The notes below the pieces were generated by a model that did no database searches, was not told the origin of the DNA, and was given only the letters and a program-made list of their open reading frames with translations. From contig JAIXOM010000059.1 of the NCBI GenBank assembly GCA_027486755.1, forward strand, positions 276,454-340,453: 64,000 nt of DNA. The letters run 5' to 3'. Numbering within the stretch: the stretch's first letter is position 1; each line of letters starts with the position of its first letter. Both the position numbers and the translations under genes were made by a program. Origin of the DNA: Comamonadaceae bacterium (GTDB lineage Bacteria; Pseudomonadota; Gammaproteobacteria; Burkholderiales; Burkholderiaceae_C). Below, in pieces: positions 1 to 64,000 of the stretch.

Positions 1-271
1 TCAGCCCCTTGGCTTTGAGGCCGCGTGTTTCGGCTTTGGCTTTGAGTTGATCGACCAGACCCTGCGCTTTCTCAGACCACTGTTTCTCGATCTTGCCGAC
101 CTCGGTCATCGAGGCGGTGATACCGCCTTCAAAGTAGCTCATGGGGTAGCGCGGGACCACATTGAGAAACACGATTTGCGCGCCGCTGAGCTCGGCCAGA
201 TCGAGCGCCGACTGTACCGCTTTGGCGGACAGGCGGGAGCCGTCGGTCGGCACGAGAATGCTTTGATACAT
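1..271 (-). CDS. Universal stress protein (Usp) family, 3' end outside the window
   Basis: Minus-strand translation from ATG at 271 reads MYQSILVPTDGSRLSAKAVQSALDLAELSGAQIVFLNVVPRYPMSYFEGG..., a typical UspA N-terminus; the frame is open to the window edge. The ORF track lists only the opposite-strand ORF here. Confidence 0.88.
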   Translation of the reverse strand, partial: MYQSILVPTDGSRLSAKAVQSALDLAELSGAQIVFLNVVPRYPMSYFEGGITASMTEVGKIEKQWSEKAQGLVDQLKAKAETRGLKAKGL

Positions 272-328
272 AGAGGCTCTCCTGAGTTGTTGGTCTGTCC
301 AGCATAGGACGCGTACAGCGGCTGGGGC

Positions 329-342
329 TTGATCCAAGTCAA
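329..342. promoter_or_regulatory. FNR-type box (TTGATCCAAGTCAA) upstream of usp
   Basis: Matches TTGAT-N4-ATCAA with one mismatch; 58 bp upstream of the usp start. Confidence 0.7.
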
Positions 343-441
343 GGACTGTGTGCTTGGCGGCTCCTGTGCCCTGACGGCCCAGCGGGCGCTGGACCGGCTG
401 CCTGGGGTGCAGTCGCTGCGGGTGAGCCCGCTCGCTGCCCC

Positions 442-1161
442 TCAGTGGCAGACCTGGGGATTGACCAGGCGCTTGAGTGCCTCTGCATCCTGAATGTGGA
501 TGTGGCGCTTCTTGACCTCGATGATGCCCTCATCGGCAAAGCGCGAGAAGGTACGGCTGACCGTTTCGAGTTTCATGCCCAGGTAGCTGCCGATTTCTTC
601 GCGCGTCATGCGCAGGATCAGTTCCTTGCGTGAGAAGCCGCGGGCCTGAAGTCGTTGCACCAAATTAAGCAGAAAGGCAGCCAGCCGCTCTTCGGCGCGC
701 ATAGTGCCCAGCAGCAGCATGACACCGTGCTCACGCACAATCTCGCGGCTCATGATGCGGTGCACATGTTTTTGTAGCGCGCCGACTTCTCTGGAGATTT
801 CTTCGATGCGGTCAAAAGGCATGACGCACACTTCTGCGTCTTCAAGGGCGATAGCATCGCAGGTGTGGTGTTCGTTGACGATGCCGTCCAGGCCAATGAT
901 CTCGCCAGCCATCTGAAAACCGGTGACTTGGTCGCGCCCATCCTCGGTGGTCAGGCTGGTCTTGAAAAATCCGGTGCGCACCGAATACAGCGAGGTGAAG
1001 GGCTCGCCGTTGTGAAACAGGGCGGCTCCACGTTTGATGCCGCGGCGCTGACTCACGAGGTCATCGACCCGCTGCAGCTCCACCTCCTTGAGTCCGATTG
1101 GCATGCACAGCTCGCGCAGATTGCAATTGGAACAAGCGACTTTGATGGTTTCTTTCAGCAT
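442..1161 (-). CDS. fnr: Crp/Fnr family transcriptional regulator, FNR-like with N-terminal Cys cluster
   Basis: MLKETIKVACSNCNLRELCMPIGL..., with Cys cluster CSNCNLRELC, cyclic-nucleotide-binding-like fold and C-terminal HTH (TREEIGSYLGMKLETVSRTFSRF). ATG at 1161 has an AGGAGAGG RBS, so the longer ORF start is less likely. Confidence 0.92.
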   Translation of the reverse strand: MLKETIKVACSNCNLRELCMPIGLKEVELQRVDDLVSQRRGIKRGAALFHNGEPFTSLYSVRTGFFKTSLTTEDGRDQVTGFQMAGEIIGLDGIVNEHHTCDAIALEDAEVCVMPFDRIEEISREVGALQKHVHRIMSREIVREHGVMLLLGTMRAEERLAAFLLNLVQRLQARGFSRKELILRMTREEIGSYLGMKLETVSRTFSRFADEGIIEVKKRHIHIQDAEALKRLVNPQVCH

Positions 1162-1273
1162 GTACCTCTCCTGATCCCGCCGGCGGTCTGAACCTTTTGA
1201 TGCAATTATCTCGGGGCGGGTGTGCACTGATACAGCACAGCCGTAAAAAAATCACAGTTCCTTACAGCAGCGC

Positions 1274-1287
1274 TTGACCCAGGTCAA
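1274..1287. promoter_or_regulatory. FNR-type box (TTGACCCAGGTCAA) in the fnr-hemN divergent intergenic region
   Basis: Dyad TTGAC-N4-GTCAA between divergent fnr and hemN, 58 bp before the hemN ATG. Confidence 0.68.
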
Positions 1288-1344
1288 GGCGCGCTGCAGG
1301 CGCCCGCGGCACAGTGTTCATTCACCGCCTGAAATGCCTCACCC

Positions 1345-2724
1345 ATGAGCTTTGTCTCAACCGACCTGCTGCGCCAAATGGACCTCCAGGGTCCGCGCTA
1401 CACCTCTTACCCGACGGCCGACCGTTTTGTCGAGGCCTTTGGTGACACCGACTATGTGCAGGCCTTGCAACAGCGGCGCAGCGGCCCGGCCCGCGCCAGC
1501 GCGCTGTCGCTGTACGTGCATATTCCGTTTTGCGAGTCGCTGTGCTACTTCTGCGCCTGCAACAAGATCGTCACCCGCCATCATGAGCGTGCGCAGCCCT
1601 ATTTGCGCTACCTCAGCCGTGAGCTTGATCTGCATGTGGCGCATCTGGGCAGCGGGCAGACCCTCAGTCAGTTGCACTTGGGCGGCGGCACGCCCACCTT
1701 CCTGAGTGACGAAGAGTTGCGCAGTTTGCTCGCCATGATTGGCCGCAGCTTCCACCTGGTGCCTGGGGGGGAGTACTCGATCGAGGTCGATCCGCGCACG
1801 GTGACGGCAGCGCGGCTGGCGGTGCTGGCCGAGTTGGGTTTTAAGCGCTTGAGCTTTGGCGTGCAAGACTTTGACGCGGCGGTGCAGCGCGCGGTTCACC
1901 GCTTGCAGCCGGCCCAACAGGTGTTCGAGTTGGTGGCGCAGGCGCGGCAGCTGGGCTTTGAGTCTATCAATATCGACTTGATCTATGGCTTGCCGCTGCA
2001 GAGCCCGGAGTCGTTTGACCGCACCTTGGCCCAGGTCACTGCCTTGCGGCCCGATCGCGTGGCGCTGTATGCCTATGCCCATCTGCCCGATCGCTTCAAG
2101 CCGCAGCGGCGCATCCAAGCGGCGCAGCTGCCGGCGGCTCCGGCCAAGATCACGATGCTCGCGCGCTCGCTCGACGCGTTCGAAAAAGCCGGCTACGAGT
2201 ATGTCGGCCTGGACCACTTCGCTTTGCCCGGCGATGCGCTGGTGATGGCCCGGCGGCAGGGACGCATGCACCGAAACGTTCAGGGCTATAGCACCCAGCC
2301 CGATGCCGATCTGATCGCCCTGGGCGTTTCCTCAATCGGTCGCATGGGCGCTACCTACAGCCAGAACGCCAAGACCTTGGAGGAGTATTGCGACCTGCTC
2401 GATCAAGGGCGATTGCCGGTGGTGCGGGGGCTGGCCCTGTCGCGCGACGACCTAATTCGACGCACTGTGATCATGACCCTGATGTGCCAGGGTGAGCTGC
2501 AGTTTGAGTCTGTCGAACTGGCTTTCTTGATCGACTTCAGCAGCTACTTCGCGTCCGAGTTACAGGCCCTGTCGCCCTTGCAGGCCCAAGGCCTGGTACA
2601 GGTGGGCGCCTCTGGGATCATGGTGACCGCGCAGGGCTGGTTTTTCGTGCGCGCAGTGGCCATGGTGTTTGACCGCTATCTGCAGTCCGACCGCAATCGG
2701 GCGCGGTTTTCACAGCTTATCTGA
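1345..2724 (+). CDS. hemN: Oxygen-independent coproporphyrinogen III oxidase
   Basis: MSFVSTDLLRQMDLQGPRYTSYPTADRF...SLYVHIPFCESLCYFCACNKIVTRH: radical SAM CxxxCxxC motif and HemN signature. Confidence 0.96.
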   Translation: MSFVSTDLLRQMDLQGPRYTSYPTADRFVEAFGDTDYVQALQQRRSGPARASALSLYVHIPFCESLCYFCACNKIVTRHHERAQPYLRYLSRELDLHVAHLGSGQTLSQLHLGGGTPTFLSDEELRSLLAMIGRSFHLVPGGEYSIEVDPRTVTAARLAVLAELGFKRLSFGVQDFDAAVQRAVHRLQPAQQVFELVAQARQLGFESINIDLIYGLPLQSPESFDRTLAQVTALRPDRVALYAYAHLPDRFKPQRRIQAAQLPAAPAKITMLARSLDAFEKAGYEYVGLDHFALPGDALVMARRQGRMHRNVQGYSTQPDADLIALGVSSIGRMGATYSQNAKTLEEYCDLLDQGRLPVVRGLALSRDDLIRRTVIMTLMCQGELQFESVELAFLIDFSSYFASELQALSPLQAQGLVQVGASGIMVTAQGWFFVRAVAMVFDRYLQSDRNRARFSQLI

Positions 2725-3630
2725 TCGTGGTGTCGCTGGCCCCGCCGGCCAGGTGGCCAGAACGACAGCGGCCAGGCCCATGAGCATGGCCAGCCACTGC
2801 GCAGGCGCCAGAGCCTCACCCAGGGCCAGCAGGCCCACTAGGCAGGCGCTGATGGGCAGCATGACGGTGAAGATGCCGGCCTGGCTGGCGCTCACGCCCC
2901 GCAGCCCACTCATCCACAGCCAGACGCTCCAGACGCTGGCCGCCAGGCCGTAGAACAGCAGCAAGGCCCAGGCCCACAAGGGAACGCTGCTCCAATCGAA
3001 ACGTAGCGCGGACCACAGGCCCAATGGCGTCATCAGCACCAGCCCCCAGAGATTGATCAAGGCGGTGATGCGGCGCGCCGACAGCACGCCCGTCAGCCGC
3101 TTGCCCATCACCGCATAGGCTGCCTCACACAGCACCGCGCCCACCAGCAGTAGATGTCCCAAGTTGCCCCGCCCTGCCTGGGCGTCAGACGCCACGCCTT
3201 GGTTCGCTCCGCCGGCTGAGAGCACCGCAATGCCGCCCACTGCCAGCGCGGTTGCCAGAGCCTGGCGCACTGAGATGTGCTCCTTCAGCCAGAGCCACCC
3301 CAACACCGCCACGGCCGCTGGTATGGCCGACATGATCACTCCGGCTGCGGTGGCAGTGCTCAAGGCTACGCCGTAGAGCATGCAGATGGAAAACAGGAAG
3401 TTGCCCAGTAAAGCCGACAGGAATAAATGCCTGTGAGTGGCTGGCGTCCATGGCGGCTCCTCGGCCGGCCGGCGCAGCCAGTGCAGCATGGCCAGAGCCC
3501 CTATGCCAAAGCGCAGCCAGGCGAGCAAGAAAACCGGCCAGACTGCCAGCAGCGGTTTGGACAGGGCCACATAGCTGCCCACCAGGGCCATGCTCAGAGC
3601 CAGGCAGCCCTGCGCCACAATCGTTCGCAT
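2710..3630 (-). CDS. EamA/DMT family transporter
   Basis: 306 aa with ten hydrophobic segments and EamA-like internal duplication; overlaps the hemN 3' end by 15 bp tail-to-tail. Confidence 0.85.
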   Translation of the reverse strand: MRTIVAQGCLALSMALVGSYVALSKPLLAVWPVFLLAWLRFGIGALAMLHWLRRPAEEPPWTPATHRHLFLSALLGNFLFSICMLYGVALSTATAAGVIMSAIPAAVAVLGWLWLKEHISVRQALATALAVGGIAVLSAGGANQGVASDAQAGRGNLGHLLLVGAVLCEAAYAVMGKRLTGVLSARRITALINLWGLVLMTPLGLWSALRFDWSSVPLWAWALLLFYGLAASVWSVWLWMSGLRGVSASQAGIFTVMLPISACLVGLLALGEALAPAQWLAMLMGLAAVVLATWPAGPATPRSDKL

Positions 3631-3673
3631 ACAGATTCAGCCTCCGGCGTGTTGTGCCGGACCGCCTGCGATC

Positions 3674-4129
3674 ATGCCCCAAGATCATCCTGTTTTGGAA
3701 CGCCCCGAGGACGCCGCAAAACCACCGACGGTCTCACTGCTGTTCGTCTACGGCACTTTGCGCATGGGCGGGAGCAATGACATCCGTCGCTTCGGGCCTT
3801 ACTCGCGTCTGTTGGGGCCAGCTCGGGTTCGCGCAAGGCTCTATGACCTGGGTGACTATCCGGGCCTGGTGCTGGGCGGGCTTGATTGGGTCAGCGGTGA
3901 GCTGCACGCGATAGCGCCTGAGATCGAGCCGGCACTCGATGCGCTCGAAGAGGTCTGGCCACAGCGCAGCGGTCTATACCGGCGCACCCGGGCTTTGGTG
4001 ATGGCTGGCGCTCAAAGCCATGGCGCCCTGGTCTATGCGATGGACCGCAGCCGTGGGCGGCTCTGGCCGCAGATCGCATGCGGTGACTGGCTCACCCACT
4101 TGGGGCGCCGAGCGGGGCCCCGCGCCTGA
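3674..4129 (+). CDS. Gamma-glutamylcyclotransferase (AIG2-like) family protein
   Basis: LLFVYGTLRMGGSN...GELHAIAPEIEPALDALEE is the GGCT-fold YGTLR signature. Confidence 0.8.
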   Translation: MPQDHPVLERPEDAAKPPTVSLLFVYGTLRMGGSNDIRRFGPYSRLLGPARVRARLYDLGDYPGLVLGGLDWVSGELHAIAPEIEPALDALEEVWPQRSGLYRRTRALVMAGAQSHGALVYAMDRSRGRLWPQIACGDWLTHLGRRAGPRA

Positions 4130-4295
4130 AGTTGGTGCTTGCAGGGCTGCGGCTATTTTTCGCATGGCGATATTTTATTTTCTCTATGTGAAATTTACAA
4201 TTGCTGCAGCGCAGCGTTTTTTCTCAATATGAGACATTGAATTTCTCAATCCGAAATTCTGAAATTAGATTGTTGATTTCAAATGAGAAAATTTA

Positions 4296-4311
4296 TGTCT
4301 TATATAAGACA
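4296..4311. promoter_or_regulatory. 16-bp perfect palindrome TGTCTTATATAAGACA upstream of aceA
   Basis: Sequence equals its own reverse complement; lies in the AT-rich aceA upstream region. Confidence 0.7.
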
Positions 4312-4326
4312 CAAGAGTTGTTAATA

Positions 4327-4340
4327 GTCTTGTAGAAGAC
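4327..4340. promoter_or_regulatory. Second imperfect copy GTCTTGTAGAAGAC
   Basis: Same GTCTT-N4-AAGAC half-sites, 30 bp downstream of the first palindrome core (4297-4310). Confidence 0.65.
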
Positions 4341-4441
4341 TTAAAGTAGATCCACGAACCGAGGCCCTGGGCACAAGCTATGCGTGTTCCCTCAGGCCGT
4401 CCGGTATCTGGTTTTTTCTTCAACTTCTCTGGAGTCTTCAC

Positions 4442-5773
4442 ATGCCCCAAGCCCTGACCGAACAACTCAGCCGCGAGCAACAAGTTGCCGCCCTGGAAAA
4501 AGAATGGGCCAGCAGCCCGCGCTGGAAGGGCGTCAAACGTGGCTACAGCGCCGCCGACGTGGTGCGCCTGCGCGGCAGCATGCCGATCGAGCACACCCTG
4601 GCCAAGCGCGGCGCGGAAAAGCTCTGGGAAAAAATCAACGGGGGTGCCAAGAAGGGCTATGTGAACGCCTTTGGCGCCATCAGCGCTGGCCAGGCCATGC
4701 AGCAGGCCAAGGCCGGTTTGGAGGCGGTGTATCTGTCGGGTTGGCAGGTAGCTGCTGACGGCAATACCTCTGAAACCATGTACCCCGACCAGTCGCTCTA
4801 TGCCTACGACTCGGTGCCCACCATGGTTCGCCGTATCAACAACACCTTCAAGCGCGCTGATGAGATCCAGTGGGGCCGTGGCATCGATCCCGGCAGCAAG
4901 GAGTTCATCGACTACTTCCTGCCCATCGTGGCCGACGGCGAGGCCGGCTTTGGTGGCGTGCTCAATGCGTTTGAGCTGACCAAGAACATGATCACCGCCG
5001 GCGCTGCGGGTGTGCACTTCGAAGACCAGCTGGCCGCCGTCAAAAAATGCGGCCACATGGGTGGCAAGGTCTTGGTGCCCACGCAAGAGGCCATTGAGAA
5101 GCTGCTGTCGGCGCGTTTTGCTGCTGACGTGATGGGCGTGCCCACCGTGGTGCTGGCCCGCACCGATGCCGAGGCCGCCAACTTGCTGACCAGCGACCAC
5201 GACGCCAATGACAAGCCCTTCCTGACCGGCGACCGCACCCAAGAGGGCTTTTACCGCGTCAAAAATGGCCTGGAGCAGGCCATCAGCCGCGGCGTGGCCT
5301 ACGCACCCTATGCCGACCTGGTCTGGTGCGAGACCGGTACGCCCGACCTGGGCTTTGCCCGCGAGTTTGCGCAGGCTGTGCATGCCGCCTGCCCGGGCAA
5401 GCTGCTGTCTTACAACTGCTCGCCCTCCTTCAACTGGAAGAAAAACCTGGACGACGCCACCATCGCCAGGTTCCAAGAAGAGCTGTCAGCGCTGGGCTAC
5501 AAGTACCAGTTCATCACCCTGGCCGGCATCCACATCAACTGGTTCAACACCTTCAAGTTCGCCAAGGCCTATGCCGAGGGCGAGGGCATGAAGCACTACG
5601 TGAACATGGTGCAGGAGCCCGAGTTCGCCGCCCGTGAGCAGGGCTACACCTTCGTGTCGCACCAGCAGGAAGTCGGCGCTGGTTACTTTGACGATGTGAC
5701 CACCGTGATCCAGGGCGGCACGTCTTCAGTCAAGGCCCTGACCGGCTCGACCGAAGAAGAGCAGTTCCACTGA
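4442..5773 (+). CDS. aceA: Isocitrate lyase
   Basis: 443 aa with the ICL catalytic motif [18 protein letters not shown] and [12 protein letters not shown]. Confidence 0.97.
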
Positions 5774-5816
5774 GTTTTGTGCCCCGGCGCCACCCGCGTC
5801 GCTTACGCAAGCACTA

Positions 5817-5842
5817 AGCCCGGGCGATCCCCGGGCTTTTTT
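5817..5842 (+). terminator. Rho-independent terminator after aceA
   Basis: AGCCCGGG-CGATC-CCCGGGCT followed by a T run. Confidence 0.88.
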
Positions 5843-5918
5843 GCGTCCGGTATGCCGGTGCGGTCCCAGCTGTTTGTGAGAAAATTCGTTCAAGTCAACC
5901 CACAAGAGCGAGAAAGGC

Positions 5919-5969
5919 ATGATGGTTATGACACCGCGAACTCCCTCGGAGATCTTGGCGGGCCTTTGA
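5919..5969 (+). CDS. Putative 16-aa thrS leader peptide MMVMTPRTPSEILAGL
   Basis: Short ORF with an upstream AGAAAGG; two Thr codons (ACA 5931, ACT 5940); followed by an antiterminator/terminator pair. Confidence 0.45.
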   Translation: MMVMTPRTPSEILAGL

Positions 5970-6010
5970 TGGCCGGCAGGTCGCGCCTGTCTCTCGCACC
6001 CTCATGAAAG

Positions 6011-6032
6011 CGCGGCCCCTGCCGCGTTTTTT
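6011..6032 (+). terminator. Intrinsic terminator in the thrS leader (candidate attenuator)
   Basis: CGCGGC-CCCT-GCCGCG-TTTTTT, ending 25 nt before the thrS ATG. The 3' arm overlaps CCTGCCG (6018-6024), the reverse complement of CGGCAGG at 5974-5980. Confidence 0.75.
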
Positions 6033-6056
6033 GTTTTTCATCTGCTCATTTCAAAC

Positions 6057-7964
6057 ATGGTCCAAATCACGCTTCCCGACGGTTCCCAGCGTCAATTTCC
6101 CCAGCCGGTGACGGTGGCCGAGGTGGCCGCCTCCATAGGTGCGGGCCTGGCCAAGGCGGCCCTGGGCGGCAAGGTCGACGGCCAACTGGTCGACACCAGC
6201 TTTACGGTGGCGCAAGATGCCAAGCTGTCCATCGTCACTGCCAAGGACGCCGACGGACTGGAATTGATCCGTCACTCCACCGCCCACCTGCTGGCCTACG
6301 CCGTCAAGGAGCTCTTCCCCGAGGCCCAGGTGACCATAGGCCCGGTGATTGAAAACGGCTTTTATTACGACTTCTCCTACAAACGCCCCTTCACGCCCGA
6401 GGACTTGCAGGCCATTGAAAAGCGCATGGCCGAACTTGCGGCCAAGGACGAGCCGGTACTTCGCCGGGTGCTGCCGCGCGACGAAGCGGTGGCTCGTTTC
6501 AAGGCCATGGGCGAGCACTATAAGGCTGAGATCATCGGCTCTATCCCAGCCGACCAAGAGGTCTCGCTCTACCGAGAGGGTGGCTTTGAGGACCTGTGCC
6601 GGGGCCCGCACGTACCCAGCACCGGCAAGCTCAAGCACTTCAAGCTGATGAAGGTGGCTGGCGCCTACTGGCGGGGCGATCATCGCAATGAGATGCTGCA
6701 GCGCGTCTACGGCACCGCCTGGGCCAGCAAAGAGGACCTGCAGCAGTACCTGACTTTGCTGGAAGAGGCCGAAAAGCGCGACCACCGCAAGCTCGGCCGA
6801 GAGCTGGACTTGTTCCACATTGACGACCATGCCCCGGGTCTGGTGTTCTGGCATCCCAAGGGCTGGACGGTGTGGCAAGGCGTGGAGCAGTACATGCGGC
6901 GCGTCTACCAGGACAACGGCTACCAGGAGGTCAAGGGTCCGCAGGTCATCGACAAGACCCTGTGGGAGAAGACCGGACACTGGGACAAGTACCGCGAGAA
7001 CATGTTCACCACCGAGAGCGAAAAGCGCGAGTACGCCCTCAAGCCCATGAATTGTCCGGGTCACATCCTGATCTTCAAGCAGGGCATCAAGAGCTACCGC
7101 GACCTGCCGCTGCGCTACGGCGAGTTCGGCCAGTGCCATCGCAATGAGCCCTCGGGCGGGCTGCACGGCATCATGCGGGTGCGCGGCTTTACCCAGGACG
7201 ACGGCCACATCTTCTGTACCGAAGACCAGATTCAGCCGGAGGTATTGGCCTTCAGCACCTTGCTGCAAAAGGTCTACACCGACTTCGGCTTCAAGCACAT
7301 CATCTACAAGGTCGCCACCCGGCCGGAAAAGCGCATAGGCTCGGACGAGAGCTGGGACAAGGCCGAGCAGGCGTTGATGGACAGCCTCAAGGCCTCGGGC
7401 TGCGAGTTCGAGATCGCTCCGGGCGACGGCGCTTTTTATGGCCCCAAGATCGAGTACACGCTCAAGGACGCGCTGGGCCGCCAGTGGCAGTGCGGCACCA
7501 TACAGGTGGACTTTTCCATGCCCGAGCGGCTCGATGCCGAGTATGTGGGCGAGGACGGCAACCGCCACCGCCCGGTCATGCTGCACCGGGCCATCGTCGG
7601 CAGCATGGAGCGCTTTATCGGCATCCTCATTGAAGAGCACGCCGGCGCTCTGCCGACCTGGCTGGCGCCGGTGCAAATTGCCGTCCTCAACATCACCGAT
7701 GCGCAGGCCGATTACTGTCGGGAAATCGCCAAAACTCTGACAAATCAAGGGCTTAGGGTCGATCTGGACCTGCGAAACGAGAAAATCACGTATAAAATAC
7801 GCGAGCACTCGCTGCAAAAGCCTCCCTACATCCTGGTCGTGGGCGACAAGGAAAAAGCGGCTGGCTCGGTGGCGGTGCGTGCCCGAGGCAATAAGGACCT
7901 GGGTGTGATGTCCCTCGAAGCGTTCTCCGCGCAGATCGCTTCCGACATTGCCAACAAATCCTGA
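6057..7964 (+). CDS. thrS: Threonyl-tRNA synthetase
   Basis: 635 aa with N-terminal TGS domain, class II motifs and zinc ligands ([32 protein letters not shown]). Confidence 0.98.
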
Positions 7965-8061
7965 ATCGACCAAATGTGTCCCTTTGCGGGGCGCTTTGGC
8001 CGCGGTGTCTGCGGGTCAAAGCTGCTACAGCTGGTGTAGCCTTGTTTGAAGGATAGCTGCC

Positions 8062-8664
8062 ATCGTTACTGAATTTCGTGACCGTCGCCAACGCGAGGAA
8101 CGCAAGCACCGTCTGAACCGAGAAATCATGGCCCCGGAGGTTCGCCTTATGGGCCCTGACAACGAGCCCATAGGCATTGTCTCCACCATGGAAGCGCTGC
8201 GCTTGGCCGGTGATGCCGATGTGGATCTGGTGGAAATCTCGCCGACCGCAATTCCTCCGGTGTGCCGCCTGATTGACTACGGCAAGTTCAAGTATGCCGA
8301 GCAAAAGCGGGCCGCCGAAGCCAAGTCCAAGCAGAAGGTGATCGAGGTCAAGGAAATTAAATTCCGACCCGGCACCGACGACGGTGACTACAACATCAAG
8401 TTGCGCAATATTCGGCGGTTTCTGGATGAAGGCGATAAGTGCAAGATCACGCTGCGGTTTCGTGGTCGTGAGATTACCCACCAGGAGTTGGGTTTGGCCT
8501 TGTTGGCGCGCATCCGCGATGAGTTGGCTGACAGCATCATCGTCGAGCAGTTTCCCAAGCTCGAAGGTCGGCAGATGATCATGATGATCGCCCCGGGCAA
8601 GAAAAAAGCCGGTGGCGGCAAGGTGGCAGCCCCTGCCGAGGCGGCAGAGACGACCAAGGCCTGA
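8062..8664 (+). CDS. infC: Translation initiation factor IF-3 with an ATC start codon
   Basis: Frame extends upstream of the tracked ATG (8128) as [40 protein letters not shown], the expected IF3 N-terminus; AAGGA lies 8 nt before ATC 8062-8064. Confidence 0.93.
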
Positions 8665-8748
8665 GGGCTGAAGGTGTAAGGATTGAACAAGCCCGGTCGG
8701 TTGGTCGCCGACGGGGTGGACGGGGCGGCGGCCTGTTGCGCTGTCCCT

Positions 8749-8772
8749 GAGGCCGGAAGTTTTTCCGGTCTC
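8749..8772 (+). promoter_or_regulatory. Stem-loop I in the infC-rpmI gap
   Basis: GAGGCCGGAA-GTTT-TTCCGGTCTC: 10-bp stem including one G-U. Confidence 0.55.
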
Positions 8773-8774
8773 GC

Positions 8775-8802
8775 CAGGTCCGGCCGAAAGGCCTGGAACC
8801 TG
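8775..8802 (+). promoter_or_regulatory. Stem-loop II in the infC-rpmI gap, GAAA tetraloop with two single-nt bulges
   Basis: CAGGTCCGGCC-GAAA-GGCCTGGAACCTG: 11 bp with bulged T8794 and one bulged A (8797 or 8798). Confidence 0.6.
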
Positions 8803-8878
8803 AACAAGTGGCTCGGGGCCTACAAGTTCTGTGGAAGGTTTCACAGCGCCTCGCGAGCACAAAGAAGAAGGAGCAGTC

Positions 8879-9082
8879 ATGCCCAAAATGAAGACCAAGA
8901 GCAGCGCGAAAAAGCGTTTTCGCGTTCGTCCCGGTGGCACCGTCAAGCGCGGTCAAGCCTTCAAGCGTCACATCCTGACCAAGAAGACCACCAAGAACAA
9001 ACGTCACCTGCGCGGTGCGGTCGCTGTCCATGAGACCAATATGGGTCACATGGCGCAGATGCTGCCTGGCATGGGTATTTGA
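8879..9082 (+). CDS. rpmI: 50S ribosomal protein L35
   Basis: [46 protein letters not shown]. Confidence 0.97.
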
Positions 9083-9106
9083 TTCAGACGAACAAGGAGT
9101 ACACAT

Positions 9107-9466
9107 ATGCCTCGCGTCAAACGTGGCGTCACCGCCCGCGCTCGTCACAAAAAAGTTCTCGCCCTGGCTAAGGGTTTTCGCGGCCGCCGCGGCAATGTCT
9201 TTCGCGTCGCCAAACAGGCGGTGATGAAGGCGGGCCAATATGCCTACCGTGATCGCCGCACCAAAAAGCGCGTGTTCCGCCAGTTGTGGATCGCCCGTAT
9301 CAATGCGGCCAGCCGTTCATTCGGCATGACCTACAGCCAGTTCGCCAATGGCCTGAAAAAAGCCGGTATCGAAATCGACCGCAAGGTACTTTCCGATCTG
9401 GCCATCCACGACAGCGCCGCCTTTGGCGCCATCGTGGCACAAGCCAAGGCTAGCCTGGCGGCTTGA
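9107..9466 (+). CDS. rplT: 50S ribosomal protein L20
   Basis: [51 protein letters not shown]. Confidence 0.98.
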
Positions 9467-9520
9467 TCCTGCCAGCGCCTGTACCGCCTGTGTCTCGGCA
9501 GGGCGGTGCAGCGGCTCAGC

Positions 9521-9554
9521 GGGCCGGGGCTTGTCAAAGGCTCTGGCCCTTTTT
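9521..9554 (+). terminator. Intrinsic terminator/attenuator between rplT and pheS
   Basis: GGGCCGGGGC-loop-GCTCTGGCCC-TTTTT; 10-bp stem with G-U pairs. Confidence 0.72.
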
Positions 9555-9600
9555 CATGGGCCTGTCATGGCCGTGAATCCCTCCGAAATTTGCACACACC

Positions 9601-10662
9601 ATGAGCTCACAATCGATCCTTGATGATCTGGTCGACCAGGCCCGCAGCAGCTTTGCTCAGGCGCTGAGCCCCGCTGATCTGGAAAACGCAAAAGCTGTCT
9701 TCCTGGGTAAGGCCGGCCGGGTGACCGAGCTCATGAAAGGCCTGGCCGCATTGAGCGTGGACGAGAAGAAGTCCCGCGGCGCGGCCATCAACCAAACCAA
9801 GCAGGCCATTGAGCAGGCCCTGACTGAGCGCCGCCAGGCCCTGGCGCAGGCCGAACTCGATGCCCAACTCAGAGCAGAAGCTTTGGATGTGAGCCTGCCC
9901 GGCCGCCAGCGCATGCCCGGCGGCTTGCATCCGGTCAGTCTGACCATGGAGCGCATTGAAGCCATCTTCGGCTCCATGGGCTTTGATGTGGCTCAGGGCC
10001 CTGAGATCGAGACCGACTGGTTCAATTTCACCGCGCTCAACACGCCTGCCGATCATCCAGCACGCTCGATGCACGACACCTTTTACGTCGAAGGTGGCAC
10101 GCCCGATGAGCCGCATTTGCTGCGCACCCACACCAGCCCGATGCAGATCCGCTACGCAGTGCAGCATGTCAAGAAGCACCGCGCGCTGATCGAGCGGGGC
10201 GAACTCATGCCCGAGATTCGGGTGATCGCGCCCGGCCGTACCTACCGGGTCGACAGCGACGCCACCCATTCGCCGATGTTCCATCAGTGCGAGGGCTTGT
10301 GGATCGGTGAGAACGTGAGCTTCAAGGACCTGAAGGTGGTGTTCACCGATTTCTGCCGCACCTTTTTTGAATCCAAAGACTTGGTGCTGCGTTTTCGGCC
10401 CAGCTTTTTCCCCTTCACCGAGCCCAGCGCCGAAATTGATATCCAGTTCCAGGCTGGGCCCTTGGCTGGACGCTGGCTGGAGGTGGCCGGCTCGGGCCAG
10501 GTGCATCCGAACGTGGTGCGCAACATGGGGTTGGACCCCGAGAAGTACATCGGCTTTGCCTTCGGCATGGGCCCGGATCGCCTGACCATGTTGCGCTATG
10601 GGGTCAATGACCTGCGCCTGTTTTTTGACGGCGACATTCGCTTTCTGGCGCAGTTCAATTGA
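9601..10662 (+). CDS. pheS: Phenylalanyl-tRNA synthetase alpha subunit
   Basis: 353 aa; [23 protein letters not shown] and [14 protein letters not shown] motifs. Confidence 0.98.
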
Positions 10663-10728
10663 ACTGCTAGCGCACTAAGCTTCGCCTCACCATTTTTCGA
10701 TCGTCACTGCTGAACAAGAAACGACGCC

Positions 10729-13155
10729 ATGCAATTTCCCGAGTCCTGGTTGCGCGAGTTTTGCAACCCCGCGCTGTCGACCCAGCAACTGGCTGACACC
10801 CTCACCATGGGAGGGCTAGAGGTTGAGGAGCTTCGCCCGGTTGCGCCTGCCTTCTCCCACATCGTGGTCGGCGAGATACGCGAGGCGGTGCAGCACCCCA
10901 ACGCCGACAAGCTGCGGGTCTGCCAGGTGGATGTGGGGCAGGGCGCCTTGCTGAACATCGTCTGCGGCGCCCCTAACGCCCGGGTCGGCATCCGGGTGCC
11001 CTGCGCGCTGGTGGGCGCGCAGCTGCCGCCCGGCGAGGACGGCAAGCCGTTTGAGATCAAGGTCGGCAAGCTGCGCGGCGTTGAAAGCTACGGCATGCTG
11101 TGTTCGGCCCGCGAGCTCAAACTGTCGGAGGACCATGGCGGCCTGCTCGAGCTGGCCGCCGACGCGCCTTTGGGGCAGGACATCCGGACCCATTTGAATC
11201 TGGATGACACCCTTTTTACCCTCAAGCTCACGCCCAATCTGGCCCACTGCCTGAGCGTGCATGGCGTGGCGCGTGAGCTGTCTGCGCTGACCGGCGCGCC
11301 GCTCAAGCAGCCGCACTTCAAAGCGGTCACGGTGAACGACGACAGCCGGCTGGCGGTGCGCATCAGCGCGCCGGACCTGTGCGGCCGCTTCTCGGGCCGG
11401 GTGATCCGCGGCGTCAATACCCGGGCGGCGACACCGCCCTGGGTGGTCGAGCGTCTGGCCCGCTGTGGTCAGCGCTCGGTCAGCCCGCTGGTCGACATCT
11501 CCAACTATGTGATGTTCGAACTCGGCCGGCCCTCGCACATTTTTGACCTCGACAAGATCCATGGCGGTTTGGACGTGCGCTGGGGCCGTGAGGGTGAGAC
11601 GCTCAAGCTGCTCAACGGCAACACCATCACTGTCGATGGCAAGGTGGGCGTCATCGCTGACGAGGCGCAAGTCGAGTCGCTGGCCGGCATCATGGGTGGC
11701 GACGCTACCGCTGTTTCAGACGAGACCCAGAATGTTTATGTCGAGGCCGCCTTCTGGTGGCCGCGCTCGGTGGCTGGCCGTTCGCGCCGTTTCAATTTTT
11801 CCACCGACGCCGGGCATCGTTTTGAGCGCGGCGTGGATCCCGCCACCACCGTGCAGCACATCGAGCGCATCACCGAACTGGTGCTGGCCATCTGCGGCGG
11901 CGAGCAGACCCGCTGCGGCCCGATCGACGACCAGCAGGTGCAGCTGCCTTCGCCCACACCGGTGACCCTGCGGGTGGCACGGGCGGCCAAGGTGATTGGC
12001 ATGCCTTTGACGCAGGCGCAGTGCGTGGACGCGCTCTCCCGTTTGGGCCTGCCGCTGCAGCAAGGAGATGGCACGATCACAGTGACGCCGCCGAGCTACC
12101 GCTTTGATCTGCAGATCGAGGAAGATCTGATTGAGGAAGTGGTGCGCATGGTCGGCTACGACGCGCTGCCTGAATCCCCGCCGCTGGCCCCCACCAGCGC
12201 GCGGCTGCGGCCCGAGTCCGAACGCAGCTCTTTTGCTTTGCGGCGCAGCCTGGCGGCACTGGGTTACCAGGAAACCATCAACTTCAGCTTTGTGCAGGAG
12301 CGCTGGGAGCATGAGCTGGCGGGCAACCCGAACCCGATCAAGCTGCTCAACCCGATTGCCAGCCCGATGAGCGTGATGCGCTCTTCTTTGATCGGTTCGC
12401 TGCTACAAGTGCTCAAGTTCAACCAGGACCGCAAGGCCGCGCGGGTTCGGGTGTTCGAGCTGGGCCGGGTGTTCCTGCGCGATGCCAGTGTGGCCGGCAG
12501 CGACAGCACCGTGGCGGGTCTGCACCAGCCCATGCGGGTGGCCGGCTTGGCCAGCGGCCCGCTGGAGTCGGCCGGTTGGGCGCAGGAGTCGCGCCTGGTC
12601 GACTTTTTTGACATCAAGGGTGATCTGGAGGCCTTGATGGCACCGGCCCGTGCCGTGTTCGAGCCGGTGTCGCACCCGGCCCTGCATCCAGGGCGCAGCG
12701 CCAGCCTGACCATAGACGGGCAGCGCGTCGGCGTGGTGGGGCAACTCCATCCGCGCTGGCGCCAGGCTTATGAGCTGACGCAAACCCCGGTGCTGTTTGA
12801 GCTGGACCTTGAAGCCCTGCTGCGTCGGCCTGTCCCCGCTTTTGCGGGCGTCAGTCGTCTGCAACCGGTCGAGCGTGACATTGCGGTGATCGTCAGCGAG
12901 TCTGTGACGCATGCGCAGCTGATGGCGCAGGTCCACTCAGCGCCCACCCAGGGCCTGCTGCGCTCTGCAACCCTTTTTGATATTTACCGCGCCAAGGAGG
13001 CGGGTGCTGGCATGGCGCTGGGGGAAAAGAGCCTGGCCGTGCGCCTGGTGCTCAGTGACGAGCAGGCTACACTGACGGAAGAGCAGATTGATCAGGCGGT
13101 GCGCGCGGTGATCGACCGTTTGCAGTCGCAGCTGGGTGCGCGGCTGCGCGCCTGA
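10729..13155 (+). CDS. pheT: Phenylalanyl-tRNA synthetase beta subunit
   Basis: 808 aa with N-terminal tRNA-binding domain, B5 region and C-terminal FDX-ACB domain; follows pheS. Confidence 0.98.
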   Translation: MQFPESWLREFCNPALSTQQLADTLTMGGLEVEELRPVAPAFSHIVVGEIREAVQHPNADKLRVCQVDVGQGALLNIVCGAPNARVGIRVPCALVGAQLPPGEDGKPFEIKVGKLRGVESYGMLCSARELKLSEDHGGLLELAADAPLGQDIRTHLNLDDTLFTLKLTPNLAHCLSVHGVARELSALTGAPLKQPHFKAVTVNDDSRLAVRISAPDLCGRFSGRVIRGVNTRAATPPWVVERLARCGQRSVSPLVDISNYVMFELGRPSHIFDLDKIHGGLDVRWGREGETLKLLNGNTITVDGKVGVIADEAQVESLAGIMGGDATAVSDETQNVYVEAAFWWPRSVAGRSRRFNFSTDAGHRFERGVDPATTVQHIERITELVLAICGGEQTRCGPIDDQQVQLPSPTPVTLRVARAAKVIGMPLTQAQCVDALSRLGLPLQQGDGTITVTPPSYRFDLQIEEDLIEEVVRMVGYDALPESPPLAPTSARLRPESERSSFALRRSLAALGYQETINFSFVQERWEHELAGNPNPIKLLNPIASPMSVMRSSLIGSLLQVLKFNQDRKAARVRVFELGRVFLRDASVAGSDSTVAGLHQPMRVAGLASGPLESAGWAQESRLVDFFDIKGDLEALMAPARAVFEPVSHPALHPGRSASLTIDGQRVGVVGQLHPRWRQAYELTQTPVLFELDLEALLRRPVPAFAGVSRLQPVERDIAVIVSESVTHAQLMAQVHSAPTQGLLRSATLFDIYRAKEAGAGMALGEKSLAVRLVLSDEQATLTEEQIDQAVRAVIDRLQSQLGARLRA

Positions 13156-13183
13156 CCCGACCCCTGGATGGATTGCGCTTGTC

Positions 13184-13501
13184 ATGGAACTGTCTGTCGA
13201 AACCCTGGAAACCCCGGCGCTGACCAAGGCCGACTTGGCTGATCTCTTGTTCGGTCAGATTGGCCTGAACAAGCGCGAGTCGAAAGACATGGTCGACGCC
13301 TTCTTCACCTTGATCTCTGACAGCCTGGTCGAGGGGCAGGATGTCAAGATCTCCAGCTTCGGAAATTTTCAGATCCGTACCAAGGCACCGCGGCCCGGGC
13401 GCAATCCGCGCACCGGCCAGGAAATTCCCATCGAAGCGCGTCGGGTGGTGACTTTCCACGCCAGCCCCAAGCTCAAGGAACAGATCCAGGGCCCTGTGTA
13501 A
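13184..13501 (+). CDS. ihfA: Integration host factor alpha subunit
   Basis: LTKADLADLLFGQIGLNKRESKDMVDAFF...ISSFGNFQIRTKAPRPGRNPRTGQEIPI; directly after pheT. Confidence 0.96.
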   Translation: MELSVETLETPALTKADLADLLFGQIGLNKRESKDMVDAFFTLISDSLVEGQDVKISSFGNFQIRTKAPRPGRNPRTGQEIPIEARRVVTFHASPKLKEQIQGPV

Positions 13502-13614
13502 AGCACAGCTCGAGCGCCAGCCCAGACCCTTGCACGGCGGGTAGAAAAATTTCCCTGGAATCAATTGCGCGCGGCGCCGACTTGAAGTAGATTCCTCCTT
13601 CCTTTGACGCTGCG

Positions 13615-14097
13615 GTGATGCACTTGGAGACTGTCCTTCCCCCCATACCAGCCAAGCGCTACTTCACCATCGGTGAGGTTGGCGAGTTGTGCGGCGTCAA
13701 GCCGCATGTGCTGCGCTACTGGGAGCAGGAATTTACGCAGCTCAAGCCGATGAAGCGCCGCGGCAACCGGCGCTATTACCAGCACCATGAGGTGTTGATG
13801 ATTCGGCGCATCCGTGATCTGCTGTATGAGCAGGGCTTTACCATCAGCGGCGCGCGCAACAAGTTGCAGGAGTTCATGCAGGCCGAGCGCGACCGTCGTC
13901 GGCAGGGTCAGGGCGTGCTTGAAGGCGTGGATGTCGAAGGCCATGACGCGTTAGCGGCAGAGCCTTTGCTCGAGAGTAACTTTAATGCGGTAGCTGCGAG
14001 TTTTTCCGCCATGTCCCTTGAAGGCGTGGAGCTCATGCGCCGAGAGCTCTCGGAGATACGCAGGCTCCTGAGCGCTGAAGTTCAACTGGCCCACTGA
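13615..14097 (+). CDS. MerR family transcriptional regulator
   Basis: RYFTIGEVGELCGVKPHVLRYWEQEFTQLKPMKRRGNRRYYQHHEVLMI; downstream of ihfA. Confidence 0.9.
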   Translation: MMHLETVLPPIPAKRYFTIGEVGELCGVKPHVLRYWEQEFTQLKPMKRRGNRRYYQHHEVLMIRRIRDLLYEQGFTISGARNKLQEFMQAERDRRRQGQGVLEGVDVEGHDALAAEPLLESNFNAVAASFSAMSLEGVELMRRELSEIRRLLSAEVQLAH

Positions 14098-14110
14098 AGC
14101 AAGCTATAAT
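14081..14110 (+). promoter_or_regulatory. Sigma70-like promoter for tRNA-Pro
   Basis: TTCAAC-18 nt-TATAAT, with the -10 ending 9 nt before the tRNA; the -35 lies in the end of the merR gene. Confidence 0.55.
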
Positions 14111-14119
14111 TTTCAGCTT

Positions 14120-14196
14120 CGGTGTGTGGCGCAGCCTGGTAGCGCACTTGCATGGGGTGCAAGGGGTCGAAGGTTCGAATCCTTTCACACCGACCA
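14120..14196 (+). tRNA. tRNA-Pro (anticodon GGG), 77 nt with encoded CCA
   Basis: CGGTGTG...CACACCG-ACCA acceptor, anticodon arm CTTGC-ATGGGGT-GCAAG, T-loop GGTTCGAATCC. Confidence 0.95.
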
Positions 14197-14204
14197 ATCT
14201 TTTC

Positions 14205-14233
14205 AAAGCCCGCTGTCTGCGACGCGGGCTTTT
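14205..14233 (+). terminator. Rho-independent terminator after tRNA-Pro
   Basis: AAAGCCCGC...GCGGGCTTTT. Confidence 0.8.
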
Positions 14234-14251
14234 CCTTTTGTAACGAAATTG

Positions 14252-14275
14252 TGGCCAATGGATAACTTTTGGCCA
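14252..14275. repeat. Inverted repeat TGGCCAA-N10-TTGGCCA, candidate operator upstream of the T1SS locus
   Basis: 7-bp perfect arms. Confidence 0.45.
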
Positions 14276-14379
14276 TCCTCATGCGTTACGAATTGCTACA
14301 TAATCAGTTCCTACTGGTTGAGCATTTCTGCTTGTTGATGATTTGAAGTACGGGTTCCACGGTGGACCGCATGCCGGGT

Positions 14380-14404
14380 CGACACCAAGCTTTTCTTGGT
14401 GTCG
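14380..14404. repeat. Perfect 10-bp hairpin CGACACCAAG-CTTTT-CTTGGTGTCG upstream of the T1SS locus
   Basis: Direct reading; no poly-T directly after the stem; 30 nt before the TolC-like start. Confidence 0.6.
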
Positions 14405-14433
14405 GCTGTTATACCCTGTGATGGCCTTAGCGC

Positions 14434-15753
14434 ATGCATATCGTTAAATTTTCATGCTGGTGGCTGCTGTGCCTGATCGGCTCAGCAGCAGTGCCCGTTC
14501 AGGCGGGGAGCATGATTGATTTGCTCAACCTGACTTTCCAGGGCAATCCTGCGCTCAGAAGCCAAGCCCAGCTGGTGCAGGCCTCGCAGGCCGAGATCCG
14601 GGGGGCCAACTGGCAGTTCTTTCCAACCCCCTCGGTGTCGGTGGAACAGGTCAACGCCTCGCAGAACGATTCGTCTTACAACAGCAAGGACGGCCGGGTG
14701 CTCACGCTCAGGCTGCAGCAGCCGCTATGGACCGGCGGCCGCCTGACGGCCGGCGTGGGTCGGGCCGAAGCCGGAATGGCTGCCGCCCAGGCCCAAATGG
14801 AAGAGACGCGTCAGCAATTGGCGCTGCGCACCATACAGGCCTGGGGCGAATGGAAAGCCGGCCAGCAAAAGCTCGCTGCGCTACGTGGTAGCGTGCAGAC
14901 GCATCAGAAATTGGTAGCCTTGATTCAGCGCCGCATTGACGGAGGGGTCTCGGCCTTGGCCGACGAGGTGCTGGCCCAGGGGCGCCTGGAGCAGACGCTG
15001 GCCGATGCGATGGCTGCGCAGTCGCAGCTGACGGCGGCTCTGGCCAAGCTGGAATCGCTGACGGGGCAGCGTGTGGCCGATGAACAGGTCAGTGCTTACT
15101 CGGTCGCGGCGGTCGAGCCGGTCGGACAGCTCGCCGCCTTGCTCGATAACGCATGGCTGAACAGCCCGACTGCCATGAAGTTGCGGGCCCAGGTCCGGCA
15201 GCAGGAACTCGATGTCGAGATTCGTAAGGCTCAATTGCTGCCCGAGGTCTATGCCCGCGCCGAACATCAGCAAGGCAGTTTTACCTCTTTCGGTCCGAGC
15301 TCGGCCAATCGGTTTTTCATTGGCCTGTCGGCGACTCCTGGTGCCGGTTTGTCGGCCCTCTCGGGGGTAGATGCTGCGGTGGCCCGCTTGCAGTCCTTCC
15401 AGTCTGAACTCGATGCCACCCGCCGTAGCCTGATTGAACAAGTCAGCCTCGAGCATGTGTCGGCGCTCACCCAGGCACAGCGACGCCTCAGTTTGCGCTC
15501 GGGCTTGAGCTCAACCCAGGCCATGGTTGATTCCTGGGACCGGCAGTTTCTGGCAGGCCGCAAGACCTGGGTTGAGGTGATGAATGCAGCCCGCGAGTTA
15601 GCGCAGGCACAGACCGCGCTGGCCGAGGTCGAGGTGGGCTATGTGGTGGCCACCTGGCGCCTGGCTGTGCTCGCCGAAGGCGTGCCGGCCATCATCAGCG
15701 GATTGGGCGCGCCGATCCAGGCCACGCCAGCGAGCAACCCGATGCGCCCATGA
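14434..15753 (+). CDS. TolC-family outer membrane efflux protein (type I secretion)
   Basis: 439 aa with signal peptide and OEP-like coiled-coil repeats (LLNLTFQGNPALRSQAQLVQASQAEIRGANWQFFP). Confidence 0.85.
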   Translation: MHIVKFSCWWLLCLIGSAAVPVQAGSMIDLLNLTFQGNPALRSQAQLVQASQAEIRGANWQFFPTPSVSVEQVNASQNDSSYNSKDGRVLTLRLQQPLWTGGRLTAGVGRAEAGMAAAQAQMEETRQQLALRTIQAWGEWKAGQQKLAALRGSVQTHQKLVALIQRRIDGGVSALADEVLAQGRLEQTLADAMAAQSQLTAALAKLESLTGQRVADEQVSAYSVAAVEPVGQLAALLDNAWLNSPTAMKLRAQVRQQELDVEIRKAQLLPEVYARAEHQQGSFTSFGPSSANRFFIGLSATPGAGLSALSGVDAAVARLQSFQSELDATRRSLIEQVSLEHVSALTQAQRRLSLRSGLSSTQAMVDSWDRQFLAGRKTWVEVMNAARELAQAQTALAEVEVGYVVATWRLAVLAEGVPAIISGLGAPIQATPASNPMRP

Positions 15754-15766
15754 CGTTTCAGGCACT

Positions 15767-17908
15767 ATGAACATACTCTTTCCCTTGCTGATGCGCCTGG
15801 CGCAAATCCAGTCGGAGCCGGTAGACCGACTGGCCTTGCAGGCCGCCATCGAACAAATCGATAAGCAGGAGCAGACGGTGGAGCCGTCCTCGCCGCGCCA
15901 GTTCATCGAGCAAGTGCTGCAATCGCTACAGCTGCCCAAGGCGCGCTTTCTCAAGTCATCCTCTGTCGATCCGGCCGCCTGTCCTTGTCTGATTCACCGG
16001 CCGGACCAGGGCTGGGCCCTCTTGCGCGGCCGCACCGCGCAAAACGAGTGGCTGACGGAGACCTATGACGCCCAGACCAACCGCTGGGTCGAAACGCCTC
16101 GCCATGCCTTGAGTGAATGGCTGGTGCTCAAGGTCAAGCTGGCCCGTCCCTATGACGCGGCCGGCAGCGAGGTGTTCAAGTTGATCCTGCGCGAGGTCTT
16201 CTCGCGCAGGCGCATCTGGATCGAAGGCGCACTGGCGGGCCTGACCATCAACACCATCGCCTTGGCAACCTCTTTTTACAGCATGCAGGTCTACGACCGG
16301 GTGGTGCCCACCGGCGCCAGCCAGACCCTGTGGGTACTGACCACCGGTGTGCTGCTGGCGGTTTTTTTCGAGACCCTGGCCAAGCTGGCGCGCGCGCGCC
16401 TGTTTGAGCAGTTGGTCGATCATGTCGACCAAAAGCTCGCGCGCGAGGTCTACAGTCGCTTTCTGTCCATCCGGCTTGACCAACTGCCGCGCAGCGTTGG
16501 CTCGCTGGCTGCACAGCTCAAAGGCTATGAGACGGTACGCGGCTTTTTGACGGCGGTCACCTCGCACGTCATGATCGATGTGCCTTTTGCGCTGCTGTTT
16601 CTGCTGGTGATCTTTTGGGTAGGCGGCTGGCTCGCCGCTATACCCCTGGTTTTCTTCCTTATCTCCCTCTCGCTGGGCTTGTTCTTTCGCCGCCGGGTTG
16701 ACGTGCTGAGCAAGAAGGCCAATGCGGCCAGCAACTTCAAGACGGGTTTGCTGGTGGAAACGGTCGAAGGCGCCGAAACCATCAAGTCCGGCCAAAGCGG
16801 CTGGCGCATGCTCTCGCGCTGGATAGGCACCACCGACGAGGCGCGTGATGTCGAGCAGGAGATGCGCCGGGTCAGTGAATACAGCCAGTTCATGCTCGCT
16901 GGCATGCAGCAGCTGTCGTACATCTTGATGGTTGCCGCTGGCGCTATGCAGATCTCGCGTGGCGAATTGACCATGGGTGCCATGATCGCCTGCTCCATCC
17001 TCTCAGGCCGGGTGCTTGGCCCGGTAGCCGCCCTGCCGGATCGCCTGATCCAGTGGGCCCATACCCGCACTGCCTTGCAAGGACTTGATCGCATCTGGTC
17101 ACTGCAGGATGACCATCACGGTCAGGAGCAGGCGATCGCGCCGCAGACCATCAAGGGCCATTACAGCTTTGAAAAGGTCGCCGCCAGCTATGGTCAGGGC
17201 CAGGCACTGGCCATTGCTGAGCTACAGATTCAGCCGGGCGAGAAGATCGGTGTGCTCGGCCCCATAGGCGCGGGCAAGACCACCTTCCTGCGCTTGCTCA
17301 GTGGCATGTACAAGCCGCAGACGGGCTTGGTCCGCATCGATGGGCTTGATCTGGCCCATGTGTCTAAGCCGGTGCTGGCCGAGCGGGTTGGCTATTTGCA
17401 GCAAGAGGGGCGCCTATTTGCTGGCACTTTGCGCGAGAACCTGATCCTCGGTCTGATCGATCCGGGTGATGATGTGATCCTGGAGGCCGCGCGGGTGACC
17501 GGTCTGATGCAGTCGGTCATTAGCCCCAATCCCCAGGGCTTGCAGCAGATGATTCACGAAGGTGGAACCGGCCTGTCGTCGGGACAGCGTCAACTGGTCA
17601 ACCTCACTCGCGTGTTTCTGCGTCACCCTCGTGTCTGGTTGCTCGATGAGCCGACTGCCTCGATGGACGGCGCGCTTGAGCAGCATATTTTGGGGGCTCT
17701 GGCCAAATCTCTGCAGCCCGAGGATGTGTTGGTGGTGGTCACCCACAAGCCCGAATTGCTGCGCTTGGTCAATCGCATCATCGTGATTGCCAACCATCAA
17801 ATCGTCATGGATGGGCCCAAGGACGCGGTGCTGCAGCGCTTGAGCCAAGGCCGTAACCAGGCGCAGCCAGCCGGCGCTTCGCCGCCCGCGCAAGGAGCAG
17901 TCGCATGA
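15767..17908 (+). CDS. Type I secretion permease/ATPase (ABC, LapB/HlyB-like)
   Basis: N-terminal degenerate C39-like region, TM domain (ATSFYSMQVYDRVVPTGASQTLWVL), Walker A GPIGAGKTT, signature LSSGQRQ, Walker B VWLLDEP. Confidence 0.92.
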   Translation: MNILFPLLMRLAQIQSEPVDRLALQAAIEQIDKQEQTVEPSSPRQFIEQVLQSLQLPKARFLKSSSVDPAACPCLIHRPDQGWALLRGRTAQNEWLTETYDAQTNRWVETPRHALSEWLVLKVKLARPYDAAGSEVFKLILREVFSRRRIWIEGALAGLTINTIALATSFYSMQVYDRVVPTGASQTLWVLTTGVLLAVFFETLAKLARARLFEQLVDHVDQKLAREVYSRFLSIRLDQLPRSVGSLAAQLKGYETVRGFLTAVTSHVMIDVPFALLFLLVIFWVGGWLAAIPLVFFLISLSLGLFFRRRVDVLSKKANAASNFKTGLLVETVEGAETIKSGQSGWRMLSRWIGTTDEARDVEQEMRRVSEYSQFMLAGMQQLSYILMVAAGAMQISRGELTMGAMIACSILSGRVLGPVAALPDRLIQWAHTRTALQGLDRIWSLQDDHHGQEQAIAPQTIKGHYSFEKVAASYGQGQALAIAELQIQPGEKIGVLGPIGAGKTTFLRLLSGMYKPQTGLVRIDGLDLAHVSKPVLAERVGYLQQEGRLFAGTLRENLILGLIDPGDDVILEAARVTGLMQSVISPNPQGLQQMIHEGGTGLSSGQRQLVNLTRVFLRHPRVWLLDEPTASMDGALEQHILGALAKSLQPEDVLVVVTHKPELLRLVNRIIVIANHQIVMDGPKDAVLQRLSQGRNQAQPAGASPPAQGAVA

Positions 17909-19065
17909 GCGAGCGCAAATCGGGTTTCGGCCCTTCCCTCATTGTTGTTCTGGCGGTGATGTTTTCCGTCTTCATCGCTTGGGCCGCCTGGTTCGAGATC
18001 GACCAGACGGTGCGGGCCCAGGGCTCGGTCATCACCAGCGCCCGCACCCAGATCATCCAGGCGGCAGACGGAGGTGTGCTGGCTCAGATCCTGGTTCAGG
18101 AAGGGCAGGAGGTCAAACCGGGGCAGCGGCTGGCTATGCTGGAGAAGGACCGCAGCAGCGCATCGTTCGAGGAAAGTCGGGCCAAAGTGGCTGCCTTGCA
18201 GGCGGCCCTGATCCGCGCCCGCTCCGAATCGCAGGGCGTGCAAAGCAGCAAGCCGGTGTTTCCCGCATCGGTTCGGGCCTATCCCGACTTTGTGGCAGCG
18301 CAGGAAAGGCTCTTTGCCCAAAAGCGCGCCAGCCTGCTCGACACCACTGAGTCGCTCGAAGACGCCCTCAAGCTGGCGCGTGAAGAGCTGGAGATGAACC
18401 AGAAACTGCTCAAGTCCGGCGACGTCAGCCGCCTGGAGGTCATGCGGGCCTTGCGGCAAGTCAGTGACCTGGAGGCGCGCCTGAGTGAGGCGCGCAACAA
18501 GTACCTGCAGGAAGCCAGGTTGGAGGTCGCCCGCTTGGAGGACGAGTTGTCCTCGCAGCGCTACAAGCTCGACGAGCGGCGCAGCGTGCTCGAGCACACC
18601 GACTTGATCGCTCCGGTGGCGGGCATCGTCAAGTACCTGCGGGTCAATACGGTGGGCGGGGTGCTGCGCGCCGGTGATGAGCTGATGCAGATCTCGCCGA
18701 CCGACAGCGAAATGGTCATCGAGGCCAAGATCAACCCGGTGGACATCGGCCAGCTCGAACTCGGACTGCCGGTCCAGATCAAGCTCGATGCGTTTGACTA
18801 CTCCGTCTATGGAATGCTCTCTGGAAAGCTCACCTACATCAGCTCCGATACGCTGGTGGAGCAGGCCCCCAACGGCCAGTCGACGAGTACCTACCGGGCG
18901 CAGATCAAGCTCGATGCTGTCCAAGACAATCTGGCCCTGGCCAAGGTCGCCCTCAAGCCCGGCATGACCGCAACCATTGATGTCAAGACCCGCACCCGCA
19001 GCGTCTTGCGCTATTTGCTCAAGCCTGTGATCAAAACTTTCTCCGGGGCGCTCAACGAGCGCTGA
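17905..19065 (+). CDS. HlyD family periplasmic adaptor (membrane fusion protein)
   Basis: N-terminal TM, lipoyl-like domain (GGVLAQILVQEGQEVKPGQRLAML), C-terminal LKPGMTATIDVKTRTRSVLRYLLKP; ATGA overlap with the ABC gene. Confidence 0.93.
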   Translation: MSERKSGFGPSLIVVLAVMFSVFIAWAAWFEIDQTVRAQGSVITSARTQIIQAADGGVLAQILVQEGQEVKPGQRLAMLEKDRSSASFEESRAKVAALQAALIRARSESQGVQSSKPVFPASVRAYPDFVAAQERLFAQKRASLLDTTESLEDALKLAREELEMNQKLLKSGDVSRLEVMRALRQVSDLEARLSEARNKYLQEARLEVARLEDELSSQRYKLDERRSVLEHTDLIAPVAGIVKYLRVNTVGGVLRAGDELMQISPTDSEMVIEAKINPVDIGQLELGLPVQIKLDAFDYSVYGMLSGKLTYISSDTLVEQAPNGQSTSTYRAQIKLDAVQDNLALAKVALKPGMTATIDVKTRTRSVLRYLLKPVIKTFSGALNER

Positions 19066-19088
19066 ACCTGCTTTCAGGAGTTTCAATC

Positions 19089-19793
19089 ATGCACATCGGC
19101 ATTTTGGAAGATGACGATACCTTGGCCCAGCATCTGGCCAAGGTGGTTCAATCGGCGGGCCATACCAGCGCGGTGTTCAACACAGCCAAGTCCTTTCTGT
19201 CCTCGCTGACCAGAAACACCTTTGACCTACTGGTCTTCGACTGGAAATTGCCCGATCAGGACGGGCTGAAGGTGCTCAAGCAGTTGCGTGCGTCCTTCCA
19301 GGGCGATACGCCGGTGATCTTTCTGACGGGCATGCATGATGAGCAAGCCATCGTCAATGCGCTAGAGGCCGGCGCCGAAGACTACTGTGTCAAGCCCTTG
19401 CGACCAGCGGAATTCCTGGCCCGCATCGCGGCCTTGCAAAGGCGCATCTATCCGGTCAAGCAAACCGGCGGTACGCAGACTCACCACGGCTATACCTTCG
19501 ACCTGGTGTCTCGGATGATCAATTGGGAGGGGGGCCAGGCGCAGTTTTCTGGCAAGGAGTTTGAACTCGCCCGCTTTCTTTTTGAAAATGCCGACCGTTC
19601 TCTCTCGCGAGAGCGCCTGATGCAGGAGGTCTGGTCGCGCGAGGACGATCCCTTCTCGCGCACACTAGACGTACACATCTCCAGGATACGCTCGCGCCTG
19701 GGCCTGAGCGGCCAGTCCAACATCCGCTTGCGTTCGGTCCACGGTTTTGGCTATCAACTGATCACCTACGCAGCGGTGGGCCAAGACGACTAA
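19089..19793 (+). CDS. OmpR-family response regulator
   Basis: Receiver (ILEDDD...VFDWKLPDQDG...KPLRPAEF) and winged-helix DNA-binding domain. Confidence 0.92.
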   Translation: MHIGILEDDDTLAQHLAKVVQSAGHTSAVFNTAKSFLSSLTRNTFDLLVFDWKLPDQDGLKVLKQLRASFQGDTPVIFLTGMHDEQAIVNALEAGAEDYCVKPLRPAEFLARIAALQRRIYPVKQTGGTQTHHGYTFDLVSRMINWEGGQAQFSGKEFELARFLFENADRSLSRERLMQEVWSREDDPFSRTLDVHISRIRSRLGLSGQSNIRLRSVHGFGYQLITYAAVGQDD

Positions 19794-19823
19794 GGTCGTT
19801 CCATCGCAAGTCTGCCTGCAACC

Positions 19824-22091
19824 GTGGCTGAGTCAGCCCCTTCCAACCCGGCAGGCACAGCAGCCCGTCCTCAGAGCAGCTGGCGATATTGGCTTATCGG
19901 CAGCGGCCGTGAAGTTCTTGCGCTTTTGCTCATCAGCACTGCGCTGCTGGCCATATTGGTCTGGAGCGATGCGGGCGGTTCGATCAGCAAGCGTGCTTAT
20001 GACCGGCTCGAGTTGCTGCTGGGTTTTCGCGCCTCGCCCGAGGTGGTGCTGGTGGCCATCGACGAGCACAGTCAGCGCGAACTGGGCGGCTGGCCGGTCT
20101 CCCGCCTGCACTATGCGCGACTGATCGAGCGTCTGGTCGACGAGGGCCAGGCGCCGGCGGTGCTCGGCTTTGACCTGCTATTTCTCAATGAACGCGAGAC
20201 CGACGTCGTGCTGGCCGCGCAAATGGCGCGCTTGCCGGTGGTGCTGCCGGCCGTGCTTTCGAGTTCAGGGCCTGGCGTTGGGATCAGCGCTGCGGCGCAG
20301 TGGCAGGCGACGGCGCCTTTGTTGGCCAAAGCTGCGCGGGCGAGCGGACATATCCATGTGCGCTATGAGAGCGACGGGATTTTGCGCGGCATACAAACCC
20401 GCCTGCACGGGCAACTCCATTTTTCGCTGGCGCTGATGGAGGCCGCCGGCCTGCCCAATCAGACGGCCTGGCCGCACGCCGACTACCTGCGCTTTCCCAT
20501 GGTCGATCCTGCGCGGCCGTTTACGACCTTGCGCCTGTCCGATCTGCTCGATGCGGGCAAGCCCTTGCCGGCGCTCAAGGGGAAGATCGTATTGGTCGGG
20601 GTGACCGACCCTTTGCTGGGCGATCATCATGCGACGATTTACTCGGGGTCAGCAGCCTCAGGCACACCCGGAGTGGCTATCTTGGCCAGCGCCGTCAATG
20701 CCCAGCTCAGCGGGCGTTGGGTGCGGGTGGTGCCCGAGGCCTGGGTGTTTGCGGGCAGTCTGGTGCTACTTTTTGGGGTGATGCTGGCGCTGCAGGTCTG
20801 GCACCCCAGGCGCTTGCGCGTCATGACCCTGAGCATCGCCCTTTGCTTGCCGGTGATCTCGGTGGTGGCGCTGATCGGTGGCGGCTGGTGGGTCGACCTG
20901 GTGCCGATCTGGCTGACTCTGTTCGTCCTGGCGCTGATGTGGGTATGGCTGCGGCTGGAGAGTAACTTGCGCTACCTCAAACGCAAGTCCCTCGAACTGC
21001 AGGTCGGCGGCCCATCGCGGCCACAGGTCCGCGGTGCCGGCGGCATTTCGCGGCTGGAGCAAGACCTCGATTGGGCCATCGATTTGCAAGGCCGCCAGCT
21101 CGACCTGCTCCATCAGATGATGGAGCACCTGCCCGAGGCGATGGCCGTCATAGACCCAGGCAGCATGGTGGTGCAGATCAACGGCCGTATGCAGGCCCTG
21201 GGCAGGGGCGGTCTGCGCAGCGGTATCAGCCTGAGGGATCTGGCCCAGCAATTGGGCTTGCCGGCAGACACATGGGATGCCCTTGTGACCCTGTCAGCGC
21301 AGCCGGATGCCAGCCTTCAGGTGCGCTGCCCTGTGGGGGAACGATCGGTCTACATCAAGACCACCACCTTCGATGCGCAGGGTGCCCAGGGACTGCGCCT
21401 GTTGATGCTGCTTGATGTCACCGAGCTCAAACAGTCCCAGGCTCAGCGCGATCAAGCACTGAGCTTTCTCTCGCATGATATGCGTACGCCGGTAGCTTCT
21501 ATTTTGGCGCTCAGCCGGCAACTGCAGAGCTTGGAGGGCGCGCCGGCGCAGTGCGCGGCCGATGCAGTCAGTGTGATGGGCCATGCCCATCAGCTCATGC
21601 GCTTGATGGACGGTTTTCTTTTTGAGAGCATGGCCCACGGCCAGAACCTGAACTTGGCGCAGCGCTTGATCGACGACTTGCTCGACGATGCGATGGCCCA
21701 GGTGCGTGACCTGGCCAGCGCCCGCGGCATGCAAATCCAGTTTGAAAGTGGCGAACGCTATTTCTTTGTGCAGGTTTCGACCTCGCTGATGGTCAGGGTC
21801 TTCATGAACCTGCTGCTCAACGCCATTAAGTACGGCGAGCGGGGCACACAGATCACCGTCTTGGCCGAACCTGCCGGGCCAAGCGCTGTGAGGATCACGG
21901 TCAGTAACCGCATTGCCGCGCTCGGTACCGATGTCGACGAGACCATCATGACGCAGGGCTTTGGTTTGGGCCTGGATTTTGTGCGTACCGTGTTGGAACG
22001 CCACCAGGGTCAATTGCACACGGACATCGACAGGGCATCAGGGCTGGCCCGGGTCAGCATCAGCCTGCCTGGCCTGATGGACAAGGCCTGA
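19824..22091 (+). CDS. CHASE2-domain sensor histidine kinase
   Basis: CHASE2-type extracellular region (VVLVAIDEHSQRELGGWPVSR...), TM helices, HisKA box LSHDMRTPVASILAL, N-box NLLLNAIKYG, G2 QGFGLGLDFV; G1 box not recognisable. Confidence 0.88.
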   Translation: MAESAPSNPAGTAARPQSSWRYWLIGSGREVLALLLISTALLAILVWSDAGGSISKRAYDRLELLLGFRASPEVVLVAIDEHSQRELGGWPVSRLHYARLIERLVDEGQAPAVLGFDLLFLNERETDVVLAAQMARLPVVLPAVLSSSGPGVGISAAAQWQATAPLLAKAARASGHIHVRYESDGILRGIQTRLHGQLHFSLALMEAAGLPNQTAWPHADYLRFPMVDPARPFTTLRLSDLLDAGKPLPALKGKIVLVGVTDPLLGDHHATIYSGSAASGTPGVAILASAVNAQLSGRWVRVVPEAWVFAGSLVLLFGVMLALQVWHPRRLRVMTLSIALCLPVISVVALIGGGWWVDLVPIWLTLFVLALMWVWLRLESNLRYLKRKSLELQVGGPSRPQVRGAGGISRLEQDLDWAIDLQGRQLDLLHQMMEHLPEAMAVIDPGSMVVQINGRMQALGRGGLRSGISLRDLAQQLGLPADTWDALVTLSAQPDASLQVRCPVGERSVYIKTTTFDAQGAQGLRLLMLLDVTELKQSQAQRDQALSFLSHDMRTPVASILALSRQLQSLEGAPAQCAADAVSVMGHAHQLMRLMDGFLFESMAHGQNLNLAQRLIDDLLDDAMAQVRDLASARGMQIQFESGERYFFVQVSTSLMVRVFMNLLLNAIKYGERGTQITVLAEPAGPSAVRITVSNRIAALGTDVDETIMTQGFGLGLDFVRTVLERHQGQLHTDIDRASGLARVSISLPGLMDKA

Positions 22092-22871
22092 TCAAGGTAA
22101 TTGCTGCGCCAGGGTGCTGGCCTTGGCGCTGGTGTCGAAAGCGCTGGGCGCGGCCGGAGTGGGCGCGGCCTCGATAGCCTGTGCCACGGCTTGCGGCAAA
22201 GCGGCCAGGCTGACCGTCTCGGCCCGGGTCACGATGCCCAGGCTCAGGGCAGATTGCTGCATGTGCACGGTGCATTCGTGGCGGGGGGCGCGCGCTGACG
22301 GGCAGTACTGGGGCCTTTGTTCACCCGGGCCGGTACTCATGGCCGGAACCACCAAAAAACCTGAGGGGTCCTTCATCTGGACGATGGCCTGCTCGATGAT
22401 GGCTGCGGCGTAATTGGCGCCCATGCGTTGGCGGTAGTAGTCCAGCATCAGCGGGGCTGCCGCTTCGCTGGCCTGCCCGGTGCGGGCGTTGTAGGCGCCG
22501 TGGATGCCGATCACGCTGGCTGGCTGCCGGGGCAGGCTGGCAAATTGCCGCTGCTCGCCGGCCATGAAGATCAGGCTGCAAGCCGACATGCAGTGGCCGG
22601 CCGCCAGCGTCGTGATGCGAAGGTCCTCCAGCCACCGGGCAATGCGCAGGCTGGCCATCAGGGCGCCGCCGGGCGAGTTGACCAGGATCAGTCTTTCCAC
22701 AGGCGCTTGTGCGTGGGCAGCGCGCAAGGCCAGATCGTCGCCGATCTGAATCACGCCGCTGGCATACAGATCGCCGCCATCGCGGTGCAAGGTCAGCGCC
22801 TGGGCAGCGCAGGACAGCGAGACCGCCCCCAGCAGGAGCATTAGATTTGTCATCAATCCATGTCTTTTCAT
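22092..22871 (-). CDS. Exported ClpP/crotonase-fold putative serine protease
   Basis: Signal peptide, then LILVNSPGGALMASLRIARWLEDLRITTLAAGHCMSACSLIFMAGEQR...VIGIHGAYN, alignable by eye with ClpP NSPGG / catalytic Ser / His regions. ATG at 22871 preferred over the TTG at 22877. Confidence 0.7.
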   Translation of the reverse strand: MKRHGLMTNLMLLLGAVSLSCAAQALTLHRDGGDLYASGVIQIGDDLALRAAHAQAPVERLILVNSPGGALMASLRIARWLEDLRITTLAAGHCMSACSLIFMAGEQRQFASLPRQPASVIGIHGAYNARTGQASEAAAPLMLDYYRQRMGANYAAAIIEQAIVQMKDPSGFLVVPAMSTGPGEQRPQYCPSARAPRHECTVHMQQSALSLGIVTRAETVSLAALPQAVAQAIEAAPTPAAPSAFDTSAKASTLAQQLP

Positions 22872-23123
22872 TTGCAAATCTCAATGGTTGTTTGCAGTTG
22901 GAGACATTATTGAATAAAGAATGTTTACATTTCAAGATCTTCGATGACAAATAGGATATAAAATCTATACTTATTTCGCATTTGGGATTAATGAAACATG
23001 AAATTTAGCTATAAAGGGCTAATAAACAGTCAATAAAACGTTAAATTTTTCCTCGATATTTCCAATAGTTCTTCCGTGCCGACTGATCGATCCGCCCCTG
23101 GCAGGGCCGGTCACAATCCATGC

Positions 23124-23849
23124 ATGCAGATACAGCAGCTCTTGTTTTCTCAGGGCTTTGGCACCCGGCGGGTATGTGCTGGCCTGGTCCAGCAGGGACT
23201 GGTCGAGGTCGCCGGGCGGCTTATTGATGACCCGGGCCTGGAGCTCGATCCCGAAGGCCTGGTGTTTCGGGTGCAGGGCGTGGACTGGCTTTACCAGGAG
23301 CGCGCCTATCTCATGCTCCACAAGCCCGCCGGCTTCGAGTGCTCACACAAGGCCGGTGCCTGGCCCAGCGTCTACACCTTGCTGCCTGCGCCCCTGCGCG
23401 AGAGGGGCGGCAGCGCGGCGGCCGGCGTGCAGGCGGTGGGCCGGCTCGATCAGGACACCACGGGCTTGCTGCTGCTGTCTGACGACGGGCGTTTCATCCA
23501 CAAGCTCACCTCGCCCAAGCACCATGTGCCCAAGGTCTACGAGATCACGCTGCGCCACGCGCTGGTCCAAAAGCAAATCGACGCGCTGCTCGCCGGCGTG
23601 GTGCTCGACGACGACCCCAAGCCGGTCCGCGCCGCCGCCTGCCAGGCCAGTGGCCCATGCGCCTTGAGCCTGACCCTGACCGAGGGCAAGTACCACCAGG
23701 TCAAGCGCATGATCGCGGCGGTCGGTAACCGGGTCGAGCAACTGCACCGCTCGCGCATCGGGGATCTGCCTTTGCCTGCCGACCTGGCGCCCGGCCAGTG
23801 GCGCTGGCTGACGGCCGATCAGTTGCAGGCGCTGGCCTATCGCGGCTGA
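23124..23849 (+). CDS. rsuA: RsuA-family pseudouridine synthase
   Basis: S4-like N-terminus (IQQLLFSQGFGTRRVCAGLVQQGLVEVAGR), catalytic AVGRLDQDTTGLLLLSDDG, EGKYHQVKRM. Confidence 0.9.
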   Translation: MQIQQLLFSQGFGTRRVCAGLVQQGLVEVAGRLIDDPGLELDPEGLVFRVQGVDWLYQERAYLMLHKPAGFECSHKAGAWPSVYTLLPAPLRERGGSAAAGVQAVGRLDQDTTGLLLLSDDGRFIHKLTSPKHHVPKVYEITLRHALVQKQIDALLAGVVLDDDPKPVRAAACQASGPCALSLTLTEGKYHQVKRMIAAVGNRVEQLHRSRIGDLPLPADLAPGQWRWLTADQLQALAYRG

Positions 23850-23987
23850 GCTCACTTCAGGCGCAGCGGGCATAGGCTGGCGCGCACCGTGCTGCCAGCC
23901 CTGCCGCTACACTTGCACGAGCTGTTTGTGAGCTCTTTGACCCCTGGCGAGCAGGGCTGATCAAGCAGTCCGAATCAATAGTAAAAA

Positions 23988-24980
23988 ATGGCAGTTTTGC
24001 AGTGTCGTCGGCGGGCCTTGATCGCCCTGGGTTTGGTGGGCATGGGCCAGCGTCTGGCGCTGGCGCAAGCGTCCCCGCCGCCCTTGTTTGTCCTTAACTC
24101 GCTCGATGGCAGCGTCAGCGTGATCGATCCCCTCAGTTACACCGAGCAAAGGCGCATCGCCACCGGCAAGGAGCCGCATCACCTCTACCTCACGCCTGAC
24201 GAGAAGTCGGTCATTGTGGGCAATGCGGCCTCCGATTCGCTGACCTTCATCGACCCTCGTACGGCCCAGGTGCAGCGCACCCTGCGCGGTATTCTGGACC
24301 CCTACCACCTGCGCTTTTCGCCCGACATGAAGTGGTTCGTGACGGCCGCCAATCGACTCGACCATGTCGACATCTACCACTGGGACGGCGCGCAGCCTGC
24401 CTTGGCCAAACGCATCGTGACCAGGAAGACACCCAGCCATCTGTGGATAGACAGCAAAAGCACCACCGTCTATGTCACCATGCAAGACAGCAATGAGCTG
24501 GTGGCCATAGACCTGGCCACCCAGACCATCAAGTGGCGCACGCCCACCGGTGCGATGCCTGCCGATGTATATGGCCTGCCGGGTGACAAGCATGTGCTGG
24601 TGGCCCTGACCGGCAGCGATGCCCTGGAGTTGTTCGACGTCTCGGGCCCGGCCCCGCTCAAGACCGGCCATATCAAGACCGCTGCCGGCGCGCATGCCTT
24701 TCGCGCCCTCGGCGACGGCCGCCATGTCTGGGTGAGCAACCGGGTTCACAACAGCATCTGCAAGGTCGATCTGCAAACTTTGCAGGTGGTGCAAAGCATT
24801 GCGGTGCCGGCCGGCCCCGACTGCATGGACATTTCCCGCGACGGCAAGACTTTGTATGTGACCTCCCGCTGGGCGGCGCGCCTGTCGGTGGTGGACCTGG
24901 TGAGCGGCCGCATGGTGCGCCAGGTCAAAGTGGGCAGGAGCCCGCACGGCGTCTGGACCCTGGACCATGCACCCCGGTAA
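23988..24980 (+). CDS. Exported YVTN/WD-like beta-propeller protein
   Basis: Signal peptide and repeated propeller-blade motifs (VLNSLDGSVSVIDPLSYTEQRRIATGKEPHHLYLTPDEK). Confidence 0.82.
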   Translation: MAVLQCRRRALIALGLVGMGQRLALAQASPPPLFVLNSLDGSVSVIDPLSYTEQRRIATGKEPHHLYLTPDEKSVIVGNAASDSLTFIDPRTAQVQRTLRGILDPYHLRFSPDMKWFVTAANRLDHVDIYHWDGAQPALAKRIVTRKTPSHLWIDSKSTTVYVTMQDSNELVAIDLATQTIKWRTPTGAMPADVYGLPGDKHVLVALTGSDALELFDVSGPAPLKTGHIKTAAGAHAFRALGDGRHVWVSNRVHNSICKVDLQTLQVVQSIAVPAGPDCMDISRDGKTLYVTSRWAARLSVVDLVSGRMVRQVKVGRSPHGVWTLDHAPR

Positions 24981-25833
24981 GCCAGGCATGAGCTGCCGCC
25001 TGCCGCGAGCAGGGCTGGCCGTACTGGCTGGCCTGATGATGCTCAGCCCCGCAGTGGCCCAGTGCCCCGCGCCAGACAAGACCGTCTACCTGACCTTCGA
25101 CACCGGCCACATGGGCACGGCCCCCTTGATTTCCGAGGTCCTGCGCAAGCATGATGTGCGGGTGACTTTTTTTGCAGCCCATGAGCGCACCCAAACTGGC
25201 GACGGCAGCCTGGGCCAAGTCTGGGCGCCCTGGTGGAAGGAGCGCGCCGCCGAAGGCCATGCCTTTGCCACGCACACCTATGCCCATGCTTATTGGGCGG
25301 GGGATTTGCCTGGGCGCGCGGGCGATGATTATTTTCGGATCCGCCCTAGCGCGGGCGATCAGCAGGGCCAGACCTTGAGTTGGAGCGCGGCCCAGTATTG
25401 TGAAGATCTGCACCGCGCCAGTCGGCGTTTGGCTCAATTGACAGGTCAGACACCGCTGCCGCTGTTTCGTGCACCCGGGGGCAAGACCTCGCCGGCCTTG
25501 ATCAAAGCGGCGCAGGCCTGCGGCTATGCCCATGTGGGCTGGGCACCGGCCGGCTTCCTGGGCGACGAACTGCCCAGCGACAAATTCCCCAACGACAAGC
25601 TCTTGTCGCAGGCCTTGCGCCAGATTCGCGGCGGTGAGGTGCTCATGGCGCATCTGGGCATCTGGTCCAGACAAGACCCCTGGGCACCGGCGGTGCTTGA
25701 GCCGCTGATCGTCGGCCTCAAGCGCAAAGGCCTGTGCTTTGCCACCTTGCGCGATCATCCACAGCATCGCCGCTGGATCGATGAGCAGGGCGGCCCCAGG
25801 CTAGACAGCCGACTGCAGGAAAAACGCTCATGA
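24967..25833 (+). CDS. Polysaccharide deacetylase family protein
   Basis: NodB-like: TVYLTFDTGHMG, HTYAHAYW, LFRAPGGKTSP. Start ambiguous (M at 24967 or 24988). Confidence 0.85.
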   Translation: MHPGKPGMSCRLPRAGLAVLAGLMMLSPAVAQCPAPDKTVYLTFDTGHMGTAPLISEVLRKHDVRVTFFAAHERTQTGDGSLGQVWAPWWKERAAEGHAFATHTYAHAYWAGDLPGRAGDDYFRIRPSAGDQQGQTLSWSAAQYCEDLHRASRRLAQLTGQTPLPLFRAPGGKTSPALIKAAQACGYAHVGWAPAGFLGDELPSDKFPNDKLLSQALRQIRGGEVLMAHLGIWSRQDPWAPAVLEPLIVGLKRKGLCFATLRDHPQHRRWIDEQGGPRLDSRLQEKRS

Positions 25834-26768
25834 TTGACCAAGGCTTGGCCTGGCTCGGTGAGGCCTTTAGCAACGCTCAGCGTGCGCTGTTCGAGCCGCT
25901 GGCTCCGCTGCTTTTTGACTGGGGCTGGGGCCATATGCTCGAAGACGCCTATGCCGCCTGCGGCTGGTTCATGATGGGCTTGCTGCAAGTGACGCTGATG
26001 CTGCTGGTGATCACGCCGCTGCAGCGCTGGCGGCCGCTGGAGCCGCTGGCCGACCGCGGCGCCGTGCGCAGCGACGTGATCTACACCCTGGTTCACCGCC
26101 TGGGCCTGTTCAGGTTAGGCCTGTTTTTCGCGCTGGACCCCGTTTTCCTGCATCTGTTCGGTGCGCTGCGCGCTCAGGGGCTACCCACCTGGCACCTGGA
26201 CCAGATTTGGCCGGGCGTGACCGACCAGGCCTTGGCGAGTTTTTTGATCTACCTGATAGCCTTCGATTTCCTGGCTTACTGGATACACCGCGCCCAGCAC
26301 CGCTCGCGGCGCTGGTGGGCATTGCATGCGCTGCATCATTCGCAGCGTCAGATGACTCTGTGGAGCGACAACCGCAACCATGTAGTGGACGATATCGCCG
26401 TCGACTGCCTGCTGGTGCTGGCCGCGCAGCTCATCGGCGTGGGGCCGCAGCAATTCATGATCTTGATCGCAATAACCCAGCTCAGCGAAAGTCTGCAGCA
26501 TGCCAATATGCGCCTGTCGGCCGGCCCGCTGGTGTCGCGTCTATGGGTCACGCCGCGCTTTCACCGGGCCCATCACAGCATCGAGTCAGGGGAGCACAAC
26601 TACGGCGTGTTGCTGCCCTGGTGGGACATGCTGTTTGGCACAGCCCGCTTTGACCTGGGGCTCGGCCCCACTGGCGTGATGGACCAGATCACCCGCGGGC
26701 GGGACTACGGCCACGGACTGTGGGCTCAGCAGCGCCTGGGTTTGCTCAGGCTGATCGGTAAGGGCTAG
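25830..26768 (+). CDS. Sterol desaturase/fatty acid hydroxylase family protein
   Basis: Histidine clusters HRAQHRS, HALHHSQ, HRAHHS; multiple TM helices; ATGA overlap with the preceding gene. Confidence 0.88.
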   Translation: MIDQGLAWLGEAFSNAQRALFEPLAPLLFDWGWGHMLEDAYAACGWFMMGLLQVTLMLLVITPLQRWRPLEPLADRGAVRSDVIYTLVHRLGLFRLGLFFALDPVFLHLFGALRAQGLPTWHLDQIWPGVTDQALASFLIYLIAFDFLAYWIHRAQHRSRRWWALHALHHSQRQMTLWSDNRNHVVDDIAVDCLLVLAAQLIGVGPQQFMILIAITQLSESLQHANMRLSAGPLVSRLWVTPRFHRAHHSIESGEHNYGVLLPWWDMLFGTARFDLGLGPTGVMDQITRGRDYGHGLWAQQRLGLLRLIGKG

Positions 26769-26773
26769 GACTG

Positions 26774-27676
26774 ATGCGCTCGGTGCTCGACGCCTTCTTT
26801 CGCGCTGCGGCGTATTGCCTGCATCCGCGGGTCATTGCGCTGTCCTTTCTGCCGCTGGCAATCACCATCGCCGGGGTGCTTGGGCTGGGCTATTTTTTCT
26901 GGAACGACGCCATCGAGGCGCTGCGGCTAGAGCTAGAGGCCTGGGCCTGGATCAAGCTGATCGCCGGTGCTCTGGACACCCTAGGGCTGGGTGGCCTGCG
27001 TGCCGTCATGGCCCCCGCCTTGCTGCTGTTTGCCACCATCCCCTTTATCGTTATCGTTTGCCTGCTCATGGTCTCTTTCTTCATGACCCCGGCCATGGTT
27101 GCCTTGGTGGCTGAGCGGCGCTTTCCCGGTCTAGAACGCAAGAAGGGCACATCGCTCATCGCCAGCGTGGCCTGGGCGCTCGGATCGACCCTGGCCGCCT
27201 GCCTGGCCATGGCGCTGTCGGTGCCGCTGTGGTTGCTGCCCCCCCTGGTGCTGGTGCTGCCCCCGCTCATCTGGGGCTGGCTGAGTTATCGCGTCATGGC
27301 TTTCGACTGTCTGGCCGAGCATGCCAGCGCTGCGGAGCGGCGCCAGCTCATGCAGCAGCACCGCTTTGAGTTGCTGGCCATTGGGCTGCTGACCGGCTAC
27401 CTGGGCGCTTTGCCCAGCCTGCTGTGGGCCTCGGGCGCCATGTTCATTGCCATGGCTCCGGTGCTGGTGCCGGTGGCCGTGTGGGTCTACACCTTGGTGT
27501 TCTCTTTTTCCTCGCTCTGGTTTGCGCATTACAGCCTTTCCATGCTGGAGAAGCTGCGCAAGGCGCCGCCGCTTCACCCGCAGCCGCCTGCACCTTCCCC
27601 CGTCTTGGTCGATCAGCACCCGGTTGATGCGCGACCTCCCAATAGCGCCTCAGCGCCGCCGCTTTCGTCGAGTTGA
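26774..27676 (+). CDS. EI24 domain-containing membrane protein
   Basis: Hydrophobic 300 aa with FFRAAAYCLHPRVIALSFLPL...MVSFFMTPAMVALVAERRFPGLERKKG. Confidence 0.8.
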   Translation: MRSVLDAFFRAAAYCLHPRVIALSFLPLAITIAGVLGLGYFFWNDAIEALRLELEAWAWIKLIAGALDTLGLGGLRAVMAPALLLFATIPFIVIVCLLMVSFFMTPAMVALVAERRFPGLERKKGTSLIASVAWALGSTLAACLAMALSVPLWLLPPLVLVLPPLIWGWLSYRVMAFDCLAEHASAAERRQLMQQHRFELLAIGLLTGYLGALPSLLWASGAMFIAMAPVLVPVAVWVYTLVFSFSSLWFAHYSLSMLEKLRKAPPLHPQPPAPSPVLVDQHPVDARPPNSASAPPLSSS

Positions 27677-27803
27677 TGCGGTCCTCGCGACTGTCCATTG
27701 AGAAAACTTCGATCTACTCTTGGCCAGGCAGGACCTGATTGGGGGTGGTCAAAAGGTTGCTATCGCGGCCGATACACTCATCGAGTCACGCCCCTATTTC
27801 ACG

Positions 27804-28640
27804 ATGCCTTCGTCCATGCCCCCCACCTTCACCCTCCTCATCCTCGGCGACGAGATACTCTCCGGCAAGCGTGCTGACAAGCACATGGCCCGGGCCATCG
27901 AGATCCTGGCGGCGCGGGGGCTGTCCTTGACGCAGGTTCAGTATGCGGGTGACGACCCCGAGCGCATCACCGCCTTGCTCCAGCAGGCTTTTACCGCGGC
28001 GCGTGAACGGGGTGAGGTGATGTTTTCCTGTGGCGGCATTGGCGCCACGCCCGATGACCACACCCGCCAATGTGCCGCACGGGCCCTGGGGGTGGAATTG
28101 GCGCTACAGCCCGAGGCTGAGTTGCTCATCATCGACCGTATGCGCGACGTAGCCCGTGAACAGGGCATAGAGCTCGATGTGAGCCGGCCCGAGAACCAGC
28201 ACCGGCTGCAGATGGGCATGTTCCCGGCAGGCGCAGGCGTTATTCCTAACCCCTACAACAAGATCCCCGGCTTTACCTGTGAGGCCGGGCCGGGCGCGGT
28301 GCATTTCCTGCCCGGCTTTCCGGTGATGGCCTGGCCCATGATGGAGTGGCTGCTCGACACCCGTTACCGGACCTTCCACCGCTCCCGTACCCAGGTGGAG
28401 AAGTCGGTCATCGTTCTGGAGGGCATGGAAGGCATGCTGACGCCCTTGATGCAGGCCATCGAGGCGGGCCACCCGGCGGTCAAGGTGTTCAGCCTGCCCA
28501 GCGTCGACCATCCTCAGTACGGCCGACATATCGAGCTCGGGGTCAAAGGCGAGGGCGCGGCGGTGGACAAGGCCTACCCGGAACTGCTGGCCGGGCTCAG
28601 CCCTTTTGGCCTCAAACTGGGCCCTGAATTGGTGCGCTAA
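27804..28640 (+). CDS. Competence/damage-inducible protein A (CinA, MoCF-like) domain protein
   Basis: LLILGDEILSGKRADKHMARAIEILAARGLSLTQVQYAGDD...FSCGGIGATPDDHTRQ. Confidence 0.9.
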   Translation: MPSSMPPTFTLLILGDEILSGKRADKHMARAIEILAARGLSLTQVQYAGDDPERITALLQQAFTAARERGEVMFSCGGIGATPDDHTRQCAARALGVELALQPEAELLIIDRMRDVAREQGIELDVSRPENQHRLQMGMFPAGAGVIPNPYNKIPGFTCEAGPGAVHFLPGFPVMAWPMMEWLLDTRYRTFHRSRTQVEKSVIVLEGMEGMLTPLMQAIEAGHPAVKVFSLPSVDHPQYGRHIELGVKGEGAAVDKAYPELLAGLSPFGLKLGPELVR

Positions 28641-28674
28641 GAACGCACCAAAATGAAATCATTCCCGCTAAAAC

Positions 28675-28691
28675 TGCACTAATTTGGTGCA
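28675..28691. promoter_or_regulatory. NtrC-type binding site TGCACTAATTTGGTGCA
   Basis: 17 bp, near match to TGCACCA-N3-TGGTGCA, about 100 bp upstream of the sigma54 promoter. Confidence 0.75.
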
Positions 28692-28789
28692 ATTCTATGG
28701 TCCCTGCAATTTTCTTCTGGGCGCTTCCTGGGTAGCCGAGCGAACGAGGCACAATGTTGGGCTTCGCGCAGGGCCGACCAGCGCCGTTT

Positions 28790-28805
28790 TGGCACAGAAA
28801 CTGCA
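28790..28805 (+). promoter_or_regulatory. Sigma54 (-24/-12) promoter TGGCACAGAAACTGCA for glnA
   Basis: Matches TGGCAC-N7-TGCA with GG/GC elements correctly spaced; about 60 bp before the glnA ATG. Confidence 0.82.
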
Positions 28806-28865
28806 TCTGCTTGAGCCATTCCCGATTTCTTTTAACCCACCCCTACCCAGCACAGGAGAGTATTG

Positions 28866-30281
28866 ATGGCCAAGACCGTCGCAGACGTGATCAACATGGT
28901 GAAGGACAACGACGTCAAGTTTGTTGACTTCCGCTTCACCGATACCCGTGGCAAAGAGCAGCACGTGACCGTTCCCGTGTCGGCCTTTGGCGAAGACAAG
29001 TTCACATCCGGTCACGCCTTTGACGGCTCATCGATTGCCGGCTGGAAGGGCATTGAGGCCTCGGACATGCAACTCATGCCCGACCCCAATACCGCCAATA
29101 TCGACCCCTTCTTCGAAGAAACCACCCTGTTTTTGCAGTGCGATGTGGTCGAGCCCAGCGACGGCAAGGCCTATGACCGCGATCCGCGCTCGATCGCCAA
29201 GCGTGCCGAGGCTTACCTGAAAGCCTCTGGTATTGGCGATACCGCCTACTTCGGCCCCGAGCCCGAGTTTTTCATTTTTGACGGCGTGCGCTGGAGCAAC
29301 GAGCCCGGCAACGTGATGTTCGCCATCGACGAGTACGAGGCCCCCTGGAACAGCGGCAAGCAGCTCGAAGGCGGCAACCGCGGCCACCGTCCCACGGTCA
29401 AGGGCGGCTATTTCCCGGTGCCCCCGGTCGACAGCACGCAAGACATGCGTGCCGAGATGTCGCTCATTCTTGAGTCGCTGGGCATTCCGGTCGAGGTGTT
29501 CCACCATGAAGTCGCTGGCGCTGGCCAGAACGAAATCGGCACCAAGTTCAGCACCCTGGTCGAGCGCGCCGACTGGACGCAGGTGCTCAAGTATGTGGTG
29601 TGGAACGTGGCCAATTCGTATGGCAAGACGGCCACCTTCATGCCCAAGCCCTACGCCGGCGACAACGGCTCGGGCATGCACGTGCATCAGTCGATCTGGA
29701 AAGACGGCAAGAACCTGTTCGCCGGCGACGGCTATGCCGGTCTGAGCGATTTCGCCCTGTACTACATCGGCGGCATCATCAAGCATGCCCGCGCGCTCAA
29801 CGCCATCACCAACCCTGGCACCAACAGCTACAAGCGTCTGGTGCCTGGCTTTGAGGCGCCGGTCAAGCTGGCTTACAGCTCGCGCAACCGCTCGGCATCG
29901 ATCCGCATCCCCTTTGTGGCCAACCCCAAAGGCCGCCGCATCGAGGCACGCTTCCCCGATCCTTCGGCCAACCCCTACCTGTGCTTCTCGGCCCTGATGA
30001 TGGCCGGTCTCGATGGCGTGGAAAACAAGATCCACCCGGGCGAGGCCGCCACCAAGGACCTCTACCATCTGCCGCCGGAAGAAGACAAGCTGGTGCCTAC
30101 CGTCTGCCACAGCCTGGACCAGGCGCTGGAGTATCTGGACAAGGACCGCGCCTTCCTGACCAAGGGCGGCGTGTTCACCGACTCCATGCTCGATGCCTAC
30201 ATCGAGCTCAAGATGGGCGAAGTCACGCGTTTTCGCATGGCCCCGCACCCGGTCGAGTACGACATGTACTACTCGCTCTGA
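28866..30281 (+). CDS. glnA: Type I glutamine synthetase
   Basis: [33 protein letters not shown]...[17 protein letters not shown]...; adenylylation-site-like LYHLPPEE. Confidence 0.98.
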
Positions 30282-30319
30282 TCCAGCGCGGCGTGGCCTG
30301 TTCGGCCACTGCTCAGGAA

Positions 30320-30345
30320 AAGACGGCTTAGGCCGTCTTTTTTTT
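30320..30345 (+). terminator. Rho-independent terminator after glnA
   Basis: AAGACGGC-TTAG-GCCGTCTT plus T run. Confidence 0.88.
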
Positions 30346-30390
30346 GGGCAGGCCTCTATCGTGGCTGTGCCCCCGTGGGGGGCCCTCCCC

Positions 30391-30416
30391 TGTGGGAGCG
30401 CCGCCTCGGCGCGATG
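30391..30416. repeat. REP-like element copy (TGTGGGAGCGCCGCCTCGGCGCGATG)
   Basis: Same family as 33294, 36677, 51213. Confidence 0.75.
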
Positions 30417-30427
30417 AGTTCTCTAAC

Positions 30428-30462
30428 TCCCTCCCCCTTGAGACCGAGGGCAGGGGTGAGGG
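30428..30462. repeat. Second dispersed repeat family (CCCTCCCCCTTGAGACCGAGGGCAGGGGTGAGGG), diverged copy
   Basis: Resembles 57538-57573 and 47263-47291. Confidence 0.6.
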
Positions 30463-30501
30463 TAGCCCTGAGTCGGGCCACGATTCAGTCAAAATAGCTG
30501 G

Positions 30502-31578
30502 GTGACGACCGCCCACTCCAACCCCGCCGCCGAGCGCTTTGCGGCCTTTGACTTGCTCGCCACACTGGTCGCTGTGGTGCAGACCGATGGCCAGGTGATC
30601 TTTGCCAATGCGGCCCTCGAGGATGCACTCGGCACCTCACGGCGCATGATCGAAGGCGCGCCGCTGTCCGACTGCTTTACCGAGCCGGTCATCATGCAAG
30701 GTGCGCTCGAAGGCGCCGGCAGCAATGAGTTTGCAGCCTTGCGTTACGACGCCTGGCTCAAGCGCAGCAACAACGATCCGCTGCCTGTGCATGTGGTGGT
30801 GGCTCAGTCCGACCAGCCCGGTCAGGCCATTGTTGAGCTGCTCCCGCTGGAGCAGCAGGCCAAGCAGGACCGCGAGGAGCGGCTGATGGAGCGGGCCCAG
30901 GCCAACAAGGAGCTGATCCGCAACCTGGCCCATGAAATCAAGAATCCCCTGGGCGGCATACGCGGCGCCGCGCAATTGCTGCAGATGGAGATCGACTCGC
31001 GCGAGCTCACCGAATACACACAGGTCATCATCCATGAGGCCGACCGGCTGCAGTCGCTGGTCGACCGGCTGCTCGCTCCGCACAGGCGGCCGCATCAGGT
31101 CGGTGACGTGAACATTCACGAGGTCTGTGAAAGGGTGCGGTCCTTGATCTTGGCCGAATTTCCCAAGGGCTTGAAGGTCAGGCGCGACTACGACACCTCC
31201 ATCCCGGAGATCCGGGGCGACCGCGAGCAGCTCATACAAGCCGTACTCAACATTGCACACAATGCCGCGCAGGCCCTGGCCGAGAGATTGGCAGCGGGCG
31301 ACGCGCAGATCACCATGCGTACCCGTATTGCTCGGCAAGTGACCTTCGGCAAGCAGCGATACCGCTTGGCATTGGAATTGCATGTCATCGACAACGGGTC
31401 GGGCGTACCCGACTCGATCAAGGAACGCATCTTCTATCCCCTGGTAACGGGGCGCGACGGTGGGTCCGGACTGGGGCTGACATTGGCGCAAAACTTTGTT
31501 CAGCAACACCACGGCTTGATCGAATGCGATAGCGTCCCGGGTCGTACGGACTTCAAGATACTGATCCCATTGCCTTGA
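30502..31578 (+). CDS. glnL: Nitrogen regulation sensor histidine kinase NtrB
   Basis: PAS domain, LAHEIKNPLGGIRGAAQLL, VIDNGSGVPDSIKERIFYPLVTGRDGGSGLGL; GTG start. Confidence 0.95.
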   Translation: MTTAHSNPAAERFAAFDLLATLVAVVQTDGQVIFANAALEDALGTSRRMIEGAPLSDCFTEPVIMQGALEGAGSNEFAALRYDAWLKRSNNDPLPVHVVVAQSDQPGQAIVELLPLEQQAKQDREERLMERAQANKELIRNLAHEIKNPLGGIRGAAQLLQMEIDSRELTEYTQVIIHEADRLQSLVDRLLAPHRRPHQVGDVNIHEVCERVRSLILAEFPKGLKVRRDYDTSIPEIRGDREQLIQAVLNIAHNAAQALAERLAAGDAQITMRTRIARQVTFGKQRYRLALELHVIDNGSGVPDSIKERIFYPLVTGRDGGSGLGLTLAQNFVQQHHGLIECDSVPGRTDFKILIPLP

Positions 31579-31622
31579 CGTCCGTCCCAATAGCAGCAGG
31601 TCACAAAGAGGGGCAGACAAGC

Positions 31623-33143
<1,521 letters not shown>

Positions 33144-33192
33144 TCCTTGCTGCACCTGATGGCGCTCATTGAGGTCAGGCTCGTCCCAGTTT

Positions 33193-33223
33193 GGGTGGGA
33201 GCGCCGCCCTCGACGCGATGGGG
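33193..33223. repeat. REP-like element copy (GGTGGGAGCGCCGCCCTCGACGCGATGGGG)
   Basis: Family consensus T(G/A)GGAGCGCCGCC(C)TCGGCGCGATG. Confidence 0.7.
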
Positions 33224-33241
33224 CTGTTGATCAGGCGCTGA

Positions 33242-33267
33242 ATCGCTGCGAGGGCGCAGCTCCTACA
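33242..33267. repeat. REP-like element, inverted copy
   Basis: Reverse complement reads TGTAGGAGCTGCGCCCTCGCAGCGAT. Confidence 0.7.
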
Positions 33268-33293
33268 TGCTTGACCGAGGCCTGGCACAGATA

Positions 33294-33327
33294 TGTAGGA
33301 GCGCCGCCCTCGGCGCGATGGGGCGAT
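33294..33327. repeat. REP-like element copy (TGTAGGAGCGCCGCCCTCGGCGCGATGGGGCGAT)
   Basis: Third copy in a 135-bp cluster. Confidence 0.75.
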
Positions 33328-34109
33328 TAAATCACCAACTCCACCGTCACCGGCGCATGGTCACTGGGACGCTCGTTCTTGCGGGGCTGCCTGTCTATGG
33401 TGCAGGCGCTGACTTTGTCCTTGAGGGCCTCGCTCACCAAGATGTGGTCGATGCGCAGGCCCTTGTTGCGCCGGAAAGCCATCTCGCGGTAGTCCCACCA
33501 TGAGTAGCTTTTTTCAGGCTGCTCGAACATCCTGAAGGCGTCGATCAAACCCAGCCCCAGCAGGCCCGCAAAGGCCTGCCGCTCTTCGGTGGTGTGGTGT
33601 ATGGTTTCGTGCAGACCCACTGGGTCATGGGTGTCGCGGTCGTCAGCGGTGATGTTGAAGTCACCGACCAGTACCAGTGGGCGGGGCAGGGCGATCTCCA
33701 TGCTCAGCCACAGCCGCAGACCTTCGAGCCAGCGCATCTTGTAGGCGAATTTTTCGCTGCCGGGCTCCTGTCCATTGACGAAGTAGCCATTGACCACACG
33801 CAGCGAGCCACCGGGCGCATGCACCGTGACGCCCAGCACCCGGGCCTGCTCGTCTTCAAAACCCGCGATGTTGCGCTGCACCTCGTCCAGCGGGTGGCGG
33901 CTGAGGATGGCTACGCCGTTGTAGGTCTTCTGGCCGAACACTGCGCAGTGAGGGTAGCCAGCCTCCTGCATCGCCTGCAGCGGAAACTTGTCCTCGGTCA
34001 ACTTGAGTTCTTGCAGGCACAGCACATCGACCGGGGTGCTGGCCAGCCAGTCCAGCACTTGCGGCAGGCGAACGCCCAGCGAGTTGACATTCCAGGTGGT
34101 GATCTTCAA
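33327..34109 (-). CDS. xth: Exodeoxyribonuclease III, probable TTG start
   Basis: LKITTWNVNSLGVRLPQVLDWLASTPVDVLCLQELKL...LVGDFNI...RIDHILVS...SDHAPV; the natural N-terminus starts at TTG 34107-34109. Confidence 0.93.
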   Translation of the reverse strand: MKITTWNVNSLGVRLPQVLDWLASTPVDVLCLQELKLTEDKFPLQAMQEAGYPHCAVFGQKTYNGVAILSRHPLDEVQRNIAGFEDEQARVLGVTVHAPGGSLRVVNGYFVNGQEPGSEKFAYKMRWLEGLRLWLSMEIALPRPLVLVGDFNITADDRDTHDPVGLHETIHHTTEERQAFAGLLGLGLIDAFRMFEQPEKSYSWWDYREMAFRRNKGLRIDHILVSEALKDKVSACTIDRQPRKNERPSDHAPVTVELVI

Positions 34110-34161
34110 GGCGTACTCCGTGTTGGGGCTTGTGCGACTGCGGCGCCAGCGGTAGCTGCGC

Positions 34162-35088
34162 TTACTGCGCTTGGCTTGGTTGGGCCGTTGCAGGCATGCC
34201 GCTGGCACCCAGGTGCCGATCGAGCGCAGCGCAGAACTCGTTCGGGCATTCGAAGTGCGGTAGCGCGCCTGTGGGGAACACCTTCATCTGCCAGTTCGGC
34301 CGTCCTTCCAGCATGGCTTTTTGGCGGTAGTCGGTAAAGTCACCGCGCACGCCGTGGCACATCCACACAGGCAGGCTCAGGCTTTCGTAGATGCTGAAGA
34401 TATCTTTGCTGAACAGGGCGCCCGACAGAAAACTCAGCGGTGCGTGTTCGGCGCCGCTCACCCGTGCGGTGGCCACCGCTTCCTCAAACATCTGTTGGTC
34501 AATCGTGGGCCCGCCCCAGGTCTTGCGCAGAAAAAAGCGGATCACCTGCGGGCGGGTCAGCAGAGCGAACAGTCCGGGCCCAAACCACTTCAGCGCACGG
34601 TGAAGCCGCGGCATGGCCGCAGTGCTGCCAGTTGGCCCCCGCCGGGGGCGGCTGCCGCTCAGCCCGGTGGGGCTGACCAGCGCCAGGCTGCGGTAGTCGT
34701 CCGGTGATTCACTGGCCGCTCTGGCGAGGAATTCACAGGACAGCGACAGCGCCAGGGCGTCGATCGCCTGGTTTGCGAATTGACTGCGGATATGCCGGGC
34801 CACGCCGTGCAGAGCATCGGTCATCAGGCGCGGTGTATAGAGTCTGTCAGGCCTGGCTGTGGCGCCGTAACCGGGCAGATCTGGCGAAAACACGGTGTGG
34901 GTGGCCGCATAGTGTTCGTGCAGGGGCCGAACCTCGGCGGCCGATGCGGCCGCATTGACGCTGTGCACCAGCAGCAGCGGGGGTCCCGAGCCTGCGGTAT
35001 GCACCGCCACCGGACCGGCGGCAGTGTCAATAAGCACGGTGCTGCCGCTTAAATGGGGTCGAAAGGCAATCCGGTCGGCAGGTTCCAT
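34162..35088 (-). CDS. Alpha/beta hydrolase fold protein
   Basis: LLLVHSVNAAASAAEVRPL...VFSPDLPGYGATARP...; nucleophile-elbow region reads LSLSCEF, not GxSxG. Confidence 0.8.
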   Translation of the reverse strand: MEPADRIAFRPHLSGSTVLIDTAAGPVAVHTAGSGPPLLLVHSVNAAASAAEVRPLHEHYAATHTVFSPDLPGYGATARPDRLYTPRLMTDALHGVARHIRSQFANQAIDALALSLSCEFLARAASESPDDYRSLALVSPTGLSGSRPRRGPTGSTAAMPRLHRALKWFGPGLFALLTRPQVIRFFLRKTWGGPTIDQQMFEEAVATARVSGAEHAPLSFLSGALFSKDIFSIYESLSLPVWMCHGVRGDFTDYRQKAMLEGRPNWQMKVFPTGALPHFECPNEFCAALDRHLGASGMPATAQPSQAQ

Positions 35089-35244
35089 GGAGGCGCATGA
35101 TAGCCCCAGGCCCGGTCCTAAAACCGTGTGCTTGGGCTACAGCCCTTCGGGGCAAATAACCTGGCGCTATCCATGACTAATGCGGTCGGGTAATGCGGCA
35201 GTGCTAGCATGCGGGCCATTCGCAACAACTCCGACAGGACTCCT

Positions 35245-35556
35245 ATGAAATCGACAAACCGCCGCGTGTTCATGATGCAAGTGGCCGCAGGTGGCACCGC
35301 CTTGGCTGCTGCTGCTTCTGCATCGGCTCAGGCCATGGTCAATGAGAAGGACCCACAAGCCGTTTCCCTGGGCTACGCAGCCGACACGACCAAGGTTGAT
35401 GCCAAGAAGTTTCCCAAACACGCAGCTGCTCAAAAATGCAGCAACTGCCAGCTCTACACGGGCGCAGCAGGCTCCAAGTCGGGCCCTTGTTCCATCTTCC
35501 CGGGCAAGCAAGTGGCAGCCGCTGGCTGGTGCACGGCCTACGTTAAGAAGGCCTAA
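35245..35556 (+). CDS. High-potential iron-sulfur protein (HiPIP), Tat-type leader
   Basis: MKSTNRRVFMMQVAAGG leader; CSNCQLYTG...GPCSIFPGKQVAAAGWCTAYVKKA four-Cys pattern. Confidence 0.93.
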   Translation: MKSTNRRVFMMQVAAGGTALAAAASASAQAMVNEKDPQAVSLGYAADTTKVDAKKFPKHAAAQKCSNCQLYTGAAGSKSGPCSIFPGKQVAAAGWCTAYVKKA

Positions 35557-35604
35557 AGCTTTCTCGACCACATGGCCTGGCCCCCTGCGGGGCTGGGCGC
35601 ATAG

Positions 35605-35630
35605 AAAGCCCGCTGCGAGCGGGCTTTTCT
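35605..35630 (+). terminator. Rho-independent terminator after the HiPIP gene
   Basis: AAAGCCCGC-TGCGA-GCGGGCTTTT. Confidence 0.82.
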
Positions 35631-35729
35631 CATGGTGGCGCGCGCATCCATGTGCTTGGCTCCACAAAGTAGATGACCGCTGCGCCTGAGCTGTTTGTTC
35701 TGCTCCCGGTGCTCGTACACAATCGAACC

Positions 35730-36635
<906 letters not shown>

Positions 36636-36676
36636 GCACCTGTGTTGCGCAGGGCTCAGCTGCAAGAATCGGCCTG

Positions 36677-36702
36677 TGTGGGAGCGCCGCCTCGGCGCGA
36701 TG
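36677..36702. repeat. REP-like element copy (TGTGGGAGCGCCGCCTCGGCGCGATG)
   Basis: Identical over 26 nt to the copy at 30391-30416. Confidence 0.75.
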
Positions 36703-36748
36703 CGGGCTTTGTTCTGTGACTTGCGCCTGATGAGCCCCAGGAGCCATC

Positions 36749-37933
36749 GTGCAACTCGGTGACGCCCGCTCTGGCCGGCTGGCCGGCAACCTGAGCGCCT
36801 TCGGACGCGCCCTGCGGCGAGCCGGCGTGCCGGTCGACGCCAGCCGCATCGCGCTGGCGCAGCAAGCGGCCTTGCTGATCGACATCGGCCAGCGCGACGA
36901 TCTGGCAGCGGCGCTGGAGACGGTGCTGGTAGGGCGTGAGCAGGACAGAGCGGTGTTTCGTGAACTGTTTGACGCTTTCTTTCGCGACCCCAAGATGGCT
37001 CACAAGCTGCTGGCCCAGCTGCTGCCGACCGCCGAGGGCCGGGCTGAGCCCGATCGCCGGCGCGCGCGGGTGCGCGACGCCCTGCAAGCGCCCAAGCCAG
37101 CCCAGCCCCTGGCTCAGCCTCAGGCCAAGGACCGCGAGTTTGAATTCGACGCGACCATGACGGCCAGCGACTTGCAGCGCCTGCGCCATGCCGACTTCAA
37201 CAGCCTGTCGGCCGACGAGTACGCCCTGGTCGAGCGCCTGGCCCGTGACATTACCCTGCATTTGCCTGAGCTGCCCTCGCGGCGCACCCGACCGGGCTGG
37301 CGCGGCGCACGGCCGCATTGGCCCGGCGTGATGCGCCGCGCTGCGCGTAACGGCGGGGAAGTGCTGGAGTTGCCGCGCCTGCAGCGCCGCAGCAGTGCGC
37401 TGCCGCTGATGGTGCTGGTCGATGTATCGGGCTCCATGGAGCGCTACGCCCGCCTGCTGCTGGCTTTTTTGCATGCGGCCACCCGGAGCCAGCGGCGGCG
37501 CGATGTGATGGCCTTCGGCATGGATCTGACCGACCTGCGCTCAGCCTTTGCCCTGTCCGATACCGACGCCATGCTGGCGCAGACCAATGCCCTGATCGCC
37601 GATTTCGCCTGCGGCACCCGCTTGGGCCAGAGCCTTTTGCAGCTGCGCCAGCAGCATGCCCGCCGCCTGATCGGCCGGCGCACCGTCGTGCTGTTGATCA
37701 CCGATGGTCTGGACACCGGCGAGCCCGAGCTGCTCAAGGAGCAGTTGCAGTGGCTCAGGCTGCACAGCCGGCGCCTGCTCTGGCTCAATCCTCTGATGCG
37801 CTTTGATGCCTACGCCCCACTGGCCCGCGGCGCTGCTGTGCTGCATGCGCAGGCCGACGCCATGCTCGCAGTTCACAATTTGAGCCGTTTAAAGGATCTT
37901 GCCGACAACCTGGCGAGGCTATTGCGCTCTTGA
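36749..37933 (+). CDS. VWA domain-containing CoxE-like protein
   Basis: LMVLVDVSGSMERYARLLLAFLHAATRSQRRRDVMAFGMDLTDL (MIDAS DxSxS); GTG start. Confidence 0.9.
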   Translation: MQLGDARSGRLAGNLSAFGRALRRAGVPVDASRIALAQQAALLIDIGQRDDLAAALETVLVGREQDRAVFRELFDAFFRDPKMAHKLLAQLLPTAEGRAEPDRRRARVRDALQAPKPAQPLAQPQAKDREFEFDATMTASDLQRLRHADFNSLSADEYALVERLARDITLHLPELPSRRTRPGWRGARPHWPGVMRRAARNGGEVLELPRLQRRSSALPLMVLVDVSGSMERYARLLLAFLHAATRSQRRRDVMAFGMDLTDLRSAFALSDTDAMLAQTNALIADFACGTRLGQSLLQLRQQHARRLIGRRTVVLLITDGLDTGEPELLKEQLQWLRLHSRRLLWLNPLMRFDAYAPLARGAAVLHAQADAMLAVHNLSRLKDLADNLARLLRS

Positions 37934-38008
37934 TGCAGCCCAAGGCAGCGATGCTGTTGCAAAATCAGCCCTTTCCATTTTTCCGCTACAACCCAAGGAC
38001 AATCCATT

Positions 38009-38605
38009 ATGGAGATGCAAGCCACCCGCGCATTGGGCGTGACACAGCAGCAGGCCTGGCAGGCCCTGAATGACCCGGAGGTCCTCAAGCTGTGCATTCC
38101 AGGTTGCGACAAGGTCGAGGCCACTGCCGAAAATGAATACGACATTGGCATGGCGCTACGCATCGGCCCGGTCTCGGCCAAGTTCAAGGGTCACATCAGC
38201 CTGAGCGACATAGTGCCGCCGGCCAGCTACCGGATCAGCTTTGAAGGGCAAGGCGGGCCAGCCGGCTTTGGCAAGGGCAGCGCGCAGGTCAGCCTCACGC
38301 CCAATGCCGGCGGCTGTGAACTGGCCTACAGCGTCACCGCTTCCGTAGGCGGTAAGGTGGCGCAACTGGGTCAGCGCCTGATTGATGGTGCAGCGCGCTC
38401 GCTGGCCGAAGATTTTTTCCGCCGCTTCGACGAGGAAATGCGGCGCCGCCACGGCCCTGGCGAAGCTGCCACTGCTGCCCCCGCCGCCCCTGCTCCTGCC
38501 CAGACGCAAGTCAGCGCCTCGGTGCTGCTGCCTGCCGTGTTGGCTGCGGGGGCTGGCGCGGCGCTCATGGTGGTGTTGCTCGGCACGATCTGGCTTAGCC
38601 GCTGA
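38009..38605 (+). CDS. CoxG/SRPBCC family protein (CO dehydrogenase subunit G-like)
   Basis: MEMQATRALGVTQQQAWQALNDPEVLKLCIPGCDKVEATAENEYD with C-terminal TM anchor. Confidence 0.92.
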   Translation: MEMQATRALGVTQQQAWQALNDPEVLKLCIPGCDKVEATAENEYDIGMALRIGPVSAKFKGHISLSDIVPPASYRISFEGQGGPAGFGKGSAQVSLTPNAGGCELAYSVTASVGGKVAQLGQRLIDGAARSLAEDFFRRFDEEMRRRHGPGEAATAAPAAPAPAQTQVSASVLLPAVLAAGAGAALMVVLLGTIWLSR

Positions 38606-38616
38606 AGGAGTTAGCC

Positions 38617-39693
38617 ATGGAAAACCTCGACGTCATGGTGCTGCGTTCGCTGCGCGACTGGCGCGCAGCCGGCAAACGGGCCCTCATGGCCACGGTGGTG
38701 CGCACCTGGGGCTCATCGCCACGACCGGTGGGTTCGATCATGGCCTTGTGCGAAGACGGCTCGGTGGTCGGCTCGGTCTCGGGCGGCTGCATTGAAGACG
38801 ACTTGATCTACCAATACACCCAGGCCTATAAGGGTGCCGCCCAGGCTGCTGACGGCCGCGCGATTCCGGTGGGTCCGCCCAAGTTCATCAAATACGGTGT
38901 GACGGCCGATGAGGCGCATCGCTTTGGCCTGCCTTGCGGCGGCACGCTCGAGCTACTGCTCGAGTTTGATCCGTCGGCGCAGCTGCTCTCCGACTTGGTC
39001 AGCGCGCTCGGCGCCGGCCGGCTGATGCAGCGTTCGGTGCGTCTGTCCGACGGCGCTGTCACGCTCAGCCCCACCGCCATGCCGGCCGAATTGGCCTTGA
39101 GCGAGCACGAGCTGGTCAATACCTTCGGCCCCGAGTACCGCATGCTGCTCATCGGCGCCGGACAGCTCACCGAATACCTGGCCACCATGGCCCTGTTCTC
39201 TGGCTTTGCGGTGACGGTGTGTGACCCGCGCGAGGAATACCGGGGTGCCTGGTCGGTGCCGGGGGTCGAGCTGAGCAGCCAGATGCCCGACGATGTGGTC
39301 ACCGCCTTCCGCGCCGACCGCCGCAGCTGCGTGATTGCGCTCACCCATGACCCCAAGCTCGACGATCTGGCCCTGCTCGAGGCCTTGAATACTGACGCTT
39401 TCTATGTGGGGGCCATCGGCTCGCGCCGCAACAACGATGTGCGCCATCAGCGCATGGTCGAGCACTTTGACATGAGCGCCGAGCAGATACAGCGGCTGCG
39501 CGGCCCGATTGGCATCTACATCGGCAGCAAGACCCCGGCTGAGATTGCGGTGTCCATCATGTCCGAGGTGCTGGCGGTCAAGAACGGTGTGACGCTGCCG
39601 CGCGATATGCAGGTGGCTCACGCCAAGAATGAGCGCGCGGTGGTCCACAACGACCCGGGCGTGCTGGTCTGCGGGGTGCGCGAGAGCGCTTAA
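38617..39693 (+). CDS. XdhC/CoxI(CoxF) family molybdoenzyme maturation protein
   Basis: TVVRTWGSSPRPVGSIMALCEDGSVVGSVSGGCIEDDL...FYVGAIGSRRNNDVRHQRM. Confidence 0.92.
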   Translation: MENLDVMVLRSLRDWRAAGKRALMATVVRTWGSSPRPVGSIMALCEDGSVVGSVSGGCIEDDLIYQYTQAYKGAAQAADGRAIPVGPPKFIKYGVTADEAHRFGLPCGGTLELLLEFDPSAQLLSDLVSALGAGRLMQRSVRLSDGAVTLSPTAMPAELALSEHELVNTFGPEYRMLLIGAGQLTEYLATMALFSGFAVTVCDPREEYRGAWSVPGVELSSQMPDDVVTAFRADRRSCVIALTHDPKLDDLALLEALNTDAFYVGAIGSRRNNDVRHQRMVEHFDMSAEQIQRLRGPIGIYIGSKTPAEIAVSIMSEVLAVKNGVTLPRDMQVAHAKNERAVVHNDPGVLVCGVRESA

Positions 39694-39715
39694 TGCGTTT
39701 GAGCGTCTGCCGCCT

Positions 39716-39844
39716 TCAAGCCAAGCGCTTGTAGGCGTCCAGAACCAGGGTCACGGTCTTCAGACCAGCCAGCGTCAACAGCAGCGAGCCTGTCACATGG
39801 GCCAGGGCAGTGGCCAGGGCCAAGCCCAAGCGGCCCTCGCTGAG
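39716..39844 (-). pseudogene. Remnant of a membrane-protein C-terminus, possibly CrcB-like
   Basis: Minus-strand frame ends LSEGRLGLALATALAHVTGSLLLTLAGLKTVTLVLDAYKRLA-stop; no N-terminal portion upstream in that frame. Confidence 0.28.
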
Positions 39845-39957
39845 AAGACAGCTTGCCTGATGGGCTGCTTCTAGGCGCGCCCCAGAGGCTTCTCGGGCCC
39901 ATCAGGCCTGCAGCGCTTCGCACGGTACCCAGTCTTGTTTCACGCTTTGGGTCGAAC

Positions 39958-41268
39958 TCAGCGCGCGACGCCCATCAGCCAGTTGGGCACGCTGGTAACG
40001 ATGGACGGAAACACCGTGATCAGCACGATGCCTAAAATCATGCAGCCAAAAAACGGCAGGGTGACGCGGGCGATGCGGTTGCTATCGATGCCGGTCATGT
40101 TCTGCAGCACGAACAAGTTAAAGCCCACTGGCGGCGTGATCTCGGCGATCTCGACCAGCATGATGATGAAGATGCCGAACCACACCAGGTCAAAGCCCGC
40201 TTTTTGCACCATGGGCAGCACCACCGCGCTGGTCAGCACGATCATGGAGATGCCGTCGAGCGCGGTACCCAAGATCAGGTAGACCACCACCAGCACCGCA
40301 ATCAGGCCGTAGGGCGACAGGTTCAGGCTGTGCACAAATTCGGCCAGCTCCCGGGGGATGCCGGTAAAGGCCATGGTCTTGGTCAAAAAGGCAGCGCCGG
40401 CCAGGATGAACATGATCATGCAACTGACCCGGGTGGCACTCACCAGCCCCTGCCAGAAGCTGCTCCAGCTCAGGGTCCTGCCGGCCGCTGCAATGGCCAG
40501 CGAACCCAGCACGCCATAGGCGGCGCATTCGGTGGCCGTGGCAATGCCGGCCACCAGCACCCAAACGATGAAAACAATGAGCAAGGCGCAGGGAATCAAA
40601 CTGCCCGAGCGGCGCAGTTTTTCTACCAAAGGCATAGGTGCTTCAGGCGGCGGCACTTTGTCGGGATTCTTCAGGCTCCACCAGGCGATATAGGCTGAAA
40701 ACAGGCCCATGAGCAAAAAGCCCGGCAGGAATCCCGCCAGGAAGAGACGGATCACGCTGGCATCGGCCGCCACCGCATAGACCACCATGGTGATGGACGG
40801 CGGAATCAAAATCCCCAGGCCGCCAGCGGCCGCCAGAGAGCCCAGTGCGATGTTGCGGTCGTAGCCGCGCCGCTCGAGTTCGGGCAGGGCCACCTTGGCA
40901 ATGGTGGCACAGGTCGCAGCCGAGGAGCCCGATACCGAACCAAAGATCCCGCAGCCCAAAATGGTGGTGTGCATCAGGCGCCCGGGCACCTTTGAGAGCC
41001 ACGGCGCCAGCCCGTCGAACATCTGCTCCGACAGCCGGGTGCGGTAGAGAATTTCGCCCATCCAGATGAACATGGGCAGCGCCGCCAACTCCCAACTCGC
41101 GGCGGTTTCCCAGAAGGAAGAAAACAGATTCTTGCCGGGCAAAGTATTGGTGAAAAACGCCTGACCCACCCAGCCGACGATGGCCAGCGTCATCGCGATC
41201 CAAACACCGCCGCTGAGCATCAGCAGCATCAGGAACAGCAGCAGGCCGCCGATTTCGAGCAGCCCCAT
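39958..41268 (-). CDS. dctM: TRAP transporter large permease (DctM family)
   Basis: GLLLFLMLLMLSGGVWIAMT...LGCGIFGSVSGSSAATCATIAKVALPELERRGYD. Confidence 0.94.
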   Translation of the reverse strand: MGLLEIGGLLLFLMLLMLSGGVWIAMTLAIVGWVGQAFFTNTLPGKNLFSSFWETAASWELAALPMFIWMGEILYRTRLSEQMFDGLAPWLSKVPGRLMHTTILGCGIFGSVSGSSAATCATIAKVALPELERRGYDRNIALGSLAAAGGLGILIPPSITMVVYAVAADASVIRLFLAGFLPGFLLMGLFSAYIAWWSLKNPDKVPPPEAPMPLVEKLRRSGSLIPCALLIVFIVWVLVAGIATATECAAYGVLGSLAIAAAGRTLSWSSFWQGLVSATRVSCMIMFILAGAAFLTKTMAFTGIPRELAEFVHSLNLSPYGLIAVLVVVYLILGTALDGISMIVLTSAVVLPMVQKAGFDLVWFGIFIIMLVEIAEITPPVGFNLFVLQNMTGIDSNRIARVTLPFFGCMILGIVLITVFPSIVTSVPNWLMGVAR

Positions 41269-41843
41269 CACAGCTCCTCGGAAAAATCGCCGCGAGCGTG
41301 GCGTTCTTCCACCCGCGCCACATAGCTGGGCTTGCCGCCGCGCAGCACGCAGACGCACTCGTCGATCACCGCGATTGCAAAAACAAGCGCACCGATTACA
41401 AAGCTCATCTGCGGGATCCAGATGGGGATGGCCACCATATTGCCGGCGATGTCGTTAAATTCCCAGCTCTCGTAGGTAAAGCGCGCTGCCCAAAAGCCCA
41501 GGTAGCCGATAGCGACCGCGGCCACGCACAGCGAGATCACCTCCAGCCAGCGGCGGGTCTTGGCCGGCACTGCCCCCAGCACCAGCGTCACCCGCACGAA
41601 GTCACCGTTGCGAAAGCTGTAAGCCATGCCCAGAAAGGCAGCCGCCGCGCACAGCCAGGCCACCACATCACTGACCCATGAAACCCGACACTCGAGCCAG
41701 CGGCCGACCGAGGCGCTGATCATCAGCACAAAGATGATCAGCACGCACAGGGCGGCCAGCTGGCCGCCGAGGGCATATAAGCCGTCCAGCGCCCGCCGGG
41801 TCAGGCCGGGTGACTCGGCCTGCGCCGCTGGCTGAGAAGGCAT
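41268..41843 (-). CDS. dctQ: TRAP transporter small permease (DctQ family)
   Basis: Four-TM small protein, start/stop overlap with dctM. Confidence 0.85.
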   Translation of the reverse strand: MPSQPAAQAESPGLTRRALDGLYALGGQLAALCVLIIFVLMISASVGRWLECRVSWVSDVVAWLCAAAAFLGMAYSFRNGDFVRVTLVLGAVPAKTRRWLEVISLCVAAVAIGYLGFWAARFTYESWEFNDIAGNMVAIPIWIPQMSFVIGALVFAIAVIDECVCVLRGGKPSYVARVEERHARGDFSEEL

Positions 41844-41854
41844 GGTGCTGCGCT

Positions 41855-42829
41855 TTAGCGGTTGTAGGCGTCGGCCAGGGCCTTGCCTTCAGCGCCGGAG
41901 CGGTCCAGCCATTCCTTGAGCATGGTGTCGCCCACCTTCTTCATGTCAGCTTTGAGCTGGGCCGAGGGAGCGGTCACGGTCATGCCGTTGGCTCTGAGCG
42001 TGGCCAGGGTGCTTTCGTTGACCTTGCGCGACTCGGCCCAGCCGCGCGATTCGGCATCGGCGGCGGCCTTCATGACCGCGTCTTGCGTGGCTTTGTCCAG
42101 CGCATCGAAGGCCCGCTTGTTGGCAATCACCGCGTTTTTGGGCAGCCAGGCTTGCACGTCGTAGTAGAACTTCAGGTGCTCAAAGAGTTTGCTGTCGACG
42201 CCGGTGGCGCCCGATGTCATGGTCGACTCCACCACCCCGGTAGCCAGGGCCTGGCTGAACTCGGCGGCCTGCACCGTCACTGGCTGCGCGCCCACCAGCT
42301 CAGCGATGCGCGCGGTGGACGGGCTGTAAGAGCGCCATTTGATGCCCTTGAGATCGGCTGCGCTGTTGAGCGGTTTTTTGCTGTAGATGCCCTGCGGCGG
42401 CCAAGCCACCGAGTACAGCAGCACCATGCCTTGCTCGGCCAGCTTTTTTTCCATCAGCGGCTTTTGCACCCGGTACAGCTTGAGTGCCTCGTCGTAGCTA
42501 TCGGCCAGAAAGGGCAGGCCGTCAGCAGCGTAAATCGGCCACTCATTGCTGAAATTGGCCAGCAGGATCTCGCCGGCCTGGGCTTGGCCGCCTTGTACCG
42601 CCCGCTTGATTTCGGGTGCCTTGAACAGGGAGGCGTTGGCGTGCACCGTGATCTTGAGCTTGCCGCCGCTGGCCTTGTCGACATCGGCCGCGAACTGGCT
42701 GATATTGACGGTGTGGAAGTTGGTCGCCGGGTAAGCGGCTGGCAGGTCCCATTTGGTTTGGGCCAGCGCGGCACTGCTCAGTGCCAGGACGCTGGTGGCC
42801 AGGGTGAGGTGGAAAGAACGACGTTTCAT
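41855..42829 (-). CDS. dctP: TRAP transporter substrate-binding protein (DctP family)
   Basis: Signal peptide, LPAAYPATNFHTVNISQFAADVDKASGGKLKITVHANASLFKAPEIKRAVQGGQAQ. Confidence 0.93.
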   Translation of the reverse strand: MKRRSFHLTLATSVLALSSAALAQTKWDLPAAYPATNFHTVNISQFAADVDKASGGKLKITVHANASLFKAPEIKRAVQGGQAQAGEILLANFSNEWPIYAADGLPFLADSYDEALKLYRVQKPLMEKKLAEQGMVLLYSVAWPPQGIYSKKPLNSAADLKGIKWRSYSPSTARIAELVGAQPVTVQAAEFSQALATGVVESTMTSGATGVDSKLFEHLKFYYDVQAWLPKNAVIANKRAFDALDKATQDAVMKAAADAESRGWAESRKVNESTLATLRANGMTVTAPSAQLKADMKKVGDTMLKEWLDRSGAEGKALADAYNR

Positions 42830-42946
42830 GGCAACTGCTCCTAGATGGGGTGGGGTAGGCGAACGCGGCGTATGCGCCCTGGCGACTGCAAGGGCAGGGC
42901 ACTCGGGCGATGGTCTCACTGTAGGGCTGGGGAATCAGAAGATGGA

Positions 42947-42969
42947 TCGGTAATTTCCCTAATTACCGA
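42947..42969. promoter_or_regulatory. Operator-like inverted repeat TCGGTAATT-TCCCT-AATTACCGA
   Basis: Perfect 9-bp arms between divergent dctP and marR genes. Confidence 0.7.
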
Positions 42970-42976
42970 CATTTTG

Positions 42977-42985
42977 TTGGTAATT
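42977..42985 (+). promoter_or_regulatory. Additional half-site TTGGTAATT
   Basis: Matches the TCGGTAATT arm with one mismatch, exactly 30 bp downstream of it. Confidence 0.45.
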
Positions 42986-43031
42986 TGTTGGTGTTATAGG
43001 TAGACTGAGCCGTCTTCAGGAACTTGATGCC

Positions 43032-43565
43032 ATGCCCCGCAAGACTTCGGCCGACCGGCCCACCTCCAAGCCCATCGTGTCTTCGGCGCATCTGGTCTCG
43101 CCCGACAGCGCCCAGATGAGCGAATTTGAATTTGGCCTCATCGTTGCGGGCAATGCCTTTCACCGCTGGGTCACCCACTGCATGTCGGCGGCAGGCCTGA
43201 AGGACCTCACCCCGCTGGACGTGCTGGTGCTCCACCATGTGACCCACCGCGCGCGCGACAAGCGTTTGGCCGACATCTGCTTCATCATGAATATTGAAGA
43301 CACCCACTTGGTCAATTACGCCCTCAAGAAGTTACAGGGCCTGGGCGTGGTCGCCTCCCACAAGCATGGCAAGGAGGTCACCTATGCCGCCACCGAGGAC
43401 GGCCGCCAGTACGTCGAGCGCTATCGCGAAATTCGTGAGTCTTGCCTGATCGGCGCGCTCAAGGCCGATGACAGCCTGAACCGCGACATCGGCGAACTGG
43501 CCCGTCTGCTGCGGGTGCTTTCGGGCATGTACGACCAGGCCGCGCGTGCGGCCGCATCCCTGTGA
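43032..43565 (+). CDS. MarR-like winged-helix transcriptional regulator
   Basis: [66 protein letters not shown]. Confidence 0.85.
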
Positions 43566-46500
43566 GTCTGACTATGAGTGCTTCCCTGGCCCTTTCTCGC
43601 TGGCAGTTCTGGATAGACCGCGGCGGCACCTTCACCGACATCGTGGGCAAGCGCCCCGATGGCAGCTTGATCACCCACAAGCTGCTGTCCGAAAACCCCG
43701 AGCAGTACCGCGACGCGGCGGTGGCTGGCATTCGCCACTTGCTGGGTCTGAAGGCGGGCGAGCCGGTGACGCCGACGCAGGTCGAATGCGTCAAGATGGG
43801 TACCACCGTTGCCACCAACGCCTTGCTCGAGCGCAAGGGCGAGCCCACACTGCTGGTGACGACCCGCGGCTTTCGCGACGCGCTTCGCATCGCCTACCAG
43901 AACCGCCCCCGCTTGTTTGACCGGCAGATCGTGCTGCCCGAACTGCTCTACACCCGGGTGATCGAGGCGCAGGAGCGGGTCGGCGCCCACGGCGATGTGC
44001 TTGTCCCGCTCGATGAGGCCCATCTGCGCGAGCGCCTGTGGGCCGCTTATGACGCCGGTCTGCGCAGCGTGGCTATTGTCTTCATGCACGGTTACCGCTA
44101 TACCGCGCACGAGCAGGCGGCGGCTAGGCTGGCGCGCGAGCTGGGTTTTACCCAGGTCAGCGCCAGCCACCAGACCAGCCCGATGATGAAGCTGGTCAGC
44201 CGCGGCGACACCACCGTGGTCGACGCCTACCTCTCACCGATCTTGCGGCGCTATGTGGACCAGGTCGCTGCCGAGATGCCTGGCGTTAAGCTGTTTTTCA
44301 TGCAGTCCTCGGGCGGCCTGACCGATGCGCAGGCTTTTGCCGGCAAGGACGCCATCCTGTCCGGTCCGGCCGGCGGCATCGTGGGCATGGCCCGCACCGC
44401 CGAGCTCGCCGGCTGCGACAGGGTGATCGGTTTTGACATGGGCGGCACCTCCACCGACGTGTCGCACTTTGCCGGTCAATTCGAGCGCGAGTTTGAAACC
44501 CAGGTCGCAGGTGTGCGCATGCGCGCGCCGATGATGAGCATCCATACCGTGGCTGCGGGCGGCGGCTCCATCTTGGCTTTTGACGGCGCCCGCTTTCGGG
44601 TGGGGCCGCAAAGCGCCGGCGCCAACCCGGGGCCGGCCTGCTATCGGCGCGGTGGTCCGCTGGCGGTGACCGATGCGAATGTGATGCTGGGCAAAATTCA
44701 GCCGGCCTATTTCCCAAAGGTGTTTGGACCGCAGGCCAAGGAGGCCCTGAGCGCAGAGCCTGTGCGTGCGCAGTTCGAGACGCTGGCCGCACAGACCGGC
44801 CGCAGTGCCGAGGAGGTGGCCGAAGGCTTTGTCCGCATTGCAGTGCAGCAGATGGCCAACGCGATCAAGAAAATATCGGTGGCCCGCGGCTATGACGTCA
44901 CCGGCTACACCCTGCAATGCTTTGGTGGCGCGGGCGGCCAGCATGCTTGCCTGGTGGCCGACGCGCTGGGCATGAGCCGGGTGCTGGTGCATCCGCTGGC
45001 TGGCGTGCTCTCGGCCTATGGTATGGGCCTGGCCGATCAGAACCTGATCCGTGAGCAGGCGGTGGAGCTGCCACTTCATGAGCAGGCCTTGCCGCAGCTG
45101 GCCGCACAGCTGCAGGCGCTGGCGCAGCAGGCCGAGGCCGACCTGCGCAGCCAGCAGGCCAGCCAGTCGGAGCTCGTGGTGCATCGCCGGGTACATGTGC
45201 GCTACGAAGGCACCGATTCAGCGCTGGTCGTGCCTTTCGGCGATGCGCTTGCAATTGAGGCCGCCTTCGAGCAGGCCTATCGCCAGCGCTTTGCGTTTTT
45301 GATGCAGGGCAAGCGCCTGGTGGTGGAAGCGGTGTCGGTGGAAGCGGTGGTCGCCGGCGAGGCGCCTGCGGAAGCCCGTCATGCCCTGCACCCCGAGCGC
45401 GAAGCGCTGCGCCGCGACACGGTACGTATGTACAGTGGCGGGCGCTGGCATGAGGCGGCGCTGGTGGTGCGTGAAGATCTGCGCCCGGGCGATGTCATCA
45501 CTGGCCCGGCCATCATCGCCGAGCAAAACGCCACCACCGTGATCGAGCCTGAGTGGCTGGCACGCCTCAGCGCGCTCGACCACCTGTTGCTTGAGCGCCG
45601 CGTGCCACGCGAGCAGCGCTATGCGCTGGGCACCACCGTCGACCCGGTGCTGCTTGAGGTGTTCAACAACCTGTTCATGAACATCGCCGAGCAGATGGGT
45701 TTGCAGCTGCAAAACACCGCGTATTCGGTCAACATCAAGGAGCGGCTGGACTTTTCATGCGCGCTGTTTGACAGCACCGGCCAGCTGATTGCCAATGCAC
45801 CCCACATGCCGGTGCACCTGGGCTCCATGGGCGAGAGCATACAGACGGTGATTCTTGAAAACGCCGGCCAGATGCAGCCCGGCGATGTCTACGTGCTCAA
45901 TGATCCCTACCACGGTGGCACCCATTTGCCCGATGTCACGGTGATCACCCCGGTGTTTCTGGATGACTCTGAGCAGCCGGTGTTCTATGTGGGTTCGCGC
46001 GGCCACCATGCCGATGTGGGTGGGCTCACCCCCGGCTCCATGCCGCCGTTTTCGACCCGCATCGAAGAAGAGGGCGTGCAGATCCGCAATTTCAAGCTGG
46101 TTCATGCTGGCCAGTTGCGCGAGGCCGAGATGGTGGCTTTGCTGCAAAGCGGTACCTATCCCAGCCGCAACCCGCAGCAGAACATGGCCGACCTCAAGGC
46201 CCAGATCGCCGCCAATGAAAAAGGCGTGCAGGAACTGCGGCGCATGGTCGATCAGTTTGGCCTGGACGTGGTGCAGGCCTACATGAAGCATGTGCAGGAC
46301 AACGCCGAGGAGTCGGTAAGGCGTGTCATCACCCGCCTCAAGGACGGGCAATTCACCCTGCCCCTGGACAACGGCGCGCAGATTCAGGTCGCGGTGCGAG
46401 TGCGTGCGGACGAGCGCAGCGCCGAGATTGACTTCACCGGCACCAGCGATCAGCTCAGCAACAACTTCAATGCGCCCAAAGCGGTCTGTGTGGCGGCGGT

Positions 46501-47197
46501 GCTCTATGTGTTTCGCACCCTGGTTGACGACGACATTCCGCTCAATGCCGGCTGTCTCAAGCCGCTGAAGATCATCGTGGCCGAAGGCTCCATGCTCAAC
46601 CCGCTGCCACCCGCTTCGGTGGTGGCGGGTAATGTGGAGACCTCCAGCTGCATCACCAACGCCCTGTTCGGCGCGCTGGGCGTGATGGCTGGCAGCCAGC
46701 CGACCATGAACAACTTCACCTTCGGCAATCAGCGTTACCAGTACTACGAAACCATCGCTGGCGGTAGCGCTGCCGGCGGCCGCTTTGATGCGCATGGCGA
46801 GTTGATCGGCGGTTTTGACGGCACCTCGGTGGTGCAGACCCACATGACCAACTCGCGCATGACCGACCCCGAAGTGCTCGAGTTCCGCTTCCCGGTCCGG
46901 CTCGAAAGTTACGCCCTGCGCCAGGGCTCGGGTGGCGCTGGGCGCTACAAGGGCGGCGACGGCGGCATACGCCGGGTCAGGTTTTTAGAGCCCATGACCG
47001 CCGCCATCCTCTCCAACGGCCGCATCCACCCGGCCTTTGGCGCTGCTGGCGGCTCACCGGGTGCCGTGGGCATCAACCGGGTGCTGCGCGCCGACGGCTC
47101 GGTACAGACGCTGGCGCACATCGACGAGGTACAGATGCAGCCGGGCGATGTTTTTGAAATCCAAACCCCGGGTGGGGGTGGGTTTGGTCAGGCTTGA
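43562..47197 (+). CDS. Hydantoinase/5-oxoprolinase (fused HyuA+HyuB type)
   Basis: 1211 aa; [34 protein letters not shown], then C-terminal HyuB half ([20 protein letters not shown]...[14 protein letters not shown]). Start may be the internal M at 43574. Confidence 0.93.
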
Positions 47198-47224
47198 GCA
47201 GGCTGCGTAGAAGGTCTGAACGGC

Positions 47225-47251
47225 GAGTAGGCGCGCCGCCCCGGCGCGATG
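47225..47251. repeat. REP-like element, diverged copy
   Basis: GAGTAGGCGCGCCGCCCCGGCGCGATG. Confidence 0.6.
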
Positions 47252-47262
47252 CTTCTTTCTTG

Positions 47263-47291
47263 CTCCCTCTCCCCCTGGGAGAGGGGGTAAG
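47263..47291. repeat. Second dispersed repeat family copy (CTCCCTCTCCCCCTGGGAGAGGGGGTAAG)
   Basis: Self-complementary CCCTCTCCC/GGGAGAGGG core. Confidence 0.7.
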
Positions 47292-47312
47292 ACAGGAGCG
47301 GCAGGCCCGCTC

Positions 47313-47621
47313 TCAAGGCCCCTTCTTGGTTGCCAGCACATAGGCCTGGCCATCTACGTTCAAGCCGTTGGCTGAGAGCTTGACAGCAGCTTTAGGTCCC
47401 AGGCCTTTGACGCGGGCGATCAGGTCTTGCCAGTTTTTGAACAGGGCTTTGTCGCGTTCGGCCAGGATCAGGCGGGTGGTGGCTGGGCCCAGGCCGAGTA
47501 CGCCGTCGAGCTGGGCTTCGGTGGCTCTGTTCACATCGACCGCTTCGGCGCTGGCCACTGGCGTCGCCATCACGGCCAGCGCGCACAAGGCAGCGGCCAC
47601 CCAAGGTAAGGAAAGAGGCAT
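47313..47621 (-). CDS. ComEA-like exported helix-hairpin-helix DNA-binding protein
   Basis: Signal peptide plus VDVNRATEAQLDGVLGLGPATTRLILAERDKALFKNWQDLIARVKGLGPKAAVKLSANGL. Confidence 0.88.
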   Translation of the reverse strand: MPLSLPWVAAALCALAVMATPVASAEAVDVNRATEAQLDGVLGLGPATTRLILAERDKALFKNWQDLIARVKGLGPKAAVKLSANGLNVDGQAYVLATKKGP

Positions 47622-47753
47622 ATCGGTACTCAGAGCCTGTTGATCGGCCCACCAATGTGCCTCAGGCTGTGCTGAGGATCAAGCGTTCTGACACTTGATC
47701 ACAGTGCTGCGATCAGCTGCGCTCAGGCAGTGGCAAGCCCGCCTGAAAAAACC

Positions 47754-48755
47754 TCAGCCCTGGGCCTGCAGCCAGTCCATGTATTGAGACACGCCGCTGG
47801 CCACATCGGCGAAACGGTGGTCGCAGCCGGCGCGGCGCAGCGCGCCCAGGTCGGCCTGGGTGTAGCACTGGTATTTGCCCGCCAGCGCGGCTGGGAAGTC
47901 GATGTACTCGATCAAGCCGGCCTTCAAAGCTTCGTCCAGGCTGGCCGGTGCGGACGCGCCGCGCTGCAGGGTCTGCACCACGCTCAGCGCTACATCGTTG
48001 AAGGGCTGGGCCCGGCCGGTGCCGAGGTTGAACAGGCCGCTTTTTTCGGGATGGTCGAAAAACCAGAGATTGACCGCCACCACATCGTCAATGAAGACAA
48101 AGTCGCGCATCTGGCCGCCGGCCGCATAGCCGCCATAAGAGCCGAACAGCTTGACCCGGCCCTCCTTGAGGAACTGGTGGTACTGGTGAAAGGCCACGCT
48201 GGCCATGCGGCCCTTGTGCTGCTCGCGCGGTCCGTAGACGTTGAAGTAGCGAAAGCCGACCACTTGGGCGCTGGCCTGTGAGAAATCAGCGCTGATTTCG
48301 CGGCGCAGGCGTTGGTCGAACAGCAGCTTGGAGTAGCCGTAGACATTGAGCGGCTTTTCGCAGTCGGGGCTCTCGCGGAATTCGCTGGCGCCGCCATAGG
48401 TGGCGGCCGAGGATGCATAAAGCAGGCGCACGCCTTGCTCCTGGCAGGACTGGAACAAGTCGCAGGACAGGCTGTAGTTGTTGTCCATCATGTACTTGCC
48501 GTTGCTCTCCATGGTATCGCTGCACGCGCCTTCATGGAATACAGCCTCGACCGGCCCATAAGCGCCTTCAGCGAAGAGCTCGTAGAAGTCGTCGGCATCC
48601 ACATAGTCGGCGATCTGCAGATCGGCCAGGTTACGGAATTTATCGCCTTCGGTCAGGTCGTCCACCGCGATGATCTCGCTGATGCCGCGCGCATTGAGCC
48701 CGCGCACAATGTTGCTGCCTATGAAGCCGGCTGCGCCGGTGACGACCACGGTCAT
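47754..48755 (-). CDS. hldD: ADP-L-glycero-D-manno-heptose-6-epimerase
   Basis: [53 protein letters not shown]. Confidence 0.96.
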
Positions 48756-49699
48756 AAAGGTTTCTCCTGCGCTGCAAACAGCTCGGTGTAACTGACGGTG
48801 GCGGTGCCAAACTTACCCACCACAATGCCGCCAGCGCGGTTGGCCACAGGCACCGCCTCGCGCAGGCTGGCACCGGCAGCGAGCATGGCGGCCAGGGTGG
48901 CGATCACGGTATCGCCTGCGCCGGTCACATCAAACACCTCGCGCGCCTGGGTTGGCACATGCAGTTGACCTTGCTCGTCGAACAGCGTCATACCTTCTTC
49001 GCTGCGGGTCACCAACAGACCTTGCAGCTGCAGATGCTGGCGCAACTCCTGCGCCTGGCGGATGAGCTCGGCCTCGCTGCCCCAGCGGCCGATGACCTGT
49101 TCAAGCTCGGCCCGGTTGGGCGTGATCACAGTGGCTTTTTGGTAGCGTGAATAGTCCGAGCCCTTGGGGTCGATCAGCACCGCTTTGCCGTTGCTGCGGG
49201 CCTGCTCGATCATGGTGCTGATATGGGCCAGCCCGCCCTTGCCGTAATCGGAAAACAGCACTGCTTGATGCTGGCCGTGCAGCTGCGCGAAGGCGGCGGT
49301 CTGCGAGGCCAGCACTTCTTTTTCTGGGCTGCTCTCAAAGTCCAGGCGCAGCAACTGCTGCTGCCGGCCGATCACCCGCAGCTTGACGGTGGTGCTCAGT
49401 TGCGCGTCGCGGCCGAAGTGCGGCGTGATGCCGGTCTTGGCCACCAGGGCCTCGAGCTGATGGCTGGCCTCGTCCTCGCCGACCACGCTCAGCAGCGAGG
49501 CTTGCGCCCCCAGGCTGACCACGTTGTAGGCCACATTGGCGGCGCCGCCCAGCCGCTCCTCCTGTTTGGTGACCCGCACCACCGGCACCGGTGCCTCGGG
49601 CGAGATGCGGTCGACCGAGCCGTACCAGTAGCGGTCGAGCATGACGTCGCCCACCACCAATACGCGGGCCTGGCTGATCTGTTCAAAGCTGGGGGTCAT
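48752..49699 (-). CDS. hldE: D-glycero-beta-D-manno-heptose-7-phosphate kinase
   Basis: [48 protein letters not shown]...[14 protein letters not shown]; kinase domain only (RfaE1 type). Confidence 0.94.
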
Positions 49700-49704
49700 G
49701 CGGT

Positions 49705-50850
49705 TCAGAGCTCTTCGATGCGACGGGCGGGGTAGCTGTCCCAGGCCTGGCAGCCTGGGCAGTGCCAAAAATGCTGCTTGGCTTCAAAGCCGCAGGCAGC
49801 GCAGCGGTAGCGCATCAGGGGGCCGCTGGCGCGGTCAATGGCGCGTTGCACCACCTCTTGGTTTCGCGGCTCCGCAAAACGCTCGCTGGCCAGCCACTTG
49901 CCAGCGGCGATCAGCGAGGGCTCGCGCTGCAGGTGGTTCACAAACCACTGGCGGGCAATGGCAGGGTCGGCCTCGAGCTCGGCGATGGCCTGCACCAGGT
50001 CGATGCTGGGCTGGGCTTCTTGCGCCTGGATCAGCCAGTCCTTGACTTCTTGCTGCTTGCCCGCCTGCAGCGCCAGTTTGGCCAGCAAGGCCGCAGCCAG
50101 GGGCAGGGCTTGCGGCGCGGCCTGGCGCAGCTCCATCAGAGTTTGCAAGGCGGCATCCAAGCGGCCTTGCTGCATCAGCAGCTTGGCCTTTTCGATCAAG
50201 GGGCGTGGCGCTTGCGGGGCCAAATTGCGGGCCTGGTTCAGGAGGTCCAGGGCCGGACTGATTTGCCCAGCCGCTACGCTGGCCTGAGCCTGCTCGCACA
50301 GGTAATGTGCCTGCCGCGGCTCAAAGCTGCCGTGGCTGGTCTCGTCCAGGCGGGCTGCAACTGCGCTGGCCTGAGCCCAGTCGCGCGAGCGCTCGTAAAT
50401 CGCCAGCCGCGCTAGCCGCGCTTCCTGTTCATGGGCGGTGCCTTCGAGTTTGCTCAGCGCAGCCTCGGCCCTGTCGAGCAGGCCGGCTTTGAGAAAGTCC
50501 AGCGCCAGCGCATGCTGGGCGCGGTCGCGCTCGCTTTGCTTGAGGTCGCCGCGCGCCAGCAGGTGCTCATGCACCCGCACCGCTCGGTCGTACTCGCCGC
50601 GGCGGCGAAACAGATTGCCCAGCGCGAAATGCAGCTCGGAGGTGTCCGGGTCGTTTTGCACCGCCTCGATGAAGGCGTCGATGGCCTGGTCCTGCTGTTC
50701 GTTGAGCAGGAAGTTCAAGCCACGGAAGTAGGCCTTGGGCGACTGCCGGTTTTCCACCCGCATCTGCCGCAGGTCCAGGCGCGAGGCCAGCCAGCCCAAC
50801 GCGAAGGCGATCGGCAAGCCCAGCAGCAGGGCGGTGACATCAAATTCCAT
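49705..50850 (-). CDS. lapB: Lipopolysaccharide assembly protein B (TPR)
   Basis: N-terminal TM, SPKAYFRGLNFLLNEQQDQAIDAFIEAV TPRs, C-terminal rubredoxin-like YRCAACGFEAKQHFWHCPGCQAWDSY. Confidence 0.94.
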   Translation of the reverse strand: MEFDVTALLLGLPIAFALGWLASRLDLRQMRVENRQSPKAYFRGLNFLLNEQQDQAIDAFIEAVQNDPDTSELHFALGNLFRRRGEYDRAVRVHEHLLARGDLKQSERDRAQHALALDFLKAGLLDRAEAALSKLEGTAHEQEARLARLAIYERSRDWAQASAVAARLDETSHGSFEPRQAHYLCEQAQASVAAGQISPALDLLNQARNLAPQAPRPLIEKAKLLMQQGRLDAALQTLMELRQAAPQALPLAAALLAKLALQAGKQQEVKDWLIQAQEAQPSIDLVQAIAELEADPAIARQWFVNHLQREPSLIAAGKWLASERFAEPRNQEVVQRAIDRASGPLMRYRCAACGFEAKQHFWHCPGCQAWDSYPARRIEEL

Positions 50851-51118
50851 GAGGCGGGCCGGCGCTGTCGCTGGCAGTTGGGCTGGTCGCTGCAGGGCTG
50901 GCCGTACCGGACTTGCGGGCCGCCTGGCGGCTGCGCCACCAGCGTGGCACCATGAACATCACCCCCAGGGCCATGCCGGCCACAAAGGCGGCCAGAACCA
51001 CCAATACCAGCGGTGCCTGCCACTGCTGACCAAAAAAGAAATGCACCGCCACCACGTTCTGATTGTTCAGAGCGAAGGCAAACAGGGTGAAAAACAAGGC
51101 TGCCTTGAGCAGCCACAT
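50840..51118 (-). CDS. lapA: LapA domain-containing (DUF1049) membrane protein
   Basis: MWLLKAALFFTLFAFALNNQNVVAVHFFFGQQWQAPLVLVVLAAFVAGMALGVMF; overlaps lapB. Confidence 0.88.
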   Translation of the reverse strand: MWLLKAALFFTLFAFALNNQNVVAVHFFFGQQWQAPLVLVVLAAFVAGMALGVMFMVPRWWRSRQAARKSGTASPAATSPTASDSAGPPHGI

Positions 51119-51212
51119 GAGGTACTTCAAGCGCGGGGCCCTCGGGTGTTGTCTCAATTGTAGTCAGCCGCCCTGCTGGGCTGGGCTGCGATGCGGCGCT
51201 CGAGCGAAGGCC

Positions 51213-51240
51213 TCATCGCGCCGAGGGCGCCGCTCCTACA
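51213..51240. repeat. REP-like element, inverted copy
   Basis: Reverse complement contains TGTAGGAGCGGCGCCCTCGGCGCGATG. Confidence 0.75.
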
Positions 51241-51267
51241 AAACCTTAGGAGGCCTCGAATGAAGCC

Positions 51268-51294
51268 TGTGGGAGCCACGCCCTCGCGGCGATG
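51268..51294. repeat. REP-like element, direct copy paired with 51213-51240
   Basis: TGTGGGAGCCACGCCCTCGCGGCGATG. Confidence 0.7.
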
Positions 51295-51304
51295 CGGCGG
51301 ACTG

Positions 51305-51622
51305 TCAGGCGCTTTGGCGGCTTTGCTGTTTGAGCGCTTCGGTGCGCTCGTCTACCGCTTCGCGCAGCGCTTTGCCAGGTTTGAAGTGGGGCACGCGCTT
51401 TTCAGGGATCGCCACGCTCTCGCCTGAGCGGGGATTGCGGCCTATGCGGGGTGGCCGGCGGTTGATGGTGAAGCTGCCAAAGCCGCGTATTTCAATGCGA
51501 TGGCCGCGCACCATGGCCTGTCCTATCGCGTCGAGGATGGCCCTGACCGCCGCCTCAGCATCCCTGTGGGTGAGCTGGGGGAATCGGTTGGCGAGTTCTT
51601 CGACGATATCGGAGCGGGTCAT
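51305..51622 (-). CDS. ihfB: Integration host factor beta subunit
   Basis: [37 protein letters not shown]...[31 protein letters not shown]. Confidence 0.96.
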
Positions 51623-51689
51623 GGCGCGAGGTCAAATGCCGGCCCGGCGCGCCGACCGGAGTCGGGCGCAGCCGGGCTGTGGCCGGCGA

Positions 51690-53366
51690 TCAGCTGCCGC
51701 TGTCGAGCTTGGCGCGCAGCAAGGCGCCCAGGCTGGTGGTGCCGGCGTTGCCGCTGTTTTGCGACAGGCTGGCCATGGCCTCGGCCTGGTCGGCCGTGTC
51801 CTTGGCGCGCACCGACAGCTGGATGTTGCGGGTCTTGCGATCCACATTAACCACCACAGCGGTGACTTCGTCGCCTTCCTTGAGCACATTGCGGGCATCT
51901 TCCACACGGTCGCGCGAGATTTCGCTGGCGCGTAGGTAGCCGATGATGTCTTCGCCCAGATCGATCTCGGCACCCTTGGCGTCGACGGTCTTGACCTTGC
52001 CCGTGACAATCGCGCCCTTGTCGTTGACGGCCGCGAAGGTCGAGAACGGGTCACCGTCGAGCTGCTTGATACCCAGGGAGATGCGTTCGCGGTCCACGTC
52101 CACTGCCAGCACGATGGCGTCGACTTCCTGGCCCTTTTTGTAGTTGCGCACGGCGGTCTCGCCGGGCTCGTTCCAGGACAGGTCAGACAGGTGCACCAGA
52201 CCGTCGATGCCGGCGGCCAGGCCGACGAACACGCCGAAGTCGGTGATGGACTTGATCGGGCCCTTGACGCGGTCGCCGCGCTTGGTGTTCTGCGCGAATT
52301 CTTGCCAGGGGTTGGCCTTGCACTGCTTCATGCCCAGGGAGATGGGGCGCTTGTCTTCGTCGATCTCGAGGACCATGACTTCGACTTCGTCGCCCAGGGA
52401 CACCAGCTTGTTGGGGGCCACGTTCTTGTTGGTCCAGTCCATTTCGGAGACGTGCACCAGACCTTCAATGCCGGGCTCGAGCTCGACGAAGGCGCCGTAG
52501 TCGGCAATGTTGGTGACCTTGCCGAACAGGCGCGTGGCCTGCGGGTAGCGGCGCGAGACGCCCATCCAGGGATCGTCGCCCATCTGCTTGAGGCCCAGCG
52601 AGACACGGTTTTTCTCGGTGTCGAACTTGAGGATCTTGGCAGTGAGTTCCTGGCCGGCCTGAACGACTTCGCTCGGGTGGCGGACACGGCGCCAGGCCAT
52701 GTCGGTGATGTGCAGCAGGCCGTCGATGCCGCCGAGGTCCACGAAGGCACCGTACTCGGTGATGTTCTTGACCACGCCGTGAACGATGGAGCCTTCTTTC
52801 AGGGTTTCCATCAGCTTGGCGCGCTCTTCGCCCATGGAGGCTTCCACCACGGCGCGGCGGCTCAGCACCACGTTGTTGCGCTTGCGGTCGAGCTTGATGA
52901 CCTTGAACTCCATGGTCTTGTTCTCGTACGGCGTCAGGTCCTTGATCGGGCGCGTGTCGATCAGCGAGCCCGGCAGGAAGGCGCGGATGCCGTTGACCAG
53001 CACGGTCAGGCCGCCCTTGACCTTGCCCGTGGTCTGGCCGGTCACGAAGTCGCCGGATTCCAGCGCTTTTTCCAGGGCCATCCAGGAGGCCAGGCGCTTG
53101 GCCTTGTCGCGCGAGAGCAGGGTGTCGCCGAAGCCGTTTTCAACGGAGTCGATGGCCACGGAGACGAAGTCGCCGACCTGCACTTCGAGTTCACCTTGGT
53201 CGTTCTTGAACTCTTCGAGGGGCACGTAGGCTTCGGACTTGAGGCCTGCGTTGACCACCACGTGGTTGTGATCGATGCGAACGACTTCAGCGGTGATGAC
53301 TTCGCCCGAACGCATCTCGGAGCGTTGGAGCGATTCTTCGAACAGGGCGGCAAAAGATTCAGACAT
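51690..53366 (-). CDS. rpsA: 30S ribosomal protein S1
   Basis: [49 protein letters not shown]... with multiple S1 repeats. Confidence 0.98.
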
Positions 53367-53510
53367 GAGGTTTCCTTGCAAATCGCAGGCAGGTTGACGT
53401 CCGCACGATTGCGGGCGTTTCTAAGACTGACAGCGCTTGCGTTGTGTGCGGACAGGGCCGCGGTTGGGTTCAACAACCACCTGAACAATGCACATGCGGT
53501 GCGACGGGAT

Positions 53511-55490
53511 TCAGGTGGACCGTTTGCCTTGCCACCACGTCAACATCAGGGCTGTGGATTTTTCAATCGACAGTTCCGAGTTGTCGAGCAGCAGGGCTTC
53601 TTGGGCCGGCTTCAGGGGGGCGGTCTGGCGGGAGGAATCCCGCTCGTCCCGGGCCCGGAGGTCCGACTCAATCTCGCTGATTGTAGCGGGAATTCCCTTT
53701 GAAATCAGCTGCTTATGGCGGCGCTCGGCCCGTTTGGCAGCGCTGGCCGTGAGGAAGACCTTGAGCGCGGCGTCCGGGAAGATCACCGTGCCCATGTCGC
53801 GGCCGTCGGCCACCAGGCCCGGCAGCCGCCGAAAGCTGTGCTGCAGCTGCACCAGGGCGGCGCGCACCTCGGGATGCACCGAGACGGCAGAGGCGGCCAT
53901 GCCGGCCGATTCGGTGCGGATGGCCTCGGACACGTCTTCCCCCGCCAGGAACACCCGGTCGCCCTCAAAGCGTGCGGGCAGGGTGCGGGCGATCGCGGCG
54001 GCCGCCGGCCCGTCGGACAGCGCCACGCCGGCCTGCTGGGCTGCCAGGGCTGTCAGGCGGTAGAGCGCGCCCGAGTCCAGGTAGTGGTAGCCCAGCTTTT
54101 GTGCCGTGAGGGCGGCCAGCGTGCCCTTGCCGGAGGCCGTGGGGCCGTCGACGCAGATCACCGGAATGTGCCGGGCCTCGGCCTGCGCCACCGCAAACAA
54201 GGCCTCGAAATAGTCCGGAAAGGTCTTGGCCACGCAATGCGGCTCTTCAATGCGCAAGGGCAAGTGCGCCGGGTTGAAGGCGGCCAGCGAAAAGCACATG
54301 GCCATGCGGTGGTCGTCGTAGGTGGCAATGGAGGCGCTCTTCCAGGCCTGGGGCGGGCTGATGCGCAGGAAGTCCGTGCCTTCCTCCACCGTGGCGCCGA
54401 GCTTGCGCAGCTCGGTGGCCATGGCGGCGAGCCGGTCGGTTTCTTTGACGCGCCAGCTGGCGATGTTGCGCAGCGTGCTGGGGCCGTCGGCATAGAGCGC
54501 CATGACGGCCAGGGTCATGGCGGCGTCGGGGATGTGGTTGCAGTCCAGGTCGATGGCCTTGAGCGGCCAGGCACCGCGGCTGATGCGCAGGTGGTTGGGC
54601 GCCATCTCCACCCGGGCACCCATCTGCTGGGCGGCTTCCACGAAGCGGATGTCGCCCTGGATGGCGCCGCTGCCGATGCCCCAGACCTCGATCTCCTGGC
54701 CCTCAGGCGCTGCCAGCGCACCGAGCGCCACGAAGTAGCTGGCCGATGACGCGTCGCCTTCCACGTGGATCTCCCCGGGCGACTGGTAGCGGCTGCCGGC
54801 CGGGATGGTGAAGCGCTGCCAGCCCTGCCGCTGCACCTGGATGCCAAAGCGCGCCAGCAGGTTGAGTGTGATCTCGATGTAGGGCTTGGAGATGAGCTCG
54901 CCCACCACGTCGATGTGGATGTCCTTGCTGGCCACCAGGGGCAGGGCCATGAGCAGGGCGGTGAGGAACTGGCTGGAGACATCGCCGCGCACCTGGATGG
55001 GCCGGTCCAGTTGCAGCTGCGCATAAGGCCTCAGCCGCAGCGGCGGGTAGCCCTCCTGGCCCAGGTAGTCGATGGCGCAGCCGAGCTGGCGCAGCGCATC
55101 AACCAGGTCGCCGATGGGGCGCTCGTGCATGCGCGGCACGCCCGACATCTCGAACTCGCCGCCCAGCAGGGCCAGCGCCGCCGTGAGCGGCCGCATGGCG
55201 GTGCCGGCATTGCCCAGGAAGAGTTTGGCGCTTTGGTGGATGAGCTGGCCGCCCAGCCCGCCGATCACGGCGGTGTGTCCGGTCTGCTCGATGTGGCAGC
55301 CCAGGGCCTTGAGGGCGTCCAGCATCACGGCCGTGTCGTCTGAGGCCAGCAGGTCGTGCACCACGGTCTCGCCCTGGCTGAGCGCGGCCAGCAACAGCAC
55401 GCGGTTGGAGATGCTCTTGGAGCCCGGCAGGCGCACTGTGCCGTGGGCGCCCGAGAGGGGCGGGATGTCGAGGAAGTCGGTCTGGTACAT
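53511..55490 (-). CDS. aroA/cmk: Bifunctional 3-phosphoshikimate 1-carboxyvinyltransferase / cytidylate kinase fusion
   Basis: Single frame: AroA ([28 protein letters not shown]...) then Cmk ([35 protein letters not shown]...[13 protein letters not shown]). Confidence 0.94.
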
Positions 55491-55521
55491 GGCTTCTTGG
55501 TCGAGCGCCAGCGCCCGTGGG

Positions 55522-56421
55522 TCAGTCGGAGGAGGGCGCTGGGGAATCAGGTGCCTGCGCACCCATCTGCCAATCGGCGCGGCGCTGGCTGGCCTGGGTG
55601 ATGAACGCACGCAGGCCCTCGCGGTCTTCGCTGGCCAGCAGGCCCTGGATCTTGAGCAGCGAGGTCTCGAACCATTTCGCCTGCGCATTCACTGCGGTGG
55701 CATTGGCCAGCAGCACGTCGGTCCAGAGTTCTGGATCGCCTGCAGCAATGCGGGTGGTGTCCCGAAAGCCCGGACCACCCAGGGCCAGGTAGTGCTCACC
55801 CTCGGGCTGGGCCATCAGGCCCTGCATGAGCGCAAAGGCCAGCATGTGTGGAAAGTGGCTCACGGCCGCCAGGCTCTGGTCATGCAGGTGGGCGGGCATC
55901 TCGCGCACCTTGCAGCCCAAGGCCTCCCAGACGCCGCGCGCCTGCGCGATGGTCTTGGCGGCGTGGACTTCCAGGGGTGTCAGGATGACCTGCTGGCCTT
56001 TGTACAGCCCGGCATCGGCATGCTCGATGCCTGCCCGTTCCTTGCCACAGATGGGATGGGCCGGCACGAACTGGCCAAGGCGCTCACCCAGGGCCTGGCC
56101 TGCGGCGTGTGCCACGTCTTGTTTGGTCGAGCCCACGTCCATCACCAGGGTGTGTGCCTCCAGTCGGGGCAGCAGGCTGCTCAGCGTGGCCTGGGTGGCG
56201 GCCACAGGCACGGCCAGCAGCACCAGGTCAGCGCCACGCACGCATTCCTCGGCCGTGGGGGCCACGGTGTCGACGATGCCCAGCGCCCGTGCGCGCTGGG
56301 CGCTCTGGGGCGAGCGGCTGTAGCCGCTCACGCGCTTTACCAGGCCGGCCTGCTTGGCCGCCAGCGCGAAGGAGCCCCCCATGAGCCCGCAGCCAATGAG
56401 CGCCAGATGCTCGAACACCAT
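55522..56421 (-). CDS. tyrA: Prephenate dehydrogenase
   Basis: [36 protein letters not shown]...[15 protein letters not shown]. Confidence 0.93.
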
Positions 56422-56427
56422 GGCGGC

Positions 56428-57525
56428 TTACTCAGACACCGGGTAGGAGCCCAGCACTTTGTAGAAGGCGCACAGCTGCTGCAGGTCTTTCAGGGCGGCG
56501 GCCACGTGGGGCTGGGAGATGTGGCCTTCGAGGTCGATGTAGAAGTAGTACTCCCACTGGCCCGACTTGGCCGGGCGCGACTCGAAGCGGGTCATGGACA
56601 CGCCGTTTTCTTTGAGGGGCACCAAGAGGTCGTGCACAGCGCCCGGCCGGTTGGGCACGGAGACCACCAGGCTGGTGCAGTCGCGGCCGGAGACCGGCGG
56701 CGTGGCCAGGGTCTGCGGCAGGCAGATGACGGCAAATCGCGTGCGGTTGTAGGCCTCGTCCTGGATGGCGTGGTGCACCAAGTGCAAGCCGAACTGGGAC
56801 GCAGCCCGTTCGCTGGCGATGCCGGCCCACGCCGGGTTGGAGGCGGCCAGGCGCGCCCCTTCGGCATTGCTGGCCACGGCGCGGCGTTCGGCATGCGGCA
56901 GGTGCACGCTGAGCCAGCCCTGGCATTGGGCGAGTGCCTGCGGATGGGCCAGCACCACCTCAATGCCTTCCAGGCTGTTGGACTGGCGCAGCAGGTTGTG
57001 GCGCACCAGCAGACTCACCTCGCCCACCACGTGCACGGGTGAGCGCAGGAATAAATCAAGCGAGCGGGCCACCACGCCTTCGGTGGAGTTTTCCATGCCC
57101 ACCACACCGTATTGCGCGGTGCCGGCCGCGGTGGCGTGGAAGACCTCGTCGAAGTTGGCGCAGTAAATCAGGCTGGCTGCGCTGCCGAAGAACTCCACGG
57201 CCGCTTGTTCGCAGAAGGTGCCTTGCGGGCCCAGCACGGCCACGCGCTGGGGGGCTTCCAGCGCCAGGCAGGCCGACATGATCTCGCGCCAAATGGACGC
57301 GACATGGTCGTTGTGCAGCGGACCGGGGTTGGCGCGGGTGATCTTGTCGATGACCTGGGCCACGCGGTCGGGCCGGAAGAAAGGCGAGCCTTCGGCGCGC
57401 TTGATCTCGCCGACCTGCTCGGCCACATGGGCGCGCTGGTTGAGCAGGGACAGCAGTTGCTGGTCGAGCGCGTCGATCTGCACACGCAGCGCGCCCAGGG
57501 CGTCGGATTGGACAGGTTGGGTCAT
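56428..57525 (-). CDS. pheA: Chorismate mutase / prephenate dehydratase (P-protein)
   Basis: LGALRVQIDALDQQLLSLLNQRAHVAEQVGEIK; VAVLGPQGTFCEQAAVEFFG; ESRPAKSGQWEYYFYIDLEGH. Confidence 0.96.
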   Translation of the reverse strand: MTQPVQSDALGALRVQIDALDQQLLSLLNQRAHVAEQVGEIKRAEGSPFFRPDRVAQVIDKITRANPGPLHNDHVASIWREIMSACLALEAPQRVAVLGPQGTFCEQAAVEFFGSAASLIYCANFDEVFHATAAGTAQYGVVGMENSTEGVVARSLDLFLRSPVHVVGEVSLLVRHNLLRQSNSLEGIEVVLAHPQALAQCQGWLSVHLPHAERRAVASNAEGARLAASNPAWAGIASERAASQFGLHLVHHAIQDEAYNRTRFAVICLPQTLATPPVSGRDCTSLVVSVPNRPGAVHDLLVPLKENGVSMTRFESRPAKSGQWEYYFYIDLEGHISQPHVAAALKDLQQLCAFYKVLGSYPVSE

Positions 57526-57537
57526 ACGATCTTCCTA

Positions 57538-57573
57538 CCCCCTCTCCCCTTGGGAGAGGGCTGGGGTGAGGGC
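57538..57573. repeat. Second dispersed repeat family (CCCCCTCTCCCCTTGGGAGAGGGCTGGGGTGAGGGC)
   Basis: Hairpin CCCTCTCCC...GGGAGAGGG plus CTGGGGTGAGGG tail, between serC and pheA. Confidence 0.75.
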
Positions 57574-57602
57574 GCGCGCGTGGGCGGCCTTGTTCATGGG
57601 CA

Positions 57603-58694
57603 TCAGGCCCGGCGCTCGAATTCGCGCATGTAGGCCACCAGGGCCTGCACGCCTTCGAGCGGCATGGCGTTGTAGATGCTCGCCCGCATGCCGCCCACCG
57701 ACTTGTGGCCCTTGAGCTGCAAGAGCCCCGCGGCCTTGGCGCCGGCCAGGAAGCCCTCGTTGAGGGACTCTTCGCGCAGGAAGAAGGGCACGTTCATGCG
57801 GGAACGGGCAGCGGGCTCGACTTGGTTGCTGTAAAGCTCGGAGCCGTCGATGAAGTCGTACATCAGCTGGGCCTTGGCGATGTTGCGCGACTCCATGGCG
57901 GCCACGCCGCCCTGGCGCTTGAGCCACTGGAAGGTCAGGCCTGCGATGTAGATGCCGTAGGTGGGCGGCGTGTTGTACATCGACTGGTGCTCGGCCACGA
58001 TCTGGTAATTGAAGGCCGAGGGGCAGGCGGGCAGGGCGTGGCCCAGCAGGTCTTCGCGCACCACCACCAGCGTCACGCCGGCGGGCCCGAGGTTCTTCTG
58101 TGCCCCGCCGAAGGCCAGGCCCACGCGCGACCAGTCCACCGGCCGCGAGCACACATGGGAGGAGAAGTCCACCACCAGCGGGGCCTTGCAGCCCAGGGTT
58201 TGGAGGTCGGGCAGCTCCTGGAATTCCACGCCATGGATGGTTTCATTGCTGCACAGGTGCACGTACTGCGCATCGGCGCCGATGCGCCACGAGGCAGGCG
58301 CTGGGATGCCGCGGAAGCCCTGGTCTTGTGCCGAGGCGGCAATGCGGGCCGTGCCGTACTTGCCGGCTTCTTTGAGCGACTTCTGGCTCCAGGTGCCGGT
58401 GAGCACGAAGTCCATGGCGCCGCCTCGCGAAAGATTGAGCGGCACGATGGCGTTCTCGGCCAGGCCCCCGCCCTGCATGAACAGCACCTTGAAGTGCGCA
58501 GGGATGGCCAGCAGCTCGCGCAGGTCGCGCTCGGCCGCCTCATAAATGGAGATGAACTCCTTGCCGCGGTGGCTCATCTCCATCACGCTCATGCCGCTGC
58601 CGTGCCAGTCCAGCATCTCGGCCGCGGCCGTGCGCAGCACTTCTTCGGGCAGCACGGCGGGACCCGCCGAGAAGTTGTAGGGGCGCTGCATCAC
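57603..58694 (-). CDS. serC: Phosphoserine aminotransferase
   Basis: [44 protein letters not shown]. Confidence 0.97.
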
Positions 58695-61324
58695 TCGGCG
58701 GCCGGCACACCGTCTGCGTCGTCTTCACCGAGCTGAGCGTTGGCGTCGTTTTCCACGATGCGCTGCAGGCCCGAGAGCTGGGTGCCGTCATCCAGGCTGA
58801 TGAGCGTGACGCCCTGGGTGGCGCGGCCCATCTCGCGGATCTCGGCCACGCGGGTGCGCACCAGCACGCCGCGGTCGGTGATGAGCATGATCTCGTCGTC
58901 GGTGTGCACCAGGGTGGCGGCCACGACCTTGCCGTTGCGCTCGCTTTGCTGGATGGCGATCATGCCCTTGGTGCCGCGGCCGTGGCGGGTGTACTCGCCA
59001 ATGGGCGTGCGCTTGCCGTAGCCGTTGACCGTGGCCGTCAGCACGCTTTGTTGCTCGTCCTCGGCCACCAGCATGGCAATCACGCTCTGGCCGTCTTCCA
59101 GCATCATGCCGCGCACGCCGCGGGCGTTGCGGCCCATGGGACGCACGTCGTTCTCGTCAAAGCGCACCGCCTTGCCGCCGTCGGAGAACAGCATCACGTC
59201 ATGCTGGCCGTCGGTGAGTGCCGCGCCGATGAGGTAGTCACCCTCGTCCAGATCGACGGCAATGATGCCCGCCTTGCGCGGGTTGCTGAACTCGTCGAGC
59301 GCCGTCTTCTTGACCGTGCCCATGGAGGTGGCCATGAAGATGTAGTGGTCGGCCGGGAAGCTCCGGGCGCCGCCAGTGAGGGCCAGCACCACGGTGATTT
59401 TTTCGCCTTCCTGCAGCGGGAACATGTTGACGATGGGGCGGCCACGGGAGCCGCGCGAGCCCGCAGGCACTTCCCAGACCTTGAGCCAGTACAGGCGCCC
59501 GCGGTTGGAGAAGCACAGGATGTAGTCGTGCGTGTTGGCGATGAAGAGCTGGTCGACCCAGTCGTCTTCCTTGGTGGCCGTGGCCAGCTTGCCGCGCCCG
59601 CCGCGCTTTTGCGCGCGGTACTCGGACAGGGGCTGGCTCTTGATGTAGCCCAGGTGCGAGAGCGTGACCACCATGTCGGTGGGCGTGATCAGGTCTTCAG
59701 TGGACAGGTCAAAGGAGCTGTGCTCGATCAGGCTGCGGCGCATGCCCAGCTTGGTCTGACCGAATTCCTGGCGAATGGCGCTGAGTTCCTCGCTGATGAT
59801 GATCGAGACGCGCTCGGGACGCGCCAGGATGTCCAGCAGGTCATCGATCTCGGCCATCACGTCCTTGTACTCACTGACGATCTTGTCCTGCTCCAGGCCC
59901 GTCAGGCGCTGCAGGCGCATTTGCAGGATTTCCTGCGCCTGCGTGTCCGAGAGGCGGTAAAGCCCGTCCTGGCCCATGCCGAACTGGCGCTCCAGGCCGT
60001 CGGGGCGGTAGTCGTCGGCATTAATCACGTCGCCATCGGCCTTGGCGCGGGTGAGCATCTCGCGCACCAGCTGGCTGTCCCAGCTGCGGGTCATCAGCTC
60101 GGCCTTGGCCACCGGCGGGGTGGGGGCCTCCCGGATGATGCGAATGAACTCGTCGATGTTGGCCAGCGCCACAGCCAGGCCCTCGAGCACATGGCCGCGC
60201 TCGCGGGCCTTGCGCAGGTTGAACACCGTGCGGCGGGTCACCACCTCGCGGCGGTGCGAGAGGAAGACCGAAATCAGGTCTTTGAGGTTGCACAGCTTTG
60301 GCTGGCCGTTGACCAGCGCCACCATGTTCATGCCGAAGGTGTCCTGCAGCTGGGTCTGCTTGTACAGGTTGTTGAGCACCACTTCGGGCACTTCGCCGCG
60401 CTTGAGCTCAATCACCAGGCGCATGCCCGATTTGTCGGACTCGTCCTGGATGTGGCTGATGCCCTCGATCTTTTTCTCGTGCACCAGCTCGGCCATGCGC
60501 TCCTGCAGAGTCTTCTTGTTCACCTGGTAGGGCAGCTCGTCGACGATGATGGCCTGGCGCTGGCCCTTGTCGATATCTTCAAAGTGGCACTTGGCGCGCA
60601 TGACCACGCGGCCCCTGCCGGTGCGGTAGCCTTCCTTGACGCCGCTCATGCCGTAGATGATGCCCGCCGTCGGGAAATCGGGCGCCGGGATGATCTCCAT
60701 CAGCTCGTCGATGCTGGCCTCGGGGTTCTTCAGCAGGTGCAGGCAGGCGTCGACCACCTCGTTGAGGTTGTGCGGCGGGATGTTGGTGGCCATACCCACG
60801 GCAATGCCGCCCGAGCCGTTGACCAGCAGGTTGGGCAGGCGCGTGGGCAGTACCAGGGGCTCTTTTTCCGAGCCGTCGTAGTTGGGGCCGAAGTCGACCG
60901 TGTCTTTATCAATGTCGGCCAGCAGCTCGTGGGCAATCTTGTCCAGGCGGATCTCGGTGTAGCGCATGGCCGCGGCGTTGTCGCCGTCGACCGAGCCGAA
61001 GTTGCCCTGGCCGTCCACCAGCATGTGGCGCATGGAGAAGTCCTGCGCCATGCGGACGATGGTGTCGTAGACCGACTGGTCGCCGTGCGGGTGGTATTTA
61101 CCGATGACATCACCCACGATACGCGCCGACTTTTTGTAGGCCCGGTTCCAATCGTTGTTCAGCTCATGCATGGCATAGAGCACCCGGCGGTGCACCGGCT
61201 TGAGGCCGTCGCGTGCATCGGGCAGGGCGCGGCCGACGATCACGCTCATGGCGTAATCGAGGTAGCTGCGCCGCATCTCCTCTTCCAGGCTGATCGGAAG
61301 CGTTTCTTTGGCAAATTGGGTCAT
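58691..61324 (-). CDS. gyrA: DNA gyrase subunit A
   Basis: [50 protein letters not shown]...; C-terminal beta-pinwheel repeats; ATG at 61324. Confidence 0.98.
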
Positions 61325-61623
61325 GGGTGCGCCTGGGTCAACACCCCGCTCTCGCGGGGCCAACAATCGCAGCGGTTTTGGCAGCCGCAGGAAACTTTCG
61401 ATTCTAAGGCCCCGACCTCAGCTGCTGACTTGCCCGGCCTTGTGGTTGTCCTGCAACAGCTGGGCAACATTTGGAAGGTCTGGAAATCCCTGTGTTTGTC
61501 CTATGCCGAGGTGCAAAAGCGCTGTGGCACAATGTTTGGAACGTTACGGGTGGAGCTCACCTGCAACGTACAAATCCGAAGCCAACGCAGACTGTCTGCT
61601 GACATTTTCTCTAGAGGATGACC

Positions 61624-62400
61624 ATGAAGAAACTCAATAAAGTGGCAATGTTGTTTGCAACAACTGTTCTCGCCACGGCCGCTGGCGCGCAAACCGTAGA
61701 CAACTGGAGAAACGGCACGGGCGAGTTGGTTTGGAGGAACGGCACCAACGAACTGTGCTGGCGTGATGCTTCCTGGACCCCCGCCACTGCCGCCCGTGGT
61801 TGCGATGGCGCCATCGTGCCCCAGCCCGCACCCGCTGCTCCCCCTGCTCGTGCAGCTGCCCCCGCACCTGCCCCGGCTCCTGCCCCGGCACCGGCACCGG
61901 CACCGCGTCCTCCGGCACCTGCACCCGCACCCGCACCCGCACCCGCTGCTGCTCCCGCACCTGCTCCGGCACCCGCTCCCGCAGCTGCCCCCGCACCTCG
62001 CGCTGCTGCGCCTGCCGCACCCGCCGCCCCTGCCGTGGCTGCCACCAAGGTGACCTACGCTGCCGACACCTTCTTTGACTTCAACAAGTCTGCCGTCAAG
62101 CCTGAGGCCCGCGCCAAGCTCGACGATCTGGTGTCCAAAGTCAAGAGCATCAACCTGGAGGTGATCATCTCTGTGGGCCACGCCGACGCCGTCGGTGCTG
62201 ATGCCTACAACCAGGCCCTGTCGGTGCGCCGCGCCGAAGCTGTCAAGGCTTATCTGGTGACAAAAGGCATTGAGAAGAACCGTGTCTACACCGAAGGCAA
62301 GGGTGAGAAGTCGCCTGTGGCCGACAACAAGACCGCCGAAGGCCGTGCCAAGAACCGCCGCGTCGAAATCGAAGTGGTGGGCACCCGCCCCAACCGTTAA
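61624..62400 (+). CDS. OmpA family protein with Pro/Ala linker and short N-terminal WRNGT repeat domain
   Basis: Signal peptide; NWRNGTGELVWRNGTNELCWRDASWTPATAARGC; (PA)n linker; C-terminal OmpA domain (FDFNKSAVKPEARAKLDDLVSKV...GHADAVGADAYNQALSVRRAEAVKAYL). Confidence 0.93.
   Translation: MKKLNKVAMLFATTVLATAAGAQTVDNWRNGTGELVWRNGTNELCWRDASWTPATAARGCDGAIVPQPAPAAPPARAAAPAPAPAPAPAPAPAPRPPAPAPAPAPAPAAAPAPAPAPAPAAAPAPRAAAPAAPAAPAVAATKVTYAADTFFDFNKSAVKPEARAKLDDLVSKVKSINLEVIISVGHADAVGADAYNQALSVRRAEAVKAYLVTKGIEKNRVYTEGKGEKSPVADNKTAEGRAKNRRVEIEVVGTRPNR
61810..62040 (+). repeat. Low-complexity Pro-Ala coding repeat, including (GCACCC)4 at 61921-61944
   Basis: Hexanucleotide tandem units in frame with the OmpA-family ORF. 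Confidence 0.85.
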
Positions 62401-62417
62401 TCCCGGTTGCCCTGTGA

Positions 62418-62444
62418 AAACCGGCCCTTGTGGCCGGTTTTTTT
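62418..62444 (+). terminator. Rho-independent terminator after the ompA-like gene
   Basis: AAACCGGCC-CTTGT-GGCCGGTTT plus T run. Confidence 0.87.
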
Positions 62445-62465
62445 ATGCCCCCTGATAATCCCCCG

Positions 62466-63173
62466 ATGCACACCACAGACAACGTCGATCCGGCGGAACT
62501 CGCCAAGTTTTCCGAGCTTGCCCACCGCTGGTGGGACACCGAAAGCGAATTTCGCCCCCTGCACCAGATCAACCCCCTGCGCCTGGCTTGGATCCAGGAG
62601 CGCGTGCCGATGACCGGCAAGCGCGTGCTAGACGTCGGCTGCGGCGGTGGCATCCTGGCCGATGCCATGGCCCGCCAGGGCGCCGATGTCCTGGGCATTG
62701 ATCTGGCCACCAAAGCACTGAAGGTGGCCCAACTGCACGCTCTGGAGGCGCAGACGCCCCGGGTGCAGTACCGCGAGGTCAGTGCCGAGGCCCTGGCTGC
62801 GGAGCAGCCTGAAAGTTTCGATGTGGTGACCTGCATGGAGATGCTCGAGCACGTGCCCGATCCCTCCTCGGTGGTGCGGGCCTGCGCCACCCTGGTCAAG
62901 CCCGGTGGACATGTGTTCTTCTCCACCCTCAACCGTAACCCCAAGAGTTTTCTGTTCGCCATCGTCGGTGCCGAATACGTGCTGAACCTGCTGCCCCGTG
63001 GCACCCATGAGTACGCCAAGTTCATCCGCCCGAGCGAACTGGCCTCGTACGCCCGTTCGGCTGGTCTGGTTCTGCAGGAGACCAAGGGCATGGAGTACAA
63101 CCCCTTTACTCGGCGCTACTGGCTCAGCCGCGACACCAGCGTCAACTACATGCTGGCCTTTCAGAAAACCTGA
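62466..63173 (+). CDS. ubiG: Ubiquinone biosynthesis O-methyltransferase
   Basis: [33 protein letters not shown]...[26 protein letters not shown]. Confidence 0.95.
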
Positions 63174-63182
63174 AGGCCCGCC

Positions 63183-63872
63183 TTGAAAGTCGAATCCACT
63201 GTGCCCTTTTCACCGGGCATCAAGGCCGTGTTGTTCGACCTGGACGGCACGCTCATCGACAGCGCCCCCGACCTGGGCGCAGCCGCCGACAAAATGCGCA
63301 CCGACCGTGGCCTTTCGTCGCTGCCGCTCGAGGCCTACCGGCCCATGGCCGGCGCCGGGGCGCGGGGCATGATCGGCGTGGCCTTTGGCTACGGCGTGGA
63401 TCACCCCGAGTACGAGGCGCTGCGCGAGGAGTTCTTCCTCAACTACGAAGCCAGCCTCACCGTCCGCACCTTCGCTTTCGAGGGTGTGCCCGAACTGCTG
63501 AGCTCGCTGGAGCAGGTGGGCTTGGCCTGGGGCGTGGTCACCAACAAGATGGAGCGCTTCACCCTGCCGCTGACCCGCCAGATGCCGCTGTTCACCCGCG
63601 CGGCCACGGTCGTTTGCGGTGACACCACACCCCACCCCAAGCCGCACCCCGCCCCCTTGCTGGAAGCGGCTCGTCGCATGGGCTTGGCACCTGCGCAATG
63701 TGTGTACGTGGGCGACGATGAGCGCGACATCGTGGCCGGCCGGGCCGCGGGCATGCCCACCGTGGCGGCCTGCTACGGCTACCTCGGCGCGCAGGCCGAC
63801 ACCCTGCGCTGGGGTGCCGATGCTCACATCAATTCTGCAATCGACCTCTTGAAATGGCTCCCCAGGCCTTAA
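63183..63872 (+). CDS. gph: Phosphoglycolate phosphatase (HAD family), TTG start
   Basis: IKAVLFDLDGTLIDSAPDLGAAADKMRTDRGL...VYVGDDERDIVAGRAAGM. Confidence 0.92.
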   Translation: MKVESTVPFSPGIKAVLFDLDGTLIDSAPDLGAAADKMRTDRGLSSLPLEAYRPMAGAGARGMIGVAFGYGVDHPEYEALREEFFLNYEASLTVRTFAFEGVPELLSSLEQVGLAWGVVTNKMERFTLPLTRQMPLFTRAATVVCGDTTPHPKPHPAPLLEAARRMGLAPAQCVYVGDDERDIVAGRAAGMPTVAACYGYLGAQADTLRWGADAHINSAIDLLKWLPRP

Positions 63873-63884
63873 GATAGGTCGCTT

Positions 63885-64000
63885 GGGGCTGCATTGGTTT
63901 CGACGTGGGTTCGGACGCGGTGTGGTGCATGTCGAGCTTGGTGTGCTCGTAAATCCTGCCAAAACAAACTAACTGCAAACGACGAACGTTTCGCACTCGC
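63885..64000 (+). ncRNA. ssrA: tmRNA (transfer-messenger RNA), 5' portion, truncated by the window end
   Basis: GGGGCTGCATTGGTTTCGACGTGGGT 5' end; tag reading frame from 63975 GCA AAC GAC GAA CGT TTC GCA CTC GC = ANDERFALA. Confidence 0.93.

Follow-up and report, generated by a model that had tools for sequence, protein, structure and literature searches.

What controls thrS, the gene for threonine--tRNA ligase, in a bacterium of the Comamonadaceae in which a short open reading frame (ORF) and an intrinsic terminator stand directly before the gene? The earlier note on this DNA, a stretch of 64,000 nucleotides referred to here as the window, had proposed an attenuator with a leader peptide containing Thr codons. 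On our analysis thrS is very probably under ribosome-mediated transcription attenuation through such a leader, a reading that draws on an ORF, its Thr enrichment, a terminator and an alternative pairing, all of them evident from sequence comparison. The proposal gains support from the conservation of these four elements across many genera and several families.

The host belongs to the GTDB order Burkholderiales (Betaproteobacteria), and its nearest relatives among the named species of the collection include Polaromonas, Rhodoferax and other Comamonadaceae. According to NCBIfam, thrS occupies positions 6057–7964 on the plus strand, with its ATG at 6057, and is followed by infC (8128–8664), rpmI (8879–9082), rplT (9107–9466), pheS (9601–10662) and pheT (10729–13155). 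On the 5' side of the leader lies aceA, encoding isocitrate lyase (4442–5773; NCBIfam), and a terminator scan placed the aceA terminator at 5816–5838 on the plus strand, where it sets the leader apart from aceA. All parts of the leader described below are likewise on the plus strand. Comparison of the sequences 5' of the leader yielded a candidate extended -10 promoter element, TG-A-GAAAAT, at 5877–5885, as a consensus match only; its counterpart at the equivalent position in relatives is TAAAAT, TAGAAT or TACAAT. A simple promoter scan found no promoter 5' of the leader. Elsewhere in the window, the gap between rplT and pheS, where E. coli has its pheM attenuator, holds a terminator-like GGGCCGGGGC..GGCCC TTTTT at 9520–9555, with no Phe-rich ORF seen, and 63885–64000 holds the first part of a tmRNA gene truncated by the end of the window.

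The leader had originally been described as a 16-codon ORF at 5919–5969 with a plausible ribosome binding site. The ORF is present, with Thr codons ACA at 5931 and ACT at 5940 and the stop codon TGA at 5967–5969, and a Shine-Dalgarno sequence, GAGAAAGG (5910–5917), keeps both its position and its letters across 148 leaders, but the start codon must be moved. The two ATG codons that precede GTT within 5919–5927 are not kept in relatives, in which the conserved part of the leader begins GGTTATGACACCGCGAACT, and the Shine-Dalgarno sequence ends only 1 nt before 5919 as against 10 nt before 5928. We therefore rejected 5919 and placed the start at the third ATG, 5928, giving a leader ORF of 13 codons at 5928–5969 that encodes MTPRTPSEILAGL and is conserved directly 5' of thrS in 148 distinct leaders.

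The ultraconserved core of this leader, the 17-mer GTTATGACACCGCGAAC (5925–5941), was searched for with one mismatch allowed. It turned up in 94 of the 121 family genomes (93 of 120 genera), in 21 of 200 from the order and in 8 of 200 from the phylum. Matches beyond the order carry one mismatch and are chance hits; a backwards control pattern gave about as many. A separate reversed-motif control was uninformative, as it falls inside the conserved GTTCGCGCCTG string. Among the 164 places examined, 157 lie directly 5' of thrS, the 7 others are all mismatched, and every exact match directly precedes thrS. The 17-mer offers a one-line signature for annotating the leader peptide.

The 148 distinct leaders used throughout are the set obtained from the places that precede thrS. 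Because the search pattern covers codons 1–5, the conservation of these codons is in part ascertainment, and the counts that follow use sequence outside the pattern. Beyond codon 5, Thr makes up 297 of 1317 codons (22.6%) in frame, compared with 1.4% and 3.0% of the triplets beyond the motif when the other two frames are read. At codon 6, 70% of the leaders have Thr, and at codon 7, 46%; all four Thr codons occur beyond the core. The median leader has 13 codons, at least three Thr codons are present in 84%, and the number within the family ranges from 2 to 7. Judged by these comparisons, the leader ORF and its Thr enrichment are conserved beyond chance in the family.

A survey anchored on ThrRS alone covered 109 upstream regions from 50 families of the order, 105 of which were usable. 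A Thr-rich short ORF was present in 18 of the 105, with a mean of 1.35 in shuffled sequences and none on the reverse strand. The leaders of distant families are divergent and of the RTTTT type: MSFRTTTTGTLNQG, MFKRTTTTRISR, MQLNRTTTTS, MSCRTTTTRER and MAVRTTTTHP.

Other arrangements were also seen. In many other families of the order (L027, L277, L308 and others) a tRNA-Val gene, with the anticodon GAC by inspection, lies directly 5' of thrS, and no leader ORF is present. Two loci (L337 and L338, from G092:C5 and G137:C13) represent a second, divergent copy of thrS, 57–59% identical to the query, preceded by an ORF that ends TTTTTTSTAT. The alternative helices here are GGCTACCT/AGGTAGCC and GGAGGTAGCC/GGCTGCCTCC, with no visible U-run, and this upstream element is perhaps a translational attenuator. 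The short ORFs MSTTTAQR, MATTRFHC, MSTTSSQR and MSTTPI stand 5' of thrS in Xanthomonadales-like Gammaproteobacteria (L364 and L117–L119), and are possibly an independent Thr leader.

Codons 2–5 of the leader are conserved beyond what an attenuation mechanism needs. Codon identity in the core is 147/148 for ACA, 147/148 for CCG, 143/148 for CGA and 130/148 for ACT, figures that partly reflect ascertainment, with one mismatch allowed. A different explanation would make the element act at the RNA level, the near-invariant GGTTATGACACCGCGAACT being recognised by a protein or an RNA or setting a fixed pause, and the ORF being secondary. Such an explanation would suit the synonymous sites of codons 2–5, which barely vary although the partner segment does, and also the rarity of ACA, CGA and ACT, which account for 4%, 3% and 4% of their codon families in six genes of the window. 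It does not fit the Thr codons beyond the core, which are enriched in frame only and draw on all four codons, nor the distant families that keep Thr-rich leaders without the core, nor the retention of the ORF start, the Shine-Dalgarno sequence and the stop codon, and we regard it as unlikely.

Under attenuation, the core ATG ACA CCG CGA ACT could itself be a functional element, as opposed to a usual run of control codons. The rare codons, and CGA read by tRNA-Arg ACG, i.e. by inosine, could render decoding of the Thr codon that follows highly sensitive to charged tRNA, such that two Thr codons would suffice. We put this forward tentatively and with more doubt than belief. The genome has a tRNA-Arg with the anticodon ACG, and a CGA directly before the first control, or variable, Thr codon is kept in nearly all leaders, even those of distant families; a slow decoding role for this codon is a guess.

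The terminator reported earlier is present at 6006–6032 (-15.9 kcal/mol), with a stem at 6006–6031 and a U-run at 6027–6032. A terminator precedes thrS in 146 of the 148 leaders, a median of 26 nt before the gene, and its usual form is GCGCGG..CCGCGC followed by a U-run. The 5' arm of this terminator is also used by a conserved antiterminator helix, in which GGTCGCGC (5979–5986) pairs with GCGCGGCC (6010–6017). These are the conserved parts of region 2 (5975–5986, with an extension at 5975–5978), the 5' strand of the antiterminator, and of region 3 (6010–6023), its 3' strand, so that the full antiterminator (2:3) of the window is 5975–5986:6010–6023 and the terminator is 3:4. Region 2 is found at the stop codon or immediately 3' of it and can pair either with region 3 or with region 1 (CCGCGAACT, 5934–5942), the segment of the Thr codons, in a 1:2 helix. 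A hairpin at 5961–5974 (GGCC 5961–5964 with GGCC 5971–5974) carries the leader stop codon in its loop and is part of the predicted antiterminator fold; four of its six pairs show compensatory changes in relatives.

The earlier note had assigned the antiterminator to CGGCAGG (5974–5980) and CCTGCCG (6018–6024). These are exact reverse complements, as it stated, and CAGG (5977–5980) can pair with CCTG (5986–5989). The 7-bp helix of the first two segments, however, overlaps the lineage-specific extension, the conserved helix being 5979–5986:6010–6017. The leader ORF is conserved among relatives, while the 5974–5980/6018–6024 pairing is lineage-specific.

The two competing helices have similar median duplex energies, -15.0 kcal/mol for 1:2 and -15.4 kcal/mol for 2:3, and their region 2 segments overlap in 96% of leaders, compared with 70% by chance. 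When the partners were swapped among leaders, a leader's own partner was better by -0.67 kcal/mol for 2:3 (permutation sd 0.17) and by -0.47 kcal/mol for 1:2 (permutation sd 0.18), permutation figures that are not probabilities, since related sequences are not independent and kinship inflates such tests. For region 1 paired directly with the terminator arm (1:3), which was also considered and rejected, own partners held no such advantage. Where a [TC]CGCG anchor is present (103 leaders), the next pair outward of the core switches between G-C (35) and T-A (22) and is paired in 66%, against 43% when permuted, the anchored core itself having been selected by the search.

In a MAFFT alignment of 40 leaders, standard pairs occupy 90% of the cells for 2:3, 88% for 1:2 and 94% for the terminator, far above slid controls, in which the 1:2 helix was at most 60% paired. 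RNAalifold, run on the 40 leaders, predicted the terminator and the core of 1:2 independently, with little covariation. By helix, the terminator shows clear covariation in this alignment, the stop-codon hairpin moderate covariation and the helix cores weak covariation. Formal covariation is modest because the helix cores are nearly invariant.

The swap test and the placement of the stop codon relative to region 2 also bear on a simpler account, in which the terminator serves only the upstream unit, or attenuation is constitutive, and the short ORF feeds ribosomes or is there by chance. Five relatives from the same genus (L006, L008, L009, L010 and L013) have lost the leader ORF and kept the GCGCGG..CCGCGC terminator beside thrS, which favours this account; they also carry a TAAAAT-like box about 30 nt before the terminator. 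But aceA has a terminator of its own, and neither the Thr enrichment nor the results for the stop codon and the partner swaps would be expected, so that we consider this account very unlikely.

Ribosome-mediated attenuation would combine these parts as follows. From a promoter just upstream, RNA polymerase would transcribe the leader ORF, which begins MTPRT and has more Thr codons in most relatives. With ample Thr-tRNA, a ribosome would reach the stop codon and cover region 2, the terminator would form, and transcription would end. When Thr-tRNA is scarce, whether for want of threonine or of ThrRS, the ribosome would stall on the Thr codons and cover region 1. Region 2 would then be free for region 3, the antiterminator would form first, and the polymerase would enter thrS. 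The transcription start, the ribosome positions and the response to Thr-tRNA charging are inferred. If they are as outlined, these Betaproteobacteria probably make more thrS enzyme when charged threonine-tRNA is scarce.

We modelled the ribosome states on the assumption that the ribosome covers 12 nt past the A-site codon, with the stalled state at codon 5. Across the leaders, at equilibrium and ahead of U-run synthesis, the terminator had a mean probability of 0.90 with no ribosome, 0.67 with a stalled ribosome and 0.91 with a ribosome at the stop codon; with a shuffled middle the stalled-state value was 0.79. The window copy gave 0.94, 0.56 and 0.95, respectively. Its antiterminator has a probability of about 1 in transcripts ending at 6018–6024, also without a ribosome; as soon as the 3' arm has been fully transcribed, the terminator beats it at equilibrium. 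Since the antiterminator forms without a ribosome and loses at equilibrium, the switch would have to be kinetic.

The window copy and its nearest relatives have just two Thr codons, the fewest in the family (2 of 13 codons in the window), and the probability of the 1:2 hairpin, which in such an attenuator would bring back termination when the leader is untranslated, is just 0.04 in the window copy, against the 88% of paired cells in the 40 relatives. Having two Thr codons and lacking a clear 1:2 hairpin, this copy is most open to doubt in its sensitivity, and within a well-supported family it may be a weak or partially decayed representative. The earlier view of threonine sensing as the weaker half of the proposal therefore applies to this genome, but not to the family, in which leaders with three or more Thr codons predominate. 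The spread in Thr codon number provides a natural test of the minimum number of control codons for an attenuator.

In E. coli, ThrRS represses thrS translation by binding to a hairpin that forms within the ribosome binding site (PMC3858243), and the gene studied here could in principle be under autogenous control of the same kind, with ThrRS binding an anticodon-like hairpin in the 5' untranslated region. A hairpin signature that fits the E. coli ThrRS operator, GGYC..[CG]GTA..GGTCR, precedes thrS in 13 of 29 other Gammaproteobacteria sampled (L341–L369) and in none of the shuffled sequences, so that the signature of this known mechanism is common among them. The signature is absent, however, from the Burkholderiales examined (0 of 109 surveyed regions and 0 of 148 leaders), and such control leaves unexplained why an in-frame ORF rich in Thr codons and a terminator precede thrS; we hold it to be extremely unlikely here. 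The presence of the operator in other Gammaproteobacteria and its absence in Burkholderiales make it likely, as far as a comparison of signatures can indicate, that the control mechanism of thrS changed between the two, and the difference from E. coli autorepression that had been suggested is upheld. The E. coli operator and the Burkholderiales leader would both control thrS in such a way that supply follows demand, but the operator acts on translation.

The proposed mechanism is of a known kind, that of leader-peptide attenuation in enterobacteria as modelled in PMC1183508. The enterobacterial trp, his and thrABC attenuators combine a short translated ORF, containing codons of the amino acid under control, with 1:2, 2:3 and 3:4 helices that exclude one another and with a terminator before the gene, features also proposed for the thrS leader; the thrS leader differs from them in controlling an aminoacyl-tRNA synthetase and in being short, with 2–7 Thr codons. 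In contrast to the E. coli thr leader, which uses ACC (PMC1183508), it has near-invariant nucleotides at codons 1–5, rare codons among them. The covariance model of the thr operon leader (RF00506) matched neither the window nor ten related loci, no Rfam family matched the window at gathering scores, and no T-box was matched there by Rfam even at a lax threshold. A thrS leader peptide was not found in the open literature searched; an earlier prediction may exist in Lopatovskaya et al. 2010 (Mol Biol 44:128, doi 10.1134/S0026893310010164; cited in PMC4833913), which reportedly compares how operons for amino acids and aminoacyl-tRNAs are attenuated. Within the limits of these checks, the gene, the group of bacteria and the conserved core are new.

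Two other systems bear comparison. The pheM leader of E. coli pheST, a leader peptide with Phe codons located between rplT and pheS, also acts by attenuation; it resembles the thrS leader as an attenuator of a synthetase gene with cognate codons in the same gene cluster, whereas the thrS leader has Thr codons and sits before thrS, at the head of the cluster. The thrS T-box of Firmicutes likewise governs thrS by transcription attenuation in response to tRNA charging, but it binds the tRNA directly and has no leader ORF, unlike the element proposed here. Betaproteobacteria, including Burkholderia, Massilia and relatives of the Comamonadaceae, are thereby pointed to as a group that would use leader-peptide attenuation for an essential tRNA synthetase, and a single gene would be served by different RNA-based sensors: attenuation here, binding of the synthetase in other Gammaproteobacteria and T-boxes in Firmicutes.
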